This document shows, piece by piece, positions 1-56,476 of a stretch of DNA of 56,476 nt (within the stretch, counting starts at the first letter, position 1; the number at the start of each line of letters is the position of its first letter). The DNA is taken from contig JWZX01002988.1 in assembly GCA_001275005.1 (NCBI GenBank), positions 1-56,476 on the forward strand, read 5' to 3'. The translations under genes and the position numbers were made by a program. The stretch is from Chrysochromulina tobinii (taxonomy: Eukaryota > Haptophyta > Prymnesiales > Chrysochromulinaceae). The notes under the pieces were generated by a model that was not told the origin of the DNA, made no database searches, and saw only the letters and a program-made list of their open reading frames with translations.

Positions 1-390
1 CTTCGCTCCCTGAACCTCTGCGCGTTGCCTAGTGCCTGAACGATAATAAAGATGATTCACGACAAACGAGCGTTGGCCAAGCTCAACAGGCGGGACCGCG
101 CGCGGTAGCCCGCCGCGCCGGGTAGGCGAAGGCGTACACCCGGCGTTCCTTTATCTTTATCGTTTCTTTTTATTACAATCGTTTAGCGACTACGTTTCCG
201 TATAGCGTATTCCGACTAAAAAATCGATTCGCCTTCGAATCACCCGAATCGGACCGCCCGGTCCGCCAGTCGGTTTACACGCCACACAGCCCGGCACGCC
301 GGCAGGCGGCAGCCCCAGCCACGAGCGCAGCATGCAGCAAACTAAGCAACGGAAGCAGGACTGCCCGTCGCGCGGCGACTGCGGAGTGTA

Positions 391-472
391 TTTAGTGACT
401 AGTGACTACTGGCTAGAGAGTAGTCACTACTCACTAACTACACACTAACTACTCACTAACTACCCTTAGCGC
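391..472. repeat. short direct repeats with a perfect hairpin
   Basis: A cluster of TAGTGACT and ACTAACTAC-like repeats lies upstream of the first gene. Within it TAGTGACTACT (400-410) and AGTAGTCACTA (419-429) form a perfect 11-bp inverted repeat with an 8-nt loop. The rest of 1-576 shows no supported gene; it may hold the promoter and 5' UTR of the gene that starts at 577. Confidence 0.6.
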
Positions 473-576
473 TAACTACGCGTGTCCCAGGGTCGACCGA
501 CTCCGAGCGAACGCTAACGGTCACGCCGGGCAGACCCCAAATTAAGAGACTACAGAAGTACAGTGTATCTCCCCAA

Positions 577-3323
577 ATGGCTCGTTGTTTGATCCAGCAC
601 GACCCTTGCCCCTCCGTCCGGATCGTGGCGCATCGTGGACAAATAATCATGTGGAATTTTGGGCGAAACGTCATTTCGAGCGCCGATTCCGAAAAAAGGC
701 CCAGCGCCTGTCGGGTTGCGTTTTGCCGTCGCAGTGCTCAGAAGCGACCCATGAATAACGTTTGGCAGAAGCATTTGACGGGGTGGGGAAAGCGTCACCC
801 AACCGATACCAACCCATTGAAGCCGCCGAGGCCAGTTCAGACGTCATCACCACTCGGGTCATCGTCGGCCAAGGCGGCGGGCAAAATTCCATTGTCTGTC
901 ACCGCACATAGCCCTGTCGTATACGATGCACAGACCGGCCGCCGGCACCTGCCGACGCCGCCGGGCTCGACAGGTGCGCGTACGATGACACCGTCTCGTG
1001 GTGAGTCGGGCTTGACCGCGCAAACGGGCATGGCTATGTCCGTCGTAGGCGATATCAGCACAGCGGGGGCAATTACGCCGCACCAGAAGCAGCGGCAGCA
1101 GCAGCTCGAGGCGCTGCTCTCGCTGCCCTCGCGCTTCGCGCGTGTTGGTGGTGGCTATGAGCGCGTGCCGTACGCTGCGGACGAGCTCCTTAATGCCGCC
1201 GTCGTCGCGGTGACGCGCGAGCGCGGCTACGGCGGCATGACGATCGACGACGACAAGGCCAAGCTGTGCGACGCTCTCGGTTTCGCGATCGCCGAGGCGG
1301 ACGAGCTTCGCGCTGCACTGGGCGAGCAGCCAGTGCTCGAGCAGATGCGCCAGCGCGTCCAACAAGCGCAACTCGACGCGGCGAGGCACGAGGAAGGGAT
1401 CGAGGTGGTGCGACTCGAGGCGACTGCGGCGCGTAAGGCTGCGAGCGAAGTGCAAAGCATCCAGGCCGACCTCGTGCAGGTGCAGCGGCAGCTCGCAAGC
1501 TGGGTGCTAACCGCGGTCGAGCACAGCCGCGCTCAGCGCAAGGCGGCCGACCCCAACTCGTCATCGAAGCCGACGCAGCTGTCCAACACCGCGCCGTCGG
1601 ACTCGGAGCTGCTTGGCGAGACGAGCCCTGGCTCGACCCACGAGGGCCCATTGTCCGTGCAGGCGAGCCCGGGTCCAACGTCCGTGCAGCAGCAGCAGCA
1701 GCAGCAGGCGCAGTACACGGAGAGCCTTCTCGAGTCTCTCGCCTACTTTTATGCGTCGCGCGCGCAGCTGAAGCAGCTGGTGACGGGCATGCGTGCGTGG
1801 CAGGCGTGCGCGGCGCTCCATCGGCGAGATCAGGCGGCGGTGCGCTTTGCCGAGATGCTGATTGTCTCTGATGGCCCTACTGATGATCACCGATGATCAA
1901 TGACTGCTCCCCTCATCAGGTGCGCTTCGCCGAGATGCGCGCGCTCTCGTCGGCGACCATGTCCCTCCAAGCGGCCGCCCAAAATCACGCGCTCGTCGAT
2001 CGTGGCGTGCGTCGCTTTGCGCGCACCCAAGCTCAGCGTGCCTTCCACAATTGGGTTTCGTTTGTGACCAATCGTGCGCTCACGCAGCACACGCAAGTGC
2101 TCGCGGCACAGCACGCGTCCGTGCAGGCGGCGAAACGTGCGGTGGGCAGCTTGAGGGTGAAGCCCCCCCAGGACGACCAGCCCGAGTCGTCGTCTGCTCC
2201 CGAAGAGGAGTTGCCTGTGAATTCACAGTTGAACCACGGCGCGGCTGCAACCTCCTCCGCGCACGTGGCGGCGTGCGCTCCTGCGGCGCGCACACAGCCG
2301 CCCTTTTCGTTCACGGGCAGTGCTCTAGCCTCCTCCCCGAGGGGGGCGAGCTGCTCCACCGCGGGGACCACCGCGGGCATGTCGGAGGATGCCGTTCGAT
2401 GGATGGCAGCGGCGGCGACCGCGGCAGCCGCCCTAGGCGACGTGGTCGCGCAGTTCGGACGTTACACGGGTGGTGACACCGCGCGGTCATCCTCAGATCC
2501 CGACGCGACCCCCGCTCCGCTGAGTGCAACGCAGCGGGCCCAGTTTGATCGCACTTGCGAGCGCGAGATGCCCGAGTGGCTTCGCGCCGCGGCCGATGCC
2601 GCCTCACTCATCAGCGACGCGGCCGAGCGCCTACAGTACGGCTCTTCACACCCCGCTTCACACCCCGCCTCCCGCTCGGGCTCGCGCCCGAGCTCACGTT
2701 GCGCTGCCGAGCCGACGAGCACGCCAAAAGGCCGCATCGCCATCATCAATGAGCGATCCAGTTGGTTCGGCTCCAGCCTCTCTGTCTCTCCCGTGGCGTC
2801 GGGCGACAAGATCTTCTACATGTGTGAACACCTCATGAAGGCCTGCGACAAGATGGGCAACCGGTGCGTGCTCGGCGGTGCCAACATCGCGTGTGGCTTC
2901 CTGCAGCGCGTGCCTGGGCTGTCTGGGGAGCTCTCTGGTGAAGCGGCGGCCGGCTCGGATGCACCGGCAGAGGGCGGCAGCGGCGCGGCTGGCCGCACTG
3001 CCGGCACGTTCGCCGCGCTCGACGCTTCCCACGCGACGGACGCCGGCGCGAGTGGGCAGCAGCACGCGAGCTGGGCTGACTTGGGCGACGGCACCTACCT
3101 GCTCCGATGGGCGGCCGACGCTCCCGGCGTCTTCGATGTCTTCGTCAAGATTGATGGGTTGCATGTGCTTGGCTCTCCCTCGAGGCTAGTGCTCGCGCCG
3201 CCGCTGCCGCCGCCCACGCGCCGAGCACGCCTATCCAGCAATTTAACTTCCGTGGTGGACTCACCTAGCGGCACGAAAGGGTCCGCGGAAACAGCCTCGA
3301 AAGTGGGCGGCACGGACAGCTGA
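577..3323 (+). CDS. coiled-coil/Trp-repeat protein with C-terminal filamin-type Ig-like domain
   Basis: Two exons (577-1839 and 1920-3323) join in phase 0 to give 888 residues. The first 150 residues are low-complexity. About residues 165-300 are Glu/Ala/Gln-rich and predicted coiled coil, followed by a short polyGln. Around the splice junction are helical segments of the type R-x5-AFHNWVSF that resemble the Sfi1-like repeats of the giant protein at 12779. Near residues 800-850 the pattern WADLGDGTYLLRW, then GVFDVFVKIDG and LGSP, matches the end of filamin/ABP280 repeats, which are Ig-like folds for cytoskeletal contacts. A scaffold role is inference. The start is uncertain: in-frame ATGs at 649 and 751 are alternatives, and the N-terminal 58 residues may be 5' UTR. 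Unspliced RNA ends at a TGA just before 1897. Confidence 0.7.
1840..1919 (+). other. intron (80 nt) with duplicated splice junction
   Basis: Donor GCG|GTGCGC and acceptor CATCAG|GTGCGC, phase 0. The first 18 bases of the intron (GTGCGCTTTGCCGAGATG) repeat the first 18 of the next exon with one mismatch. The interior contains CTGATTGTCTCTGATG, 15 of 16 identical to a segment of the intron at 34939-35168. Removing it joins two open frames that are otherwise separated by a stop. Confidence 0.8.
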
Positions 3324-3658
3324 GCACGGAGATGAGGAATTGGGTGCGGCCTAGGTGCGGCCGTGGGAGAGACTTTGCGCACGCGCTCTTGTGTGTGCAA
3401 GGCCATGATTTCGAAGGCGAGTGAGGGCAGCGCAGTGTGCGGGCGCACAGACGAGACACGAGGGTGTGTGCAGTGTAGCGGAGATGAACGAAGTGGGCGC
3501 GGTGTGTGAGTCCTGGTCCTGCATGCAAGCTAGGGTGTCCGAAAGGCCGGCGGTAATGCGTAATCGAATAGGCGATGCGTGTGTTCTGTATGTCGTCATA
3601 TTATATTGATATATTGTCGTGTGTGCAAGCAGGGTGCGTCACGAAGAACTTACATGTA

Positions 3659-6495
3659 CTACGAGCACTGGGCTGCCCCGCCTTGCCCTTGGAGATAGAA
3701 GAAGTCGGGGCGCTCGTGACGCGCTGCCTCGAGCAGCTCGGGTGTCTCGAGCACCCGGAGCGCGTGCCAGCACACCCACGCATCGGTCGCGGCGTAGCGC
3801 AGCTGCGCCTCGCTCAGCGTGGGCATCTCCCAGTTGGACATCTGCAACGACTTGGGCTTGTGCATGCGCAGCCCCAGTAGCGCGGCGACGAAGCCGGCGA
3901 CGCCCGTGCAGAGGCAGCCAGCGGCGCGCGCACTTGGGGCCAGCTCGATGAGCGTTGCGCCGACCGAGGCCGCGCCCACGACGGCGCCCGTGGATGCGCC
4001 CACCACGGCGCCGACCGAGGTGGCGACCGGCGCGTCGGCCGATGCCGCCGGCGTCGCGGTCAATCGCGGTGGCGTGCAGCCCAGCCCACCCGCGCGCACA
4101 TCAGACTCGTGGAGCTGCGCTATCTCGCGCCCGATCTCCTGACCGACCAAGGTGAGTGTCGGGTCGCTGAGTAGCTCACGCAGCGGTGACGGCAGCGGCT
4201 GATGACGAACCAGCCGGAAGAGCACCGCGACCTCCGGCGTAGCGAGCTGAACGAGGCAGATTGGGTTGAGATTCTTCTCTCCGGCCCGGAAGGTCGGCTT
4301 CGTCTCGGTGTCGAAGCCGATCACTACACGCCCGTGGAGCTCGCCGCTACGCCGCAGCGCGGCGCACCACGTCGCCGCAGTCATCCTTTCTTCTTCGGAG
4401 CGCCCAGCGGAAGCTTTCGCAGGCGCCCATGCGCTGCCGTCGACCACAATGATCCTGACCGTGTCCTCATCGGGTGGGGGACGAAGGTGAAGGTCCGCGG
4501 GATGCAGCAGGCGGACAGGAGGGAGGGTCGTCGCGAGCGTCTGGAACTGTTCCGACTTGGCTCCTATCAAGGGCCACCGGCGCTTCTCATAGTCCGCCCA
4601 GCACGCCTCGCAGTAGAGCCGGCCGCTGGCCGGGTCGCGATGGCCTCGCCCCGGGTAGCCACACCACAGGCAGAGCCCATCCTCCACCAAGCAGTCGACT
4701 GACACGCCAACGGCCGCCACGTCGTCGACTGGTGCGGCAGGCCGTCCGTCGGCTGGTGCGGCAGGCCGTCCGGCGGCTGGCGCGGCAGGCCGTCCGTCGG
4801 CTGGCGCGGCAGACTTCTCCACCAGTTTCAAAAGGCCGACCCGATGCACGAGCTCGTCCGCGCTGATCGTCCTCGCCGCCGGAGGAGGAGGAGGGGGTGG
4901 GACCAGCCCCTGCATCGACAGCGCGTCTTCGACTCCGACGGCGTGTAAGGATTGCTCACGCCGCAGCCTGGAGGGGAAGACGCCTGCAGGGAAGCACCCC
5001 TGGAGGCAACACCGGGCAATGTGCTCCAGGGCGCTCAAGGCAGCCCGTGCCTGTATCTGCGCGAATGGGTGCAGATGACGCTCGCGCCATGCACTCGACA
5101 ACAGTTCGGCAAAGGGTACCCACGCGACACCTAGCAGGCTCGGGTCGTTCCCCGGATCTGGCGGCCGGCCGAGAGCAGCAGCCACGCGCTCGGCGAGGTC
5201 GGCGTCCTCGGCGTCGAGCTCATGCAAAAAGAGAGCGTACCTGATGAGGAGGCAATCAGCATGCACTCAGCATGCACTCAGCAGCATGGCATGCACCCAG
5301 CAGCAGCAATTCGACACGCAACCGCATACTTGCTCTGGCCCACCCAGACGACGGGCTTCGCGTGCTGCTCGATGCGCGCCCGAGCGCTCGCAGACAGCTG
5401 CCCGCCTGTCTCCTCCGAGCACTCCCTAGCAGCCACGTGGCGAGGGCTCTCGTGGATGGAGTCACGCTTGCCGCCGAGAAAGTTGTACCTCTTCTCCACG
5501 CGGCTGTTATTGGTACGCTCTTCGATCGCGAGTAGGGCATGGGGGTTGCCGCTCTTCTTGTGCCACAGCAGTGCGCCGGCCGCACAAAAGTGCTTCGCAT
5601 CGAGCTCGCGCAGCTGCCCATCTGCCGCTGTGTACGCATCCGGCGTCACCGCCTTACCCTTCCAGGGCCGCTCCGGTGACGACTGCCCTGGAGGCCGCAG
5701 GTCTGGTCGAGTCGGGTGTTTCAGGTGCTGCCACGTCGTCGGATGCGCAAACGCGCACGAAACGTTCGTGCACGTGTCGCCATTGCGGCAGCGCTTGTCG
5801 CCATACTTGCCGCACTTGACCCACTCAACCAGCGAGGTGGTCGGCAAGGCGCTCTGTCGGTTCGATCCGTTTACGTCGACACGGTCGATCGGGCCACGCG
5901 CAGACGATCGCTCGCTCGCCACCTCGCCCACGTAGCCGTCTGTCGGTCCGAAAGCCAGTGGCGCAATCGCGACGGGGCTCCCCCAGTAGGGGTGTGAGCT
6001 AAAGGGCTCTCCGTACGTGGCCGCCTTGTGTCGCGGCTCGCCGCTAGAGCTCCAGCCAACGTTGCGGCCCACAGGGCCATCAGACACGTGCATGGGCACT
6101 GGCAGTCGCTCCACGACAAACACCTGTGGTGCTACCACGTCGTGCCATTCGACAGGATCTCTAGGATCCGGATTGTACTGAATGCGCATGCGGACGTTAT
6201 GCAGCTTACCGAGGACGCGCATTTGGACCTGGCCACTGAGAACACGCTCACTGTCCTCCACCGGTTTCAGCGCCTGCAGCGCTGCCACACCATATGATGG
6301 CAGTGACGCAAGAAACGCAGCATCGATCAAGAAGCCTTGCAGCGCTGTGCCCATGTCGTTGGAAGCAAACACCTTCCGACCATCGATCTCCACACGCGAC
6401 GGCTTGCAGAGGTTCGGCCCGTACAGCATCTCACGAACGTTCCCACGGCCGGGCCGGTGCGGGGGCACGTTGCCAGGAGCCCCCGAGATCGACAT
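3659..6495 (-). CDS. CCCH zinc finger - Nudix hydrolase - DEDDy 3'-5' exonuclease fusion
   Basis: Two exons (6495-5330 and 5240-3659) join in phase 2 to give 915 residues from ATG 6495, or 954 from ATG 6612. In order: an N-terminal region; a CCCH finger of spacing C-x5-C-x4-C-x3-H ending SCAFAHP; a Nudix box (about 5394-5475) with the REx2EExG core and GX6E in place of GX5E; a Pro/Ala linker with 8-residue repeats; a two-CxxC zinc-type module (LCLWC and YCEAC); and a WRN/RNase D-like exonuclease with Exo I FDTET, an Exo II position where Glu seems to replace Asp, and Exo III YAATD. A Gly/Ala-rich insertion separates Exo II and III. The domains suggest RNA end processing, for example cap or nucleotide hydrolysis coupled to 3' trimming; this is inference. 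The intron cuts the Nudix fold after the Nudix box. It is tail-to-tail with the upstream gene and head-to-head with the gene at 6809. Confidence 0.8.
4729..4814 (-). repeat. 24-bp tandem repeat in the Nudix-exonuclease linker
   Basis: About 3.5 units of a 24-bp repeat encode the octapeptide APADGRPA or APAAGRPA. It is in frame, so unit gain or loss would only change the length of the flexible linker between the Nudix and zinc/exonuclease parts. Confidence 0.7.
5241..5329 (-). other. intron (89 nt) in the Nudix-exonuclease gene
   Basis: On the minus strand the donor is AGCAA|GTATGC and the acceptor CTCATCAG|GTACGC, phase 2, restoring Q-S-K-Y-A-L-F across the Nudix fold. The interior is a run of TGCTGAGTGCA-like units ending in CTGATTGCCTCCTCATCAG. 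The GTAYGC at the donor is repeated at the start of the next exon. Confidence 0.8.
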
Positions 6496-6808
6496 TGGCG
6501 GGGAGGGTCCGCCCGCCTCTGCCTCTGAGGGAGCACAAGCACGCACGAGCAAACAAGCACGCAAAAGGAAGCAGAAAAAAGTGTCACAAAGCACTCGCGT
6601 CCTTCTGAGCATTCCAAAATTTCGCGGCCGCGTTAATTGCTCGCGTCGCGCACTTGAAGTCCATAGTTGTTTCAAAGGCGGGGTTCGGCTCAACCGTCAG
6701 TCAAGCCAGGCCAAGAGCGCCGTGTTGGTTAAGTTTCGCCAAAATTCGTTTGCGACATTTGAAGCGTTGGAGGCACAATCCGTGCGCCAGTCTGCGGATA
6801 GCTGCACG
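6496..6808. promoter_or_regulatory. divergent intergenic region
   Basis: Head-to-head region between the Nudix-exonuclease gene (-) and the coiled-coil gene (+). It contains AT-richer stretches and a TTTCGCGGCCGCG palindromic element near 6619. A similar TCTCGCGGCCGCG occurs near 8866. A shared promoter is inferred only from position. If the minus gene starts at ATG 6612, the gap shrinks to about 200 bp. Confidence 0.4.
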
Positions 6809-8839
6809 ATGGCCGCACTGAACGAGGATGCGACGTGGAGTGCTGGGCCGTTCGCCCACGAGGAGTCGCAGCTGAGCTTGCAGCTTCAACTGGAGCAGGC
6901 GATGGCCGCTCTGCAGACCGAGCGAGCACGTGTGGAGGCGGAGGCGAACAAGCACGCGCAGGCGGAGGCGCGCTTGTCGCAGCTGGAGAGTGAGCTGGAG
7001 AAGCTCCGACCACGCGTGTCGTGTGCTGCGCCCGATAGTGCTTGCGCGCCTCACACAAGCAGCACGGTGTGGTCCGACGACCCGACGCCGCTGCGCTCCT
7101 CACGCTCGGCGGCGGGGCTGTCGCAGCTGAAGCTGCAGCTGAACCTTTCGGAGCTGCGCGGCGAGCGCGAGAAGCTGCAGCGGGCCATCAGCCAACTGCA
7201 ACCCTCCGTTGAGCACGTGCTGAGCGCCTTCGACAGGGATCCTCGTGATGGGATGACGCCACGAGACACTCCGCGCAGCGCGGAATCGGTCCAGGAGACG
7301 CCGCTCAGCGATTGGGAGTCGACGTCCTCCTCGGCGCTGTCGTCGGATCGGACTGTACTCGCGACGGAGCCGGCGGACACGCCGCTCCCTCGCATCTCCT
7401 TGCTCTCCCCCTCCGCCACTGGATCTCGCGATCCACGCAGCAAGGATGCAAGCGCCTCGCTCGAGTACGACCCACGTAAAGAGGTCATCGACTTTGCTGC
7501 ACTGAGGCGGGAATGGGAGGCGAAACGCAACGCAAGGCTGAGCGCCTCGGCCGACACCGCCTCTCCCGCCGCCCCTCCCGCCGCCGCCCCTCCTCGTGCC
7601 GCCCCTCCCACCGCCGCGGTCTCGGTCCCTTGGCTACCATTGCTGCGTCGTGGCGCCACGTGGCAAGCCGCAGCCCCAGTGGCGGCGGAGGTGGAGGTGC
7701 CGTGCATCGCAGAGGTGGAGGTGACCGCCGATGCGAGCGCAGGCATCCACATGAGGGAGCGTCCGGAAGGCATCCATATCAGGGACGCGGAGGTGCAGGT
7801 GACCGCAGACGCGAGCGTTGCTGAGGACGAGACGCAGGAGGACCGCCCCGAAGGGCCGTTCACCGCCCGCGAGAGGCGCATCCAGGCGCTCGAGAAAGAG
7901 ATTAGCGATGCGGCGGCCGGAGCGGCGGCGGCGGCGGGGAGCAGCAGCGGGCGCCCATCGTGGGCAGCGCTCGAGCCGCCCTCATGGGCCCTACCCAGCG
8001 CAGCCATCGAGCCACTGCTGCGCACCGCCCGCGACCGTGGGGATGAGATCGCCATCGAGCTCAAGGGTCTGGGCGACAAGGTGTGCCAGGACGTGTGCCG
8101 CGCCGGAGACGCCGTCGGCGAGAACGTGGCCAAGTTTGGGGATGCCGTCGGCGAGAACGTGGCGAAGCTGGGTGACGCCGTCGGCGAGAATGTGACCAAG
8201 GTGGGCGACTCGATTGGGAACCGTCTGCTTCGCGTACTTGCATGCACGCCGAGGGACGTGAGAGGTCCGGGCGAGGTGCCTGTGGAACGCATGTACCTGT
8301 TCCACAACGGGCAGGCGCGCGACGGAAAGCGCGCCGTCGCGGGCTCCAAGGGGCTTGTCGCGGGCTCCAAGGGGCTTGGATGGGGCGACAAACTCGGCGA
8401 GGAGCGCGCCAAATTGGAGGCCCAAATCGGGCGCCTTGTGGGCATGGGCCAAAACTTGGGCCTCAACGTGCGCGAGATGGCGGCGGCAGTCAAGAGTGAC
8501 ATGGACGGCCAGCTCGCACCGATTGCGTCGTTAGCTGCGTCCGAATGGGAACAGATCACGTCCGAATGGGACCAGAAGGCCAAGGAGGCGGGGATGAAGC
8601 TGCGCGAGATGGTGGCCGATGGGCGCCAGGCTGGGCGCAGCCGCAAGCCGACGGACCGGCCGCCATCCGACACGGCGACAGAGAGCCGACCGTCAGAGGG
8701 GGGCTCGAGCCACTCGCGTGAGGGCGGCGAGTCGAGGCGTCGCCGCCCCAAGACGCGAGACGGGCGCGAGGGACGTGCTGAGGGGCGCGAGGGACGCGAG
8801 ACCCGCGAGGCGCGGGAGGCTCGGGCGCAGCCAGCTTGA
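6809..8839 (+). CDS. coiled-coil protein with apolipoprotein/LEA-like 11-residue repeats
   Basis: A 676-residue protein from ATG 6809, the first Met followed by typical coding sequence; the frame is open upstream but lies in the divergent promoter. Two coiled coils (about residues 20-70 and 100-130) are followed by Ser/Pro/Ala-rich linkers and a third helix beginning ARERRIQALEKEI. Residues near 430-470 hold four consecutive 11-residue units of the form GDAVGENVAKL, an amphipathic repeat as in apolipoproteins, synuclein and LEA proteins. Another helical segment follows, and then a highly charged Arg/Glu/Gly tail rich in REGREGRE-type repeats. Membrane-surface or lipid-droplet binding by the 11-mers is inference. 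No enzyme motif is seen. Confidence 0.65.
   Translation: MAALNEDATWSAGPFAHEESQLSLQLQLEQAMAALQTERARVEAEANKHAQAEARLSQLESELEKLRPRVSCAAPDSACAPHTSSTVWSDDPTPLRSSRSAAGLSQLKLQLNLSELRGEREKLQRAISQLQPSVEHVLSAFDRDPRDGMTPRDTPRSAESVQETPLSDWESTSSSALSSDRTVLATEPADTPLPRISLLSPSATGSRDPRSKDASASLEYDPRKEVIDFAALRREWEAKRNARLSASADTASPAAPPAAAPPRAAPPTAAVSVPWLPLLRRGATWQAAAPVAAEVEVPCIAEVEVTADASAGIHMRERPEGIHIRDAEVQVTADASVAEDETQEDRPEGPFTARERRIQALEKEISDAAAGAAAAAGSSSGRPSWAALEPPSWALPSAAIEPLLRTARDRGDEIAIELKGLGDKVCQDVCRAGDAVGENVAKFGDAVGENVAKLGDAVGENVTKVGDSIGNRLLRVLACTPRDVRGPGEVPVERMYLFHNGQARDGKRAVAGSKGLVAGSKGLGWGDKLGEERAKLEAQIGRLVGMGQNLGLNVREMAAAVKSDMDGQLAPIASLAASEWEQITSEWDQKAKEAGMKLREMVADGRQAGRSRKPTDRPPSDTATESRPSEGGSSHSREGGESRRRRPKTRDGREGRAEGREGRETREAREARAQPA
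8103..8216 (+). repeat. 33-bp tandem repeat encoding 11-residue amphipathic units
   Basis: About 3.5 copies of a 33-bp unit encode GDAVGENVAKF, GDAVGENVAKL, GDAVGENVTKV and GDSIGNRLLRV. Differences are mostly synonymous or conservative, so the peptide pattern is probably selected. Confidence 0.75.
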
Positions 8840-9424
8840 GAGAGCGCACTTACTATCGTCGCAGTTCTCGCGGCCGCGTGAAGTGGTATTCCTCGCTGGG
8901 TCTCGCCTGTCGCCTGACCCTGTCGCGAGTGATGTTGCGCGAGCGCGGCCGAGGCGTCGGAGGTCGTGCTGTTCGAGTATGCAGAGATACCAGAGTTCTG
9001 AGTTGAGATTAGATCAAATGGTTCCGTTAGTACTTCCGAAGCAGGCAGAAAGGCGGTGTCGAAGAAACGCTGTGACATGCTGTCAAGTCTGAACACTGAA
9101 GTCTTATTACAGAAACAACAGTGAACACCAACACGACAACCAAACGGAAGGGGAAGTATGTGTGCTCCGGAAGCCAGCAGGGGAGGACGGGAGGCGATGG
9201 AGATGGCGGAGGGGGTGGTGACACTGGACTTGATTTGACTTCAGACTTGATTTGACTTGACTGTTGGTGCGAAATTTTCCGCTTGCTTTTCCCCCGCGAG
9301 GCTCGCCGCGTCTCGGCTGCTCGTAATTAGCGACGACCACCACGTCGCGAGCACCAGCTGTACTGCCGGCGCGCTGCTCAAGCAGGCTCCAGTCGTCTAG
9401 ATTGCCACGTGGCCGCACAAGCCG
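8840..9424. other. intergenic, no gene seen
   Basis: This 585-bp stretch separates two same-direction genes. It has a short direct repeat TTGATTTGACTT (around 9230-9260) and CA-rich and AT-richer stretches that fit a 3' UTR and promoter. No convincing ORF or RNA gene. Confidence 0.5.
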
Positions 9425-10234
9425 ATGAATACCCAGCGTGAGGACGAGCCCTCCTCGCCCTACGAGCCTTATGAGCCCCGGGAGGAAAAGGACGAGGCTG
9501 AGCAGGTCGTCCAAGTGATGGCGACAGAGGAGACGCGGCGGCAGCGCCTGCTGCTGTACTCGTGCATTGGCGCGTGCGTGGTGGCTGTGTCCGCCGTCGT
9601 GGCGGCGCTCGGGGCCAATGGTGCCAGTGGTGCTGCCTCCTCTGTGCCAATGGCCGCCGCCTCCTCCGCACTCGCAACGCAAGGCGGCATGCAAGCGGAG
9701 GCAAGCCAGTGGGCGCTCGCCTTTCGAGACGCGACGCAAGGGCTATTGGACAGGGCGACGTCGCGAGGCGACCAGGCAGTCCTCGCGGCGACGCGCTGCA
9801 CGGCCACCCTTGAGCAGGCGCGCCATCGCATGGCACAGCTCGAGGAGCGGCTGCAAGAGACCCGAACGGCGCTCACGGCAACCCAGGCGGCACTGCGTGA
9901 TCGCGATGAGGCGCTACGGGCCAAGGAGGAGGCCCTCGCGCGTCTAGAGGACCTGCACAGTTCACATTCACAGCAGCTCGATAAGGAGGCCGCGTGCTGT
10001 CAGTCTTCGCTCCAGGCGAGGGGTCGGCTCGAAGAACGCACTCGCCGTTGCGAGCTGCAGCTCGGGCGTATGGAGCAGCAGCTGGAGCAGGCGCGCGCCA
10101 CACAGCAGGCGGCGGCAGCGGCGGCAGCGGCGCGAGCGACGCAGCAGCAACTTGAGCGGGCGGCGCGCGCGGCCGCGGGCGCCGTGCACCGGCAGCATGT
10201 GAACACTTGGGCGTGGGGCCGGCCTTATAAGTGA
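9425..10234 (+). CDS. single-pass membrane coiled-coil protein
   Basis: A 269-residue protein with an acidic N-terminal tail (about 40 residues), one transmembrane helix around residues 43-65 (core CIGACVVAVSAVVAALGA), and a long Glu/Gln/Arg/Ala coiled coil from about 90 to 250. The layout is that of a type II tethering or golgin-like protein with the coil in the lumen or outside. The Ala/Gln-rich stretch near 215-245 is low complexity. I recognise no family. It ends in a short basic/aromatic tail (AWGRPYK) and lies between two same-strand genes with independent promoters. Confidence 0.65.
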   Translation: MNTQREDEPSSPYEPYEPREEKDEAEQVVQVMATEETRRQRLLLYSCIGACVVAVSAVVAALGANGASGAASSVPMAAASSALATQGGMQAEASQWALAFRDATQGLLDRATSRGDQAVLAATRCTATLEQARHRMAQLEERLQETRTALTATQAALRDRDEALRAKEEALARLEDLHSSHSQQLDKEAACCQSSLQARGRLEERTRRCELQLGRMEQQLEQARATQQAAAAAAAARATQQQLERAARAAAGAVHRQHVNTWAWGRPYK

Positions 10235-10344
10235 TCACTGCGTTTCGAACAAGGTCTCGGGTGGTATGAACATCATGCTTCGATTTTCTGAATTGCGTTC
10301 TCATTCACAGCCAACGAAGTCGAGTTTCGTGTCTCTCGCACTGA

Positions 10345-12024
<1,680 letters not shown>

Positions 12025-12778
12025 CAGGGGCGTGTGCGTGTACACGGATGACTGCTTCCGACGACGACAGCTGGAGACTTGAGGTGCGCGCGCCTCGTGC
12101 GCCGAGTGGAGCGCGCGTGCCGGGCGCCCCAGTTGCCCAGAGCCCCAGAGTCCTCCTCGACCTCGTGGAGCGCGCGAGGCGTGGCGACGTTGCTCGCGCT
12201 CCGCCGTGCGGTGCAGCGCCCTCTCCGGTGTCCGGGCCCGCTCCGCTCTGCCGCGTGTTTTTGGTTTTTAGTACAGTGCGGTTGTTTTTTTACTCTCAAA
12301 CAGACTTTAAAAGTGCCACTTTAAAATACGCTCCGCACGTCCGCGAAGCGAAGCGAGATCTAGCGTGTAAGCTGGTGTATATTCTATCGACTAGTGCAAC
12401 TAACACGGTCGCCCGTAGAGCAGCAGTAAACAGCAGAGGTCGTACAAACTACAATATCTTATATCTACCAACTATGTGCTCGACTTGTAATACGACGACT
12501 CGCTTGGTGCTGACTGCTGAGTTCACCACCAATTCCGTGTGTGTGACGCTGCCGACAAAGAAGCCAATCAGAGGTCCCGCGATTCCCCACTATTCGCGCA
12601 TCACGCCTGCCGTTCGTTTGTTTGTAACTTGAAGAGTTCATCACGGCGCTCGTCGCGTTCGCAAATCCAAATTTACGCCGCGTCGCGCCCGACCTTGTCG
12701 AGCGCTCCTTGCTGGTCTCCGTCAAAGTGGACTGTTCCAACAGTCCATGAGTCTGCGCGGCCGTGAGAGCGTAGCACC
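12025..12778. other. intergenic, 754 bp
   Basis: No gene supported. The region contains an AT-richer stretch (about 12260-12480) and should hold the MetAP2 3' UTR and the promoter of the Trp-repeat gene. Short ORFs here have no domain or codon signature. Confidence 0.5.
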
Positions 12779-15700
12779 ATGCTCAGATTCTTCGGATGGG
12801 GTTATCGTCGACGTCGCCGCGCGGTGAAACAGGGCGCGACCACCGTGGAACAGTTGTGGCTGAGTGCAGCTTTCGGCGTCTGGCAGCATAAGGTGGACGT
12901 GGCCCGAAAGACTGATCTTGCGGTGCGAAGCTTACAGAACAGCCACATCCGCAAAGTCTGGACTTCGTGGATCATGGGCACCGCCGAGAAACTGCACGAG
13001 CTCAACAAGCTCTCGCACAGCCTCAAACATTGTCTGCACCGCGAGTGTTCACGCGGATGGGTCACCTGGCAAGCCTTCCTCGAGGTGCTCCTGCAGTTGG
13101 AGGTCCTGAAAGGCGCACTAGCTCGTCTCATGCAGCGAGAACTGGCACGCGGGCTGTCAGCGTGGCTGGTATGGTGGGAGGAGCTGACGCAACGGCACAA
13201 TGCCTTGCAACGAGGGCTTTCTCGCATGCTTCATCAGCAGCTGTCTGGCGCGTTCGGCACGTGGACCGAGGTGTCAGGCGAAGCGGCCCAGCGAGTTCGG
13301 CTGAGTCGCAAAGGCATGGGCTTCATCATGCATCGTGGGCTCGCGCTCGGTATGGCCTCATGGCGCGCAGCGCACGAAGAGCGCGCACCATTTGCGATTG
13401 CCATCAATTTCTTTTGCCATCGAGAGCTTGCACGCAGCTGGATGTCCTGGCGGACGCTCTTTGAGGAGTACTCGCAAAAGCGCGAGGCGCTCGGCCCGGT
13501 GCTTGTGCGCTTGCGCCAGCGCCAGCTTTCTACGGCCTGCGGCTCGTGGGTGGACAGTGCGAATGAGCGTGCCGAGCAGGATCGCGTCGCTCGCAAGGCT
13601 TTGAGCTTTGCACTCCAGCGTGGGCTCGCACTTGGGATGGGGCCGTGGCGAGAAATGTGCGCCATGCAGAGGGCAGAGGCAGCTGTACTGACTCGCATGA
13701 TAAACAGGCACCTTGCTCAAGGCTTCGGAAGCTGGTACAAGTGGCACGTAGAGCTTGCGCACAAGCGGGACACCAAGAGCCGATCCTTGAGCCGCATGCT
13801 CCGTCGACAATTAACCCTGGCATGGCTTTCGTGGTCAGAGGCCGCCATGGAGCAGCGGACTGCGAAGGAGCGGAAGCTGGAGGCCGCCCGTCGGGCTCTG
13901 GTCAGTCACGAGCTTTCTCGCGGTTGGAACTCGTGGATGGCATACTACGAGGAGATCGCACAGTTGCATCTGGCGCTACGACAAGGGCTCGCTCACATGC
14001 TCCATCAGCAACAGGCTCGAGTCTTTGTCTCTTGGACGGAAACAGCTGCTGAGCGCGCCGAGCAGACGCGGCTTGGACGCAAAGTGATAGCCTTTACGCT
14101 CCATCGTGGGTTGGTGCTCGGGATGGTCTCGTGGCGCGCCGCGACCACCTTACGAACCGCTCTCAATTTGGCAGAAGCGATGCTGCATCGTTTGATCAAC
14201 CGCCAGCTCTCCTTAGGTTTCAGGTCTTGGGCGGAATGGGTCGAACAACAAGAGATGAATAGGCAGAGATTTTTGGAAGCTCTGGGATACTTTATGAATC
14301 GAGAGGCTGGCCGCAGCTGGACTGCGTGGCGAGAAATGATCGAGGACTTGGCTCACAGGCTGGGAGCGGTGAACCAGACAATGAGCCGAATGATGCAACG
14401 CGGCATGCTCCGCGGTTTCGAGGCTTGGAAGCAGGCATATTGTCGATGGTGCGAGGCATATTCCGACAATCCGATGGTGCGAGCCGCGAATCATCTGCGG
14501 AGCCGCGAGCTTACCCATGGGTTCAGCGCATGGTTGGGCGCGTTCAGGGAGTGGCAGCGCTCGCGCAAGGGCCTGAAGTTCATTGCCAATCCTGGGATGG
14601 CTCATGCCATGGCATTGTGGCGCGGGCTCGTCATGGAGCTCCTTCATGTACGCGAAGCCTTGATCCATGTGATCAATAGCCGGCTTTTGCGTAGCTTGTA
14701 CACCTGGCACGAGGCGGTCAAGGAGCTCTTGCATGTACGCAGGGCATTGATTCGTGTGATCAATCACAGAATTGCGCGTAGCTTGGACGCCTGGCATGAG
14801 GCAGCTAGAGAGCGGGCTGCAGATCGGGAGATATCGCGTATGGCTCGCAATTTTATCGTCAACCCTGGGATAGCTCGGGCCATGGCATCGTGGCGCGAGC
14901 TAGTCGCAGAGCTCCTGCATTTGCACGCGGCTTTGATCCGAGTGATCAATAGCCGGATATTGCGTAGCCTGTACATTTGGCACGGGGTAGTTGGGGAGCA
15001 GCTCGATCAACGCAACGCGATCCAAAAGGCGCTGCAGCGTATGCTCGAGCAGCGGCTAGCGCGCGGCTGGTACACCTGGCATGAGGCGGCCATCGAGCAG
15101 ATCGAGCATCACTATGCGATCCAGCATGCGCTGCAGCGAATGTTCGGGCAGCGGCTTGCGCGCGGCTGGAGCACGTTTTGTGAAGCACTGGCTCCGCGCG
15201 ACGATCCGATGGCAAGTGCGCTCCGTCACCTTCTCTATCGCAGCCTTTCACGTGGCTGGATAGCCTGGTGCTTGCACCTGGAGGATGTGGCCCATTGGAA
15301 GAGCGTCATGCAAAAACTACTTCATCGTGGCCTCTCACATGGCTGGGTGGCGTGGTGCTCGCACCTGGAGAACTTAGCTTACGGGCAGAGCGTGATGAAC
15401 AAATCCGTTGGGCGCTTGCGGCAACCGCGGGTTGCGCGGGCGATGCATTTGTGGCTCGAGGCGTACAATGCCCACGTGATCATGCGGACGGCCAAGGTCC
15501 GCCTGAGCAAGCGAGATCTCAACCGAGGCTTCGTGGCCTGGCTCGAGGCCTACGACGCCCATGTGACCTTTCGGATTGCCATGGTCCGCTTGCGCAAGCG
15601 AGGTCTGGCCCGTGGCTTCGTGAGTTGGACCGACTGGTGCTACGACCGCAAGTATGGTTTGCGAGCGAACGCTGGCGCGCTCCGCTACTTTTTGCGCTAT

Positions 15701-18457
15701 TTCACCAATCGCAGCCTGAGCCATGGCTTTCGTTCGTGGCGCAGCTTTGCGTGGGATGGGGCCTACAAAAAGGGCGTGATCCAGCTGATCATTAAGAAGC
15801 TCTCACAGCGCGGGCTTACCAACGCCTGGAACACGTGGCGTGGGAACGTGATAAGGCCGATGGTCGGCGTGGCCGGGCGGCTCATGAACTCAGCCCTCGC
15901 GCGTGCCTGGTGCGCGTGGCTCGAGCTCATCGAGTCGATCAAGCATCTCGCGGCCGCGATGCGCCACCTCACACATCGTGGGCTGTCACGTGGTTGGTTG
16001 GGTTGGCTGGCTGCGTGGCAGGAGTCGTCGCAGACGCGCAATGCATTCAAGGGCTCAATCGGTCGCTTGATGCATCGTGAGCGCCTTCGGTGCTGGAATG
16101 CCTGGATGGAGCATGCTGCAGAGCTTCGGGCGGACAAGGCTTCCCTCGGCCGCTTGAAGCGACGCGAGAGCGTTCGGTGCTGGAATGCCTGGATGGAGCA
16201 TGCTGCAGAGCTTCGGGCGGACAAGGCTTCCCTCGGCCGCTTGAAGCGACGCGAGAGCGTTCGGTGCTGGAATGCCTGGATGGAGCATACTGTTGAGCGT
16301 CGGGCAGAGCGGAATGCGCTGCGACGAGGTTTAGGCCGGCTGATCAACCGTCAGCTGACGAGTGCGTGGGGTGCGTGGGCCGAATTGGCCGCATTTCGAG
16401 GGCAGCAACTTCGCATTGTGAGGAAGTCTGCGAGCAAAATGTTACACAGTCGTCTCGCCGCGGCCATCGAGACGTGGTACAGCTTGGTCATCCCAGGTGC
16501 CAATGACCCTGCTGCGCCTCCTCGCGGCGTGATTCACGCCCTCAGGAGAGCAGGTTGGGTCGTCTCGGTGCGCATGGACCCGTTGGTAGGAGCCGTGGGG
16601 GCAGGCATGATGATGAAGACGCCATTTGCCAAGGGCTCCTCGACGCCTGGGACGGGCCCGCCAGCGTCCTCACCGTCGCTCGGCCTCTTTGACAAAATTC
16701 CTTCGCCAGCCTCGTCGCTACGTTCGCCAACCCCTCGTTCACCGTCCTTGGGGGGGAGCACGACGCCATATGCCCATAGCGGCGGCGAGAGGTGGGTTGT
16801 CCCGGCCAATGAGCACCGAGTTGTGCTCGTGGCCGAGCGCACTGTGGCCGCTCATCTGCTCAAGTATTCCAGCGCTGCTGAAGCAACGCCCATGTCCCGT
16901 GCCATCGGTTTCTTAATCAATCGAGAGCTGTCGCGCGGCTGGCAGGCGTGGCTGATCCTTTTCCAGATCTGCTGCACTCGCAATTCGTTGCAGGTTGGCC
17001 TCCTTCGGCTGATGCATCGCCAGTTGCATCGTGGCTGGAGCGCATGGGCGGCCATGGCGGCGGCCAACAGCCCACTCATGCACCTGGCGCGCAAGGCGAT
17101 GCACCGGTTGGCGAAAAGCCAGCTGGCCTTCGGCTTCACAGCTTGGCGCGACAAGGTGGGGCGCCCGTGGCGGGGTTGGGTGGTGCCCCTCTACTCCGAA
17201 GAGGCTCGTGCGATTCCGGTCCACAGGGTCAAGGCAGACTCGACTGCCCCGAGCACCGATTGGAAGAAGTGGTTGCGCGGAGAGCTTGGAAAACCCTCGG
17301 ACTCGAGCATCTACGCGGCCGCCGTCGGCAGGGATGGTGACATCTACTGCGCGGGGAAGGACGGGGACCTGCGGATCATCGATCCGAAGAGTGGGCGGGT
17401 CCTGACCCAGCTGCCCGGCCACACGGAGCGCGTCTGCGCGCTCGCCAAGATGTCGGACGAGCTGCTCGCGTCGGCCAGCAACGACAAGACGATTCGGCTG
17501 TGGCGGATGAACGAGGCATCGTGCTTTGGCACGCTTCGCGGCCACAAGGGCGCCGTGTCAGCCTTGCTCGCTGTCAACGATCGGATACTCGTATCGGGCG
17601 CCCACGACCAGGCAGTCAAGGTCTGGGATCTGCGCGACGGCCTCGGGTGCACGGCAACCTTCCGGCTCGACGGCAGCTCCGCGTCCAAGACGCGCGATGC
17701 CACCAAGTATCGCGCCCCTAGCCCGATCACCAACGCGCCCTCGTGCGCCGTCGTGTCGCTTAGCAGCCGCGAGCAGATTGTCGCCGCAGGCACCTGGGGC
17801 GGCGCGGTGCACCTATGCGATGTGCAACGTGGCCGCCCCTCGACGAGTTTCGAAGCCTGCTCGGGCGCCGTGTGGTCGCTGCTCGCTCCCAAGGAGATCT
17901 CGGGATGGTCGGCGCCCGGGATGTTGCTGACCGCGGGCTCCGACGGGCTGGTACGGCTCTGGGACATACGTGCGGACGTTCGGGAGCCCGCAAGCGTGCT
18001 AGCGGGTGGCGCGAGCGCCGCGGGCGGCGCCATATACGCGATGGTCGAGGACGAGGGGCTTCTGATCACTGGTGGCCACGACCATATGGTCAAGGTGTGG
18101 GACTGCCGGATGGGGCGCTGCCTTTTCGACCTGCCCGGTCACAGCGAGCCCGTGCGCTGCCTGGCAGTCGACGAGCATGATCGGACGCTCATTTCGGGCT
18201 CGACGGATGGGACCGTGCGCCTCTGGCAGCTCGATACGGTGCACAAGGGGCCGAGGGCGGCGCCGCCACGAGAGGAGGACGATGCGCTCGACCTCGAGGG
18301 CAGGCCGGAGTTTCGACAAACAAGTGTCGAGGAGAGTTTCGAGGGCAAGCCGGAGGTGCAGCCGGAGCAAAGTGCCTCGTTGTCTATGGCGACCGGGAAG
18401 CAAGTTCGGGCTGGCCGCTCGAAGAATGTCAAGGCTAAGGCGCTGCCAGAACTATGA
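12779..18457 (+). CDS. giant Sfi1-like Trp-repeat protein with C-terminal WD40 propeller
   Basis: A single 1892-residue ORF. Residues 1 to about 1220 and 1370-1460 are some 42 helical repeats of roughly 29-36 residues with the core R-x-L-[SA]-R-G-[WF]-x-[AS]-W, for example LSRGWIAWC and LARGFVSWTDW. These resemble Sfi1 centrin-binding repeats, in which each helix binds one centrin. Between the blocks is a Ser/Pro linker (about 1250-1330). Residues about 1510-1835 form a WD40 propeller of about seven blades with clear GH and WD dipeptides, such as LASASNDKTIRLW, GAHDQAVKVWDL and SGSTDGTVRLWQL. A long centrin-type rod ending in a protein-interaction propeller suggests a centriole, basal-body or flagellar-root scaffold; that is inference. 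A homologous repeat type occurs in the gene at 577. The C-terminal tail is acidic and then basic. Confidence 0.8.
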   Translation: MLRFFGWGYRRRRRAVKQGATTVEQLWLSAAFGVWQHKVDVARKTDLAVRSLQNSHIRKVWTSWIMGTAEKLHELNKLSHSLKHCLHRECSRGWVTWQAFLEVLLQLEVLKGALARLMQRELARGLSAWLVWWEELTQRHNALQRGLSRMLHQQLSGAFGTWTEVSGEAAQRVRLSRKGMGFIMHRGLALGMASWRAAHEERAPFAIAINFFCHRELARSWMSWRTLFEEYSQKREALGPVLVRLRQRQLSTACGSWVDSANERAEQDRVARKALSFALQRGLALGMGPWREMCAMQRAEAAVLTRMINRHLAQGFGSWYKWHVELAHKRDTKSRSLSRMLRRQLTLAWLSWSEAAMEQRTAKERKLEAARRALVSHELSRGWNSWMAYYEEIAQLHLALRQGLAHMLHQQQARVFVSWTETAAERAEQTRLGRKVIAFTLHRGLVLGMVSWRAATTLRTALNLAEAMLHRLINRQLSLGFRSWAEWVEQQEMNRQRFLEALGYFMNREAGRSWTAWREMIEDLAHRLGAVNQTMSRMMQRGMLRGFEAWKQAYCRWCEAYSDNPMVRAANHLRSRELTHGFSAWLGAFREWQRSRKGLKFIANPGMAHAMALWRGLVMELLHVREALIHVINSRLLRSLYTWHEAVKELLHVRRALIRVINHRIARSLDAWHEAARERAADREISRMARNFIVNPGIARAMASWRELVAELLHLHAALIRVINSRILRSLYIWHGVVGEQLDQRNAIQKALQRMLEQRLARGWYTWHEAAIEQIEHHYAIQHALQRMFGQRLARGWSTFCEALAPRDDPMASALRHLLYRSLSRGWIAWCLHLEDVAHWKSVMQKLLHRGLSHGWVAWCSHLENLAYGQSVMNKSVGRLRQPRVARAMHLWLEAYNAHVIMRTAKVRLSKRDLNRGFVAWLEAYDAHVTFRIAMVRLRKRGLARGFVSWTDWCYDRKYGLRANAGALRYFLRYFTNRSLSHGFRSWRSFAWDGAYKKGVIQLIIKKLSQRGLTNAWNTWRGNVIRPMVGVAGRLMNSALARAWCAWLELIESIKHLAAAMRHLTHRGLSRGWLGWLAAWQESSQTRNAFKGSIGRLMHRERLRCWNAWMEHAAELRADKASLGRLKRRESVRCWNAWMEHAAELRADKASLGRLKRRESVRCWNAWMEHTVERRAERNALRRGLGRLINRQLTSAWGAWAELAAFRGQQLRIVRKSASKMLHSRLAAAIETWYSLVIPGANDPAAPPRGVIHALRRAGWVVSVRMDPLVGAVGAGMMMKTPFAKGSSTPGTGPPASSPSLGLFDKIPSPASSLRSPTPRSPSLGGSTTPYAHSGGERWVVPANEHRVVLVAERTVAAHLLKYSSAAEATPMSRAIGFLINRELSRGWQAWLILFQICCTRNSLQVGLLRLMHRQLHRGWSAWAAMAAANSPLMHLARKAMHRLAKSQLAFGFTAWRDKVGRPWRGWVVPLYSEEARAIPVHRVKADSTAPSTDWKKWLRGELGKPSDSSIYAAAVGRDGDIYCAGKDGDLRIIDPKSGRVLTQLPGHTERVCALAKMSDELLASASNDKTIRLWRMNEASCFGTLRGHKGAVSALLAVNDRILVSGAHDQAVKVWDLRDGLGCTATFRLDGSSASKTRDATKYRAPSPITNAPSCAVVSLSSREQIVAAGTWGGAVHLCDVQRGRPSTSFEACSGAVWSLLAPKEISGWSAPGMLLTAGSDGLVRLWDIRADVREPASVLAGGASAAGGAIYAMVEDEGLLITGGHDHMVKVWDCRMGRCLFDLPGHSEPVRCLAVDEHDRTLISGSTDGTVRLWQLDTVHKGPRAAPPREEDDALDLEGRPEFRQTSVEESFEGKPEVQPEQSASLSMATGKQVRAGRSKNVKAKALPEL
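16088..16348 (+). repeat. perfect 87-bp tandem duplication in the Trp-repeat gene
   Basis: Copies at 16088-16174 and 16175-16261 are identical and a third begins at 16262 and diverges within about 30 bases. Each encodes one 29-residue repeat with the core CWNAWMEHAAELRADKASL. The lack of synonymous change shows a very recent expansion or gene conversion, in contrast to the other, diverged repeats. Confidence 0.9.
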
Positions 18458-18740
18458 AAACCGTCCGTAGCCTTTGCGCTGTGGCGCGTGTCGTGTTCGC
18501 AGACGCACAGTGGTCAGTGTGACAGAGCAGCAAACTGGGGTTGCACAGTGCGGCCGGCCGTCGGCGTGCTGCCCGTGGCCGTGCGAGCGGACCCGTTCGC
18601 GGTTCGGATCCTTCTAGACGAGACAAATCTTCAACCCTTAGATGTATTTGTGACATGTGAATCTGAATCTAGAACATATAGATCTGAAACACGACATGTC
18701 ACACTCAACGCGCGGAATGACTACTCACGCGGCCCTGCCC

Positions 18741-20983
18741 TCAGAATCGTGACAGTCCGGCACTCAGAGGCGCCCCCTGGTCAGGCGGCATTTCGAGCTT
18801 GGAACTCACTGGCGGCGGTCGATGAGCACGAGAGTGGATGAGGAAGTCGGACGGCATGAGGACCGTCGGGTCGACCGATGTGGCCGTGCCGCCGGAGCTC
18901 GAGCTCACGCTGGCACCGTCGGCCAGCGAGTCCGCGACCGAGTCCCGACGGGGCAGCGTGACGGCACGCGTCGAGCATGAGGACGACGCAGCAGCGGCCA
19001 TGGGCGTGGCGCTCACGGATGCGGGTGAGACGGGTGGCGAGGCGTCCTCAAACGGCCGCGGTGTACCGACGACGCGCAGCGCGAGCCGGTTAATGGCAGC
19101 CTCGACGAGTGCGACCGCGAGCGACGCGTTGTGCTGGGCGATCTCGTCGGCGTGCTGCGCCTCGATGTGTACCGCCAGCGCAGCCTCGAGGCCTACAGCG
19201 AAGGATAGACCAAATCGAGTTTGGGCTGTCTGACGTGCGATGGAGGCGAGCTCGGCGGGCGTGTAGTCCTCGAGGAGGAGCGTCTTGGGGAAGCGTCGCA
19301 CTAGCCCCGGGTCCGCGCGCATCAGACCGTCCATTGCATCTCGATAGCCTGCCAGCACCACGCAGAGCGAGGTGCGATTCGACTCGACCTCCGTGAGCAG
19401 GGTCCGGATCGCCTCATCAGAGAATGCGTCGCCGCGCGCCTCGCCGTTGCGACTCGAGCCCGCGAGCGCGTACGCCTCGTCCAGGAAGAGGCAGCCGCCC
19501 AGGGCCGCCTGCACCATCTCCTTGACTTGCGGGCACGTCCACCCAATGTGTGTGCCCTTGAGCTCGAGAGCGTTGCGTTCGACAAAGACAGGGCGCTTGA
19601 GTAGCCCGTAGGCTCGGAGCGCCTTGAAGAGGAGCCGAGCTGCCGTCGTCTTGCCGGCGCCGGGGTTGCCGGTGAGCACGAGGTTGAGGCACGCCTCGAG
19701 GAGCCTCGGGTCGCCACCGCGCTCGACGAATTCCACCTTGGCGCGCAGCATCAAAATGGGGGCAATTAGCATGCAATCGGGGGGCAGCCAGCATGCAATC
19801 GGAGGCAATCAGCTCGTCACCTTGGCGCGCAGCTCGGCGAGGTACCGCTTGAGCGGTGCCATGCCGATCAAGCCAGCAACCTCCGCGTCCACCGCGGCCC
19901 GCTCGGCCAGCAGTGACTGCAACCCGTGGGCCTGCAGCCCCAGGTCCGCGGCGGAGAGGATGAGGGGCGCCGAGAGCAGCCGTGGGAGCGCGAGCCGCCC
20001 GTTGCGGTGCGTGACCGCACGCTGCACGAGCTCCGAGGCGAGGTGGGCGTTCCGCATCGCGAGCACCTGTGGGGAGTGAGAACGTCGTGGTGAGCACATG
20101 CATGCCTCGGGGGCTCTTGGGTTGTCCGCATCGCGAGTACATCACGCGACCACGTGGCGCTGAGGGCGATCTGCAGCTCGCAGGGGCCGAGGCCGTCGGC
20201 GAGGGCGTAGCCGCGCTCGACGAGCCGGCGCTGCGCGATCTCGGCGAGCTCCGCCGGCGCGTAGTTGGGCAGCTGGAGCCACACGGGCTCCACCTTGCGA
20301 AAGTGGCTCACCGCGCCGTGGAGTGCTTCGATTCGATCCGTCGGGCCGAGGAAGATGAAGCAGTGGTCGGGGTAGTTGGCGAGGACGGCATCGACTTTGC
20401 CGCGCATGCTCTCGATCTTGTCGAGCCCATCGATGATCACGCACGACACGTCGCGCCGCACGTCGAGCACCAGGCCCTCGAGCGTCGTGCGTGTGGAGAC
20501 CATCCCGCGCGCGACGCCGAGTGCGCGCAGCAGCTCGGTCAGCGTCTCGGCGGCGAGCTTCTTGCCAACACCGAGGTTGCCCGAGATGAGCACGTTACGC
20601 ACGCACGGCGGCTCGCCCAGCGCTGTGCGCGCGAGGCAGTCACGCCGCTGGCTAGCGCAGTACTCCTTGATCGGCACGAGGCCGATCAACCTCTCGAGCG
20701 CCATGTCGACGCGGGCGAGCTTGGCCGGGTCGGCGGCCTTGCAAAGGCGGGCGATCTGGCGATACTCAGGTGTGCGCAGCCGACTGGCGATCACGGTCGA
20801 CTCGTGCTCTCGCCGTGCAGCCAGCAAGCTGTTCGCTGCCGCCTTCCGGCGGACTGCCAGGCCCTCCTGTCGCACTGTGAAGCCGCGCCAGGCGGCCTGC
20901 GCTTTGGTCGCGGCGACCAAGGGCGTCGAATGCAAGGTTGTTGAAAATTCCGAACGGGCCCGCTTGAACGGGCGCTCCTCCAT
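18741..20983 (-). CDS. tandem CbxX/CfxQ-type AAA+ ATPase with IQ motif
   Basis: Three exons (20983-20141, 20066-19821, 19736-18741) join in phase 0 to give 694 residues. An IQ-like motif (AQAAWRGFTVR, residues 28-38) suggests calmodulin or centrin binding. The first AAA+ unit (about 98-270) is degenerate: its P-loop GNLGVGKK lacks the Ser/Thr, and its Walker B reads CVIIDGLD. The second (about 345-580) is intact: GMAPLKRYL linker, P-loop GNPGAGKTT, Walker B CLFLDEAYAL, sensor VVLAGY and arginine-finger region DPGLVRRFP. This is the CbxX/CfxQ family, which includes red-type Rubisco activase. No plastid presequence is visible and the IQ motif points elsewhere, so a Rubisco role is not claimed. 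The C-terminal 110 residues are Ser/Val-rich and disordered. Confidence 0.85.
19737..19820 (-). other. intron (84 nt), second in the AAA+ gene
   Basis: Minus strand: donor GCCAAG|GTGACG, acceptor GCCAAG|GTGGAA, phase 0. The 16-mer GCTGCGCGCCAAGGTG is perfectly duplicated across both junctions. The interior has GCTGATTGCCTCC and two GATTGCATGCT-type units. The splice restores the linker before the second P-loop. Confidence 0.85.
20067..20140 (-). other. intron (74 nt), first in the AAA+ gene
   Basis: Minus strand: donor GTGAT|GTACTC, acceptor CCCACAG|GTGCTC, phase 0. The intron starts GTACTCGCGATGCGGA and the next exon GTGCTCGCGATGCGGA, one mismatch in 16. The splice restores W-S-R-D-V-L-A-M-R. 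Confidence 0.85.
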
Positions 20984-21358
20984 GTGGAGCGAGAGCTATT
21001 GGATGGAGACCTCCAGCCTCTGGGAGGCCCGAAAATAGGAAATTCCTAGGACGGGCGCTTTTGTGTCTTCTTTGAAAAGGCATGCAAAAACTCGCGGTTT
21101 CAGATGCGACATGTAGAACGACCTCGATAGGCTCTGCCCGCCTAGGCGACTTTCGAAGTTCACACTCGCGCCGACTGAGAAGCGCTGAGTGACTCTACTA
21201 CGGTACGTCAGACGCACGCGCGCGCATCTCGACCTTCGGGTGGGATGACCAGCCTGTGTTAGGTATGTGTCGTTCCCCAACACGTGAAAGTCAAACCTTT
21301 CTTGTTACTACTAGATATCCAAAAATTCTCTCCAACGCGCTCGCTTTACCATGTCGCT
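20984..21358. other. intergenic, 375 bp
   Basis: Lies between the AAA+ start and the JmjC stop, both minus strand. It should hold the AAA+ promoter and 5' UTR and the JmjC 3' UTR. No gene seen. Confidence 0.5.
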
Positions 21359-22763
21359 TCACAGAAAAGTTGAGAGCAACTCATACAGCTCGTGAGGCGT
21401 CTCGTTGCCGTATCCGTACTTCGCTCGGCGCAGCAGCTGGTGCGTGGCGCACGAATGCGGGATGCACCGGAAGGTGCAGAACTCGCCTGTGGACTGGCGA
21501 CACTTGTACGTGTCGGCCGTCGTTCGCGCCGGTAAGGTCTCGTTGCATGCAATGGGGCCGCCGCGAGTCGTGAGCCGTTTCGTCATGGCGTACTTGCGCC
21601 GCACCTGACTCGAACAGTGGCAAACAGTGGCAACCCATATCAATCCGTGGCAGTCAGTGGCAGTCAGTGGCAGTCAGAGGCACTCCAAGGCACTCCGTCT
21701 AACTGGGCAGCACTCTTCACAGTACTCTTCACAGCACCTGTCTCGACCACAAGCGCTCTTGCTCGAAGGTGTCCTGGCCGAAGCTGTTAGGAAAAAGCCC
21801 CTCGTAAGGCTCGAACTCCCACGTGACCGCCGCGTTGCGCTCGGGCCCCGTGCGGATCTGGTGCCACCACCCTTCGGGGATGAAAAGCGCGTCGCCGCCG
21901 CGCAGATGCGCCACCATGCCGCCCTCGAGCTGCGCGAACATGGGCCACTTGTCGAGATCGACGCGCTCCGGGTTGACAGGCGATTCGCCATATCGGACGT
22001 GATAGTCCATGTACATCTTGTGCGACTGCGAGGGCGGGAACAAGTAGATCGACTTGGTGCCAAAGACCTGCAGCATCAGATTATCTTTTGTGTCAATGTG
22101 AAGTTCGCTCGTCGTGTTGCCCGAGCTCATCCACAGGCGCGTCTCATGCACCGACTCGTGCATCTCGGGGCACTGGAGCACCGCAGGCATCTCCACGTGT
22201 TTGCCAAGCTGCACGCCCGGGTCAGTCAGTGGCGCGATCAGGTACATTTTATCCTTGAACTCCGGTTTGAGGTAGTCGCGCAGGAAAGTGCAAAAATTGA
22301 TCGGCTCACGCGGACCGCGCGTGCTGTTCACAACCACCTTGCTCATTTCCACGTTCGCCAGCCATGGGCCGCCGCCGTGAGCGTCGTCGAGGTGGCACCG
22401 CCGTGATAGGAAGTCATCGGTCCACGCGACTCCACCAGTCGCGGCCGCGGCCGCACCAGCGAGCACGACGGGCTCAGCCGCAGCAACATGCTTCTCGTAG
22501 AAGACACGCGGGTCCGACATCGTCACGCGGGGCACATTGGGCATCGATTTCTGCTGCGACCCCATCCGCTCAAGGTGGCCCTTGCGACGGTGGCATTTTC
22601 GCGCCGTGAACGTCTCATCCGACGGCCAGCGCTCGCACTTGTGCACGTGGCACTCACGTTGGGTCTTGGCCGGCCGAAAGGATGGAAGCACGTCGCGGTA
22701 GCGCGTCTGGTCGCCGATCACAGGTGATAGCAAGAAGGGTAAGCAAAACACCCTGTGCAGCAT
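21359..22763 (-). CDS. secreted-pathway JmjC/cupin-type Fe(II)/2OG oxygenase
   Basis: Two exons (22763-21738 and 21604-21359), phase 0, 423 residues. The first Met is followed by a hydrophobic stretch (LHRVFCLPFLLSPVIG) that could be a signal peptide. The cupin_8/JmjC-like domain spans about 85-320. Fe ligands are visible as His222 and Asp224 in ELHIDTKDN and His301 in EGWWHQI, with Lys237 in GTKSIYLFPP as the likely 2-oxoglutarate Lys. Family members hydroxylate proteins or RNA; the substrate here is unknown. The second exon adds a Cys-rich tail (six Cys within about 45 residues) ending HELYELLSTFL. The first ATG after an in-frame GTG is used. Confidence 0.8.
21605..21737 (-). other. intron (133 nt) in the JmjC gene
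   Basis: Minus strand: donor GAGACAG|GTGCTG, acceptor GAGTCAG|GTGCGG, phase 0. GAGACAGGTGCTG and GAGTCAGGTGCGG differ at two of 13 bases. The interior is an array of CTGACTGCCA units (three near-identical copies plus variants), a form of the CTGAYTGCC unit seen in other introns of this window. Without splicing the protein stops three codons after the donor. Confidence 0.8.
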
Positions 22764-23023
22764 TTTTTTCCGAGCGCGCGGGCGACTTTGGGTGAGAATG
22801 GTGTGTGAAAAGGACAGCTCTGGATTTTCTCGATTCTGGCGTCCCCGCGCTCTCACTCTGCAACGACGAGTTCCTTGTGTGTTGATGTCATGGTTGACTG
22901 TGGAGCTTTTGTTAACGGTCACCAGAGGGGGGGAGGACAGACACGTGTTGCTATGGTGACGTTTTGCATCTACAAACAGTCGGGCATCTTACTGAAGAGG
23001 GAGATGCCCACCACCTTGCGCAC
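22764..23023. other. intergenic, 260 bp
   Basis: Between two minus-strand genes. It contains the presumed JmjC promoter; nothing else is supported. Confidence 0.4.
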
Positions 23024-24067
23024 CTAGCTACGAGCTTGCCTCGATGGCTTGCCCAGCGCATCAAGGAGCGCATTCGCCTGGTCGGCCGGGCTCAGCCTGG
23101 ACGCCGAGTGGCTCAGCCCCATGCGCACGTTGGCCTCACTGAGCACATTGGGGACGACCGGTAGGAGGTCCTCGAGCTCGAGCTCACGTGCGATGAGGCG
23201 TACAAGCTTCATCAGGGGCGGAGCCTGTTCGGCGGCGTCTGCCCCCTCAAACGGATTGGGGGGTGGAGGGTAGATTGCGGGATAGAGTGCCCGAGAGTGC
23301 CCGAGATTGCCCGAGATTGCGGGAGGATAGAGTGCCCGAGACGCCAAGCGCAAGCGAGCCATCGGTGACGGGGCGACGGGCGATGACGTCGGCTCCGATT
23401 CCTCGGAGTGGTCTTCAGAGGACTCCGACTCGGATGACTCCGACGATGACGCCCACGACGGCGCTCTCGGCGGCGCTGGCGCATACGAAGGCGATGAAGG
23501 AGGCTCGGGCGGTGGCGGCGGCGGTGGTGCTCGAGGCGACGCTCCTGCAGGTGGCGACGGCTCTGAGTGGTCCCTAACCATATTTGGGTGGTCCCCGGGA
23601 AGGTTGAGACGATGGCCCATAGAGCCTCTCGTGAGACTGCTCACGTCCACGCGGCGCACCGCGGCGTACGATTCGTACGATTCGGTGGCTCCGATGACTC
23701 CGACGATTTCCAAGGCAGGTCCCGCCGTGGGTCTTCCCATCGTCGGCTTGCTCCGCACAGGCCCACGCGCTTTGTCTAATTCAGGTAATCCCATCGGAGC
23801 TGAAAGATGGCCATATGCCGCGAGCCTATCCATCTCCTCGGAGGCGAGTCGCTTGCGCTCGGACGCACGGCGCCGGTCCTCATCGCGCTGCCACAGCGCA
23901 GAACTTTTAGAGATCGGAGCTGATAGACAGCCAAACGCCGCGAGCCGCGCCCTCTCCTTATCGGCAAGTCGTTTGCGCTCGGCCGCACGCCGCTGTTCAT
24001 CCCTAACTTGCCACAGCGGCTTTGTGATAGGCTTCATGGCTGCGCGCATCTCCTCGACAGAGGGCAT
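23024..24067 (-). CDS. hypothetical Ser/Pro-rich protein with duplicated N-terminal helix
   Basis: A 347-residue protein from ATG 24067. Residues about 15-55 and 58-95 are an internal duplication: LWQxRDExRRxxERKRLA followed by RLAAFGCLSAP or RLAAYGHLSAP. The middle (about 165-285) is Ser/Pro/Glu-rich and disordered, with a tandem nonapeptide-like ALYPAI/ALYPPA stretch. The last 60 residues (PLMKLVRLIARELEL onward) look like a small helical domain. No family recognised. It lies head-to-head with the SDR gene, 289 bp apart. Confidence 0.6.
   Translation of the reverse strand: MPSVEEMRAAMKPITKPLWQVRDEQRRAAERKRLADKERARLAAFGCLSAPISKSSALWQRDEDRRRASERKRLASEEMDRLAAYGHLSAPMGLPELDKARGPVRSKPTMGRPTAGPALEIVGVIGATESYESYAAVRRVDVSSLTRGSMGHRLNLPGDHPNMVRDHSEPSPPAGASPRAPPPPPPPEPPSSPSYAPAPPRAPSWASSSESSESESSEDHSEESEPTSSPVAPSPMARLRLASRALYPPAISGNLGHSRALYPAIYPPPPNPFEGADAAEQAPPLMKLVRLIARELELEDLLPVVPNVLSEANVRMGLSHSASRLSPADQANALLDALGKPSRQARS
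23277..23345 (-). repeat. GCCCGAGA/ATAGAGTG tandem repeats in coding sequence
   Basis: Repeats of TGCCCGAGATTGC and GGATAGAGTGCCCGAGA occur in the hypothetical gene, encoding SRALYP and related peptides. There is no matching donor and acceptor pair, so I treat them as exonic. Confidence 0.5.
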
Positions 24068-24356
24068 AAGAAGACGTCCCTCTTGATCCTTCGTTCGCGG
24101 GGGCGCGCGCGGGCCACACGAGGCACCGAAACGCGCACCGAATCCCTGCGCGTGCGTAGCGTCAGATCGCGCCGCGCGGACAAGTCAAGTCAAACATGTA
24201 TTTCGTCACTAGTATTTCGTCTCGCACTACCCGGCCAATGCACGTGCACTTGCGCAATGTCTTCGTAAGAAACGTCTCCACTCAGGGTTCGTTGGAGACC
24301 ACGAGTCGAGCGGGCGGCGCCTTTCCAGGAAATTGCCGTCGCCAGGATTCTCTTCG
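24068..24356. promoter_or_regulatory. divergent intergenic region
   Basis: Head-to-head gap between the Ser/Pro-rich gene and the SDR gene. It includes a GC-rich GCGCGCGCGGG block near 24105 and an AT-richer TTTCGTC direct repeat near 24196-24222. A shared promoter is an inference from orientation. Confidence 0.4.
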
Positions 24357-25253
24357 ATGAAGCGATTTTCGCAAGTCGTTCTCGCCGGCCTTCTGGCCAC
24401 GGCATCGGCCTTGCGCTTTTCCACCATCAAGATGCAGCTCACCATGCCCGGCGCGGACAAACGTAAATTGCTCGTCATCGGCGGCAATGGCTTCGTCGGT
24501 CGGCAGGTGTGCAAGTACGCAGTCCGTTCCGGTAAGTTTGCGGTGACGTCGCTCTCACGGCGCGGCGAATGCCCCAAGCCGAACGACCCCGAGCTCGCGT
24601 CGGTCACGTGGGTCGCTGGGAACGCACTCGACAAGCCCACAGTCGACAAGTACGTCGGGCAGTCCGACGCGGTCGTCCATGCCATTGGGCTGCTCTTCGA
24701 TGTCAACTCGGGTCTGACATTCCTGAACACGTTCACTTCGGCCTCCAAATCCAAGCCCGACGAGGGCGAGTCGACCTACGACAACATCACGCGCAAGACG
24801 GCACTCCTCGCCATCGCGGCGCTGAAGGCGAAGAATGCGCTCCCAGCCATGATGGGCAAGCGCGCGCCCTTCGGCTTTGTTTCGTGCGCCGAAAGCGGGT
24901 GGCCTGACGTGCAGTTTGGCGAGCAGGTGGAGGCCGCCGCGCCCGAGTGGCTCAAGCGCTACCTCGTCGCCAAACGCGCAGTCGAGGCCGAGCTCGCGTC
25001 CTCGACGGGCAGCTTGCGCCCAGTCATCGTGCGCCCGTCCCTTATTTGGGACTGGAAGAAGTTTGACGTGCTGCCGATCATCCCATTCTTCAACCTCGCC
25101 TCGGCCATCGGCGTGCCGTTTGTCGACAAGACGGTGCGCGTCGAGGACGTGGGCCGCTCCATCGTTGCCGGCTTGCTCGACGAGTCGGTGAGCGGCGTGC
25201 AGCGCTTTGAGGCGATGGAGCAGTTGTCCGAAGCACTGGAGGTGCCCAGGTGA
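24357..25253 (+). CDS. atypical SDR NAD(P)-binding protein, probably plastid-targeted
   Basis: A 298-residue protein. Residues 1-19 form a signal-peptide-like segment (VVLAGLLATASA) followed by LRFS and a short basic stretch. This arrangement resembles bipartite presequences of complex plastids, in which a signal peptide is cut before a transit peptide. The Rossmann fold begins with VIGGNGFVG (about 41-48), the GGxGxxG signature of the NDUFA9-like/atypical SDR group. VVHAIGLL and the YLVAKRAVEAEL segment (YxxxK-like) follow, then RPSLIWDW. Plant relatives in this group are plastid or mitochondrial NAD(P)-binding proteins with little-known substrates. ATG 24357 is chosen because it starts the hydrophobic signal. 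Confidence 0.8.
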   Translation: MKRFSQVVLAGLLATASALRFSTIKMQLTMPGADKRKLLVIGGNGFVGRQVCKYAVRSGKFAVTSLSRRGECPKPNDPELASVTWVAGNALDKPTVDKYVGQSDAVVHAIGLLFDVNSGLTFLNTFTSASKSKPDEGESTYDNITRKTALLAIAALKAKNALPAMMGKRAPFGFVSCAESGWPDVQFGEQVEAAAPEWLKRYLVAKRAVEAELASSTGSLRPVIVRPSLIWDWKKFDVLPIIPFFNLASAIGVPFVDKTVRVEDVGRSIVAGLLDESVSGVQRFEAMEQLSEALEVPR

Positions 25254-25452
25254 AGGGTGCATCGCGAAGGATGAGGATTTGAACCGTAGACGGAAAACTG
25301 GAACACACACTTCCACGCAGATTTCCGCGATGCAAACGAAATACGAAAACGGCCATCTTGTACGGTAGAGTTCGGGTGTGTGCTGTGCGCAGATCGCAAG
25401 CCCAACTGACAGAGATGAGGCACACACGCCAAGAGGGAGCCCACACAAAAAT

Positions 25453-28400
25453 CTAAACGTCCTCTTCTTCTAGCCGCAGCAAAAACTCTGTGTATGCATG
25501 GTTGTCGCTGCCAGTTGAGAGCACAAAGATGCTCGGCGTCTGCAACGAATCGACCATGCTCTCATAGAGCACTGCACCTCCGCCAGGCTTCTTGGCAGGC
25601 TGTCTCATGCCCTGCTTGCCAACGCACGACTGACCCACAAGGACACGCACGAGCAGTACCCATTGCGATCCTTCGTTGTCAGGCTTCGCGTACTCCTCAT
25701 TGAGAGAGTATTTCAGTTGATTTGAAAAGTAGGATCCAACGCCATACATTCCCCGCTCGTTCATGTTGCGATCGAAACCGTTAGCCATGATAGACTCCAG
25801 CGTGTCGCGCGAAGTGCCGTGCCAGAGCCAGGCCTCGTTGAGCTGCGCTCTCCCAATGCGTGAGATCAGCGCGTCGCGAGCTGCCTGGTATAGGTTGAAG
25901 CGAGCCTCGCTGCGAATGTGCGAGATTGTGAGCAGGCGCGAACGCAGCTGTGGAGGCATCATGCTCCGAACGAAGTCGCACAGCGCCACGTGCCGCTCGA
26001 TGGGCATTGGCTTGGGCGTGAACATCCCTCCCTTTGGCGTCGAGAGGATCTCACCCAGCACATATGGAGCGTGGCCTATACCCTGTGTGGAAGCTGACCC
26101 AGGAAGCTGGCTTGCGGGGAGAAGTGCTGCCCAGTACGGCGGTGCTTGCCCATAGCTGCCTGGAAAGTGACTCAGGCTCGGCAGGTCCTTGTCCACATCA
26201 GTCAGTGCATGCCTTTTGAGGTTGCGCAAGAAGCCTGTTCGCACATTCTTCTGCGTGCATAGCCTCAGGTCCACATCGTACGCCTGCCCACGGATTTCGA
26301 TTCGGAAGCGCAGGACACCCGACGCCTCTTGGTTTCGGAACGTCTCCTCCGAGGCGGTGTCGAAGAGCTGCCACGCCCCGCTACCAACAGCACCATCCTC
26401 CCACATCCACACGTGCGCTGGCCGAGTTTCAGCCTTGTTCGTATCGTCATCTGCCGCCAGAATCTGCAACGCGCTGGCGGCCTTCGCCTTGCCTAGAGCG
26501 TCGCCGTCACGCACGAGCGCCGCGAGCGGCACGAGGGCGCCCGCCGCTACGATGGCCGCCTTGTTGGCAGCGTCGCCGGCCGCCAGACTCCACAACGCGG
26601 TGGCGGCCTTCGCCTTGCCTTGAGCGTCGCCGTCGCGCACGAGCGCCGCGAGCGGCACGAGGGCGCCCGCCGCTACGATGGCCCCCTTGATGGCAGCGTT
26701 GCGCGCTAGCTTCCACAAGGCCTCTGCGGCTGCAGCCTGCTCCTCAGCGGTGCCATTTCTCAGCATCGCCACCAGCGGCGGGAGGGCGCCGGCCGCGGCG
26801 AGTGCCCCACGCATCGGATCCGTCGACTGATCTGGCGGTGCGTCGGCGAGGATGGCGATGCCACTCGCCACCGGCGTCCGCGCACCGATGGCACACGCTT
26901 GGAACAACGCCACAAGCGCGGCTGGATCCGCGTCGGCCACTGCGCGCTCCACCGCGGCGGCGCTCGGAGAAGGAGCTTTCAAATTGCTAGTTACTGTGGG
27001 CGATCTTGGGGAACCTGCAGCTACCGGCGTGTTGACCACCGCCAGCGTGCTTACCGCTGCCGGCGTGCTGTGTCGAGTGCGTAGCCCATCGGCCAGTGCG
27101 TAACCCATCGGCGGATCCACGGCCCAGCCCATCGGCGGTTGATCCAAGGGCCAACCCATCGGCGGCTGATCCACGGGCCAGGAGCCCATTGGTGGCTGAT
27201 CCACGGGCCAACCCATTGGCGGCTGATCCACGGGCCAGGAGCCCATTGGTGGCTGATCCACGGGCCAACCCATTGGGACCGGAGGAGGCGCCGAGGAGGT
27301 GGAGGTGCCATAACCTGCAGCTGCCAGCGTGTTGACCACTGCCAGCGTGCTTACCACATGTAGTGTCGAGTTGCTACCATAGACAGGGGATAGAGGGGCA
27401 GGCTGAGGTGGCATGGGCTTTGTAGCCGGCGGCGCGGCGGGCGGCTTGGGAGGCGCGGCGGGAAGCTTCTTGGGCGCACTGCCAAAGAGCCCACCGTCAT
27501 CGTCGTCGTCGTCGCCAAAGAGGCCGCCGCCGCCGCCCTTTTTGGCGGCAGGCTTGGGAAGAGGCGGCGTGGGAAGCTTCTTGGGCGCACTGCCAAAGAG
27601 CCCACCGTCATCGTCGTCGTCGTCGCCAAAGAGGCCGCCGCCGCCGCCCTTTTTGGCGGCAGGCTTGGGAAGAGGCGGCGTGGGAAGCTTCTTGGGCGCA
27701 CTGCCAAAGAGCCCACCGTCATCGACGTCGTCGTCGCCAAAGAGGCCGCCGCCGCCGCCCTTTTTGGCGGCAGGCTTGGGAAGAGGCGGCGCGGGCGGCG
27801 CCTTGGCGGCGGCCTTACCCGCCGAGGCGCCAAAAAAGCTGTCGTAGTCGACGACGTTGTCGTTGTCGTCCTCGTCGTTGACGAACACCAGGTTCTGCAA
27901 TGCTCCGGCTGCCTTCGCCTTGCCAGCAGCGTCGCCGTCGCGAGAGAGCGTATACAGCGCCTTGATGCCGCCCGAGGCCCGGATCGCGGCCTTGTTTGCA
28001 TCATCTCCTGCCGACAAACCCCACAACGCGCCGGCTGCACTCGCCTTGCCGTCAGCGTCACCTTCGCGCATGAGCGTCACAAGCGCCTCGATACCGCCCG
28101 CGGCCCGGATCGCGGCCTTGTTCGCATCGTCATCTGCCGCCAGATTCCACAACGCGCCGGCTGCGTTCGCCTTGCCTTCAGCGTCGCCGTCGCGCACGAG
28201 CGTCACGAGCGGCTCGATGCCGTCCGCGGCCCGAATCGCCGCCTTGTTCGCCTCGTCATCTGCCGCCAGATTCTGCAACGCGCCGGCTGCACTCGCCTTG
28301 CCGTCAGCGTCACCTTCGCGCACGAGCGTCACAAGCGCCTCGATCCCGCCCGCGGCCCGGATCGCGGCCTTGTTCGCATCGTCATCTGCCGCCAGATTCC

Positions 28401-31400
28401 CCAACGCGCCGGCTGCGTACGCCTTGCCTTCAGCGTCGCCGTCCCGCACGAGCGCCACGAGCGGTGCGATCCCGCCCGCGGCCCGGATCGCGGCCTTGTT
28501 CGCATCGTCATCTGCCGCCAGAATCTGCAACGCGCCGGCTGCGTTCGCCTTGCCTTCAGCGTCGCCGTCGCGCACGAGCGTCACGAGCGCAACGATACCG
28601 CCCGCGGCCCGGATCGCGGCCTTGTTCACATCGTCATCTGCCGCCAGACCCCACAACGCGCTGGCTGCGTACGCCTTTCCTTTAGCGTCGCCGTCGCGCA
28701 TGAGCGACACGAGCTCGACATGGATGCTGCATCGATGCTGCAACGCGGCGGCTGCCCTCAAGTACATTTGCACGGTGGCGCCGGCAGAAAGGCCGCATTC
28801 CATGAGAGTGAAGCCCTCGTTAAGTGGCTTGCCGGCAAAGGTCAGAAAGAATTTGTCGCATGGAACGCCCGCCTTGCTTGCTGCTGCCGCTCGCAGGGCG
28901 CTGACGTTGTCAGTCGAGCGCATCGCATCCACGGTGAGAGTGCAGCGGTGTCGCACAAAGAGTTGGAAGGGCTGGCTTGAAGGGGCAGGTTGAGTAGGCG
29001 TCGGCATCACGTTGCCGAGGAGCCGGGCATGTGATGGTAAATCATCACCAAAGAGCGACCCCACCTTTGCAGGCTTGCTTGGTGTGATTGCATGCGGCAG
29101 CGTGGCGTCCTCCGCGGGCTCATTGTCGTCGACGGCGGCGGCAGCTGCGGACTTCTTCGAGGGGGGGCGGCGCGCCCGCCAGCCAGCGCCCTTCGCTCGA
29201 GAGAGCTGGGCGGCGAGCAGCGTGTCATCGGCAGTGGGATCGGCTTTGCTGGTCGGCACGGCTGCTGCGCCGCCAGCGGTCATCGAGGCGGCCGTGCCAT
29301 CACCGCTGCTTGACGGCTCATCCTCGGCGGCAGCGGCCTTTGGCCTCCGGGAGGGCGGCGCAGCACTGGGCATCATGAAGTTGAGATTGCCCAGCTTCCC
29401 TTTTAAGGCGGTGACTCTCTTTTTGGGCGCGTCTTCCTCGTCCTCGTTTGCGTCGTTAGCGTCGAGCGCGGGCGCGGGCTTCGGGAGCACGGGCGGCGGC
29501 ACGGGCGGTGGTGCGGACTGTGGCGCGGGCTTAGGGGGCGCGGGCGCGGCCACCGGCTTATCCTCAAACTCGCCGTCATCCTCGTCAACGCTCGGTGGCC
29601 GCGCCCGTCGGTCCTTCATCAAGCCCGCCATCGCCGCCAACGGCCCACCGGCCGCAGCGCCCACAGGCAGCTTTGGCTTTGGCGTTGGCGCCGGCGCCTC
29701 GTCCTCGTCGTCGCCGCCGGACAAGGCGCCCTTGGCTGCGGCTTGTGGCGCGGGCAGCGGTGCGGGCGGTGGCGCAGGCGCGGCGGCCTGCTTGAGTGCC
29801 GCCGCTGGCTTCGCAGGGCCGAACAGTCCGCCATCGCCGCCGTCTTCATCGTCGTCGCCGAACAGGCCGCCGCCGTCGGACATGGGCTTTGTAGCCGACG
29901 GCGTGGCGGGCAGCTTGGGAGGCGCGGCGGGAAGCTTCTTGGGCGCACCGCCAAAGAGCCCACCGTCATCGTCGTCGTCGTCGCCAAAGAGGCCGCCGCC
30001 GCCGCCCTTTTTGGCGGCAGGCTTGGGAAGAGGCGGCGCGGGCGGCGCCTTGGCCGCCGCTTTGGCCGCCGCTTTGGCGGCGGCCTTACCCGCCGAGGCG
30101 CCCAAAATGCCGCCATCATCGGCCACCGGCGTCTCCTCTTCCTCGTCCCAAACTCCAAAGAGAGAGGCATAGTCCACCTTCGTAGGCGGCCCCGAGGGCG
30201 CGGCGGCCGCGGCGGCAGTGGGCCCGGAGCCTGATTTGGAGCCAGGGGAGGCGGCGGCGGCGCCATACTCGCCAAAGAGCCCCCCTGCAAAGAGTGAGTC
30301 CCGCTTGCTACTCGCTCTTTGCAGGGGGTGAGTCAAGTGCGCCGGCAGGAGGTGGAGGCCACCCGCGCCGCGGCCGCCAGAGAAGCCGAAGGGGTCATCA
30401 TCCTCGTCCTCATCCTCGTCGTCGTCCTTGCATTGAGTGTCGGCCGACAGTTTCTCCAACAGGGCGACTGCGTGCGCCTTGGCATCAGCGTCAGAGCTCC
30501 CGTCGCGCACAAGCGCCACAAGCGGCTCGATGCCACGCGCCGCCCGGATCGCCGCCAGGTTGGCAGCACCGCCGTGCGCCAGATTCCACAACGCGGCGGT
30601 TGCGTTCACCTTGCCTTCAGCGTCGCCGTTGCGCACGAGCGCCACTAGCGGTTCGATGCCGCCCGTCGTCGCGATCGTCGCCACGTTGGCAGAGTGGGCG
30701 GCTGCCAGCCTCCACAACGCGCCGGCTGCCTTTGCCTTGCATTCAGTGTCGCCGTCACGGGCAAGCACCACGAGCGCTCCAATTACCACCTCCTGGTTGG
30801 CAGCGTTCCCATCCGCTAGACTCACCAACGCGCCGGCTGCACTCGACTTGCCTTGAGCGTCGCCGTCGCGCACGAGCGCCGCGAGCACTTCGATGCCGCC
30901 CGCTGCTGTGATCCCCGCTTTGTTGGCAGCGTCGAAGGCCGCCAGACTCCACAACGCTGTGGCTGCCTTCGCCTTGCCTTCAGCGTCGCCGCCGCGAGTG
31001 AGCGCTACGAGCGCCTCGACGCCGCCCGCCGCCGCAATCGCCTTCTTGTTGGCAGTGTTGCGCGCTAACTTCCACAACGCCTCTGCGGCTGCAGCCTGCT
31101 CCTCAGCGGTGCCATTTCCCAGCATCGCCACCAGCGGCGGGACGGCTCCGGCCGCGGCGAGTGCCTCACGCATGGGGTCTGCCACTTCCCCTGGCGGTGC
31201 GTTGGCGAGAGTGGCGATGCCACTCGCTGCGCGCGTCCGCACACCGATGGCGCGGGCTTGGAGCAACGCCACCAGCGCCACCGTGTCCGCGTCGGCCACT
31301 GCGCCCACCGCCGCGGCGGCGCTCAGAGGAAGAGCAACGGGCGGCGGTGGCTCGGCTGTCGGTATGATCGGCCACCAGCTCCGCCGGGCGGCGGGGGCGG

Positions 31401-31422
31401 AGTTCCGGGATGAACTCGTCAT
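25453..31422 (-). CDS. armadillo - ubiquitin-like - LF-repeat - WWE - PARP fusion protein
   Basis: A single ORF of 1989 residues. Domains in order: armadillo repeats of 42 residues (about 40-330); acidic LFGDDD/GGLFG repeats with Pro/Ala/Lys linkers (about 430-800); a ubiquitin-like domain (about 820-895, beginning FVRHRCTLTVDAM); a second armadillo block (about 905-1175); three 37-residue LF repeats (about 1195-1318); a Trp/Pro repeat of WPVDQPPMG type (about 1378-1438); a third armadillo block (about 1490-1665); a WWE domain (about 1668-1745, HVWMWEDG to VDLRLCTQKN), which in other proteins binds poly- or iso-ADP-ribose; and a PARP catalytic domain. The catalytic H-Y-E triad is complete: His1868 (LWHGTS), Tyr1898 (GVGSYFS) and Glu1979 (AYTEFLL), which permits polymer formation. 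The role is unknown; an ADP-ribosylating scaffold is inference. It is head-to-head with the gene at 31651. Confidence 0.88.
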   Translation of the reverse strand: MTSSSRNSAPAARRSWWPIIPTAEPPPPVALPLSAAAAVGAVADADTVALVALLQARAIGVRTRAASGIATLANAPPGEVADPMREALAAAGAVPPLVAMLGNGTAEEQAAAAEALWKLARNTANKKAIAAAGGVEALVALTRGGDAEGKAKAATALWSLAAFDAANKAGITAAGGIEVLAALVRDGDAQGKSSAAGALVSLADGNAANQEVVIGALVVLARDGDTECKAKAAGALWRLAAAHSANVATIATTGGIEPLVALVRNGDAEGKVNATAALWNLAHGGAANLAAIRAARGIEPLVALVRDGSSDADAKAHAVALLEKLSADTQCKDDDEDEDEDDDPFGFSGGRGAGGLHLLPAHLTHPLQRASSKRDSLFAGGLFGEYGAAAASPGSKSGSGPTAAAAAAPSGPPTKVDYASLFGVWDEEEETPVADDGGILGASAGKAAAKAAAKAAAKAPPAPPLPKPAAKKGGGGGLFGDDDDDDGGLFGGAPKKLPAAPPKLPATPSATKPMSDGGGLFGDDDEDGGDGGLFGPAKPAAALKQAAAPAPPPAPLPAPQAAAKGALSGGDDEDEAPAPTPKPKLPVGAAAGGPLAAMAGLMKDRRARPPSVDEDDGEFEDKPVAAPAPPKPAPQSAPPPVPPPVLPKPAPALDANDANEDEEDAPKKRVTALKGKLGNLNFMMPSAAPPSRRPKAAAAEDEPSSSGDGTAASMTAGGAAAVPTSKADPTADDTLLAAQLSRAKGAGWRARRPPSKKSAAAAAVDDNEPAEDATLPHAITPSKPAKVGSLFGDDLPSHARLLGNVMPTPTQPAPSSQPFQLFVRHRCTLTVDAMRSTDNVSALRAAAASKAGVPCDKFFLTFAGKPLNEGFTLMECGLSAGATVQMYLRAAAALQHRCSIHVELVSLMRDGDAKGKAYAASALWGLAADDDVNKAAIRAAGGIVALVTLVRDGDAEGKANAAGALQILAADDDANKAAIRAAGGIAPLVALVRDGDAEGKAYAAGALGNLAADDDANKAAIRAAGGIEALVTLVREGDADGKASAAGALQNLAADDEANKAAIRAADGIEPLVTLVRDGDAEGKANAAGALWNLAADDDANKAAIRAAGGIEALVTLMREGDADGKASAAGALWGLSAGDDANKAAIRASGGIKALYTLSRDGDAAGKAKAAGALQNLVFVNDEDDNDNVVDYDSFFGASAGKAAAKAPPAPPLPKPAAKKGGGGGLFGDDDVDDGGLFGSAPKKLPTPPLPKPAAKKGGGGGLFGDDDDDDGGLFGSAPKKLPTPPLPKPAAKKGGGGGLFGDDDDDDGGLFGSAPKKLPAAPPKPPAAPPATKPMPPQPAPLSPVYGSNSTLHVVSTLAVVNTLAAAGYGTSTSSAPPPVPMGWPVDQPPMGSWPVDQPPMGWPVDQPPMGSWPVDQPPMGWPLDQPPMGWAVDPPMGYALADGLRTRHSTPAAVSTLAVVNTPVAAGSPRSPTVTSNLKAPSPSAAAVERAVADADPAALVALFQACAIGARTPVASGIAILADAPPDQSTDPMRGALAAAGALPPLVAMLRNGTAEEQAAAAEALWKLARNAAIKGAIVAAGALVPLAALVRDGDAQGKAKAATALWSLAAGDAANKAAIVAAGALVPLAALVRDGDALGKAKAASALQILAADDDTNKAETRPAHVWMWEDGAVGSGAWQLFDTASEETFRNQEASGVLRFRIEIRGQAYDVDLRLCTQKNVRTGFLRNLKRHALTDVDKDLPSLSHFPGSYGQAPPYWAALLPASQLPGSASTQGIGHAPYVLGEILSTPKGGMFTPKPMPIERHVALCDFVRSMMPPQLRSRLLTISHIRSEARFNLYQAARDALISRIGRAQLNEAWLWHGTSRDTLESIMANGFDRNMNERGMYGVGSYFSNQLKYSLNEEYAKPDNEGSQWVLLVRVLVGQSCVGKQGMRQPAKKPGGGAVLYESMVDSLQTPSIFVLSTGSDNHAYTEFLLRLEEEDV
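27114..27280 (-). repeat. Trp/Pro tandem repeat (WPVDQPPMG)
   Basis: About six alternating units of 27-33 bp encode GWPVDQPPM and GSWPVDQPPM. Several copies are identical at the DNA level, so the array is recent and likely length-polymorphic. Confidence 0.75.
27460..27795 (-). repeat. three 111-bp LF repeats
   Basis: Near-identical 111-bp units begin at about 27471, 27582 and 27693; a related copy lies at 29925-30035. Each encodes a 37-residue block with KKGGGGGLFGDDDDDDGGLF and a KLP linker. Two Leu-Phe pairs flanking an acidic run resemble the LFa motif of WASH-complex FAM21, which binds retromer; the functional analogy is inference. Confidence 0.75.
30281..30328. repeat. 19-bp inverted repeat inside the PARP-fusion ORF
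   Basis: The arms at 30281-30299 and 30310-30328 pair at 18 of 19 positions around a 10-nt loop. It lies in coding sequence (S-L-F-A-G-G-L-F region). On the minus strand the distal arm ends CTCTTTGCAG, an acceptor-like sequence, but no convincing donor is present. Confidence 0.6.
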
Positions 31423-31650
31423 AAACGAGGTTCTCCGCTTCGGAGCTAATAAACTGGCTATTCTAGTCGTGCTAGGAACTTTTGAAATGAATTTCCCATG
31501 GTGACCATTGCGTCGCCATTTTAAATTGAATTCACGTCGCTTTCTTCATACACTCTTCATACCGCGGGTAGCGAGTGCAGCGAACCACGACCCGTCCAGC
31601 CGTCCCTGCTGGCGCCTGGCGCCCACGACCCGACCCGACACTGGCATCCT
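31423..31650. promoter_or_regulatory. divergent intergenic region (228 bp)
   Basis: Head-to-head gap between the PARP fusion and the 2OG oxygenase, AT-richer than its flanks (TTTTAAATTGAATT near 31520). Probably carries both promoters. Confidence 0.4.
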
Positions 31651-33139
31651 ATGTCCGAGACTTCTCGCGTCGTCTGTGTCGGTGAACTTGCACGATCCGA
31701 GTTGGACGGCAAAGATCACCCGGACGACGAGCATGACTCACCTGCAGGCTCTGCACATGGCGCATGGCTGCGGAGTGCCGACCGTCACTTTCCTTCTGCT
31801 CGAGCATGGGACAATGCCTTGAGTGCGTCACTTTGCACGGCACTGGAGTCAGATGCTCGAATGATCAACGCCTCTCCCCAGTTGCCATCGACATTCTGGG
31901 TCGACGCAGCCAACATGGCGACACCTAGTTGTTCGCTCGAGCGCTTCGCATGCAACGTCCTCCAATTCCACACAACAGGCGGTGGCGTGCATGAATCAAC
32001 CGGCACGGTTACACCCGAAGATGGGTCCGCGATTCGCGGGGTGGAGTGGTGGGTCCAAGTACGCAGCAGCGAATCACCCAAGCCGTCCATCAACCTTCAT
32101 TTTGATGCCGATGAGGCCACGAAGAGACAGACTTGCGAGCATCTGCCGCCCTTTTTGTCGACGGTCACGTACCTAGGCTCGCACGGAGGGCCGACGGTCT
32201 TGCTTCCTGCCGTTGGTGATGCCCACGGGCGCGCCCTGCCCCCGATAAGCGACCATGGCGCGTTTATCAGCCACCCGGTGAGGCTGCAGCAGACTCAATC
32301 TCGGGCTCAATCTCGGGCCGCCAGGGCCTTCCAAATTCGGTCCCGAGCTCTCGCATGCACTCTCGCTGACGCTAGTGTGTTGCCGTGCGACGCGACGCGC
32401 GCGCGCGCGTTCGCAGATCGCCGGAAGGCACCTTGCCTTCGACGGCCGCCTCCTCCATGGCGCTCTGCACGACCTCGCCCTCCCCTCTCCCTTGCCGTAC
32501 ATTCGAGTGTCGGTACTGGTCAACATTTGGCATCGCCATCGCCCACTCGGTGTGTTTCGTCTACCAGCAGGCTTTGCCGCAGGGCTGTCCAATTCGCCTG
32601 ATGGGCTGTCCAATTCGCCTGATGGGCTGTCCAATTCGCCTGATGGGCTGTCCAATTCGCCTGATGGGCTGTCCAATTCGCCTGATGGGCTGTCCAATTC
32701 GCCTGATGGGCTGTCCAATTCGCCTGATGCGCTCGCCCCCCTCATCGGAGCGTCCCACGACGAGACGATCGTCACATGGGCACCCGTCCTTGCGGTCAGT
32801 GCCGGGCGCACCGAAGGCGATGGACATGGCGATGGAGCTTCCGAGGCTGACTGGATGTCGTGCCGTGTCGGCTATCTGCCTCTGACCCCAGCCATCGGGG
32901 CGGTGCCGGGCTGGCGGGAGCTCGCGACGAAACACGGGCTCGACATCGGCTTTCCTTTCCGCCACTTGCCAGTCCGCGTGCGCCATCTGCAGCACTCTAC
33001 AGGTATCCAGCGAAGCAGCCATATTCCGTTCCGGTACATGCGGGAGGTAGAGCTGGAGTGCGATCTGTGGTCGGACGGAGAGAGCAGCCAGCGCAAGGAC
33101 TGGTGGGCCATCGCCGTCTTTTTGGCGGAGCTCGGGTAA
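31651..33139 (+). CDS. putative 2OG-Fe(II)-type oxygenase with in-frame minisatellite
   Basis: Two exons (31651-32277 and 32417-33139), phase 0, 449 residues. The double-stranded beta-helix iron site appears as His150-x-Asp152 in INLHFDADE and His223 in GRLLHGALHD. GGPTVLLP and AGRHLAFDG lie between, as in algal prolyl-4-hydroxylase-like/2OG proteins. The first exon supplies HxD and the second the distal His, which supports the splice. After LPAGFAAG the protein runs through seven copies of GLSNSPD, then a further 135 residues with acidic and basic patches. The substrate is unknown. ATG 31651 is used; the N-terminal 60 residues are less certain. Confidence 0.7.
32278..32416 (+). other. intron (139 nt) in the 2OG oxygenase gene
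   Basis: Donor CACCCG|GTGAGG, acceptor TTCGCAG|ATCGCC, phase 0. It joins ISHP to IAGRHLAFDG. A short direct repeat CTCAATCTCGGG lies near the donor and a GCGCGCGCG run precedes the acceptor. Unlike most introns here, the acceptor is not followed by GT and no junction duplication is seen. Confidence 0.75.
32582..32728 (+). repeat. 21-bp minisatellite, seven perfect copies
   Basis: Seven identical 21-bp units (GGGCTGTCC, then AATTCGCCTGAT) run without a mismatch and are in frame, each encoding GLSNSPD. Perfect identity implies recent expansion; unit number is probably polymorphic. It sits in a loop after the 2OG core. Confidence 0.95.
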
Positions 33140-33909
33140 GACGACGGACGACGCAGGGTATGAATATTGTTGGATTTATGTTCGCGAACCGACTGATTGA
33201 CCCAAAGGGGTAGGGGGAGATTATTCCTTCTGGATTCACACACTCTACCTCCCCATCACCTGCTGATTTTGAACACTCAGTGACGTGATTCTTTGACCCA
33301 AAGGCATGCCCAAAGCCCGGGGGCAAAGGGGCGGAGGGGGCCGGGAGGCGTATTCCTTCTGGATTCACACACTCGATCCCCACATGGATCCCCACCACCT
33401 GATATTTTGAACTCAGTGCATGACTCAGTGACCCCCGCCCCCGCGTACGAAAGGGCTAACCGCCTTACCGGGTACCGTACGCCTACCATGACGCCTACGC
33501 CTCAATGCTACGCCTCACTACGCGCCGGGTACGCTCCCAGTCACGGCGGAGCGGCATGCGGAGCGGGCGCGGGGGCGGGGCATGGCGCCTTGGCGGGGGC
33601 GGGGCCGGGGGCGACGGACGACGAGCGCGCGCGCCCCACGTCTAGCAGTCGTAGTCTAGTCGAGTCTCTAGAATATTTTCGCATTTCGGCTGATTACATG
33701 TTTTTAACACTGCCCATCCACATATTACACGTTACACCTGTTTGGGAATTGAAGGTACTACCAAAGCCGTATAAACGGCGCCCCCCGGACCTCTTCGCGA
33801 CGGCCGCCCACGTCGCACCGTTCCCAAACGAAACGGCTGCGAGACTCGCCGGCCGAGACGCGAGAGACCACCGACCGATTTCGAACGCGTGAAACATCAT
33901 GCGCCCTCT
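33140..33909. other. convergent intergenic region with a diverged 129-bp duplication
   Basis: No gene supported. Blocks containing ATTCCTTCTGGATTCACAC at 33223 and 33352, each preceded by GACCCAAAGG and followed by CACCTG and TTTTGAAC, form a tandem duplication offset by 129 bp. The rest is GC-rich, then AT-rich (33650-33740), which fits facing 3' UTRs. Confidence 0.6.
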
Positions 33910-36815
33910 TCACCATGGCAACCACATTGGTGACGCGGGGGGACTTTCTTCGTGGACAGGACTAACAAGCAGCACGAGCGAGACGCAGGAGACGCTCAGC
34001 CAGATCATGAGCGCGCACCGGATGATGTGCCAGTCGAGGCTCTCGAAGTAGATCTGCACCCGGCTGGGCGGCGGCATGGTCTGCAGATCCGAGAAGGCGG
34101 CGGTGTTGCGCAAACGCGCTTCGAAGCTGGGCACCACCTCCTTGCGCGACGGCTCAAGCTTCTTGAAATAGCACTTGAGCTCGTCGAGCGAGATGGAATT
34201 CGAGTTATCAGTGTCGATCAGGCGGAAGAGCTCGTCGCCCTCCATCTTGAACTCCGGCCACAGCTCGCACAGCTCGGGATGTTGTGTGATGGCGCTGGTG
34301 AGCTCCTCCTTGGTCACCGTTTGGTCACCGTCGACATCGGCGAGTTTGAAGAGGGTCTCGGCGAGCCGTTCGGTCGAGAAGAGGTCGTCGGTCCTGGACG
34401 TATGTTCGTCCAAGTAGTTTCGGTCACCAGAGAGGAGGCAGCAAGTGCGAGTGGGAGTGGCCGGCTGGGACTGTCCCAGCCGAGGCCTGCCGCCCCCTGC
34501 CATCAACTGCTCCTGCCGATACGACGCGCCGCCCGGCCGCATGCGTTTGTCGAGCTCGTTTCGCGAAATCATCTGATATTTGACCACGAGACCTTGGCAT
34601 GAGCACATGAGCACCTCCTCCGCCTCCCCTCGGGTGCCCGCTGTGAGGATCGCCTTCGAAAAGTAGCGCTCGGCCGACGCAGACGGCGTACCGCCGGGAC
34701 TGGCGGAGGCAGTGGGGACGCTGGTCGCGGGTTCGATGAGGCCGATCGGGTCGAACCCGCGCCCAGCAATGCCTCCACCGGGTAAGCGTGACGGATCACT
34801 GGAAGCGCGGCGAGGAGAAGTGGACGATCGCGGCGACAGCGACGGCTGAGAGCGCGACGAGACGGCATATGCGATGCGCCTGTCCCCATCCTCGAGGCAG
34901 CCCGAGACGGCGGTAGACCCATCCGAGAACAGACGCACCTGCGAGGCAATCAGAGGTCATCAGAGGCAATCAGAGCTCATCAGAGGCACTCAGGGCTCAT
35001 CAGAGGTCATCAGACGCACCTGCGAGGCAATCAGAGGTCATCATCAGACGCACCTGCGAGGCAATCAGAGGTCATCTGAGGTCATCAGAGGGTCATCAGC
35101 GGGTCATCAGAGGGTCATCAGAGGTCATCAGACGTACCTCAGAGGTCATCAGAGGTCATCAGACGTACCTCCGAGGCAGCTTTGCCGCGGTTGTCCTCGG
35201 CCTTCATGTCTGAGTAGCTCGTGTCGCACATGATGATATCCACACGCGGCCCGGTGCCCGCGGCCGCCGCCGCCGACTGGATCACCGTTGGGCAGTTGCC
35301 GTGCGGAGTGTGGCCGACGACGAGCCGGCAGATGCCGTTGGCGGCGAGCTTGGCCTCGAGGGCCGGCGGCAGCGGCGCGGGCATGCCGCTGTCGTCGAGG
35401 TGGCGGCCGAGTACGACAGAGGGCAGAGTATTGGGCACACAGTAATCCATGAGCCCATGACCTCCGCGCCGATTTTCCTCATACGCGCTCGCATAGCTCG
35501 TCTGATCTCGCCTGATCTCCCACTCCGGGCGCGCCTCCCACTCCGCGATCTGCTCGGTCTTCCACCGATGCAACTGGCGCACCCACATGCGCACGTCTTC
35601 GTACTGCCGGTTCGGTGGCACGAAGCCGAAGCATTCCTTGTGGCCGTCGCGGTAGTTGCCCTGGAGGCCGCCATGGACGAACAGGGTGTCCCCGAGGACG
35701 ACAGCGAGCTCCCCGAGACGCACCTGATGTGGGAGGCAATCACGTGTCATCATGTGTCATCATCAGCCGGATGGACGAGAGTGAGCTCCCCGAGACGCAC
35801 CAGCTCGCGCATCACGCCGCCTCGGGCGACGCTGTCGACGAAAGAGCTCACGACGGCGCTTTCGCTCACCTGGAGGGGTTGGGTGGGTGTGAATTGGAGG
35901 GGTTGGGTGGGTGGGTAAGGGCGAACACACGGCTGTGAATGGCGTCTCTCGGCATTCTCCCACGTGCGTGTTTGGCACGCCCAGTACCAGGCGCACCTTT
36001 GACACGTCGATCTTGTGGATGACGGACAACTCGGCACGTCGCCGCTCAAACTCGCCGTCGGCGCCCATGGTCTCCTTGAGCATCCAGCGCACCCGTGCCG
36101 CGGGCGTGTTCGCCACGCGGAGCGCCGCCTCGTCCACCTCCTCCGGCTGGATCCCGCGCGATTTGGCGATCGTCGCGCGTAGGAAGCCCTCCGGGCTCAC
36201 CCTCTTCGCCGGCGCTACCCAATACGGCCCGGGCACGCCGTGCAGCTCGGCGAGCTGCGAGGGCGCGAGCTCGGAGGTGAAGCGCATCTTGTTGATGTCG
36301 CGGTTACCCAGGATGATGTGCACGGCGGACGGGTACTTTTTCTTGAGCCGCACCAGTGTTGTCGCCACGCGGATCGAACCACCGACCTTGCCGCCCTTGT
36401 CCACCGAGTCGCCGCCGAAGACAAAGTGCCAGCCCGGCTGCAGCTTTATGTCGGCGCTGCCGTCTTCGTGGAGTGACAGCAGTTCAAGCACTGGGCTCAT
36501 TTCGATGCACTTGATAAAATACTCCCAGTTTCCCTCGACGTCGGTCATGAAGGCGACGTTCGGCATGTTCGTCATCAGAACTTTCTTGCGGTGATGACAA
36601 ACGTAGTAGGCGAGCGCGAGCAAGAACCCGAAGACCACGCTGCACACGCACGCCACTGGGTCGTTCCCTGCGGAGGCAACGAACGCCTCCACACCGGGCA
36701 TGGTTCTCGCAAGAAGCGAGCGACCTTCGACAAGCGTGCCCAGTTCGGGATAGTTTGAAACTCGAGAAATGGAATCGCGGGTCCCACGACACGAAACTTT
36801 CGCAGAGAGTCCCAT
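33910..36815 (-). CDS. membrane calcineurin-like metallophosphoesterase with EF-hand pair
   Basis: Four exons (36815-35964, 35869-35801, 35723-35169, 34938-33910), all phase 0, 834 residues. An N-terminal transmembrane helix lies at about 55-73 (VACVCSVVFGFLLALAYYV). Metallophosphoesterase motifs are: TDVEGN (about 91-96, the DxH position read as D-V-E), GGDSVDKGG (134-142), GNRD (170-173, in place of GNHE), LFVHGG and VVGHTPHGN in exon 3. Exon 4 carries two EF-hand loops, DVDGDQTVTKEE (693-704) and DTDNSNSISLDE (734-745), and ends with a second membrane helix (about 797-817). Metal-dependent phosphatase activity controlled by calcium is a reasonable inference. The EF-hands are fused, as in RdgC/PPEF enzymes, but the catalytic motifs are not PPP-type. 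ATG 36815 is used; ATG 36698 (start of MPGVEAF) is an alternative. Confidence 0.85.
34939..35168 (-). other. intron (230 nt) built of four AG|GT-bounded units
   Basis: Minus strand: donor CGGAG|GTACGTCTG, acceptor CCTCGCAG|GTGCGTCTG, phase 0. Inside are three further AG|GT junctions with the same donor-like GTRCGTCTG (first bases at 35137, 35053 and 35019). They cut the intron into units of 31, 84, 34 and 81 nt. The filling is about 20 copies of CTGATGACCT and CTGATTGCCTC. Retaining the first unit introduces a stop. The outer splice restores KAASE|VRLFSDGST, as the phosphoesterase fold expects. Confidence 0.85.
35724..35800 (-). other. intron (77 nt) with 28-base junction duplication
   Basis: Minus strand: donor GAGCTG|GTGCGT, acceptor CACATCAG|GTGCGT, phase 0. 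The first 28 bases of the intron match the first 28 of the next exon at 26 positions. The remainder carries GATGATGACA, TGATGACACG and TGATTGCCTCCCACATCAG. Confidence 0.9.
35870..35963 (-). other. intron (94 nt), first in the metallophosphoesterase gene
   Basis: Minus strand: donor ACGCAC|GTGGGA, acceptor CCTCCAG|GTGAGC, phase 0, joining GVPNTH to VSESAVVSSF. The interior has two copies of CACCCACCCAACCCCTCCA. The GTGGGAGAATGC at the donor loosely resembles GTGAGCGAAAGC at the exon start. Confidence 0.75.
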
Positions 36816-36877
36816 GGCGACAAGGGTTGGCGCGAAATTCGTGTACACAAGTCAGCGTCGCTTTTGCGGACACGTGC
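36816..36877. promoter_or_regulatory. 62-bp divergent promoter region
   Basis: Only 62 bp separate the ATG of the metallophosphoesterase (-) from the ATG of the RRM gene (+). Any 5' UTRs must be tiny or overlap, and the control elements probably lie within one or both transcribed regions. Confidence 0.5.
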
Positions 36878-38507
36878 ATGGCTAGCAGTACAGAGACTGG
36901 TGCGAGCGCGGCCGCGAGCGCGGGGCTGTACGCGACGTCCGCGGATTCCCCGCAGGGCCGGTGGGTGTGGATTGGGGGCCTCGCGCCCGACATATCCGAT
37001 GCCCAGCTCATCGAGCGGATCGGCGCTCACCAGGCACGCGAGGGCAGTGGGTCAACCTTCGACGTGCACCGGTTTGAGGGCGGCGCGTGGGTGCATTTTG
37101 CGCGCCCGTCGCTCGCCCATGTGTGCCTCACCGCGCTCAACGGCACCGTGCTCACCGGCCCCAAGGGTAGCGCTTCAACGCTGCGGCTCCGATACGCCGC
37201 CCACCTGGAGGACACGTCGGCGCCGCCCGCGGTCGCATACCTGAAGCGGCCGCTTCCGGGGGCGGCGGCGTTGGCCGCCGGCAGCGACGAGGGCAAAAAG
37301 GTCAACGGCGGCGCCGCTCCCAGCGCCCGCCCTTCGGATCCGCCGGCCGCTAAACGGGCAAGGACTTTCGACAACGCACAGCCGTCGTCCTCGCAGCAGC
37401 AGCAACAGCAACTGCAGCAGCAACAGCCGACAGCGCCGGCGGCGGCAGGAGCGCAGTCCACGTCGCCTCCATCCCAAACGGGACACTCCGCGCCGGCGAG
37501 CGCCGCCGTCAAGACCGAGCCCAAGCCGGCTGCGGCGGCAGGGCGCTCCGCTGCCTCAGCTTCCGCGAGTTCCACAGCAGGCACCAACGGAGCTACCATC
37601 TCCCCGAGCGCACCGCGAGCAGTGGCGGGCGGGAGCGCGGCGACGCGCCCGCCCGCCACGCTGCCGGGAGGCCCCGGCACCCATGCTGACATGCTGCGCC
37701 TAGCACTCAGGTTCGGACCGACCCTAATTAGGATGAGCCCCCCCCGCCCCCCTGCCCCCCCCTTACCCTTGCGAGTGGTTGCATCCCACGTCCCTGGCTG
37801 TCTGTGCATGGTTGCTTGTGCATGCATGGGCGGATGGCGCATGGGTCCCTGGCATTCAAGCCATCCCCCCGCCCCTTGGGCTTCGTGCTACTGCTCGGCT
37901 CTCCACCGCATGCCCCTCGCATGCAATGAGCCGTCCCTAATTAGGATGAGCCCCCCCGCCTCCCCCTCCCCGCCCTTGCCCCATTCGCCCACCACCTCGA
38001 GCGCTTCGCCTTGCGCACATGCTCCCTGCCCCCCCCCGATCTCCCTGTGCCCGGCCTCGCGGCGCTGACGTTCGTCTCCTCTCTCTCGCGTCCCAAATGG
38101 CTGTGTGCATTCACATTCACAGCAAACTTGACGTGGATGTCGCTCTCACCGAGATCCTCCAGTTCCTGCAGAGCGATGAGAGGCTTCCCACACGCACACG
38201 CAAGGCCGTGCAGTTTCTCAATGGCCTGCGGCAGCAGATGGTGCACGCGCAGACGCACGCGTCTCATCCCGAGCTCTTCGACTGTCCATTGAGCGCCGCC
38301 GCCCACGACACCGCCATCGCGCCCATCGCGGCGGTCTACACACTCGCCGACGTGCGCCGCTCCTTCGGCGACGGATTCCAGGAGCGGTTCTGGCCTATCT
38401 TCCGCGCGTTCAATTGCGTGCTGCCGGCGCACGCGCCCGAGATGGCGCTCTTCGGCGGCTCCAAGCGCACGTCCGGCATCAGCAGCATGCTGCCAGCACG
38501 CCAATGA
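36878..38507 (+). CDS. RRM-domain RNA-binding protein
   Basis: Two exons (36878-37710 and 38123-38507), phase 2, 405 residues. An RRM covers about residues 27-105: RNP2 VWIGGL, then GGAWVHFAR at the RNP1 position (only partly conserved). A low-complexity Gln/Pro/Ala/Ser segment (about 140-265, with a Gln-rich stretch) follows. The C-terminal domain (about 270-405) begins HADMLRLALSKLDVDVAL and contains EILQFLQSDERLPTR; it is helical and unassigned, and the splice completes its first helix. Nuclear RNA processing is a guess. Good start context (GTGCATGGCT). Confidence 0.75.
37711..38122 (+). other. intron (412 nt), C-rich, with internal duplication
   Basis: Donor CACTCAG|GTTCGG, acceptor CATTCACAG|CAAACT, phase 2. 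It contains a diverged duplication in which CCTAATTAGG, a perfect 10-bp palindrome, plus ATGAGCCCCCC recurs at 37723 and 37936 (213 bp apart). Oligo-C runs fill much of the rest. It is the longest intron found and does not share the CTGAYTGCC units. Confidence 0.7.
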
Positions 38508-39060
38508 TCATCTTCCTACGTCGCAGCGCCTCTTCATTTGGCTCTACGCGCACGTGTGGTGGTGTGCATGGTGAATGAAAGCGCTACTCAACCTTATCTA
38601 CTGGCCGTCGGCTCGAGCGGGAGCGTGCTGTGGCGCCGCATGGAACGGAGTCCTTTAATTGCGGTGCCCTAGAATGACGAAACCTCGATGATCTCTATGA
38701 CGATATCTATAGCGTGGCGGCTCGAGCGGCAGCGTGCTGCGGCGGCGCCGGCGATCACTGCAGAGACATGAGGTGGCGGCTCTTTCGACGATGGTGGTCA
38801 CTGCTTGCTCCCCACTGAGTGGGGCCCCACTGACCCCTGTGGTGCAGCTGCACCTGGGCCAGGCAATGGGGCCAGGGTCCTCTGGGGTGTTGAGCTAAGG
38901 AGGCCGTTTTTCAACTTCCACTGACGTCTCATGGCCCAAGAGCGTCGACATTTTATCGAATTTGCGCTTTTCTCATTCCACAGCTGATTTTCCCACAGGC
39001 GACCCCTACGCTCACCGTCACGCTCCCCACACGGGCCCAACACGCCGGTCGCGCCCAGAG
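38508..39060. other. intergenic, 553 bp
   Basis: No gene supported. It holds the RRM 3' UTR and the upstream region of the next gene, with the short motif GTGGCGGCTC repeated near 38696 and 38772. Near 38990 a CATTCCACAG stretch resembles a 3' splice site, so an untranslated leader intron is possible but unproven. Confidence 0.45.
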
Positions 39061-40782
39061 ATGGAAAGCGAGGCGGGACTTCTCGCGCCCGTCTACGAGC
39101 AGCCCCATTTCGGTGGCGAGGCTGAACCGCCATACAAGCGCGCCCGCCCGGACGAGGAGGGCCTCGTTCCTACTCTCACCTGTGAGGGAGGCGCCCTCGA
39201 CACGCTGCCAGAGGAAGCGCACGAACAGGCGCCGTACGATGAATCGGCTGCCAGTTCAACTGCCGCGCCCGGCGAGACGATGCTGCTTCCCGCGGAAGGG
39301 CTGGCTCCCGCGCCGCCGCAAGCTGCCCATGAGGAGGCGGGGCCTGCCGAGGCCCACGAGGAGGGCGGGCAGCAGCTGATGGGCCACGAGGAGGGTGCCC
39401 AGCTTGTGGGCCAGGAGGAGTGCGCGCAGCTGGTGGCATACGAGGCCGAGCCAGGTCCGAGCGGTGAGCAGGAGCACACCGTAGCCATCAATGCAGAGGA
39501 GGCCATCGGCGCGCGCGCCCATTCGAAGCCGGAGGCTAAGATCGTATGTCCGCTGTGGCCAAAGGGAGGCAACATCACGTGCACGAACCCAAACACGAAC
39601 CCGGCGGGCCTGCGCGACAAGAAGGTCATCCTAGACGGGCGCGAGTACACGCTGTGCCGCTCGCACGCCAACAAACTGCGCCATCGGCTGCGCGCGGACG
39701 ACGGCGAGGAGGCGGCCGCCAACTGGTTGCGTGACGCGTTGATCAAATGTGGTATGGTGGTGGAGGAGCGTCTCTCATCTCTGACGAGCGCAAACCTGTC
39801 GCAGCACAACCTGTCGCAGCACGCCGGGATGGATGCCGCCGCGATGGCCTCGCCGAACGGCGGGCCGTACACGGAGCACGTCGAGCACGTGGGCGCGGCC
39901 GGTACGGATGGCGCGGCCGTGATCGAGGCCGTCGTGGTGGGCGCCGAGGCCGAGGGTGTGCACGTCCTCGGTCACTGCGCGACACAGGCCATGCCGCAGG
40001 TGCCGTATGCCGAGCACCTGCAGGCATATGAAGGCGCCCAGCCGATGATGGGAGCGGGCGGCAGCGCGCTCATGGCAGGCGGTGGCGGTGAGCTCATGGT
40101 CGCTGAGCCTGGGATGCAATCGCTTGTCTTCCCTGCCCAAAAGGAGAAGACACAGTTCTCGCATGGGCCTCGCACGATCTACGTGTGGGGCGGCGAGGGC
40201 ATCCTGGCGGCCGCGATAGGCGGCCGCACGAGCGTCGTGCTCCCTCCAACAGCAGGGCTGCGCGAGCTCAAGACGCTGATCCGAAAGACGTTTGGACGGT
40301 ATGCGTACCATAAACTTGGCCGCCTGCTGCTCGTCGCGAGTGGGGTCATCACCGACGTCGAGGTGACGCGAGAGCATCTGGTCGAGGGCGCGACCGTCCA
40401 CTGCACGTACACGCACACGACGGGCAACCAGTCGTTACCGCCCGGCGGCCGACCCAAAAGCATGGACGGCTCAGTGCCAAATGGGTCCGACGCCCTGACC
40501 TATCTAGGCGCCGCCGCGAGCGCGGAGGCCTCAGCGCTTGCCGATGCGCATGGCGGCGTGCAATCCGAGTCAGCGTGGCCTGCGGCAGCGTCGGTCGAGG
40601 GGGCGCACGAGGAGGCGGGGGCGGCGACGATGGAGTACGAGGGTCACACGGGAGGTGACGCGGCGGCGCATGAGCATGTCCAGGCTGTCCACACCATCGC
40701 ACAGGCTCCTCTGTCCAGCGTGTTTGTCATGCCTGCAGAGGCTCCCGGCCCACTCATCCACAGCTACATCAGCCCAGGTTGA
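39061..40782 (+). CDS. hypothetical protein with Cys/Trp domain and ubiquitin-like domain
   Basis: A 573-residue protein from ATG 39061. The N-terminal 150 residues are acidic with imperfect HEEG/QEEC repeats (GHEEGAQLVGQEECAQLV). A compact conserved-looking domain (about 163-235) starts KIVCPLWPKGGNITC and continues to YTLCRSHANKLRHRL; its three to four Cys and basic helix suggest zinc or nucleic-acid binding. A Gly/Ala/His-rich linker follows, then a ubiquitin-like or PB1-like fold at about 369-454 (TIYVWGGEG to VHCTYTH), and an acidic Ala-rich tail. No family assigned; a transcription-associated role is conjecture. Confidence 0.6.
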   Translation: MESEAGLLAPVYEQPHFGGEAEPPYKRARPDEEGLVPTLTCEGGALDTLPEEAHEQAPYDESAASSTAAPGETMLLPAEGLAPAPPQAAHEEAGPAEAHEEGGQQLMGHEEGAQLVGQEECAQLVAYEAEPGPSGEQEHTVAINAEEAIGARAHSKPEAKIVCPLWPKGGNITCTNPNTNPAGLRDKKVILDGREYTLCRSHANKLRHRLRADDGEEAAANWLRDALIKCGMVVEERLSSLTSANLSQHNLSQHAGMDAAAMASPNGGPYTEHVEHVGAAGTDGAAVIEAVVVGAEAEGVHVLGHCATQAMPQVPYAEHLQAYEGAQPMMGAGGSALMAGGGGELMVAEPGMQSLVFPAQKEKTQFSHGPRTIYVWGGEGILAAAIGGRTSVVLPPTAGLRELKTLIRKTFGRYAYHKLGRLLLVASGVITDVEVTREHLVEGATVHCTYTHTTGNQSLPPGGRPKSMDGSVPNGSDALTYLGAAASAEASALADAHGGVQSESAWPAAASVEGAHEEAGAATMEYEGHTGGDAAAHEHVQAVHTIAQAPLSSVFVMPAEAPGPLIHSYISPG

Positions 40783-42076
40783 GAAAGCCTGCCGATCCGC
40801 TGAGCCGACACGTGGTGATGCAGTAGAACTAAGGGGCGCCCGGCCTCTAAAGAGAGAGATGATGTGCAGTAAGAGTGAGAAGACAGAGAGACGACGCGCG
40901 CGCGCACCGGCGGACGCCCCAACTCTTACCGACCAACAAGATGTACATATGGTATTGGATACAGTTTAAGTGAATTCACCGTATGCTTCGAGAGGATACG
41001 GACTCGGGACTGCCGCACTGCCACTGGAGCGACCCCGCCGCGACCGCGCGCCGGCGGTGCATCATTTATCGGGGGGGTGGCAAGGTATCGGTGCGTGTGG
41101 CGTGTCGTCCGGTCCGGTCCTGGTCCGGTCGCACACTAGACACTTAGTACGTGGTCGTCGAAACGCCGACCGAAGTTAATACTCGTAAGTCGAGTACCGA
41201 ACGTCCGATGGAGGTACTAAAGAGCCGAGCGATAGACACGGTCCGAGGCCACGAGGCATGCCACGAGGCCCGAGTTGGGCCCGAGGCCCCCGAGCTCAGT
41301 ACTATGGTGCTGAGTCCTCACCTGATTGCCTATCACAAGATCCCGCCCGGCAGCATAGGGCAGAAATCGACAGGGATCAGGGAACACCGCCGGCGCGCGC
41401 TGGGAATGAGACCGACCTCACAACATGTAGCATAATGGAGGTGACCCGAGAGAGCGAAGAGAGATTTGTAACTGACCAAGCTACCTACACATTGGCAGGA
41501 CCCCCTGAATTGCGGTGGGGGAATTTGAAGGGGGTGTCGGCGTCACGAGAGAGCGAGTACTCAGTACACTTGAATGTTGACCGAGAGGTGCGGAGCCAAT
41601 TGTGTGGAGCCGTCCTTTGAGTCGGTGGCGTGGTGAGCTTCGGGGACCGCGACAAACTATGTCTACTGAGCACAATCGCGCCGCGCGCGCCGTTCGCCGG
41701 CGCCGTTCCAAAATCGCAACAAGTTTCATGAAGTTTGGAACGCCTCGCCCTCACTTCCTCATCCACGTGCTTCATGGGACGGCGCGACAACTGGCCCGGC
41801 CCGTGCGATACGCAGCCCGAGCTGTGGACTGGCCCACAGCACAAGGCCCGACCGCTCAGCGCCTATCGACTAAAGACCCTCAGCACACCGAATGTGCGCG
41901 GCTGTTCTGTGCCGTTGACACAGAGCGGCTGTGCACTGCTTACTGTTGAGACAGAGCGGTGGCCCAAGTCGGCTCGCACGCCGCGCACGGCTAGCCGCCA
42001 GCCGCCTCCGTTCGAAGTCGGATGGGGTGACGGCAGGCCAACTGGGAGCAATCATTCCAGGCCTTTCCAAGCACGA
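40783..42076. other. intergenic, about 1.3 kb
   Basis: No supported gene. It contains AT-richer parts (40940-40990, 41440-41600) and several short ORFs without codon bias or domains. It probably holds the 3' UTR of the upstream gene and regulatory sequence for the coiled-coil gene. The coding frame of the next gene stays open back to an ATG at 41774, so the true start could be there. Confidence 0.45.
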
Positions 42077-42754
42077 ATGCAGCGTCCAAGTTCTGAATTA
42101 GCTGCGCCATCCGGGCCGTCGCCGAGCTGTACGAGCGGCGCACAGGAATCGGAAACCCTCCGCGCGCTCAAGGCAGAAAATGAGCAACTGCAGCACCAAC
42201 TGGAGCTTTTGGCATCGGAGAAGGACCGATTAATTGCCGCTTTCGAGGCTAGCCGTTTGGAAGCTGATGCCATGCGTATGGAGTGGGCGAGGGTGCATGG
42301 TGAGCTTGCTGCGAGGGATGCTGCAGAGGCAGCCCTCAGGCAGATGGGTTTGATGCCGGGCGATCTCAAGAGTCTGATTTCGCCTCGGGCCAGCAGCACA
42401 GCTGCCGTGGCAAAGGAGCACGCGGCCGCGGTAGCGGCGGCGGCAGCACCGGCGGCGGCAGCACCGGCGGTGGCAGCACCAGCGGCGGCTGCATCTCAGG
42501 CGATACTAGCAACTGCGGCACCACTCGCGACGACTAATATCGCCATCAGCTCCACCACCTCTGCCACGCCTGCCTCGTGCCGACCCACGCACGGTTTCGT
42601 TAGCCATGCCGAGTGGGCACCCGAGACGCCTTTTATTTGCCATGCACCACCACCAGCCGCCGCTCCCGCGTCGTGGACTGGATGGCTGACCTCTAGGTGG
42701 CTGGCCTCTCGCGCTGAATTAGCGGACGCGAGCACCCATGATATCTGTGCCTGA
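42077..42754 (+). CDS. small coiled-coil protein
   Basis: A 225-residue protein from ATG 42077 (326 if ATG 41774 is used). Residues about 25-90 form a clear leucine-heptad coiled coil (LKAENEQLQHQLELL and on). An Ala-rich stretch with tandem AAPA repeats and a Thr/Ser/Pro-rich tail follow. No known domain. The upstream 100 residues of the longer frame are compositionally unlike coding sequence nearby, so I prefer the shorter start. Confidence 0.5.
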   Translation: MQRPSSELAAPSGPSPSCTSGAQESETLRALKAENEQLQHQLELLASEKDRLIAAFEASRLEADAMRMEWARVHGELAARDAAEAALRQMGLMPGDLKSLISPRASSTAAVAKEHAAAVAAAAAPAAAAPAVAAPAAAASQAILATAAPLATTNIAISSTTSATPASCRPTHGFVSHAEWAPETPFICHAPPPAAAPASWTGWLTSRWLASRAELADASTHDICA

Positions 42755-42921
42755 AGAAAACCGCGAGGATTCGCCGACAGCGACGTTCCGTTCTTCAGGC
42801 GTGTGTCTGTACTGTAATCAGTTCAGAAATCTACGGAAGTGCAGCATTTGACTATTTGCGCCCATGACGGCGCCCATTTAAGACTGAAACGCACTCGATT
42901 GGCGACCCCTCCTGTGTGCTC

Positions 42922-45900
42922 ATGCGCCTGTTCAGTACCAAAACGCGACAAGCCAGCATGGCCGGCACGTCAAATGATACGGAGGGCACGACAGGCGCTG
43001 TTCCGACAGGCGGCGTGGCAGACGTCGCCGTTGGAAGAGCTGATCTCATGCCATCAGAATCTTCCGCCATCTCGGCACCATCCACAGCTCTGCGGCCAAA
43101 AGGCGCGGCGGATGGCTTCCAGATCTGGCAACATGCTCTGCTGGGCAAGGTGGCTGAGCTCACACGCGCACTGGCCGAAGCGCCCGCGGGCAGCATTGAC
43201 TACAAAGGCACCCGCAACTGGACGCCCCTCTTTGCAGCTTCCGCCCGTGGTCACACGGAATGCGTTGCCTTGTTGCTCTTGAGGAACGCCGACCCGGACA
43301 TCAAGGCAGACACTGGCTGGACCGCATTGATGACGGCGGCACAGCAAGGCTTTGCGGACATCGCAAGTCTTCTCGTTCAGCATGGAGCTGCCACCGACGT
43401 ACTCAATCCTGACGGCAACTCTGCACACGCTCTTGCAGTGGCAGCCGGAAAGAGTGATACAGCAAGCTTGCTGCTCAAAGGCCGTACCGGAGCGCCTGCG
43501 GCGCCCATCGATGGAGGCTCGAGTGCAATTGATCTTGCAACTGATCCTGCAACTGATCCTGCAATTCCATTGGCGGTGGAAGATGCAGCCTCGGAGAAGG
43601 CCGCCAAAGAGGCCGCCGCCGCGACCAAGGTGCAGGCGATTCAGCGCGGCAACGTGGCCCGCGAGCAACAGGTGAGCACTGCTCGCGAGCGTGCTGCGCG
43701 TATCGAAGCCGAGACGCACGCAAAGGCCGCCTCGGAGAAGGCCGCCAAGGAGGCCGCCGCCGCGACCAAGGTGCAGGCGATTCAGCGCGGCAACGTGGCC
43801 CGCGAGCAACAGGTGAGCACTGCTCGCGAGCGTGCTGCACGTATCGAAGCCGAGACGCACGCAAAGGCCGCCTCGGAGAAGGCCGCCGCCGCGACCAAGG
43901 TACAGGCGGTTCAGCGCGGCAACGTGGCCCGCCAGGCGCCGCATGCTAGGGCCGAGGGGAAGACAGCGGCCGAGAAGGAAGCGGCCGAGGCTAGGGCGGC
44001 GGCCGATAAAGCAGCGGCCGAAACCAGGGCGGCAGCCGTGGCTAGGGCAGCGGCCGAGGAGGCTGCGGCCGAGGCAAAGTTGGTAGCCAAGAAGGAAGCG
44101 GCAGAGGCTGCGGCCGCTGTGACCGCAGTAGGTACCGTGAACGCGCTCCCCGATGACAGCTGGATCAAGGCCCAGGTGAGCAGGACAGGCTCACCAGCGC
44201 GCCGCGCCTCCCCGAGGCGTAAAGACGCGCAGGAGGCGCAGCTCAACCAGGTCATGTACCTCGTCATGGACGAGGCGACGGAGCTCGCGACCCGGCTGAC
44301 GCAAGAGATCGCCGATCTGCGAGGGGAGATGGCGGCACTCAAGGCGGCCTCTGCGGCCTCTAAGTTTGCGGTCGAGACACCATCGAGGCCGCACGCCGCG
44401 GCTTCCCTACGGCACCGGGAAGATTTTGCGAATGCAGCACGCCTCGAGTATCTCACAAAAACTGTAGAGACGCTCGCGGAGCAGATTGCTCGCGAACGTG
44501 CAGAAAGACTTACCGAAGAGATCGCTCGCGAACGTGCAGCACGTATTGCGGCCGAGGAGCTCGCTCGCGAACGTGCTGCTCGTATGGCGGTTCAAGCCCA
44601 GTCTTCAACACCACCTGCTGTGCCGTCTGAGCGAGCTCCCTACACGCCGATGCAGCGTTTCGCCGTCGAGCCGCGGCCTGTGGCGTATGCAAGCCAAGAG
44701 CATTTGGCTGCTCTAACCGATTTGGTTACGAAGCTCCCGCCGTCTTCTTCAGCAGTCGGTTTGGTCGCGAACAATGTGAGAGAGTCGCTTTGGCTCTCTC
44801 ACATGGACGCAGCGGCTTCAGAGCCACTGCTGCTGCGCCAGATGGATCGAAAGCCAGGCCACACAGGGTGGCAGCCGGACGGCAAGGGCGGCTGGACGTC
44901 TCCTCCTACTGCTGCTGTGGCGGCTGCGGCGGTTCCTGCTGCTGCTGCTCGAGAAGGCGCCAGCGATGAGGCATCAGTGCCATCGTCAGAGTCCGCTGTG
45001 CGCACCGATTTCGAGACCTCAAACCTGGCATTCAGCCCGACAGGCGACGAGACTCAGACTTTGGCGGAGAAGATCAACTCGTGCAGCTCGTCAACCTCTT
45101 CGCCGGCTGTCGCCCGGCTGACGCAAGAGCTCGCCGATCTGCGAGGGGAGATGGCGGCGCTCAAGGAGGCCTCGGCGGCAGCCTCTTCGCTAGTCGTCGA
45201 GACACCATCGAACCCGCTCGCAGCGGCTTCCGAAGAGCCGCCGGCTGAATCCGCGAATGCAGCGCGCCTCGATGCTCTCGCAAAGACTGTCGAGAGTCTT
45301 GCAGAGGAGCTTGCTCGCGAGCGTGCTGCGCGTATGGAAGCCGAAGCACAAGCTGCAAACCCAGTGCACGTGGCTGCTCTTTCCACATTGGTCACGAGAC
45401 TCTCACCGGCTTCTCCCGGGCTTGTGCAGGACGCAGCGATTCCAGAGCCTCTGCTGCTCCTCCAGCTCGATCGAAAGCCAGGTGAATCGATCGCTACACC
45501 GACGAAAGGACGGCGCACCGACAGCGACAACGTGGCGTGGCGGCCGGATGGGAAGGGCGGCTGGACGCGAGAAGCATCTAGTGATGATGCATTGATATCA
45601 TACCATTCGACTATACCAGCGTCCGGGTCTGTTTGGTCCATTGATTCCGAGCGAGTGCCGCTAGCATTGGCCGCTGAGCCAGAATTCGCCCCTCATGCTC
45701 TCCCTCTGCCATCGCCGTACCCGTCCGAGCGAGTGCCGCTAAGCGCACCAAGGCGCGCCTCCTTTAGTGATCTCCTATCGGGAAGTGTGGCTCCCGTGGA
45801 AGTTTCTGGAGACCATGGTCATCCCGAAAGACCGAGCTTCCTACAGGATGTCTTCTCCCGCAAGAATCTCCTCTCGGGAAGTGTGGCTCCCGTGGAAAGC

Positions 45901-46095
45901 TCTGGGGGTCATCGTCAACCGGAAGGACCGCCAGCACCGCCAACACCACTGGAGGAAATGTGGATCGACATGACGCGTCTGCCAGATGCACGGCCTCCAG
46001 GAACACCGCTAACACCATTTGAAGCTAAACTTGAGGAAGTGTGGACAACAGTGTCTTCTACCCAGGTGTGGAAGGACATGTTTCGTCCAGATTGA
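42922..46095 (+). CDS. ankyrin-repeat, triple-IQ coiled-coil protein
   Basis: A 1057-residue protein from ATG 42922; ATG 42958 has a better context and is also possible. Ankyrin repeats at about 85-190 (NWTPLFAASARGHTECVALLL and GWTALMTAAQQGFADIASLL). Three IQ motifs, TKVQAIQRGNVAR twice and TKVQAVQRGNVAR, at about 234, 281 and 324 should bind calmodulin or centrin. A long Ala/Glu/Arg coiled coil is interrupted by Pro/Ser linkers. Two WxPDGKGGWT modules (near 655 and 875) are Trp-rich and of unknown function. The C-terminal part has a duplicated LLSGSVAPVE segment. A cytoskeletal or signalling scaffold is inference. Confidence 0.75.
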   Translation: MRLFSTKTRQASMAGTSNDTEGTTGAVPTGGVADVAVGRADLMPSESSAISAPSTALRPKGAADGFQIWQHALLGKVAELTRALAEAPAGSIDYKGTRNWTPLFAASARGHTECVALLLLRNADPDIKADTGWTALMTAAQQGFADIASLLVQHGAATDVLNPDGNSAHALAVAAGKSDTASLLLKGRTGAPAAPIDGGSSAIDLATDPATDPAIPLAVEDAASEKAAKEAAAATKVQAIQRGNVAREQQVSTARERAARIEAETHAKAASEKAAKEAAAATKVQAIQRGNVAREQQVSTARERAARIEAETHAKAASEKAAAATKVQAVQRGNVARQAPHARAEGKTAAEKEAAEARAAADKAAAETRAAAVARAAAEEAAAEAKLVAKKEAAEAAAAVTAVGTVNALPDDSWIKAQVSRTGSPARRASPRRKDAQEAQLNQVMYLVMDEATELATRLTQEIADLRGEMAALKAASAASKFAVETPSRPHAAASLRHREDFANAARLEYLTKTVETLAEQIARERAERLTEEIARERAARIAAEELARERAARMAVQAQSSTPPAVPSERAPYTPMQRFAVEPRPVAYASQEHLAALTDLVTKLPPSSSAVGLVANNVRESLWLSHMDAAASEPLLLRQMDRKPGHTGWQPDGKGGWTSPPTAAVAAAAVPAAAAREGASDEASVPSSESAVRTDFETSNLAFSPTGDETQTLAEKINSCSSSTSSPAVARLTQELADLRGEMAALKEASAAASSLVVETPSNPLAAASEEPPAESANAARLDALAKTVESLAEELARERAARMEAEAQAANPVHVAALSTLVTRLSPASPGLVQDAAIPEPLLLLQLDRKPGESIATPTKGRRTDSDNVAWRPDGKGGWTREASSDDALISYHSTIPASGSVWSIDSERVPLALAAEPEFAPHALPLPSPYPSERVPLSAPRRASFSDLLSGSVAPVEVSGDHGHPERPSFLQDVFSRKNLLSGSVAPVESSGGHRQPEGPPAPPTPLEEMWIDMTRLPDARPPGTPLTPFEAKLEEVWTTVSSTQVWKDMFRPD
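43588..43935 (+). repeat. 141-bp tandem IQ/coiled-coil repeat
   Basis: Units start at 43588, 43729 and 43870 (141-bp period). The first two are nearly identical; the third is shortened. Each encodes an IQ motif plus coiled-coil segment (47 residues). The first two units contain AACAG|GTGAGC, a strong donor-like site, inside the coding frame. Confidence 0.85.
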
Positions 46096-46373
46096 ATAGC
46101 AGTGACGAGAAGGAGAGTGCAGGAGTTAGAGATTTGTAGCTGACCCAAGCTGTCAGTGCAGGGTCGCTGAGGGACCAGGGAGCGGAGGGGATTCGATTGC
46201 GGATTCTTGATGATACTAGAACTCGCAACTCGCGACATGAAGTCAAGGGAAAAGCACCTATTTGAACGCATCAGTCGAGTCATCACGGGAGTATACTACG
46301 GTATTCACAGCGAACTTGGCAAAGGCACACCACAGTACCTAGTTGTACCTGTGCCGCAGCAATTGAAACAGAC
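46096..46373. other. convergent intergenic region, 278 bp
   Basis: Tail-to-tail gap between the ankyrin/IQ gene and the Pro-rich gene; presumed 3' UTRs. Nothing else recognised. Confidence 0.4.
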
Positions 46374-49300
46374 TCAAATTCTGAGGTCCGACGACGAGGC
46401 TTCATTTTGCTGCCCTAGACGGGCTCTACGCGCTCGGTCGAGGGCGGCGTGCCAAACTTGGTCTTGCTCACTGGTGACAGAGGCGGCGAGGAGGGCGGCG
46501 GCAGTGAGGGCTGCTTCAACATGTCTTAAGTCGAGCTCGGTCTCGATCGTGACGGCTGCAGGGCTGAGCGCCACCTCTAGCGCATCCGATACAGCGGCTG
46601 GATCCCCTTCCGTCTCATGTTGCTTGATCGCCGCCTCTTCGGCAGGCGTGATCGCAAACTTGAGGGCCTCGTCATATGCCCCCTCGGCTACGTAAAATCG
46701 GAGCGACTCAATGCGCCGCGCCTCCTCCAGCGCGCCGCGTGCCTGGTGGCCGCGAACCAGTGACTGCACCTTGACCGCTGCCATTTTGGCCGATGGGTGC
46801 CACCACTGCTGTCTCGTTGGCGTCCTGCTAACTGCCGATTCCTTCTCAACAAGAGGGTTGAGTTCCGTCTCGGGCTCCTCCTCATCCTCCACACTGTCAG
46901 GTCCTGAGGACTCTAGAGGACTAGAGGACTCCTCGTCCTCATACAGCGCTAGGCCGAGGATGGCGGGCGCGACGTTCAGCCGGCGCACCTCGACGGTCGC
47001 CTCCTTGAGCCAGCCCGGTGTACCGCCCGTCGAAGCAACACGCGTCGATGCGCCACTCGTCGATGCGCCGCCCGTGCTGGCCGAGAATCCCGAGAGTCGT
47101 GCCGGCGTCACGCCAAACTGGGCTTCCAGGTCCCTCTCAACATCAAGGTCGGTCGGTGATTCCTCATCCACTGGCTGCAACGACTGGAGCTCGATGCCGC
47201 TTCCCCCATCCCAAGGACCTGGGATGGATGCTGCCCCAGGATGAACGCCGGCAGGATGGACGCCGCCTCCCCCGTCCCAAGGTTCCCTTTGCGGGGTGAC
47301 ATCGCCTTCCACACTGGTCCCCTCGGAACGAGGAGTCCACGGGTTCGGACTGTCCTCGATCGGAAGGCCATTAAGGCCAACAGCGCGCTTCACACGAGAT
47401 AATGGCGTCGGTTGTGCGGCTTGGCGTTTGGGGGTGACGTGACCTTCGTACGTAGCGCGGAAACGCATGATGGCCGCGGACGAGGTTGGATTGCTGTTGG
47501 GACATCGCAACTTCGGCTTGCGTCCTGATGCGCGCAGGTCGAGAGAGCACAACGAAGTCGGCAAGACCGCTGCTAACGCCCCTGCCCCGATGTCGCCGAT
47601 CAAAGGATTTCCAGACAAATCTAAGATGCGAAGTTGCTCGGCGTATGGGAGAATCTCAGCGAGCTGGACACACTCCTGGTCGCCCCAGCCGAATCCACGG
47701 CACTCAAGCCTAGAGAGCGAGCCGAGCGACTCAGTGAGATGTTTGTGATACAGCTGCAGAGCCACATGCATGTCGGCCCTTCGAGCAAACGGATTGTCAG
47801 CCAGAAGAGCGGAGAGCTGCCCAACAGACGCAGGTGCACGCCGAGGTACGCTGCACTGCTGCACAATTTGCTTCTTCCAGTGCTTCACTCGCTCTGGAGC
47901 AATCTGTAGCGCGCTCAAGTCGAGACAGGTGTGCACCTTCTTCAGAATGGTACACGCCAGAGCCTTTTCGACAGTGAGCCATCCTCTTGCACCGCCACGA
48001 GCCCCATCCGTGCCAGCAATCGCGCCATCTAGAATCCAGACTTCGACGGTTGGATGGGCAAAGATGGATGGTATGCTGGCGATCCCTTGCTCGTAAGTCA
48101 TAAGGACGCGCGGGTCCAGACTGCACACGTCAATAAACACAGCCAATTCCAGGCGTGGTGAGTGAGCCTTACGCGCCTTCAGCAGCATGGCAATCGCGTA
48201 CAGGAACGCTTTTGGCATGAGCATCGCTTGAGCGCTCTGCGCCACAGAACTTTCGCCATCGGGCCCAGGATAGGCAATTGCAATAATCTGCAGTGCAGGA
48301 CTATCGAAGGGTCCGTCGTAAAAGTTGTCCTCACTTAGAGCAAAGCGTGGACAGAGCATGTTCCCGGCGCTCCATGCATCGACAAAGTATTGAGCTTTGA
48401 CCAAACGAACAGGCTTCTGAGCGGGCAAGTCTCGAGAGGATGCGGAGACATTGCCAAGGCCTACTTTCATCGCCAGTTGCTCGTACGCAATCTCCTGTTT
48501 GCAGGCAGGATTCTCAAAGAAGGCTGCGCCAACTCCCTGTCTCCATTGCAGGCTGACGGTGCCACCAATGCTATCATCGACATCAGCAATCATCCTATTC
48601 TCGATGTCGATGTGGCTTAGCCCTCGAGGGCTTTCGAGTTTGCCCTTGTCTGACAGCACAGGAGTATGCCACTGCACAGAGCGTGGAACGCCATCGACGA
48701 GAAGTGTGCTCCCCTTGATGGTCACCTGCTTGCCGATATCCGCCTTGGTGATTGCCGGATATTGGCTTAATAGTCGCTTCCCAGCGCAGCTTGCTGGCGA
48801 GCAGTAGCACCCATAGAAATACATGATGCCACAGCACAGCACCGTGCCAATCACGGCACCCACAATCGCTAGAACAATCGCCACGAACTCTGTGGATTTT
48901 GAGGCGAGGTTGTTGACCAGTGCAGTCATGATCGGCGGTTCCGATGGTGAGGTAGGCGGCGATGCTGGCGAAGAGGGTGGAGGAGATGGCGGGGGCGGCG
49001 ACGGCGGAGGCGAGGGCAGTGGTGAGGGTGGTGGCGATGATGGTGGCGGCGGCGAGGGAGGTGGCGGCGAGGGTAGTGGAGAGGGTGGCGGCGGCGAGGG
49101 TGGCGGCGAGGGCGGTGGCGGCGAAGGTGGCGGAGAGGGCGGAGGTGGCGAAGGCGGCGGCGATGGGGGCGGCGGAGAAGGGGGCGGTGAGGGCGGCGGC
49201 GGCGGTGGTGGTGAACAAGGAGGAGGCGGTGACGGTGGCGGGCTCGGAGGTGGTGGCACCGGCGGTGGTGATGGTGGAGGAGGCGAGGGTGGAGGGCTCG

Positions 49301-49739
49301 GGGATGGAGAGGAAGGCGGCCGCGAAGGAGGTGGCGGCGAGGATGGAGGAGACGGTGGAGGTGGCGAAGGAGGTGGTGGCGAGGACGGGGGCGGTGAGGG
49401 CGGCGGTGGCGTGGGCGGTTGCGAGGGTGGAGACTTATAGCGGGCGCCACAGTCGGAGCAGTCCGTGCCCAAGCCGCACTGCGCCGGCACGCCGTACATA
49501 TCTGTGAGCGAGCCTGGCCCGCCGTCCTGGCACCCGCCGTTAATGGCGAAGGTGCACGAGTCGTCGCACCACATCGGCGGCGGAGGCGACGAGGGAGGCG
49601 GCGGTGAGGGCGATGGCGGAGGCGGAGACGGTGGGAACATGTAGCGTGCGCCGCAGTCGGCGCAGTCCGTGCCGAAGGCGCACTGAGCCACTGCGCCGAA
49701 CCGATCAGTCAGGGAGCCAGGGCCACCGTCCTGGCACAC
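46374..49739 (-). CDS. Pro-rich, Cys-module, single-pass membrane protein (main frame)
   Basis: An open frame of 1121 codons with no ATG at its 5' end; the frame continues from 49742 only across a TAA, so it is probably the C-terminal part of one gene reaching 50857. Order: the second half of a Cys module (CQDGGPGSLTD to TDCADCGARY); a short Pro/Ser spacer; a complete copy (WCDDSCTFAINGGC to TDCSDCGARY); about 170 residues of SPPPP-type hydroxyproline-like stalk, as in pherophorins and extensins; a transmembrane helix (about 288-310, core IVLAIVGAVIGTVLCCGI); and about 800 cytosolic residues that include a leucine-rich-repeat-like segment (LRILDLSGNPLIGDIGAGAL) and a terminal IQ motif (VQSLVRGHQAR). 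A wall-attached receptor is plausible. Confidence 0.65.
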   Translation of the reverse strand: MCQDGGPGSLTDRFGAVAQCAFGTDCADCGARYMFPPSPPPPSPSPPPPSSPPPPMWCDDSCTFAINGGCQDGGPGSLTDMYGVPAQCGLGTDCSDCGARYKSPPSQPPTPPPPSPPPSSPPPPSPPPPSPPSSPPPPSRPPSSPSPSPPPSPPPPSPPPVPPPPSPPPSPPPPCSPPPPPPPSPPPSPPPPSPPPSPPPPSPPPSPPPPSPPPSPPPPSPLPSPPPPSPPPPSSPPPSPLPSPPPSPPPPSPPPSSPASPPTSPSEPPIMTALVNNLASKSTEFVAIVLAIVGAVIGTVLCCGIMYFYGCYCSPASCAGKRLLSQYPAITKADIGKQVTIKGSTLLVDGVPRSVQWHTPVLSDKGKLESPRGLSHIDIENRMIADVDDSIGGTVSLQWRQGVGAAFFENPACKQEIAYEQLAMKVGLGNVSASSRDLPAQKPVRLVKAQYFVDAWSAGNMLCPRFALSEDNFYDGPFDSPALQIIAIAYPGPDGESSVAQSAQAMLMPKAFLYAIAMLLKARKAHSPRLELAVFIDVCSLDPRVLMTYEQGIASIPSIFAHPTVEVWILDGAIAGTDGARGGARGWLTVEKALACTILKKVHTCLDLSALQIAPERVKHWKKQIVQQCSVPRRAPASVGQLSALLADNPFARRADMHVALQLYHKHLTESLGSLSRLECRGFGWGDQECVQLAEILPYAEQLRILDLSGNPLIGDIGAGALAAVLPTSLCSLDLRASGRKPKLRCPNSNPTSSAAIMRFRATYEGHVTPKRQAAQPTPLSRVKRAVGLNGLPIEDSPNPWTPRSEGTSVEGDVTPQREPWDGGGGVHPAGVHPGAASIPGPWDGGSGIELQSLQPVDEESPTDLDVERDLEAQFGVTPARLSGFSASTGGASTSGASTRVASTGGTPGWLKEATVEVRRLNVAPAILGLALYEDEESSSPLESSGPDSVEDEEEPETELNPLVEKESAVSRTPTRQQWWHPSAKMAAVKVQSLVRGHQARGALEEARRIESLRFYVAEGAYDEALKFAITPAEEAAIKQHETEGDPAAVSDALEVALSPAAVTIETELDLRHVEAALTAAALLAASVTSEQDQVWHAALDRARRARLGQQNEASSSDLRI
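48945..49435 (-). repeat. SPPPP-coding proline-rich tandem repeats
   Basis: GGCGG/GGTGG-rich plus strand, coding on the minus strand for SPPPP and SPPP units with few interruptions. Similar tracts recur at 49590-49630, 49775-49990 and 56160-56476, consistent with several Pro-rich wall proteins. Confidence 0.85.
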
Positions 49740-49742
49740 TTA

Positions 49743-50857
49743 GTTCTGAGCGCGCATGCAAGTATTGGTGCACCACATCGGCGGCGGAGAGGGCGGGGGA
49801 GGCGAGGGTGGTGGGGAGAGAGGAGGCGGCGACGGTGGAGGTGGCAAGGGTGGAGGTGGCGAGGGGGCGGCGGGGAGGGCGGCGGAGGTGAGGGTGGCGG
49901 CGGTGAGGGCGGCGGTGGTGACGGCAAAGGCGAGGTCGGCGGCGGTGAGGTCGAGGGTGGTGGCGGCGAGGGGAGCGTCGACAACCCTTTCCCCAATGCC
50001 ATGACGAACTCGCCATATGCCATGACGATTACGGTTGCCAGTGCCACGGCCAACGTTGCACGGACGATGCGACAAAGTCGCTGCCGGTGCGTCGCCTGCA
50101 CTTTCGAGAGATGAGGCTCGATCTCAACCGCAACATTGAGCCGCGCGACGCCATCGCTGCCGGCGGAGGGGCGGTGCTGAATTGCTCGAGCACGCTTGGC
50201 AGCGTGAGCGGCGGGTCCAGCAGCTTGCTTGGGGGCGAGTGCACCCGGCGCGGCATTTGGAGCGACAGCAGTGGGAGACGCTTTAGGGGCTGCTTGGGGG
50301 ACTTCGGGCACGGGCACGGGCTCGGGTTCTGGCTCTGGCTCGGGCTCTGGGAAGGGTGGCTTCAGGGGCGGGCGAACAGCCATGAGCGGCTTCGGCTTGA
50401 CGGGAAGGCCACAGCGCGGAGGGTCGTCCACCAGGATCGCACTGGTCCGCTCCTCCAGCCTGCACAACCACCGCAACTCGGCGCTCTCCTCGCGCGCCGC
50501 GTCGCGTCGCGGTGAGCGGGCCTTGTTAGAAGGGTCGGAAGGGGCGTCGAAAGTGGCGTAAGGGGCGTCGTCGGAAGGCGGCGGTGCTTCAGGGTCAGCC
50601 TCCGGTTTTGGCGGTGGCGCCTCCTCTACATCCGGCTCCGGCTCCGATTCCTCGTCCTGTGCCACAACCAGATCGTCCATTTTCGTGCTGGTGCGCATGC
50701 GTTCGCTGCGGCTGCGGCCAGTTCGGCTACGCCCCACCGGCGCTAGTTCGGATACGCCCCACCGGCGGCTGCGCCCCACTGGCGCCTTGTTCGGAGGCGG
50801 CGCCGAGCCGCCCTCCACGTCGTTTGGCGCGTCACGCGTCGCTCTTGCAGGCTTCAT
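49743..50857 (-). pseudogene. N-terminal part of the Pro-rich membrane protein, with frameshift and in-frame stop
   Basis: From ATG 50857 an acidic Pro/Glu-rich region (EPEPEPEPEP tract) leads to a membrane helix (RATLAVALATVIVMAYGEFVMALG) and an SPPPP stalk. Near 49855-49880 the Pro frame moves by one base: the original frame turns into His/Arg-rich sequence, while the neighbouring frame continues with Pro/Ser and the Cys module MWCTNTCMRAQN. That is followed directly by TAA (49742-49740) and then VCQDGGPGS in the same frame. A second copy downstream has N-G-G at the stop position. So one frameshift and one nonsense change separate two halves of an apparently single gene. Real pseudogenisation, or error in a hard-to-sequence GC tract, are both possible. 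Confidence 0.6.
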
Positions 50858-52328
50858 GGAAGGATGAGATCGCTTGCACTCTGGGAGTGCACCCGTCGCC
50901 GCGACGAGGTCGTGCGCTCTTTTGGACCATGGGAGTCGCCCAGGAAGGAAAGGATGAAGTGAAATTCACTATTGACTGACACTAAGATTGCGAGTACCGA
51001 AAACAAAGTAAAGAAAAAGTTTTTTTTCCCCAGGAATGTTGTTTGGCCAAGATTGCATCAAACATGTATGAATACATGTACATGTACTCCTCGGGAACTA
51101 TCGCAACGAATCCTTTGGTTAGTTATGAAATTTGTAATGAATGCCTTTCACAGTCATTAAAAGTGGGAATCTCAGATTACGTCCCTGAAGTCGGCAATGA
51201 TCGTCAACCTCTTAGCCCTCCTCTCTGCGTGCGCGGGTCGCGCTCCGTGGGTGTCGCGCCCATAACGGGAGGCTCGGCGAGCGCCTCAAGATTCGCATCA
51301 GCTTGCCGATGCACCTAGAACATTCTGGCGCAGCGACGACGAGAAACACACGCACCTCGCCACGCTGGGGCGAAGCCTCTGCGCAGTCTGCAGCGTACGC
51401 CTGCTCACCGTGCCTGCTGCTCGCCGTGCACGCTCTCTCACCGCGCTGTTCCAGCGTCGCTTCTTTTTCTCGCAGATCACCTGAACCCGCGGCAGCCATA
51501 GGTATCAACACAACAACATGGTGCTGAACACCCGTCGCGCACAGAACAGGTCCTGTCGCATGACACCGTCTTCGTCACGCGATGGCGTGTCGTGCGACTC
51601 TTTGCGTTCCCCGATGGGGGCGCGCCATCGGGCGCGCCTGTGAACAGGTTCGAAATCTTCGCGATCTGCTCGTAGACTCGCCACGGACAACTAGAACTCG
51701 TGCAAGGCGATCCTGTGCGCAGCTACGCGTCGTGCCGCCCACAACCGCGCATCTGCTCACAGCGCAGCATACGCTAGTGCGGATTCGCGCATGCCATGAG
51801 CGGCAGTATCGCGCGAATGTTCACGAGCGCGTGCAACGCGTCGACTGTGTCGATAGAGCGTTTTTGTGATTGTGTGTGTAATTATTGTTACCGGTAAGAA
51901 GGACGTCGGAAAAAAAAAAAAAAAAAGTCACGAGGGAGATTGCGAGTGTTGTTATAGCATCCCCTCCTTTCTCATTGTGTGGGTCTCAGCCTCGCGCGTG
52001 CGCCCGCGCTGATCGTGCGACGACGCTGCGTGCGCCCGCGCTGATCGACGCTGATCGGTCGGGTATAGGCCTGTTTCGTGGGTGACCGTCCATGGTGACC
52101 GTCACGCTCACGCTCACGCGTCTAGTAAGGTTCATGAGTAAGATTATATCATACCATACGACATAAATCAGAATCGCGTTATGTGGCACTGTTCCGACTG
52201 TTGTATCCCTATCGCTATCACCACCGCTATCGTCATTCGCGTCGTGAAAGTGTGTGCGTAGCGGGGCCGGGGGTGTACCGTAAAATGAATAGCTGCAGAT
52301 CCAGGCTCCAGCATCGTCCATCGACGCG
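50858..52328. other. intergenic, about 1.5 kb, with a poly(A) tract
   Basis: No gene supported. It contains an AT-rich stretch (50960-51190), GC-rich sequence, and a run of about 17 A at 51910-51926. The region lies 5' of the Pro-rich gene and 3' of the sulfotransferase, both minus strand. Confidence 0.5.
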
Positions 52329-53954
52329 TCAAGCTTTCGCCGTACGATCTGTCGCCCGTGGTCCTCCCAAGACGTCGCGCCATTCGAATCGAGCGTCTCC
52401 CAGTAGGGCGGCGAGCCGAGCATTGTATGGCGCGAAGAAGTCGCTCAACAAGGCCCGTGCCTCGGGCGGCATCGCCCCCTGGGCACGCGTGCCCCGGGCT
52501 GGGTGCACGTTGACGACGCGCTTATCTCCCCAGAAGGTCGCGTTACTTCCAGGGAGCACGCTGATGGGCTGCGCCGCGGCTGCCCTGAGGGCGTCGGGAG
52601 TGAGGGCGTCGCTCACGCCGAGGAAGCTAAAGACCTGCTGCAGCACCGGCGCTGGCGCTCGCCAGTAGTCCTCGGCACGGAGCACCAATAGCTTCTCGCG
52701 CCCAAAGGCGGCGTGCCAAGAAGGGAGGTACGCAGCATAGAGCGACTTGAGCAGCTGGTCGGCATGGTAATAGACGCCCTCATTGGCGGCGGAGAGCGAC
52801 TCAAAGTTGATGGCGCACGACTCGAGCGCAGCACGAGCCTCAGGTCGCCCCTCGGCTGCTGCCTCACCGCCCTCGGCACGTAAGCAGGCCCGGAATGCCG
52901 CCACCATTTCGGCTGCATACTTGCCAAAGCCCGTTTGCGCTGCAGGCCCGAGGCCGTAGCGCCGTCGGTATTGCGGCCAGAAAAAATAGGCTGAGAACAT
53001 GCGCGCGCCCGGCTCACGGAGCAGGGCGATGAGCCGCACGTGCTCGTGCCCGTGCACGGCGCGCATGAGCCAGGGGATGGTCAAGGCTCGCTCACGACCC
53101 GCGCCGATCGAGTCTTCGTACTCGACCTGCGCAGCGCACGCGGCTGGGAAGCACGCCGTGCGTGGAGGTGGCTCGCGGCACGCGCTCTGATTGCGATCCC
53201 ACGCGTGGTGTAGAAGGCTGTGCGCGGAGGACCACGTGAAAGTGAACGCGCCACCAGCCACCTCTCCAAAGAATCCCTCTCGAGCGGCTGCGTCAGACCG
53301 ACCTCCTGCGGCAGTGGACTGTACGTGCGCCGCGCCTCTACTCTCGGAGTGCAGCTCGGGTAGCTCCGATAAGGCGAGTGGTTCCGCGCCCACCCCGCGC
53401 CGCCTTGGGCAGCCGCCGTAGTCACAGCCGCGCCACAGCATCAGCTCCCATGGGTGCGTCTCCGTGAAAAAGTACGGGTAGCTGCCAGTATGACGATGGG
53501 CGGTGAGTGCCTTGGGCACAAATGCATGCGGATGCCTCATGATCCGATCGTATAGGTCGCGCACGCCCGCGTGGAAGACGCCCAGCACGTAAAAATAGGG
53601 CACGCAAAACGACTGCTCATTGGTGGTCGCTCTGGTGCACGGGGTTCGCCTTGAGCTATCGAAGCGCTGGTCCTCAGGCGACGACAACAACGTTTTGATG
53701 CCGTGAGCCGTGCACGCGACGCCGAGGCTGCTGGTTCGACCATTTGGATCACATCCGCGCGTCAGAACTGCGAGCGCCGCCCGGGTCAGATTCGGCACGC
53801 TCTCGGGTGCACTCGCGACCGTTTGCGTAATACTTGGCATGCGATCTGGCATGAGGACTATTTTGGTGCGCTCGCCCGCGAGCACGGAAATGTGGCACAG
53901 AAGAGCCACTACGGTTGCGAAGATGGTGAGCAAGATGATATTTCCGAGCGCCAT
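52329..53954 (-). CDS. Golgi-type carbohydrate sulfotransferase (GalNAc4S-6ST/CHST15-like)
   Basis: A 541-residue type II membrane protein: signal anchor at residues 4-26 (GNIILLTIFATVVALLCHI), then a lumenal catalytic domain. The 5'-phosphosulfate region reads YVLGVFHAGVRDLYDRI, where typical family members have a KCGTTDLY pattern; the Gly/Thr residues are altered. The 3'-phosphate region LLREPGARMFSAYFFW is well matched, as is the distal ALLSDFFAPYNARLAALL. This family transfers sulfate from PAPS to polysaccharides and is expanded in algae with sulfated polysaccharides. Because the first PAPS motif departs from the norm, catalytic activity is uncertain. No intron. Confidence 0.75.
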   Translation of the reverse strand: MALGNIILLTIFATVVALLCHISVLAGERTKIVLMPDRMPSITQTVASAPESVPNLTRAALAVLTRGCDPNGRTSSLGVACTAHGIKTLLSSPEDQRFDSSRRTPCTRATTNEQSFCVPYFYVLGVFHAGVRDLYDRIMRHPHAFVPKALTAHRHTGSYPYFFTETHPWELMLWRGCDYGGCPRRRGVGAEPLALSELPELHSESRGAAHVQSTAAGGRSDAAAREGFFGEVAGGAFTFTWSSAHSLLHHAWDRNQSACREPPPRTACFPAACAAQVEYEDSIGAGRERALTIPWLMRAVHGHEHVRLIALLREPGARMFSAYFFWPQYRRRYGLGPAAQTGFGKYAAEMVAAFRACLRAEGGEAAAEGRPEARAALESCAINFESLSAANEGVYYHADQLLKSLYAAYLPSWHAAFGREKLLVLRAEDYWRAPAPVLQQVFSFLGVSDALTPDALRAAAAQPISVLPGSNATFWGDKRVVNVHPARGTRAQGAMPPEARALLSDFFAPYNARLAALLGDARFEWRDVLGGPRATDRTAKA

Positions 53955-54180
53955 TGTAAGGTTCGCTCCCCGTGCGGACTTTGGATCAACGGAAAAAAGG
54001 TGGATTCATCACGGAAGTCAGACATATGTTCTGGAATATGGGAGATGCGTAATGGCGCCGAACAAAACGACTTGACTTCTCTTGGCGGCACCCTGGCGCT
54101 TGCGCTTGCTCGACCCTGCGCGCGTCAAGACACACCGAGCTCGGCACCGGACGCCGCTCCTGCGTTCAACGCTGGGCGGC
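53955..54180. promoter_or_regulatory. divergent intergenic region (226 bp)
   Basis: Head-to-head gap between the sulfotransferase (-) and the gene at 54181 (+). It includes an AT-richer stretch near 53985-54050. Shared promoter by inference. Confidence 0.4.
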
Positions 54181-55644
54181 ATGCAGTCTCAAGGCGGCGA
54201 GATCGTCGACGCTGACCAAATTTTGAACGGCGTCCAGGAAGTTGGCAAAGTCCTCGCGCACGCCGGTTCAGCTGGCGTGTGCGAGTGGGGCAGCGAGCAC
54301 GTGCATCGAGGCTTCGGCTGGGCCGAGTGGCTTGAGATGGTGCTCGCGGACGTGGATGCGCGTGATACTGGGGATCTGAGCGCCGACGTCGCGAGGCTGC
54401 AGGACAGCTCCTCGGACATGCTGGCCCGTTCCGTGATGCCGCTCACCTTTGAGCTGCTGCGAGGTTCGCGATCGGTGCTGCTCAGCACGCTGCTTCGCAA
54501 CCCGCTCACGAGGACCAGCATTCTGGTCGAAGCTCTGCGGCTAGCGGACAGATCGCCTTTGGCGGACTCCCAGATCGCCGCCGCCGCCGCCTCAGTACTG
54601 CTCCCTGCGGCACGCATCGACGCTGAGCTGAGGCTCCTAGCCATGCTCGACCAAACGACCCGAATCGAGAGCGAGCGAGTGTGTGGCGGCAGCGATCTGT
54701 CACCGGCGACGGAGACGGCGACACGCCGCCCGGCGAGTTCCTCCCAGGTCGTTGGTCTTGGCGAGCTGCTTTGGCAGTCGCTGCCGCACGATGACTCGCC
54801 GGGCCACGGCGGCGCGGTGCTGCCCAGGGCTGCAGAGGATGGCCGCAACGCCCATGCGGACGAGCGACGGCAGCGGTGGAGCCGCCTCATCGAGCCCCCG
54901 CACGTGCACGGCACGCCCGTCCAGCGCGTCGACCCGAGTGCGCTCCAGGTGGCGGCATCGCTACTCCTTCGGTCTTGTGAGCCGCGGCCCGCCCATCGGC
55001 GCACGGACCCGAGCTGCTGGTTTGCGCTGCAACCCTTCCAGGTCGCGTTGACGACACTCCGGGCGGCAGCCGTGGCAGCCGTGGCGGATTCGGGTTCCGG
55101 CGCTGAACTGTGGACCCTGAGTGCAGATGCTCTGGCGGCGGCCTGCCACGTGGAGGTGTGTACGACGGCCATGGTACCTGACGCAGAAGCCGAGAGCTGC
55201 CCGCCGCTGCTGGCAGCATACGCGCGGCACCTCGAGCACCAGCTGCACTTGAGATTCGAGTCGGAGGCTGTGGGGACTGCCCCTGAGGCTGGGCCGCCGC
55301 CGACGCACGGTGCCTTGGGACGAACCTCGATGCCAATGGAGTCGGAGGATGTGGGGACTGCCCTTGCAAAACGGCCGCGGCACAGCTCGTCCGAGGATCG
55401 CGCTCACGACGGCGCCCCGCCTTGCCATGAACCACAGCTCAGCTGGCAAGATTGGTGGGGGAGGTGGGAGGCTCTGCTCAAGCATGGACCGCCGCTCGAG
55501 CCGCTATGTGCAAGTGCTTTCCGCACGGTCTGCAAGGGCCTCGCTCCACAACAGCGAAAGCGGCTTAAGTACCTTGCGCAGTGCCGTTCGTCGTCATCCG
55601 CGACCGCGGCGCAGCTGGTGCTGCGGTTGCGGGCTGGGCTGTAA
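54181..55644 (+). CDS. hypothetical helical protein
   Basis: A 487-residue protein from ATG 54181; an in-frame upstream extension lacks an ATG. Mostly Ala/Leu-rich helices (for example SQIAAAAASVLLPAARIDAEL and ALQVAASLLLRSC), reminiscent of an alpha-solenoid, with a polar linker at about 180-240. Near 350-400 is a degenerate duplication: FESEAVGTAPEAGPP and MESEDVGTALAKRP, the second followed by a basic KRPRHS patch that could be a nuclear signal. The C-terminus is a basic helix (LAPQQRKRLKYLAQ). I recognise no family. Confidence 0.55.
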   Translation: MQSQGGEIVDADQILNGVQEVGKVLAHAGSAGVCEWGSEHVHRGFGWAEWLEMVLADVDARDTGDLSADVARLQDSSSDMLARSVMPLTFELLRGSRSVLLSTLLRNPLTRTSILVEALRLADRSPLADSQIAAAAASVLLPAARIDAELRLLAMLDQTTRIESERVCGGSDLSPATETATRRPASSSQVVGLGELLWQSLPHDDSPGHGGAVLPRAAEDGRNAHADERRQRWSRLIEPPHVHGTPVQRVDPSALQVAASLLLRSCEPRPAHRRTDPSCWFALQPFQVALTTLRAAAVAAVADSGSGAELWTLSADALAAACHVEVCTTAMVPDAEAESCPPLLAAYARHLEHQLHLRFESEAVGTAPEAGPPPTHGALGRTSMPMESEDVGTALAKRPRHSSSEDRAHDGAPPCHEPQLSWQDWWGRWEALLKHGPPLEPLCASAFRTVCKGLAPQQRKRLKYLAQCRSSSSATAAQLVLRLRAGL

Positions 55645-56057
55645 GCTCAACGGTACCGGAGAGAGTGAAGTGAGTACGGCTTGGCTGTAGTTCTAAGTGG
55701 TGGTTTCGAGACTTTCGTTCCCTAACGAACCTCTTGCCCTTCGGCATCTGACCGACGCGGCACACCAGACACCTGCCAGCAGTCCCCAGGGTCACAAGAC
55801 GCTCAACTGCTCACAGCCCCCTTCCCTTCGCCCTTCGCGTCGGGGGGTCCGGAGACGCGGATGGGTCGTCTCCTCTCGCCCGATGTACATTTATGTGTAT
55901 GGGTCTAGTGCCTCAAAATGCCAGAATTTCTTTTGATTGAGACGAGTCGTGAGACGAGTCGTGAGACGTGTCGTGAGTCGTGTCGCTCTCCGAAGAGTCG
56001 TGAGTCGTGTCGTGAGTCGTGTCGCTCTCCGAAGTCCGGCCCGGTGGATCTCTCCGC
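55645..56057. other. tail-to-tail intergenic region
   Basis: Non-coding as far as visible. It ends in the tandem-repeat tract at 55940-56035. It could contain a terminal exon or intron of the Pro-rich gene at the edge: its last codons GAAGTCTCG are followed by GTGCGAACC, a donor-like sequence of the kind used in this window. Confidence 0.4.
55940..56035. repeat. TCGTGAG/GACGAG tandem repeat
   Basis: Repeats of GAGTCGTGAGACG and GTCGTGTCGCTCTCCGAAG (the latter twice) fill about 95 bp. Period about 12-13 bp, then a longer duplicated unit of about 42 bp. Possibly an intron interior; otherwise non-coding. Confidence 0.65.
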
Positions 56058-56476
56058 TCAGGTTCGCACCGAGACTTCGATCGACACGGTGAAGTTCACG
56101 CCACCGGCTGGGAAAGGCGGCAGGGGGGGGTCAAGAGTCCTTTGGGCCCGTCTGCGTCCCGATGCCGCTAGTGGCGGTGCAGACGGTGAGGGCGGAGGTG
56201 GAGACGGCGATGGCGGCGGCGGAGACGGCGACGGCGACGGCGGCGGCTGCGAAGGCGGTGGCGGCGACGAGGGCGGTAGCGAGGGCGGTGGTGGCGAGGG
56301 CGAGGGTGGCGGCGGCGAGGGCGGAGGCGGAGGGGATGGCGGCGGTGGCGAGGGCGGTGGCGAGGGCGGTGGCGAGGGCGGCGGCGGAGAGGGCGGCGGC
56401 GGCGGCGAGGGCGGTGGCGGCGAGGGAGGCGGCGGAGAGGGCGGAGGCCGGGGCGGGGGCGAGGGCGGCGGCGGAG
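56058..56476 (-). CDS. Ser/Pro-rich (pherophorin/extensin-like) protein, 3' part, truncated by the window edge
   Basis: A minus-strand frame open from the edge codes about 95 residues of SPPPP and PSPSP repeats, then PLAASGRRRAQRTLD and a short globular start FPAGGVNFTVSIEVSVRT before TGA at 56060-56058. The Pro-rich stalk followed by a globular stretch suggests an ectodomain continuing in another exon; GTGCGAACC at the end looks like a donor of the local type. The 5' end is outside the window. Cell-wall or extracellular-matrix protein by composition. Confidence 0.55.
   Translation of the reverse strand, partial: PPPPSPPPRPPPSPPPPSPPPPSPPPPPSPPPPSPPPSPPPSPPPPSPPPPPSPPPPSPSPPPPSLPPSSPPPPSQPPPSPSPSPPPPSPSPPPPSPSAPPLAASGRRRAQRTLDPPLPPFPAGGVNFTVSIEVSVRT

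Follow-up and report, generated by a model that had tools for sequence, protein, structure and literature searches.

A concatemer intron with serial AG|GT junctions in Chrysochromulina tobinii, a probable member of a large introner-like family

The intron at positions 34939-35168 on the minus strand of a Chrysochromulina tobinii contig is, at a probability of roughly 0.78, a divergent and tandemly duplicated member of a large introner-like family. It is built of four head-to-tail mini-introns of 31, 84, 34 and 81 nt, 230 nt in total, and the best reading of the ratchet-like junctions between them is that they arose incidentally when sequence spanning splice junctions was duplicated in tandem. 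The window analyzed here is the whole 56,476-nt stretch of JWZX01002988.1, one contig of a 53,154,812-base assembly in 2,253 contigs. The features on which the argument relies are as follows.

35724..35800, minus strand: next intron upstream in the focal gene, of the same family; 28 nt repeating the start of exon 3 (35773-35800, score 22), then TGATGAC filler, then GATTGCCTCCCACATCAG
35169..35723, minus strand: metallophosphatase gene, exon 3; limits deduced from protein homology and the splice sites
35138..35168, minus strand: unit 1, 31 nt, GTACGTCTG...CTGAG; first donor of the intron; in the 31-nt tandem period at 35113-35176
35054..35137, minus strand: unit 2, 84 nt, GTACGTCTG...GCCTCGCAG; GTAC and first 25 nt in common with unit 1
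35020..35053, minus strand: unit 3, 34 nt, GTGCGTCTG...GCCTCGCAG; within an exact 34-nt tandem repeat
34939..35019, minus strand: unit 4, 81 nt, GTGCGTCTG...GCCTCGCAG; last acceptor of the intron
34930..34938, minus strand: start of exon 4, GTGCGTCTG, the exon copy of the unit starts
33910..34938, minus strand: exon 4 open frame, 342 codons including the first GTG; EF hands (Pfam)
1840..1919, plus strand: another member of the family; 19 nt copied from the next exon (score 16), then filler ending in CCCCTCATCAG

The sequence-only reading had proposed four units of these lengths, each running from GTRCGTCTG to AG, and both the coordinates and the motif counts in the window bear it out. Every unit begins with GTACGTCTG or GTGCGTCTG and finishes with AG, and the three internal junctions all read AG|GTRCGT, an acceptor followed directly by a donor. 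The string AGGTRCGTCTG occurs five times in the window, each time at this intron (four unit starts and the start of exon 4), compared with a mean of 0.09 in 100 dinucleotide shuffles of the window, none of which reached five. All nine copies of CTGATGACC in the window, where 0.53 would be expected, also fall within the intron, whose 230 nt hold four exact copies of CTGATTGCCTC and 16 CTGAY motifs as well. The earlier figure of about 20 filler copies is right when near-copies are counted and too high for exact copies (nine of the first sequence and four of the second). Tandem Repeats Finder reports a 10-nt period at 34949-35163 (69% matches), an exact 34-nt period at 35007-35076 and a 31-nt period at 35113-35176 (96% matches); the last runs 8 nt into exon 3, where the filler resembles the exon, and is therefore not relied on. 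Units 1 and 2, which share GTAC, look like a duplication of the 5′ end of the intron, and units 3 and 4, which share the GTGC start with exon 4, look like a duplication across its 3′ end. The exon copy of this intron is the 9-nt GTGCGTCTG, scoring 9 against a threshold of 10, and part of it could be splice consensus or filler. The 3′ end reads GATTGCCTCGCAG, compared with CCCTCATCAG in the family. Two RNA candidates were rejected: folded alone, the intron has no unusual stability (z -0.52), which speaks against a structured RNA, and a box C/D snoRNA array, suggested by the resemblance of TGATGA and CTGA to boxes C and D, gave four Rfam C/D matches of 17-21 bits where the gathering values are 36-54.

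The product of the host gene is metallophosphatase-like with EF hands. A search with this product after splicing returned 41 relatives with E <= 0.001, including one annotated as a calcineurin-like phosphoesterase. The product aligns without gaps to homologues across ASE|VRLFSDG; a phosphatase that continues gap-free through this junction supports excision of the whole 230 nt. Stops inside the array rule it out as a coding repeat. There are 15 ways to keep at least one unit; keeping unit 3 alone shifts the frame and the other 14 introduce stops, so the protein comes only from complete removal. In the FtsZ gene (contig C107), with units of 42, 70 and 70 nt, all seven partial products contain stops, and removal of the whole concatemer gives a product that is gap-free against solved bacterial FtsZ chains through the junction. 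A UGGT gene with 107 nt removed is likewise gap-free against a solved chain through the junction; read as two introns, it gains an in-frame duplicate of nine residues that the aligned solved chain lacks. The concatemer at this locus (L013 on contig C66, 1412-1519) encloses a 27-nt copy of the preceding exon, which would form an in-frame exon, DVPNYLQGM, if two introns were excised separately. For the focal gene, the mature mRNA most likely reflects net removal of the whole 230 nt, whatever the order of steps. A metagenomic relative, P0002, ends exactly at ...NRGLAASEIRL, the site of the focal intron, a possible sign that another species has an intron there too. Another gene in the window (25453-31422, minus strand) encodes a single-frame protein of 1989 aa with ubiquitin, armadillo repeat, WWE and PARP domains.

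These products bear on recursive splicing, in which the concatemer would be removed unit by unit, each internal AG|GT acting as an acceptor and then as a regenerated donor. The AG|GTRCGT at every internal junction of the focal intron speaks for this explanation, which we nonetheless consider unlikely. The stops in 14 of the 15 focal partial products, the frame shift in the other and the stops in all seven FtsZ partial products count against it, as does the shortness of the 31- and 34-nt units. Known ratchet points lie in long animal introns, and a 230-nt host is out of keeping with them, although such length is usual rather than logically required. The same architecture also arises from duplication without function.

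The case for a family rests on the rest of the assembly, in which a DNA search with the focal array yielded 65 scored places, these being the best candidates. Exact matches to TGATTGCNTCCCTCATCAG, the 19-mer of the family 3′ end, number 1,170; a longer form of this end, followed by GTGC, occurs 264 times and CCCTCATCAGGTRC 981 times; each control, reversed in the case of the 19-mer, gave 0. A fixed cassette of about 20 nt forms the 3′ splice region of the members; it consists of a CTGAT branch-point-like motif, a C/T-rich stretch and CATCAG, with CTGAT repeats of 10 nt and variable overall length upstream of it. The final 20 nt have a high information content (the search patterns partly fix positions -19 to -1); further upstream it shows the 10-nt CTGAT periodicity and falls to about 0 by -60. 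The 10-nt spacing was counted in 233 of 457 cases in family stretches versus 50 of 114 in downstream control stretches, where the high value is probably due to neighboring introns. Open reading frames beside members matched Pfam in 13 of 20 cases on the same strand and in 0 of 10 on the opposite strand, the bias expected of introns. These ORFs were the 20 of 28 same-strand and 10 of 28 opposite-strand ones of at least 250 aa, several being one ORF in overlapping loci, and the 13 matches include one below the family cut-off and three from one UGGT gene. The domains include FtsZ, PNGase A, flippase, helicase, asparaginase, Kelch, UGGT and others. The family introns thus sit in sense orientation in unrelated genes and, as introners do, place similar introns at unrelated positions. 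Their similarity does not reach both splice boundaries: the 5′ part, an exon copy, differs from locus to locus, and only the 3′ end stays constant. Two further places in the window deserve mention. At 5241 (minus strand), a family 3′ end reads GATTGCCTCCTCATCAG|GTACGC, and the sequence upstream of it has no recognizable exon copy. At 32582-32733, 7.2 near-identical 21-nt units, GCGAATTGGACAGCCCATCAG on the minus strand and each ending in CATCAG, recall the 21-nt cassette arrays of locus L089. The assembly also includes a plastid-like contig, C2186 (loci L039/L040, 67,807 bases), with a red-type rbcL that is 94% identical to metagenomic proteins, its best matches, and 88% identical to red algae.

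The second mark of the family lies at the other end of the intron. An unselected set was formed from 28 of 30 places, one place near a contig end and one duplicate being excluded. Of these 28 introns, 13 open with sequence copied from the next exon (score at least 10), a target site duplication of variable length, and the other 15 have no recognizable copy. The same measure succeeded for 2 of 140 swapped exon starts and for 4 of 28 stretches taken 50 nt further on. Over all 106 anchors, a partly selected set, the figures are 69 of 106, compared with 37 of 530 for swapped and 21 of 106 for shifted controls. Copies shorter than 45 nt have a median length of 27 nt (12-44, n=52); 14 of the 66 good copies are at least 45 nt long and were omitted from the length quartiles, since in concatemers they run into filler. 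The median distance from copy to acceptor is 78 nt, the printed alignments being those with distances of at most 170 nt. In a typical layout, ATG|GTGCGCCTCAAGATGCTGCG... is followed by filler and then by CATCAG|GTGCGCCTCAAGATGCTGCG..., and the window offers two good cases besides the focal intron (1840-1919 and 35724-35800). An intron that opens with copied exon takes its GT donor from that copy. By a stricter measure, a GT-starting copy stands at the first donor in 15 of the 68 clusters with a single acceptor and in 21 of the 81 with several. Open-frame continuity gave no signal among 22 members: 9 were open when spliced, 7 and 8 when shifted by 1 or 2 bases and 1 when retained, 14 further members having been dropped as too short.

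These observations also weigh on a different explanation, namely that a CTGAT minisatellite expanded within old introns and that no intron was gained. It would account for the 10-nt periodic filling and for the lack of an exon copy in 15 of the 28 unselected members. It does not sit well with 1,170 occurrences of one fixed 20-nt 3′ end or with exon-specific copies at intron starts far above the swapped control. A diverged paralogue of the focal gene on contig C1616 is a third point against it, since this gene is uninterrupted at the two sites of family introns in the focal gene (DNRGTAVSTLDVMKDG and FMREYIKLGQLAEV), with one frame change inside exon 3. We therefore regard colonization of old introns as highly unlikely. 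The search of the assembly for an allelic copy of the focal gene returned this diverged paralogue and no allele. The missing introns are consistent with gain in the focal gene, and loss in the paralogue could explain them too.

Concatemer introns with internal AG|GT junctions are common in this genome. Two acceptors 42-72 nt apart, the second followed by GT, occur 274 times in the assembly and a stricter concatemer pattern 11 times, with 0 in either control. The first 100 listed matches of the GTGC-followed form fall into 79 clusters. Of these, 16 contain several acceptors, where chance would yield about 0.1 pair. We compiled 149 clusters: 68 single, 57 double, 17 triple and 7 with four to seven acceptors. 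Unselected loci are mixed in this collection with loci picked as multiple, and the 81 multiple clusters therefore give no frequency. Unit spacing is mostly 65-80 nt. Sequence matching the exon start occupies the 20 nt after 65 internal junctions, and in 57 of these it begins with GT. Judged by this match, the internal junctions of many members are copies of the boundary between acceptor and exon. Such numbers make it extremely improbable that the assembler multiplied or misjoined repeat units. An exact 34-nt repeat in an assembly broken into 2,253 contigs leaves room for error in the copy number of exact repeats; against an artefact stand the 274 double acceptors, units that differ from one another and exon-specific unit starts at many loci.

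The same junctions give recursive splicing a little more to draw on. Compared with the terminal junction, the 65 internal ones show 0 changes at the first two bases, where about 3 would be expected, and at the later 14 positions 22 of 910 cells differ (2.4% divergence). This favors recursion weakly, for the junctions are non-independent and the search patterns behind many of the loci prescribe AG or the terminal GT. A spacing of 65-80 nt is a workable intron length and also favors it. What stands of the proposal in the sequence-only reading is that the concatemer with its AG|GT junctions is real and recurs genome-wide; use of the junctions is neither supported nor refuted by the present data.

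We return to the reading of the focal intron as a duplicated family member and to how such introns might form. Spread of the cassette would involve copying into new sites, with a long target duplication of variable length left behind; target-primed reverse transcription of the 3′ part of an intron RNA and templated break repair are candidate routes. Later tandem duplications across the splice junction would lengthen the intron and create the AG|GT points. For the focal intron, the simplest history would be that one ancestral unit underwent a duplication of its 5′ end and duplications across the 3′ junction. An origin by duplication accounts for the AG|GT junctions without any function. We identified no autonomous mobile element for the family. 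Reverse transcriptases were considered as a sign of the source and set aside: the 26 matches, 22 of them above the cut-off, are not specific and show only that such enzymes exist. A bolder proposal is that a cassette of about 20 nt, holding a branch site and a 3′ splice site only, spreads, acquires its donor through a long duplication at the target exon and multiplies into concatemers of up to seven acceptors, with hundreds of serial AG|GT junctions, some of them spliced recursively. This would be an undescribed route of intron birth and growth; taken as a whole, we think it unlikely.

How introns originate is an old open question. In this compact genome, exon-start copies, a shared 3′ cassette and a paralogue lacking the two family introns coexist, and together they make target duplication, donor recruitment and later growth directly readable. 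The concatemers are also natural test pieces for how the spliceosome chooses among identical, closely spaced donors and acceptors.

Several described systems share part of this picture. The introner survey of Gozashti et al. 2022 (PMC9860276), in the portion of its text available to us, describes families that carry a 3′ splice site and obtain the 5′ site from a target duplication. The present family is similar in that many alike introns lie at unrelated positions, with an element-borne 3′ splice site and a donor from duplication. In contrast to the 3-9 bp quoted for target duplications in that portion, those found here are often 20-35 nt and variable, the 3′ end alone is fixed and the filling is low-complexity. 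The tandem concatemers are a further difference, the word "tandem" having 0 occurrences in the same portion (PMC9860276). Since low-complexity families are reported there as filtered out of the survey, the contribution of such elements may be underestimated.

Exon sequence stands at both ends of the intron in many family members, 28 nt of it in the intron at 35724-35800 and 9 nt in the focal intron. In the intron gain in potato RdRp, the splice sites reportedly came from copied exon sequence, with the intron lying between the two copies. The accessible part of PMC4974935 presents that case as a gain by tandem duplication with internal AGGT, and in many members of the present family, too, exon copies flank the intron and supply splice sites. 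Unlike the potato case as given in that part (PMC4974935), a shared non-exonic cassette lies between the copies here and recurs genome-wide. Direct repeats at intron borders are likewise a point in common with Rogers and Bendich 2025 (PMC11782384), whose available passages report repeats of 4-30 bp at or near intron-exon borders and read them as insertion marks. Those passages concern 213 introns from many taxa, whereas one family in one genome is at issue here, with a common 3′ end and longer copies.

Ratchet points juxtapose acceptor and donor at zero-length exons in the same manner, and the sections available of PMC8605326 and PMC6110457 place them in long introns and show them in RNA; in contrast, the introns here are a few hundred nt long, have serial junctions by duplication and are known from sequence alone. 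The Hypoxylaceae stwintrons are also complex intervening sequences that multiply within a genome. As defined in the extract available of PMC8469720, however, the internal intron of a stwintron splits a splice element of the outer one, whereas the focal units keep intact GT and AG and so fall outside that class. Among the open-licence literature matches listed, we recognized no equivalent of concatemer or zero-length-exon introns in compact genomes. The family joins features of introners, of border repeats and of tandem duplication, and it adds serial concatemers to them.
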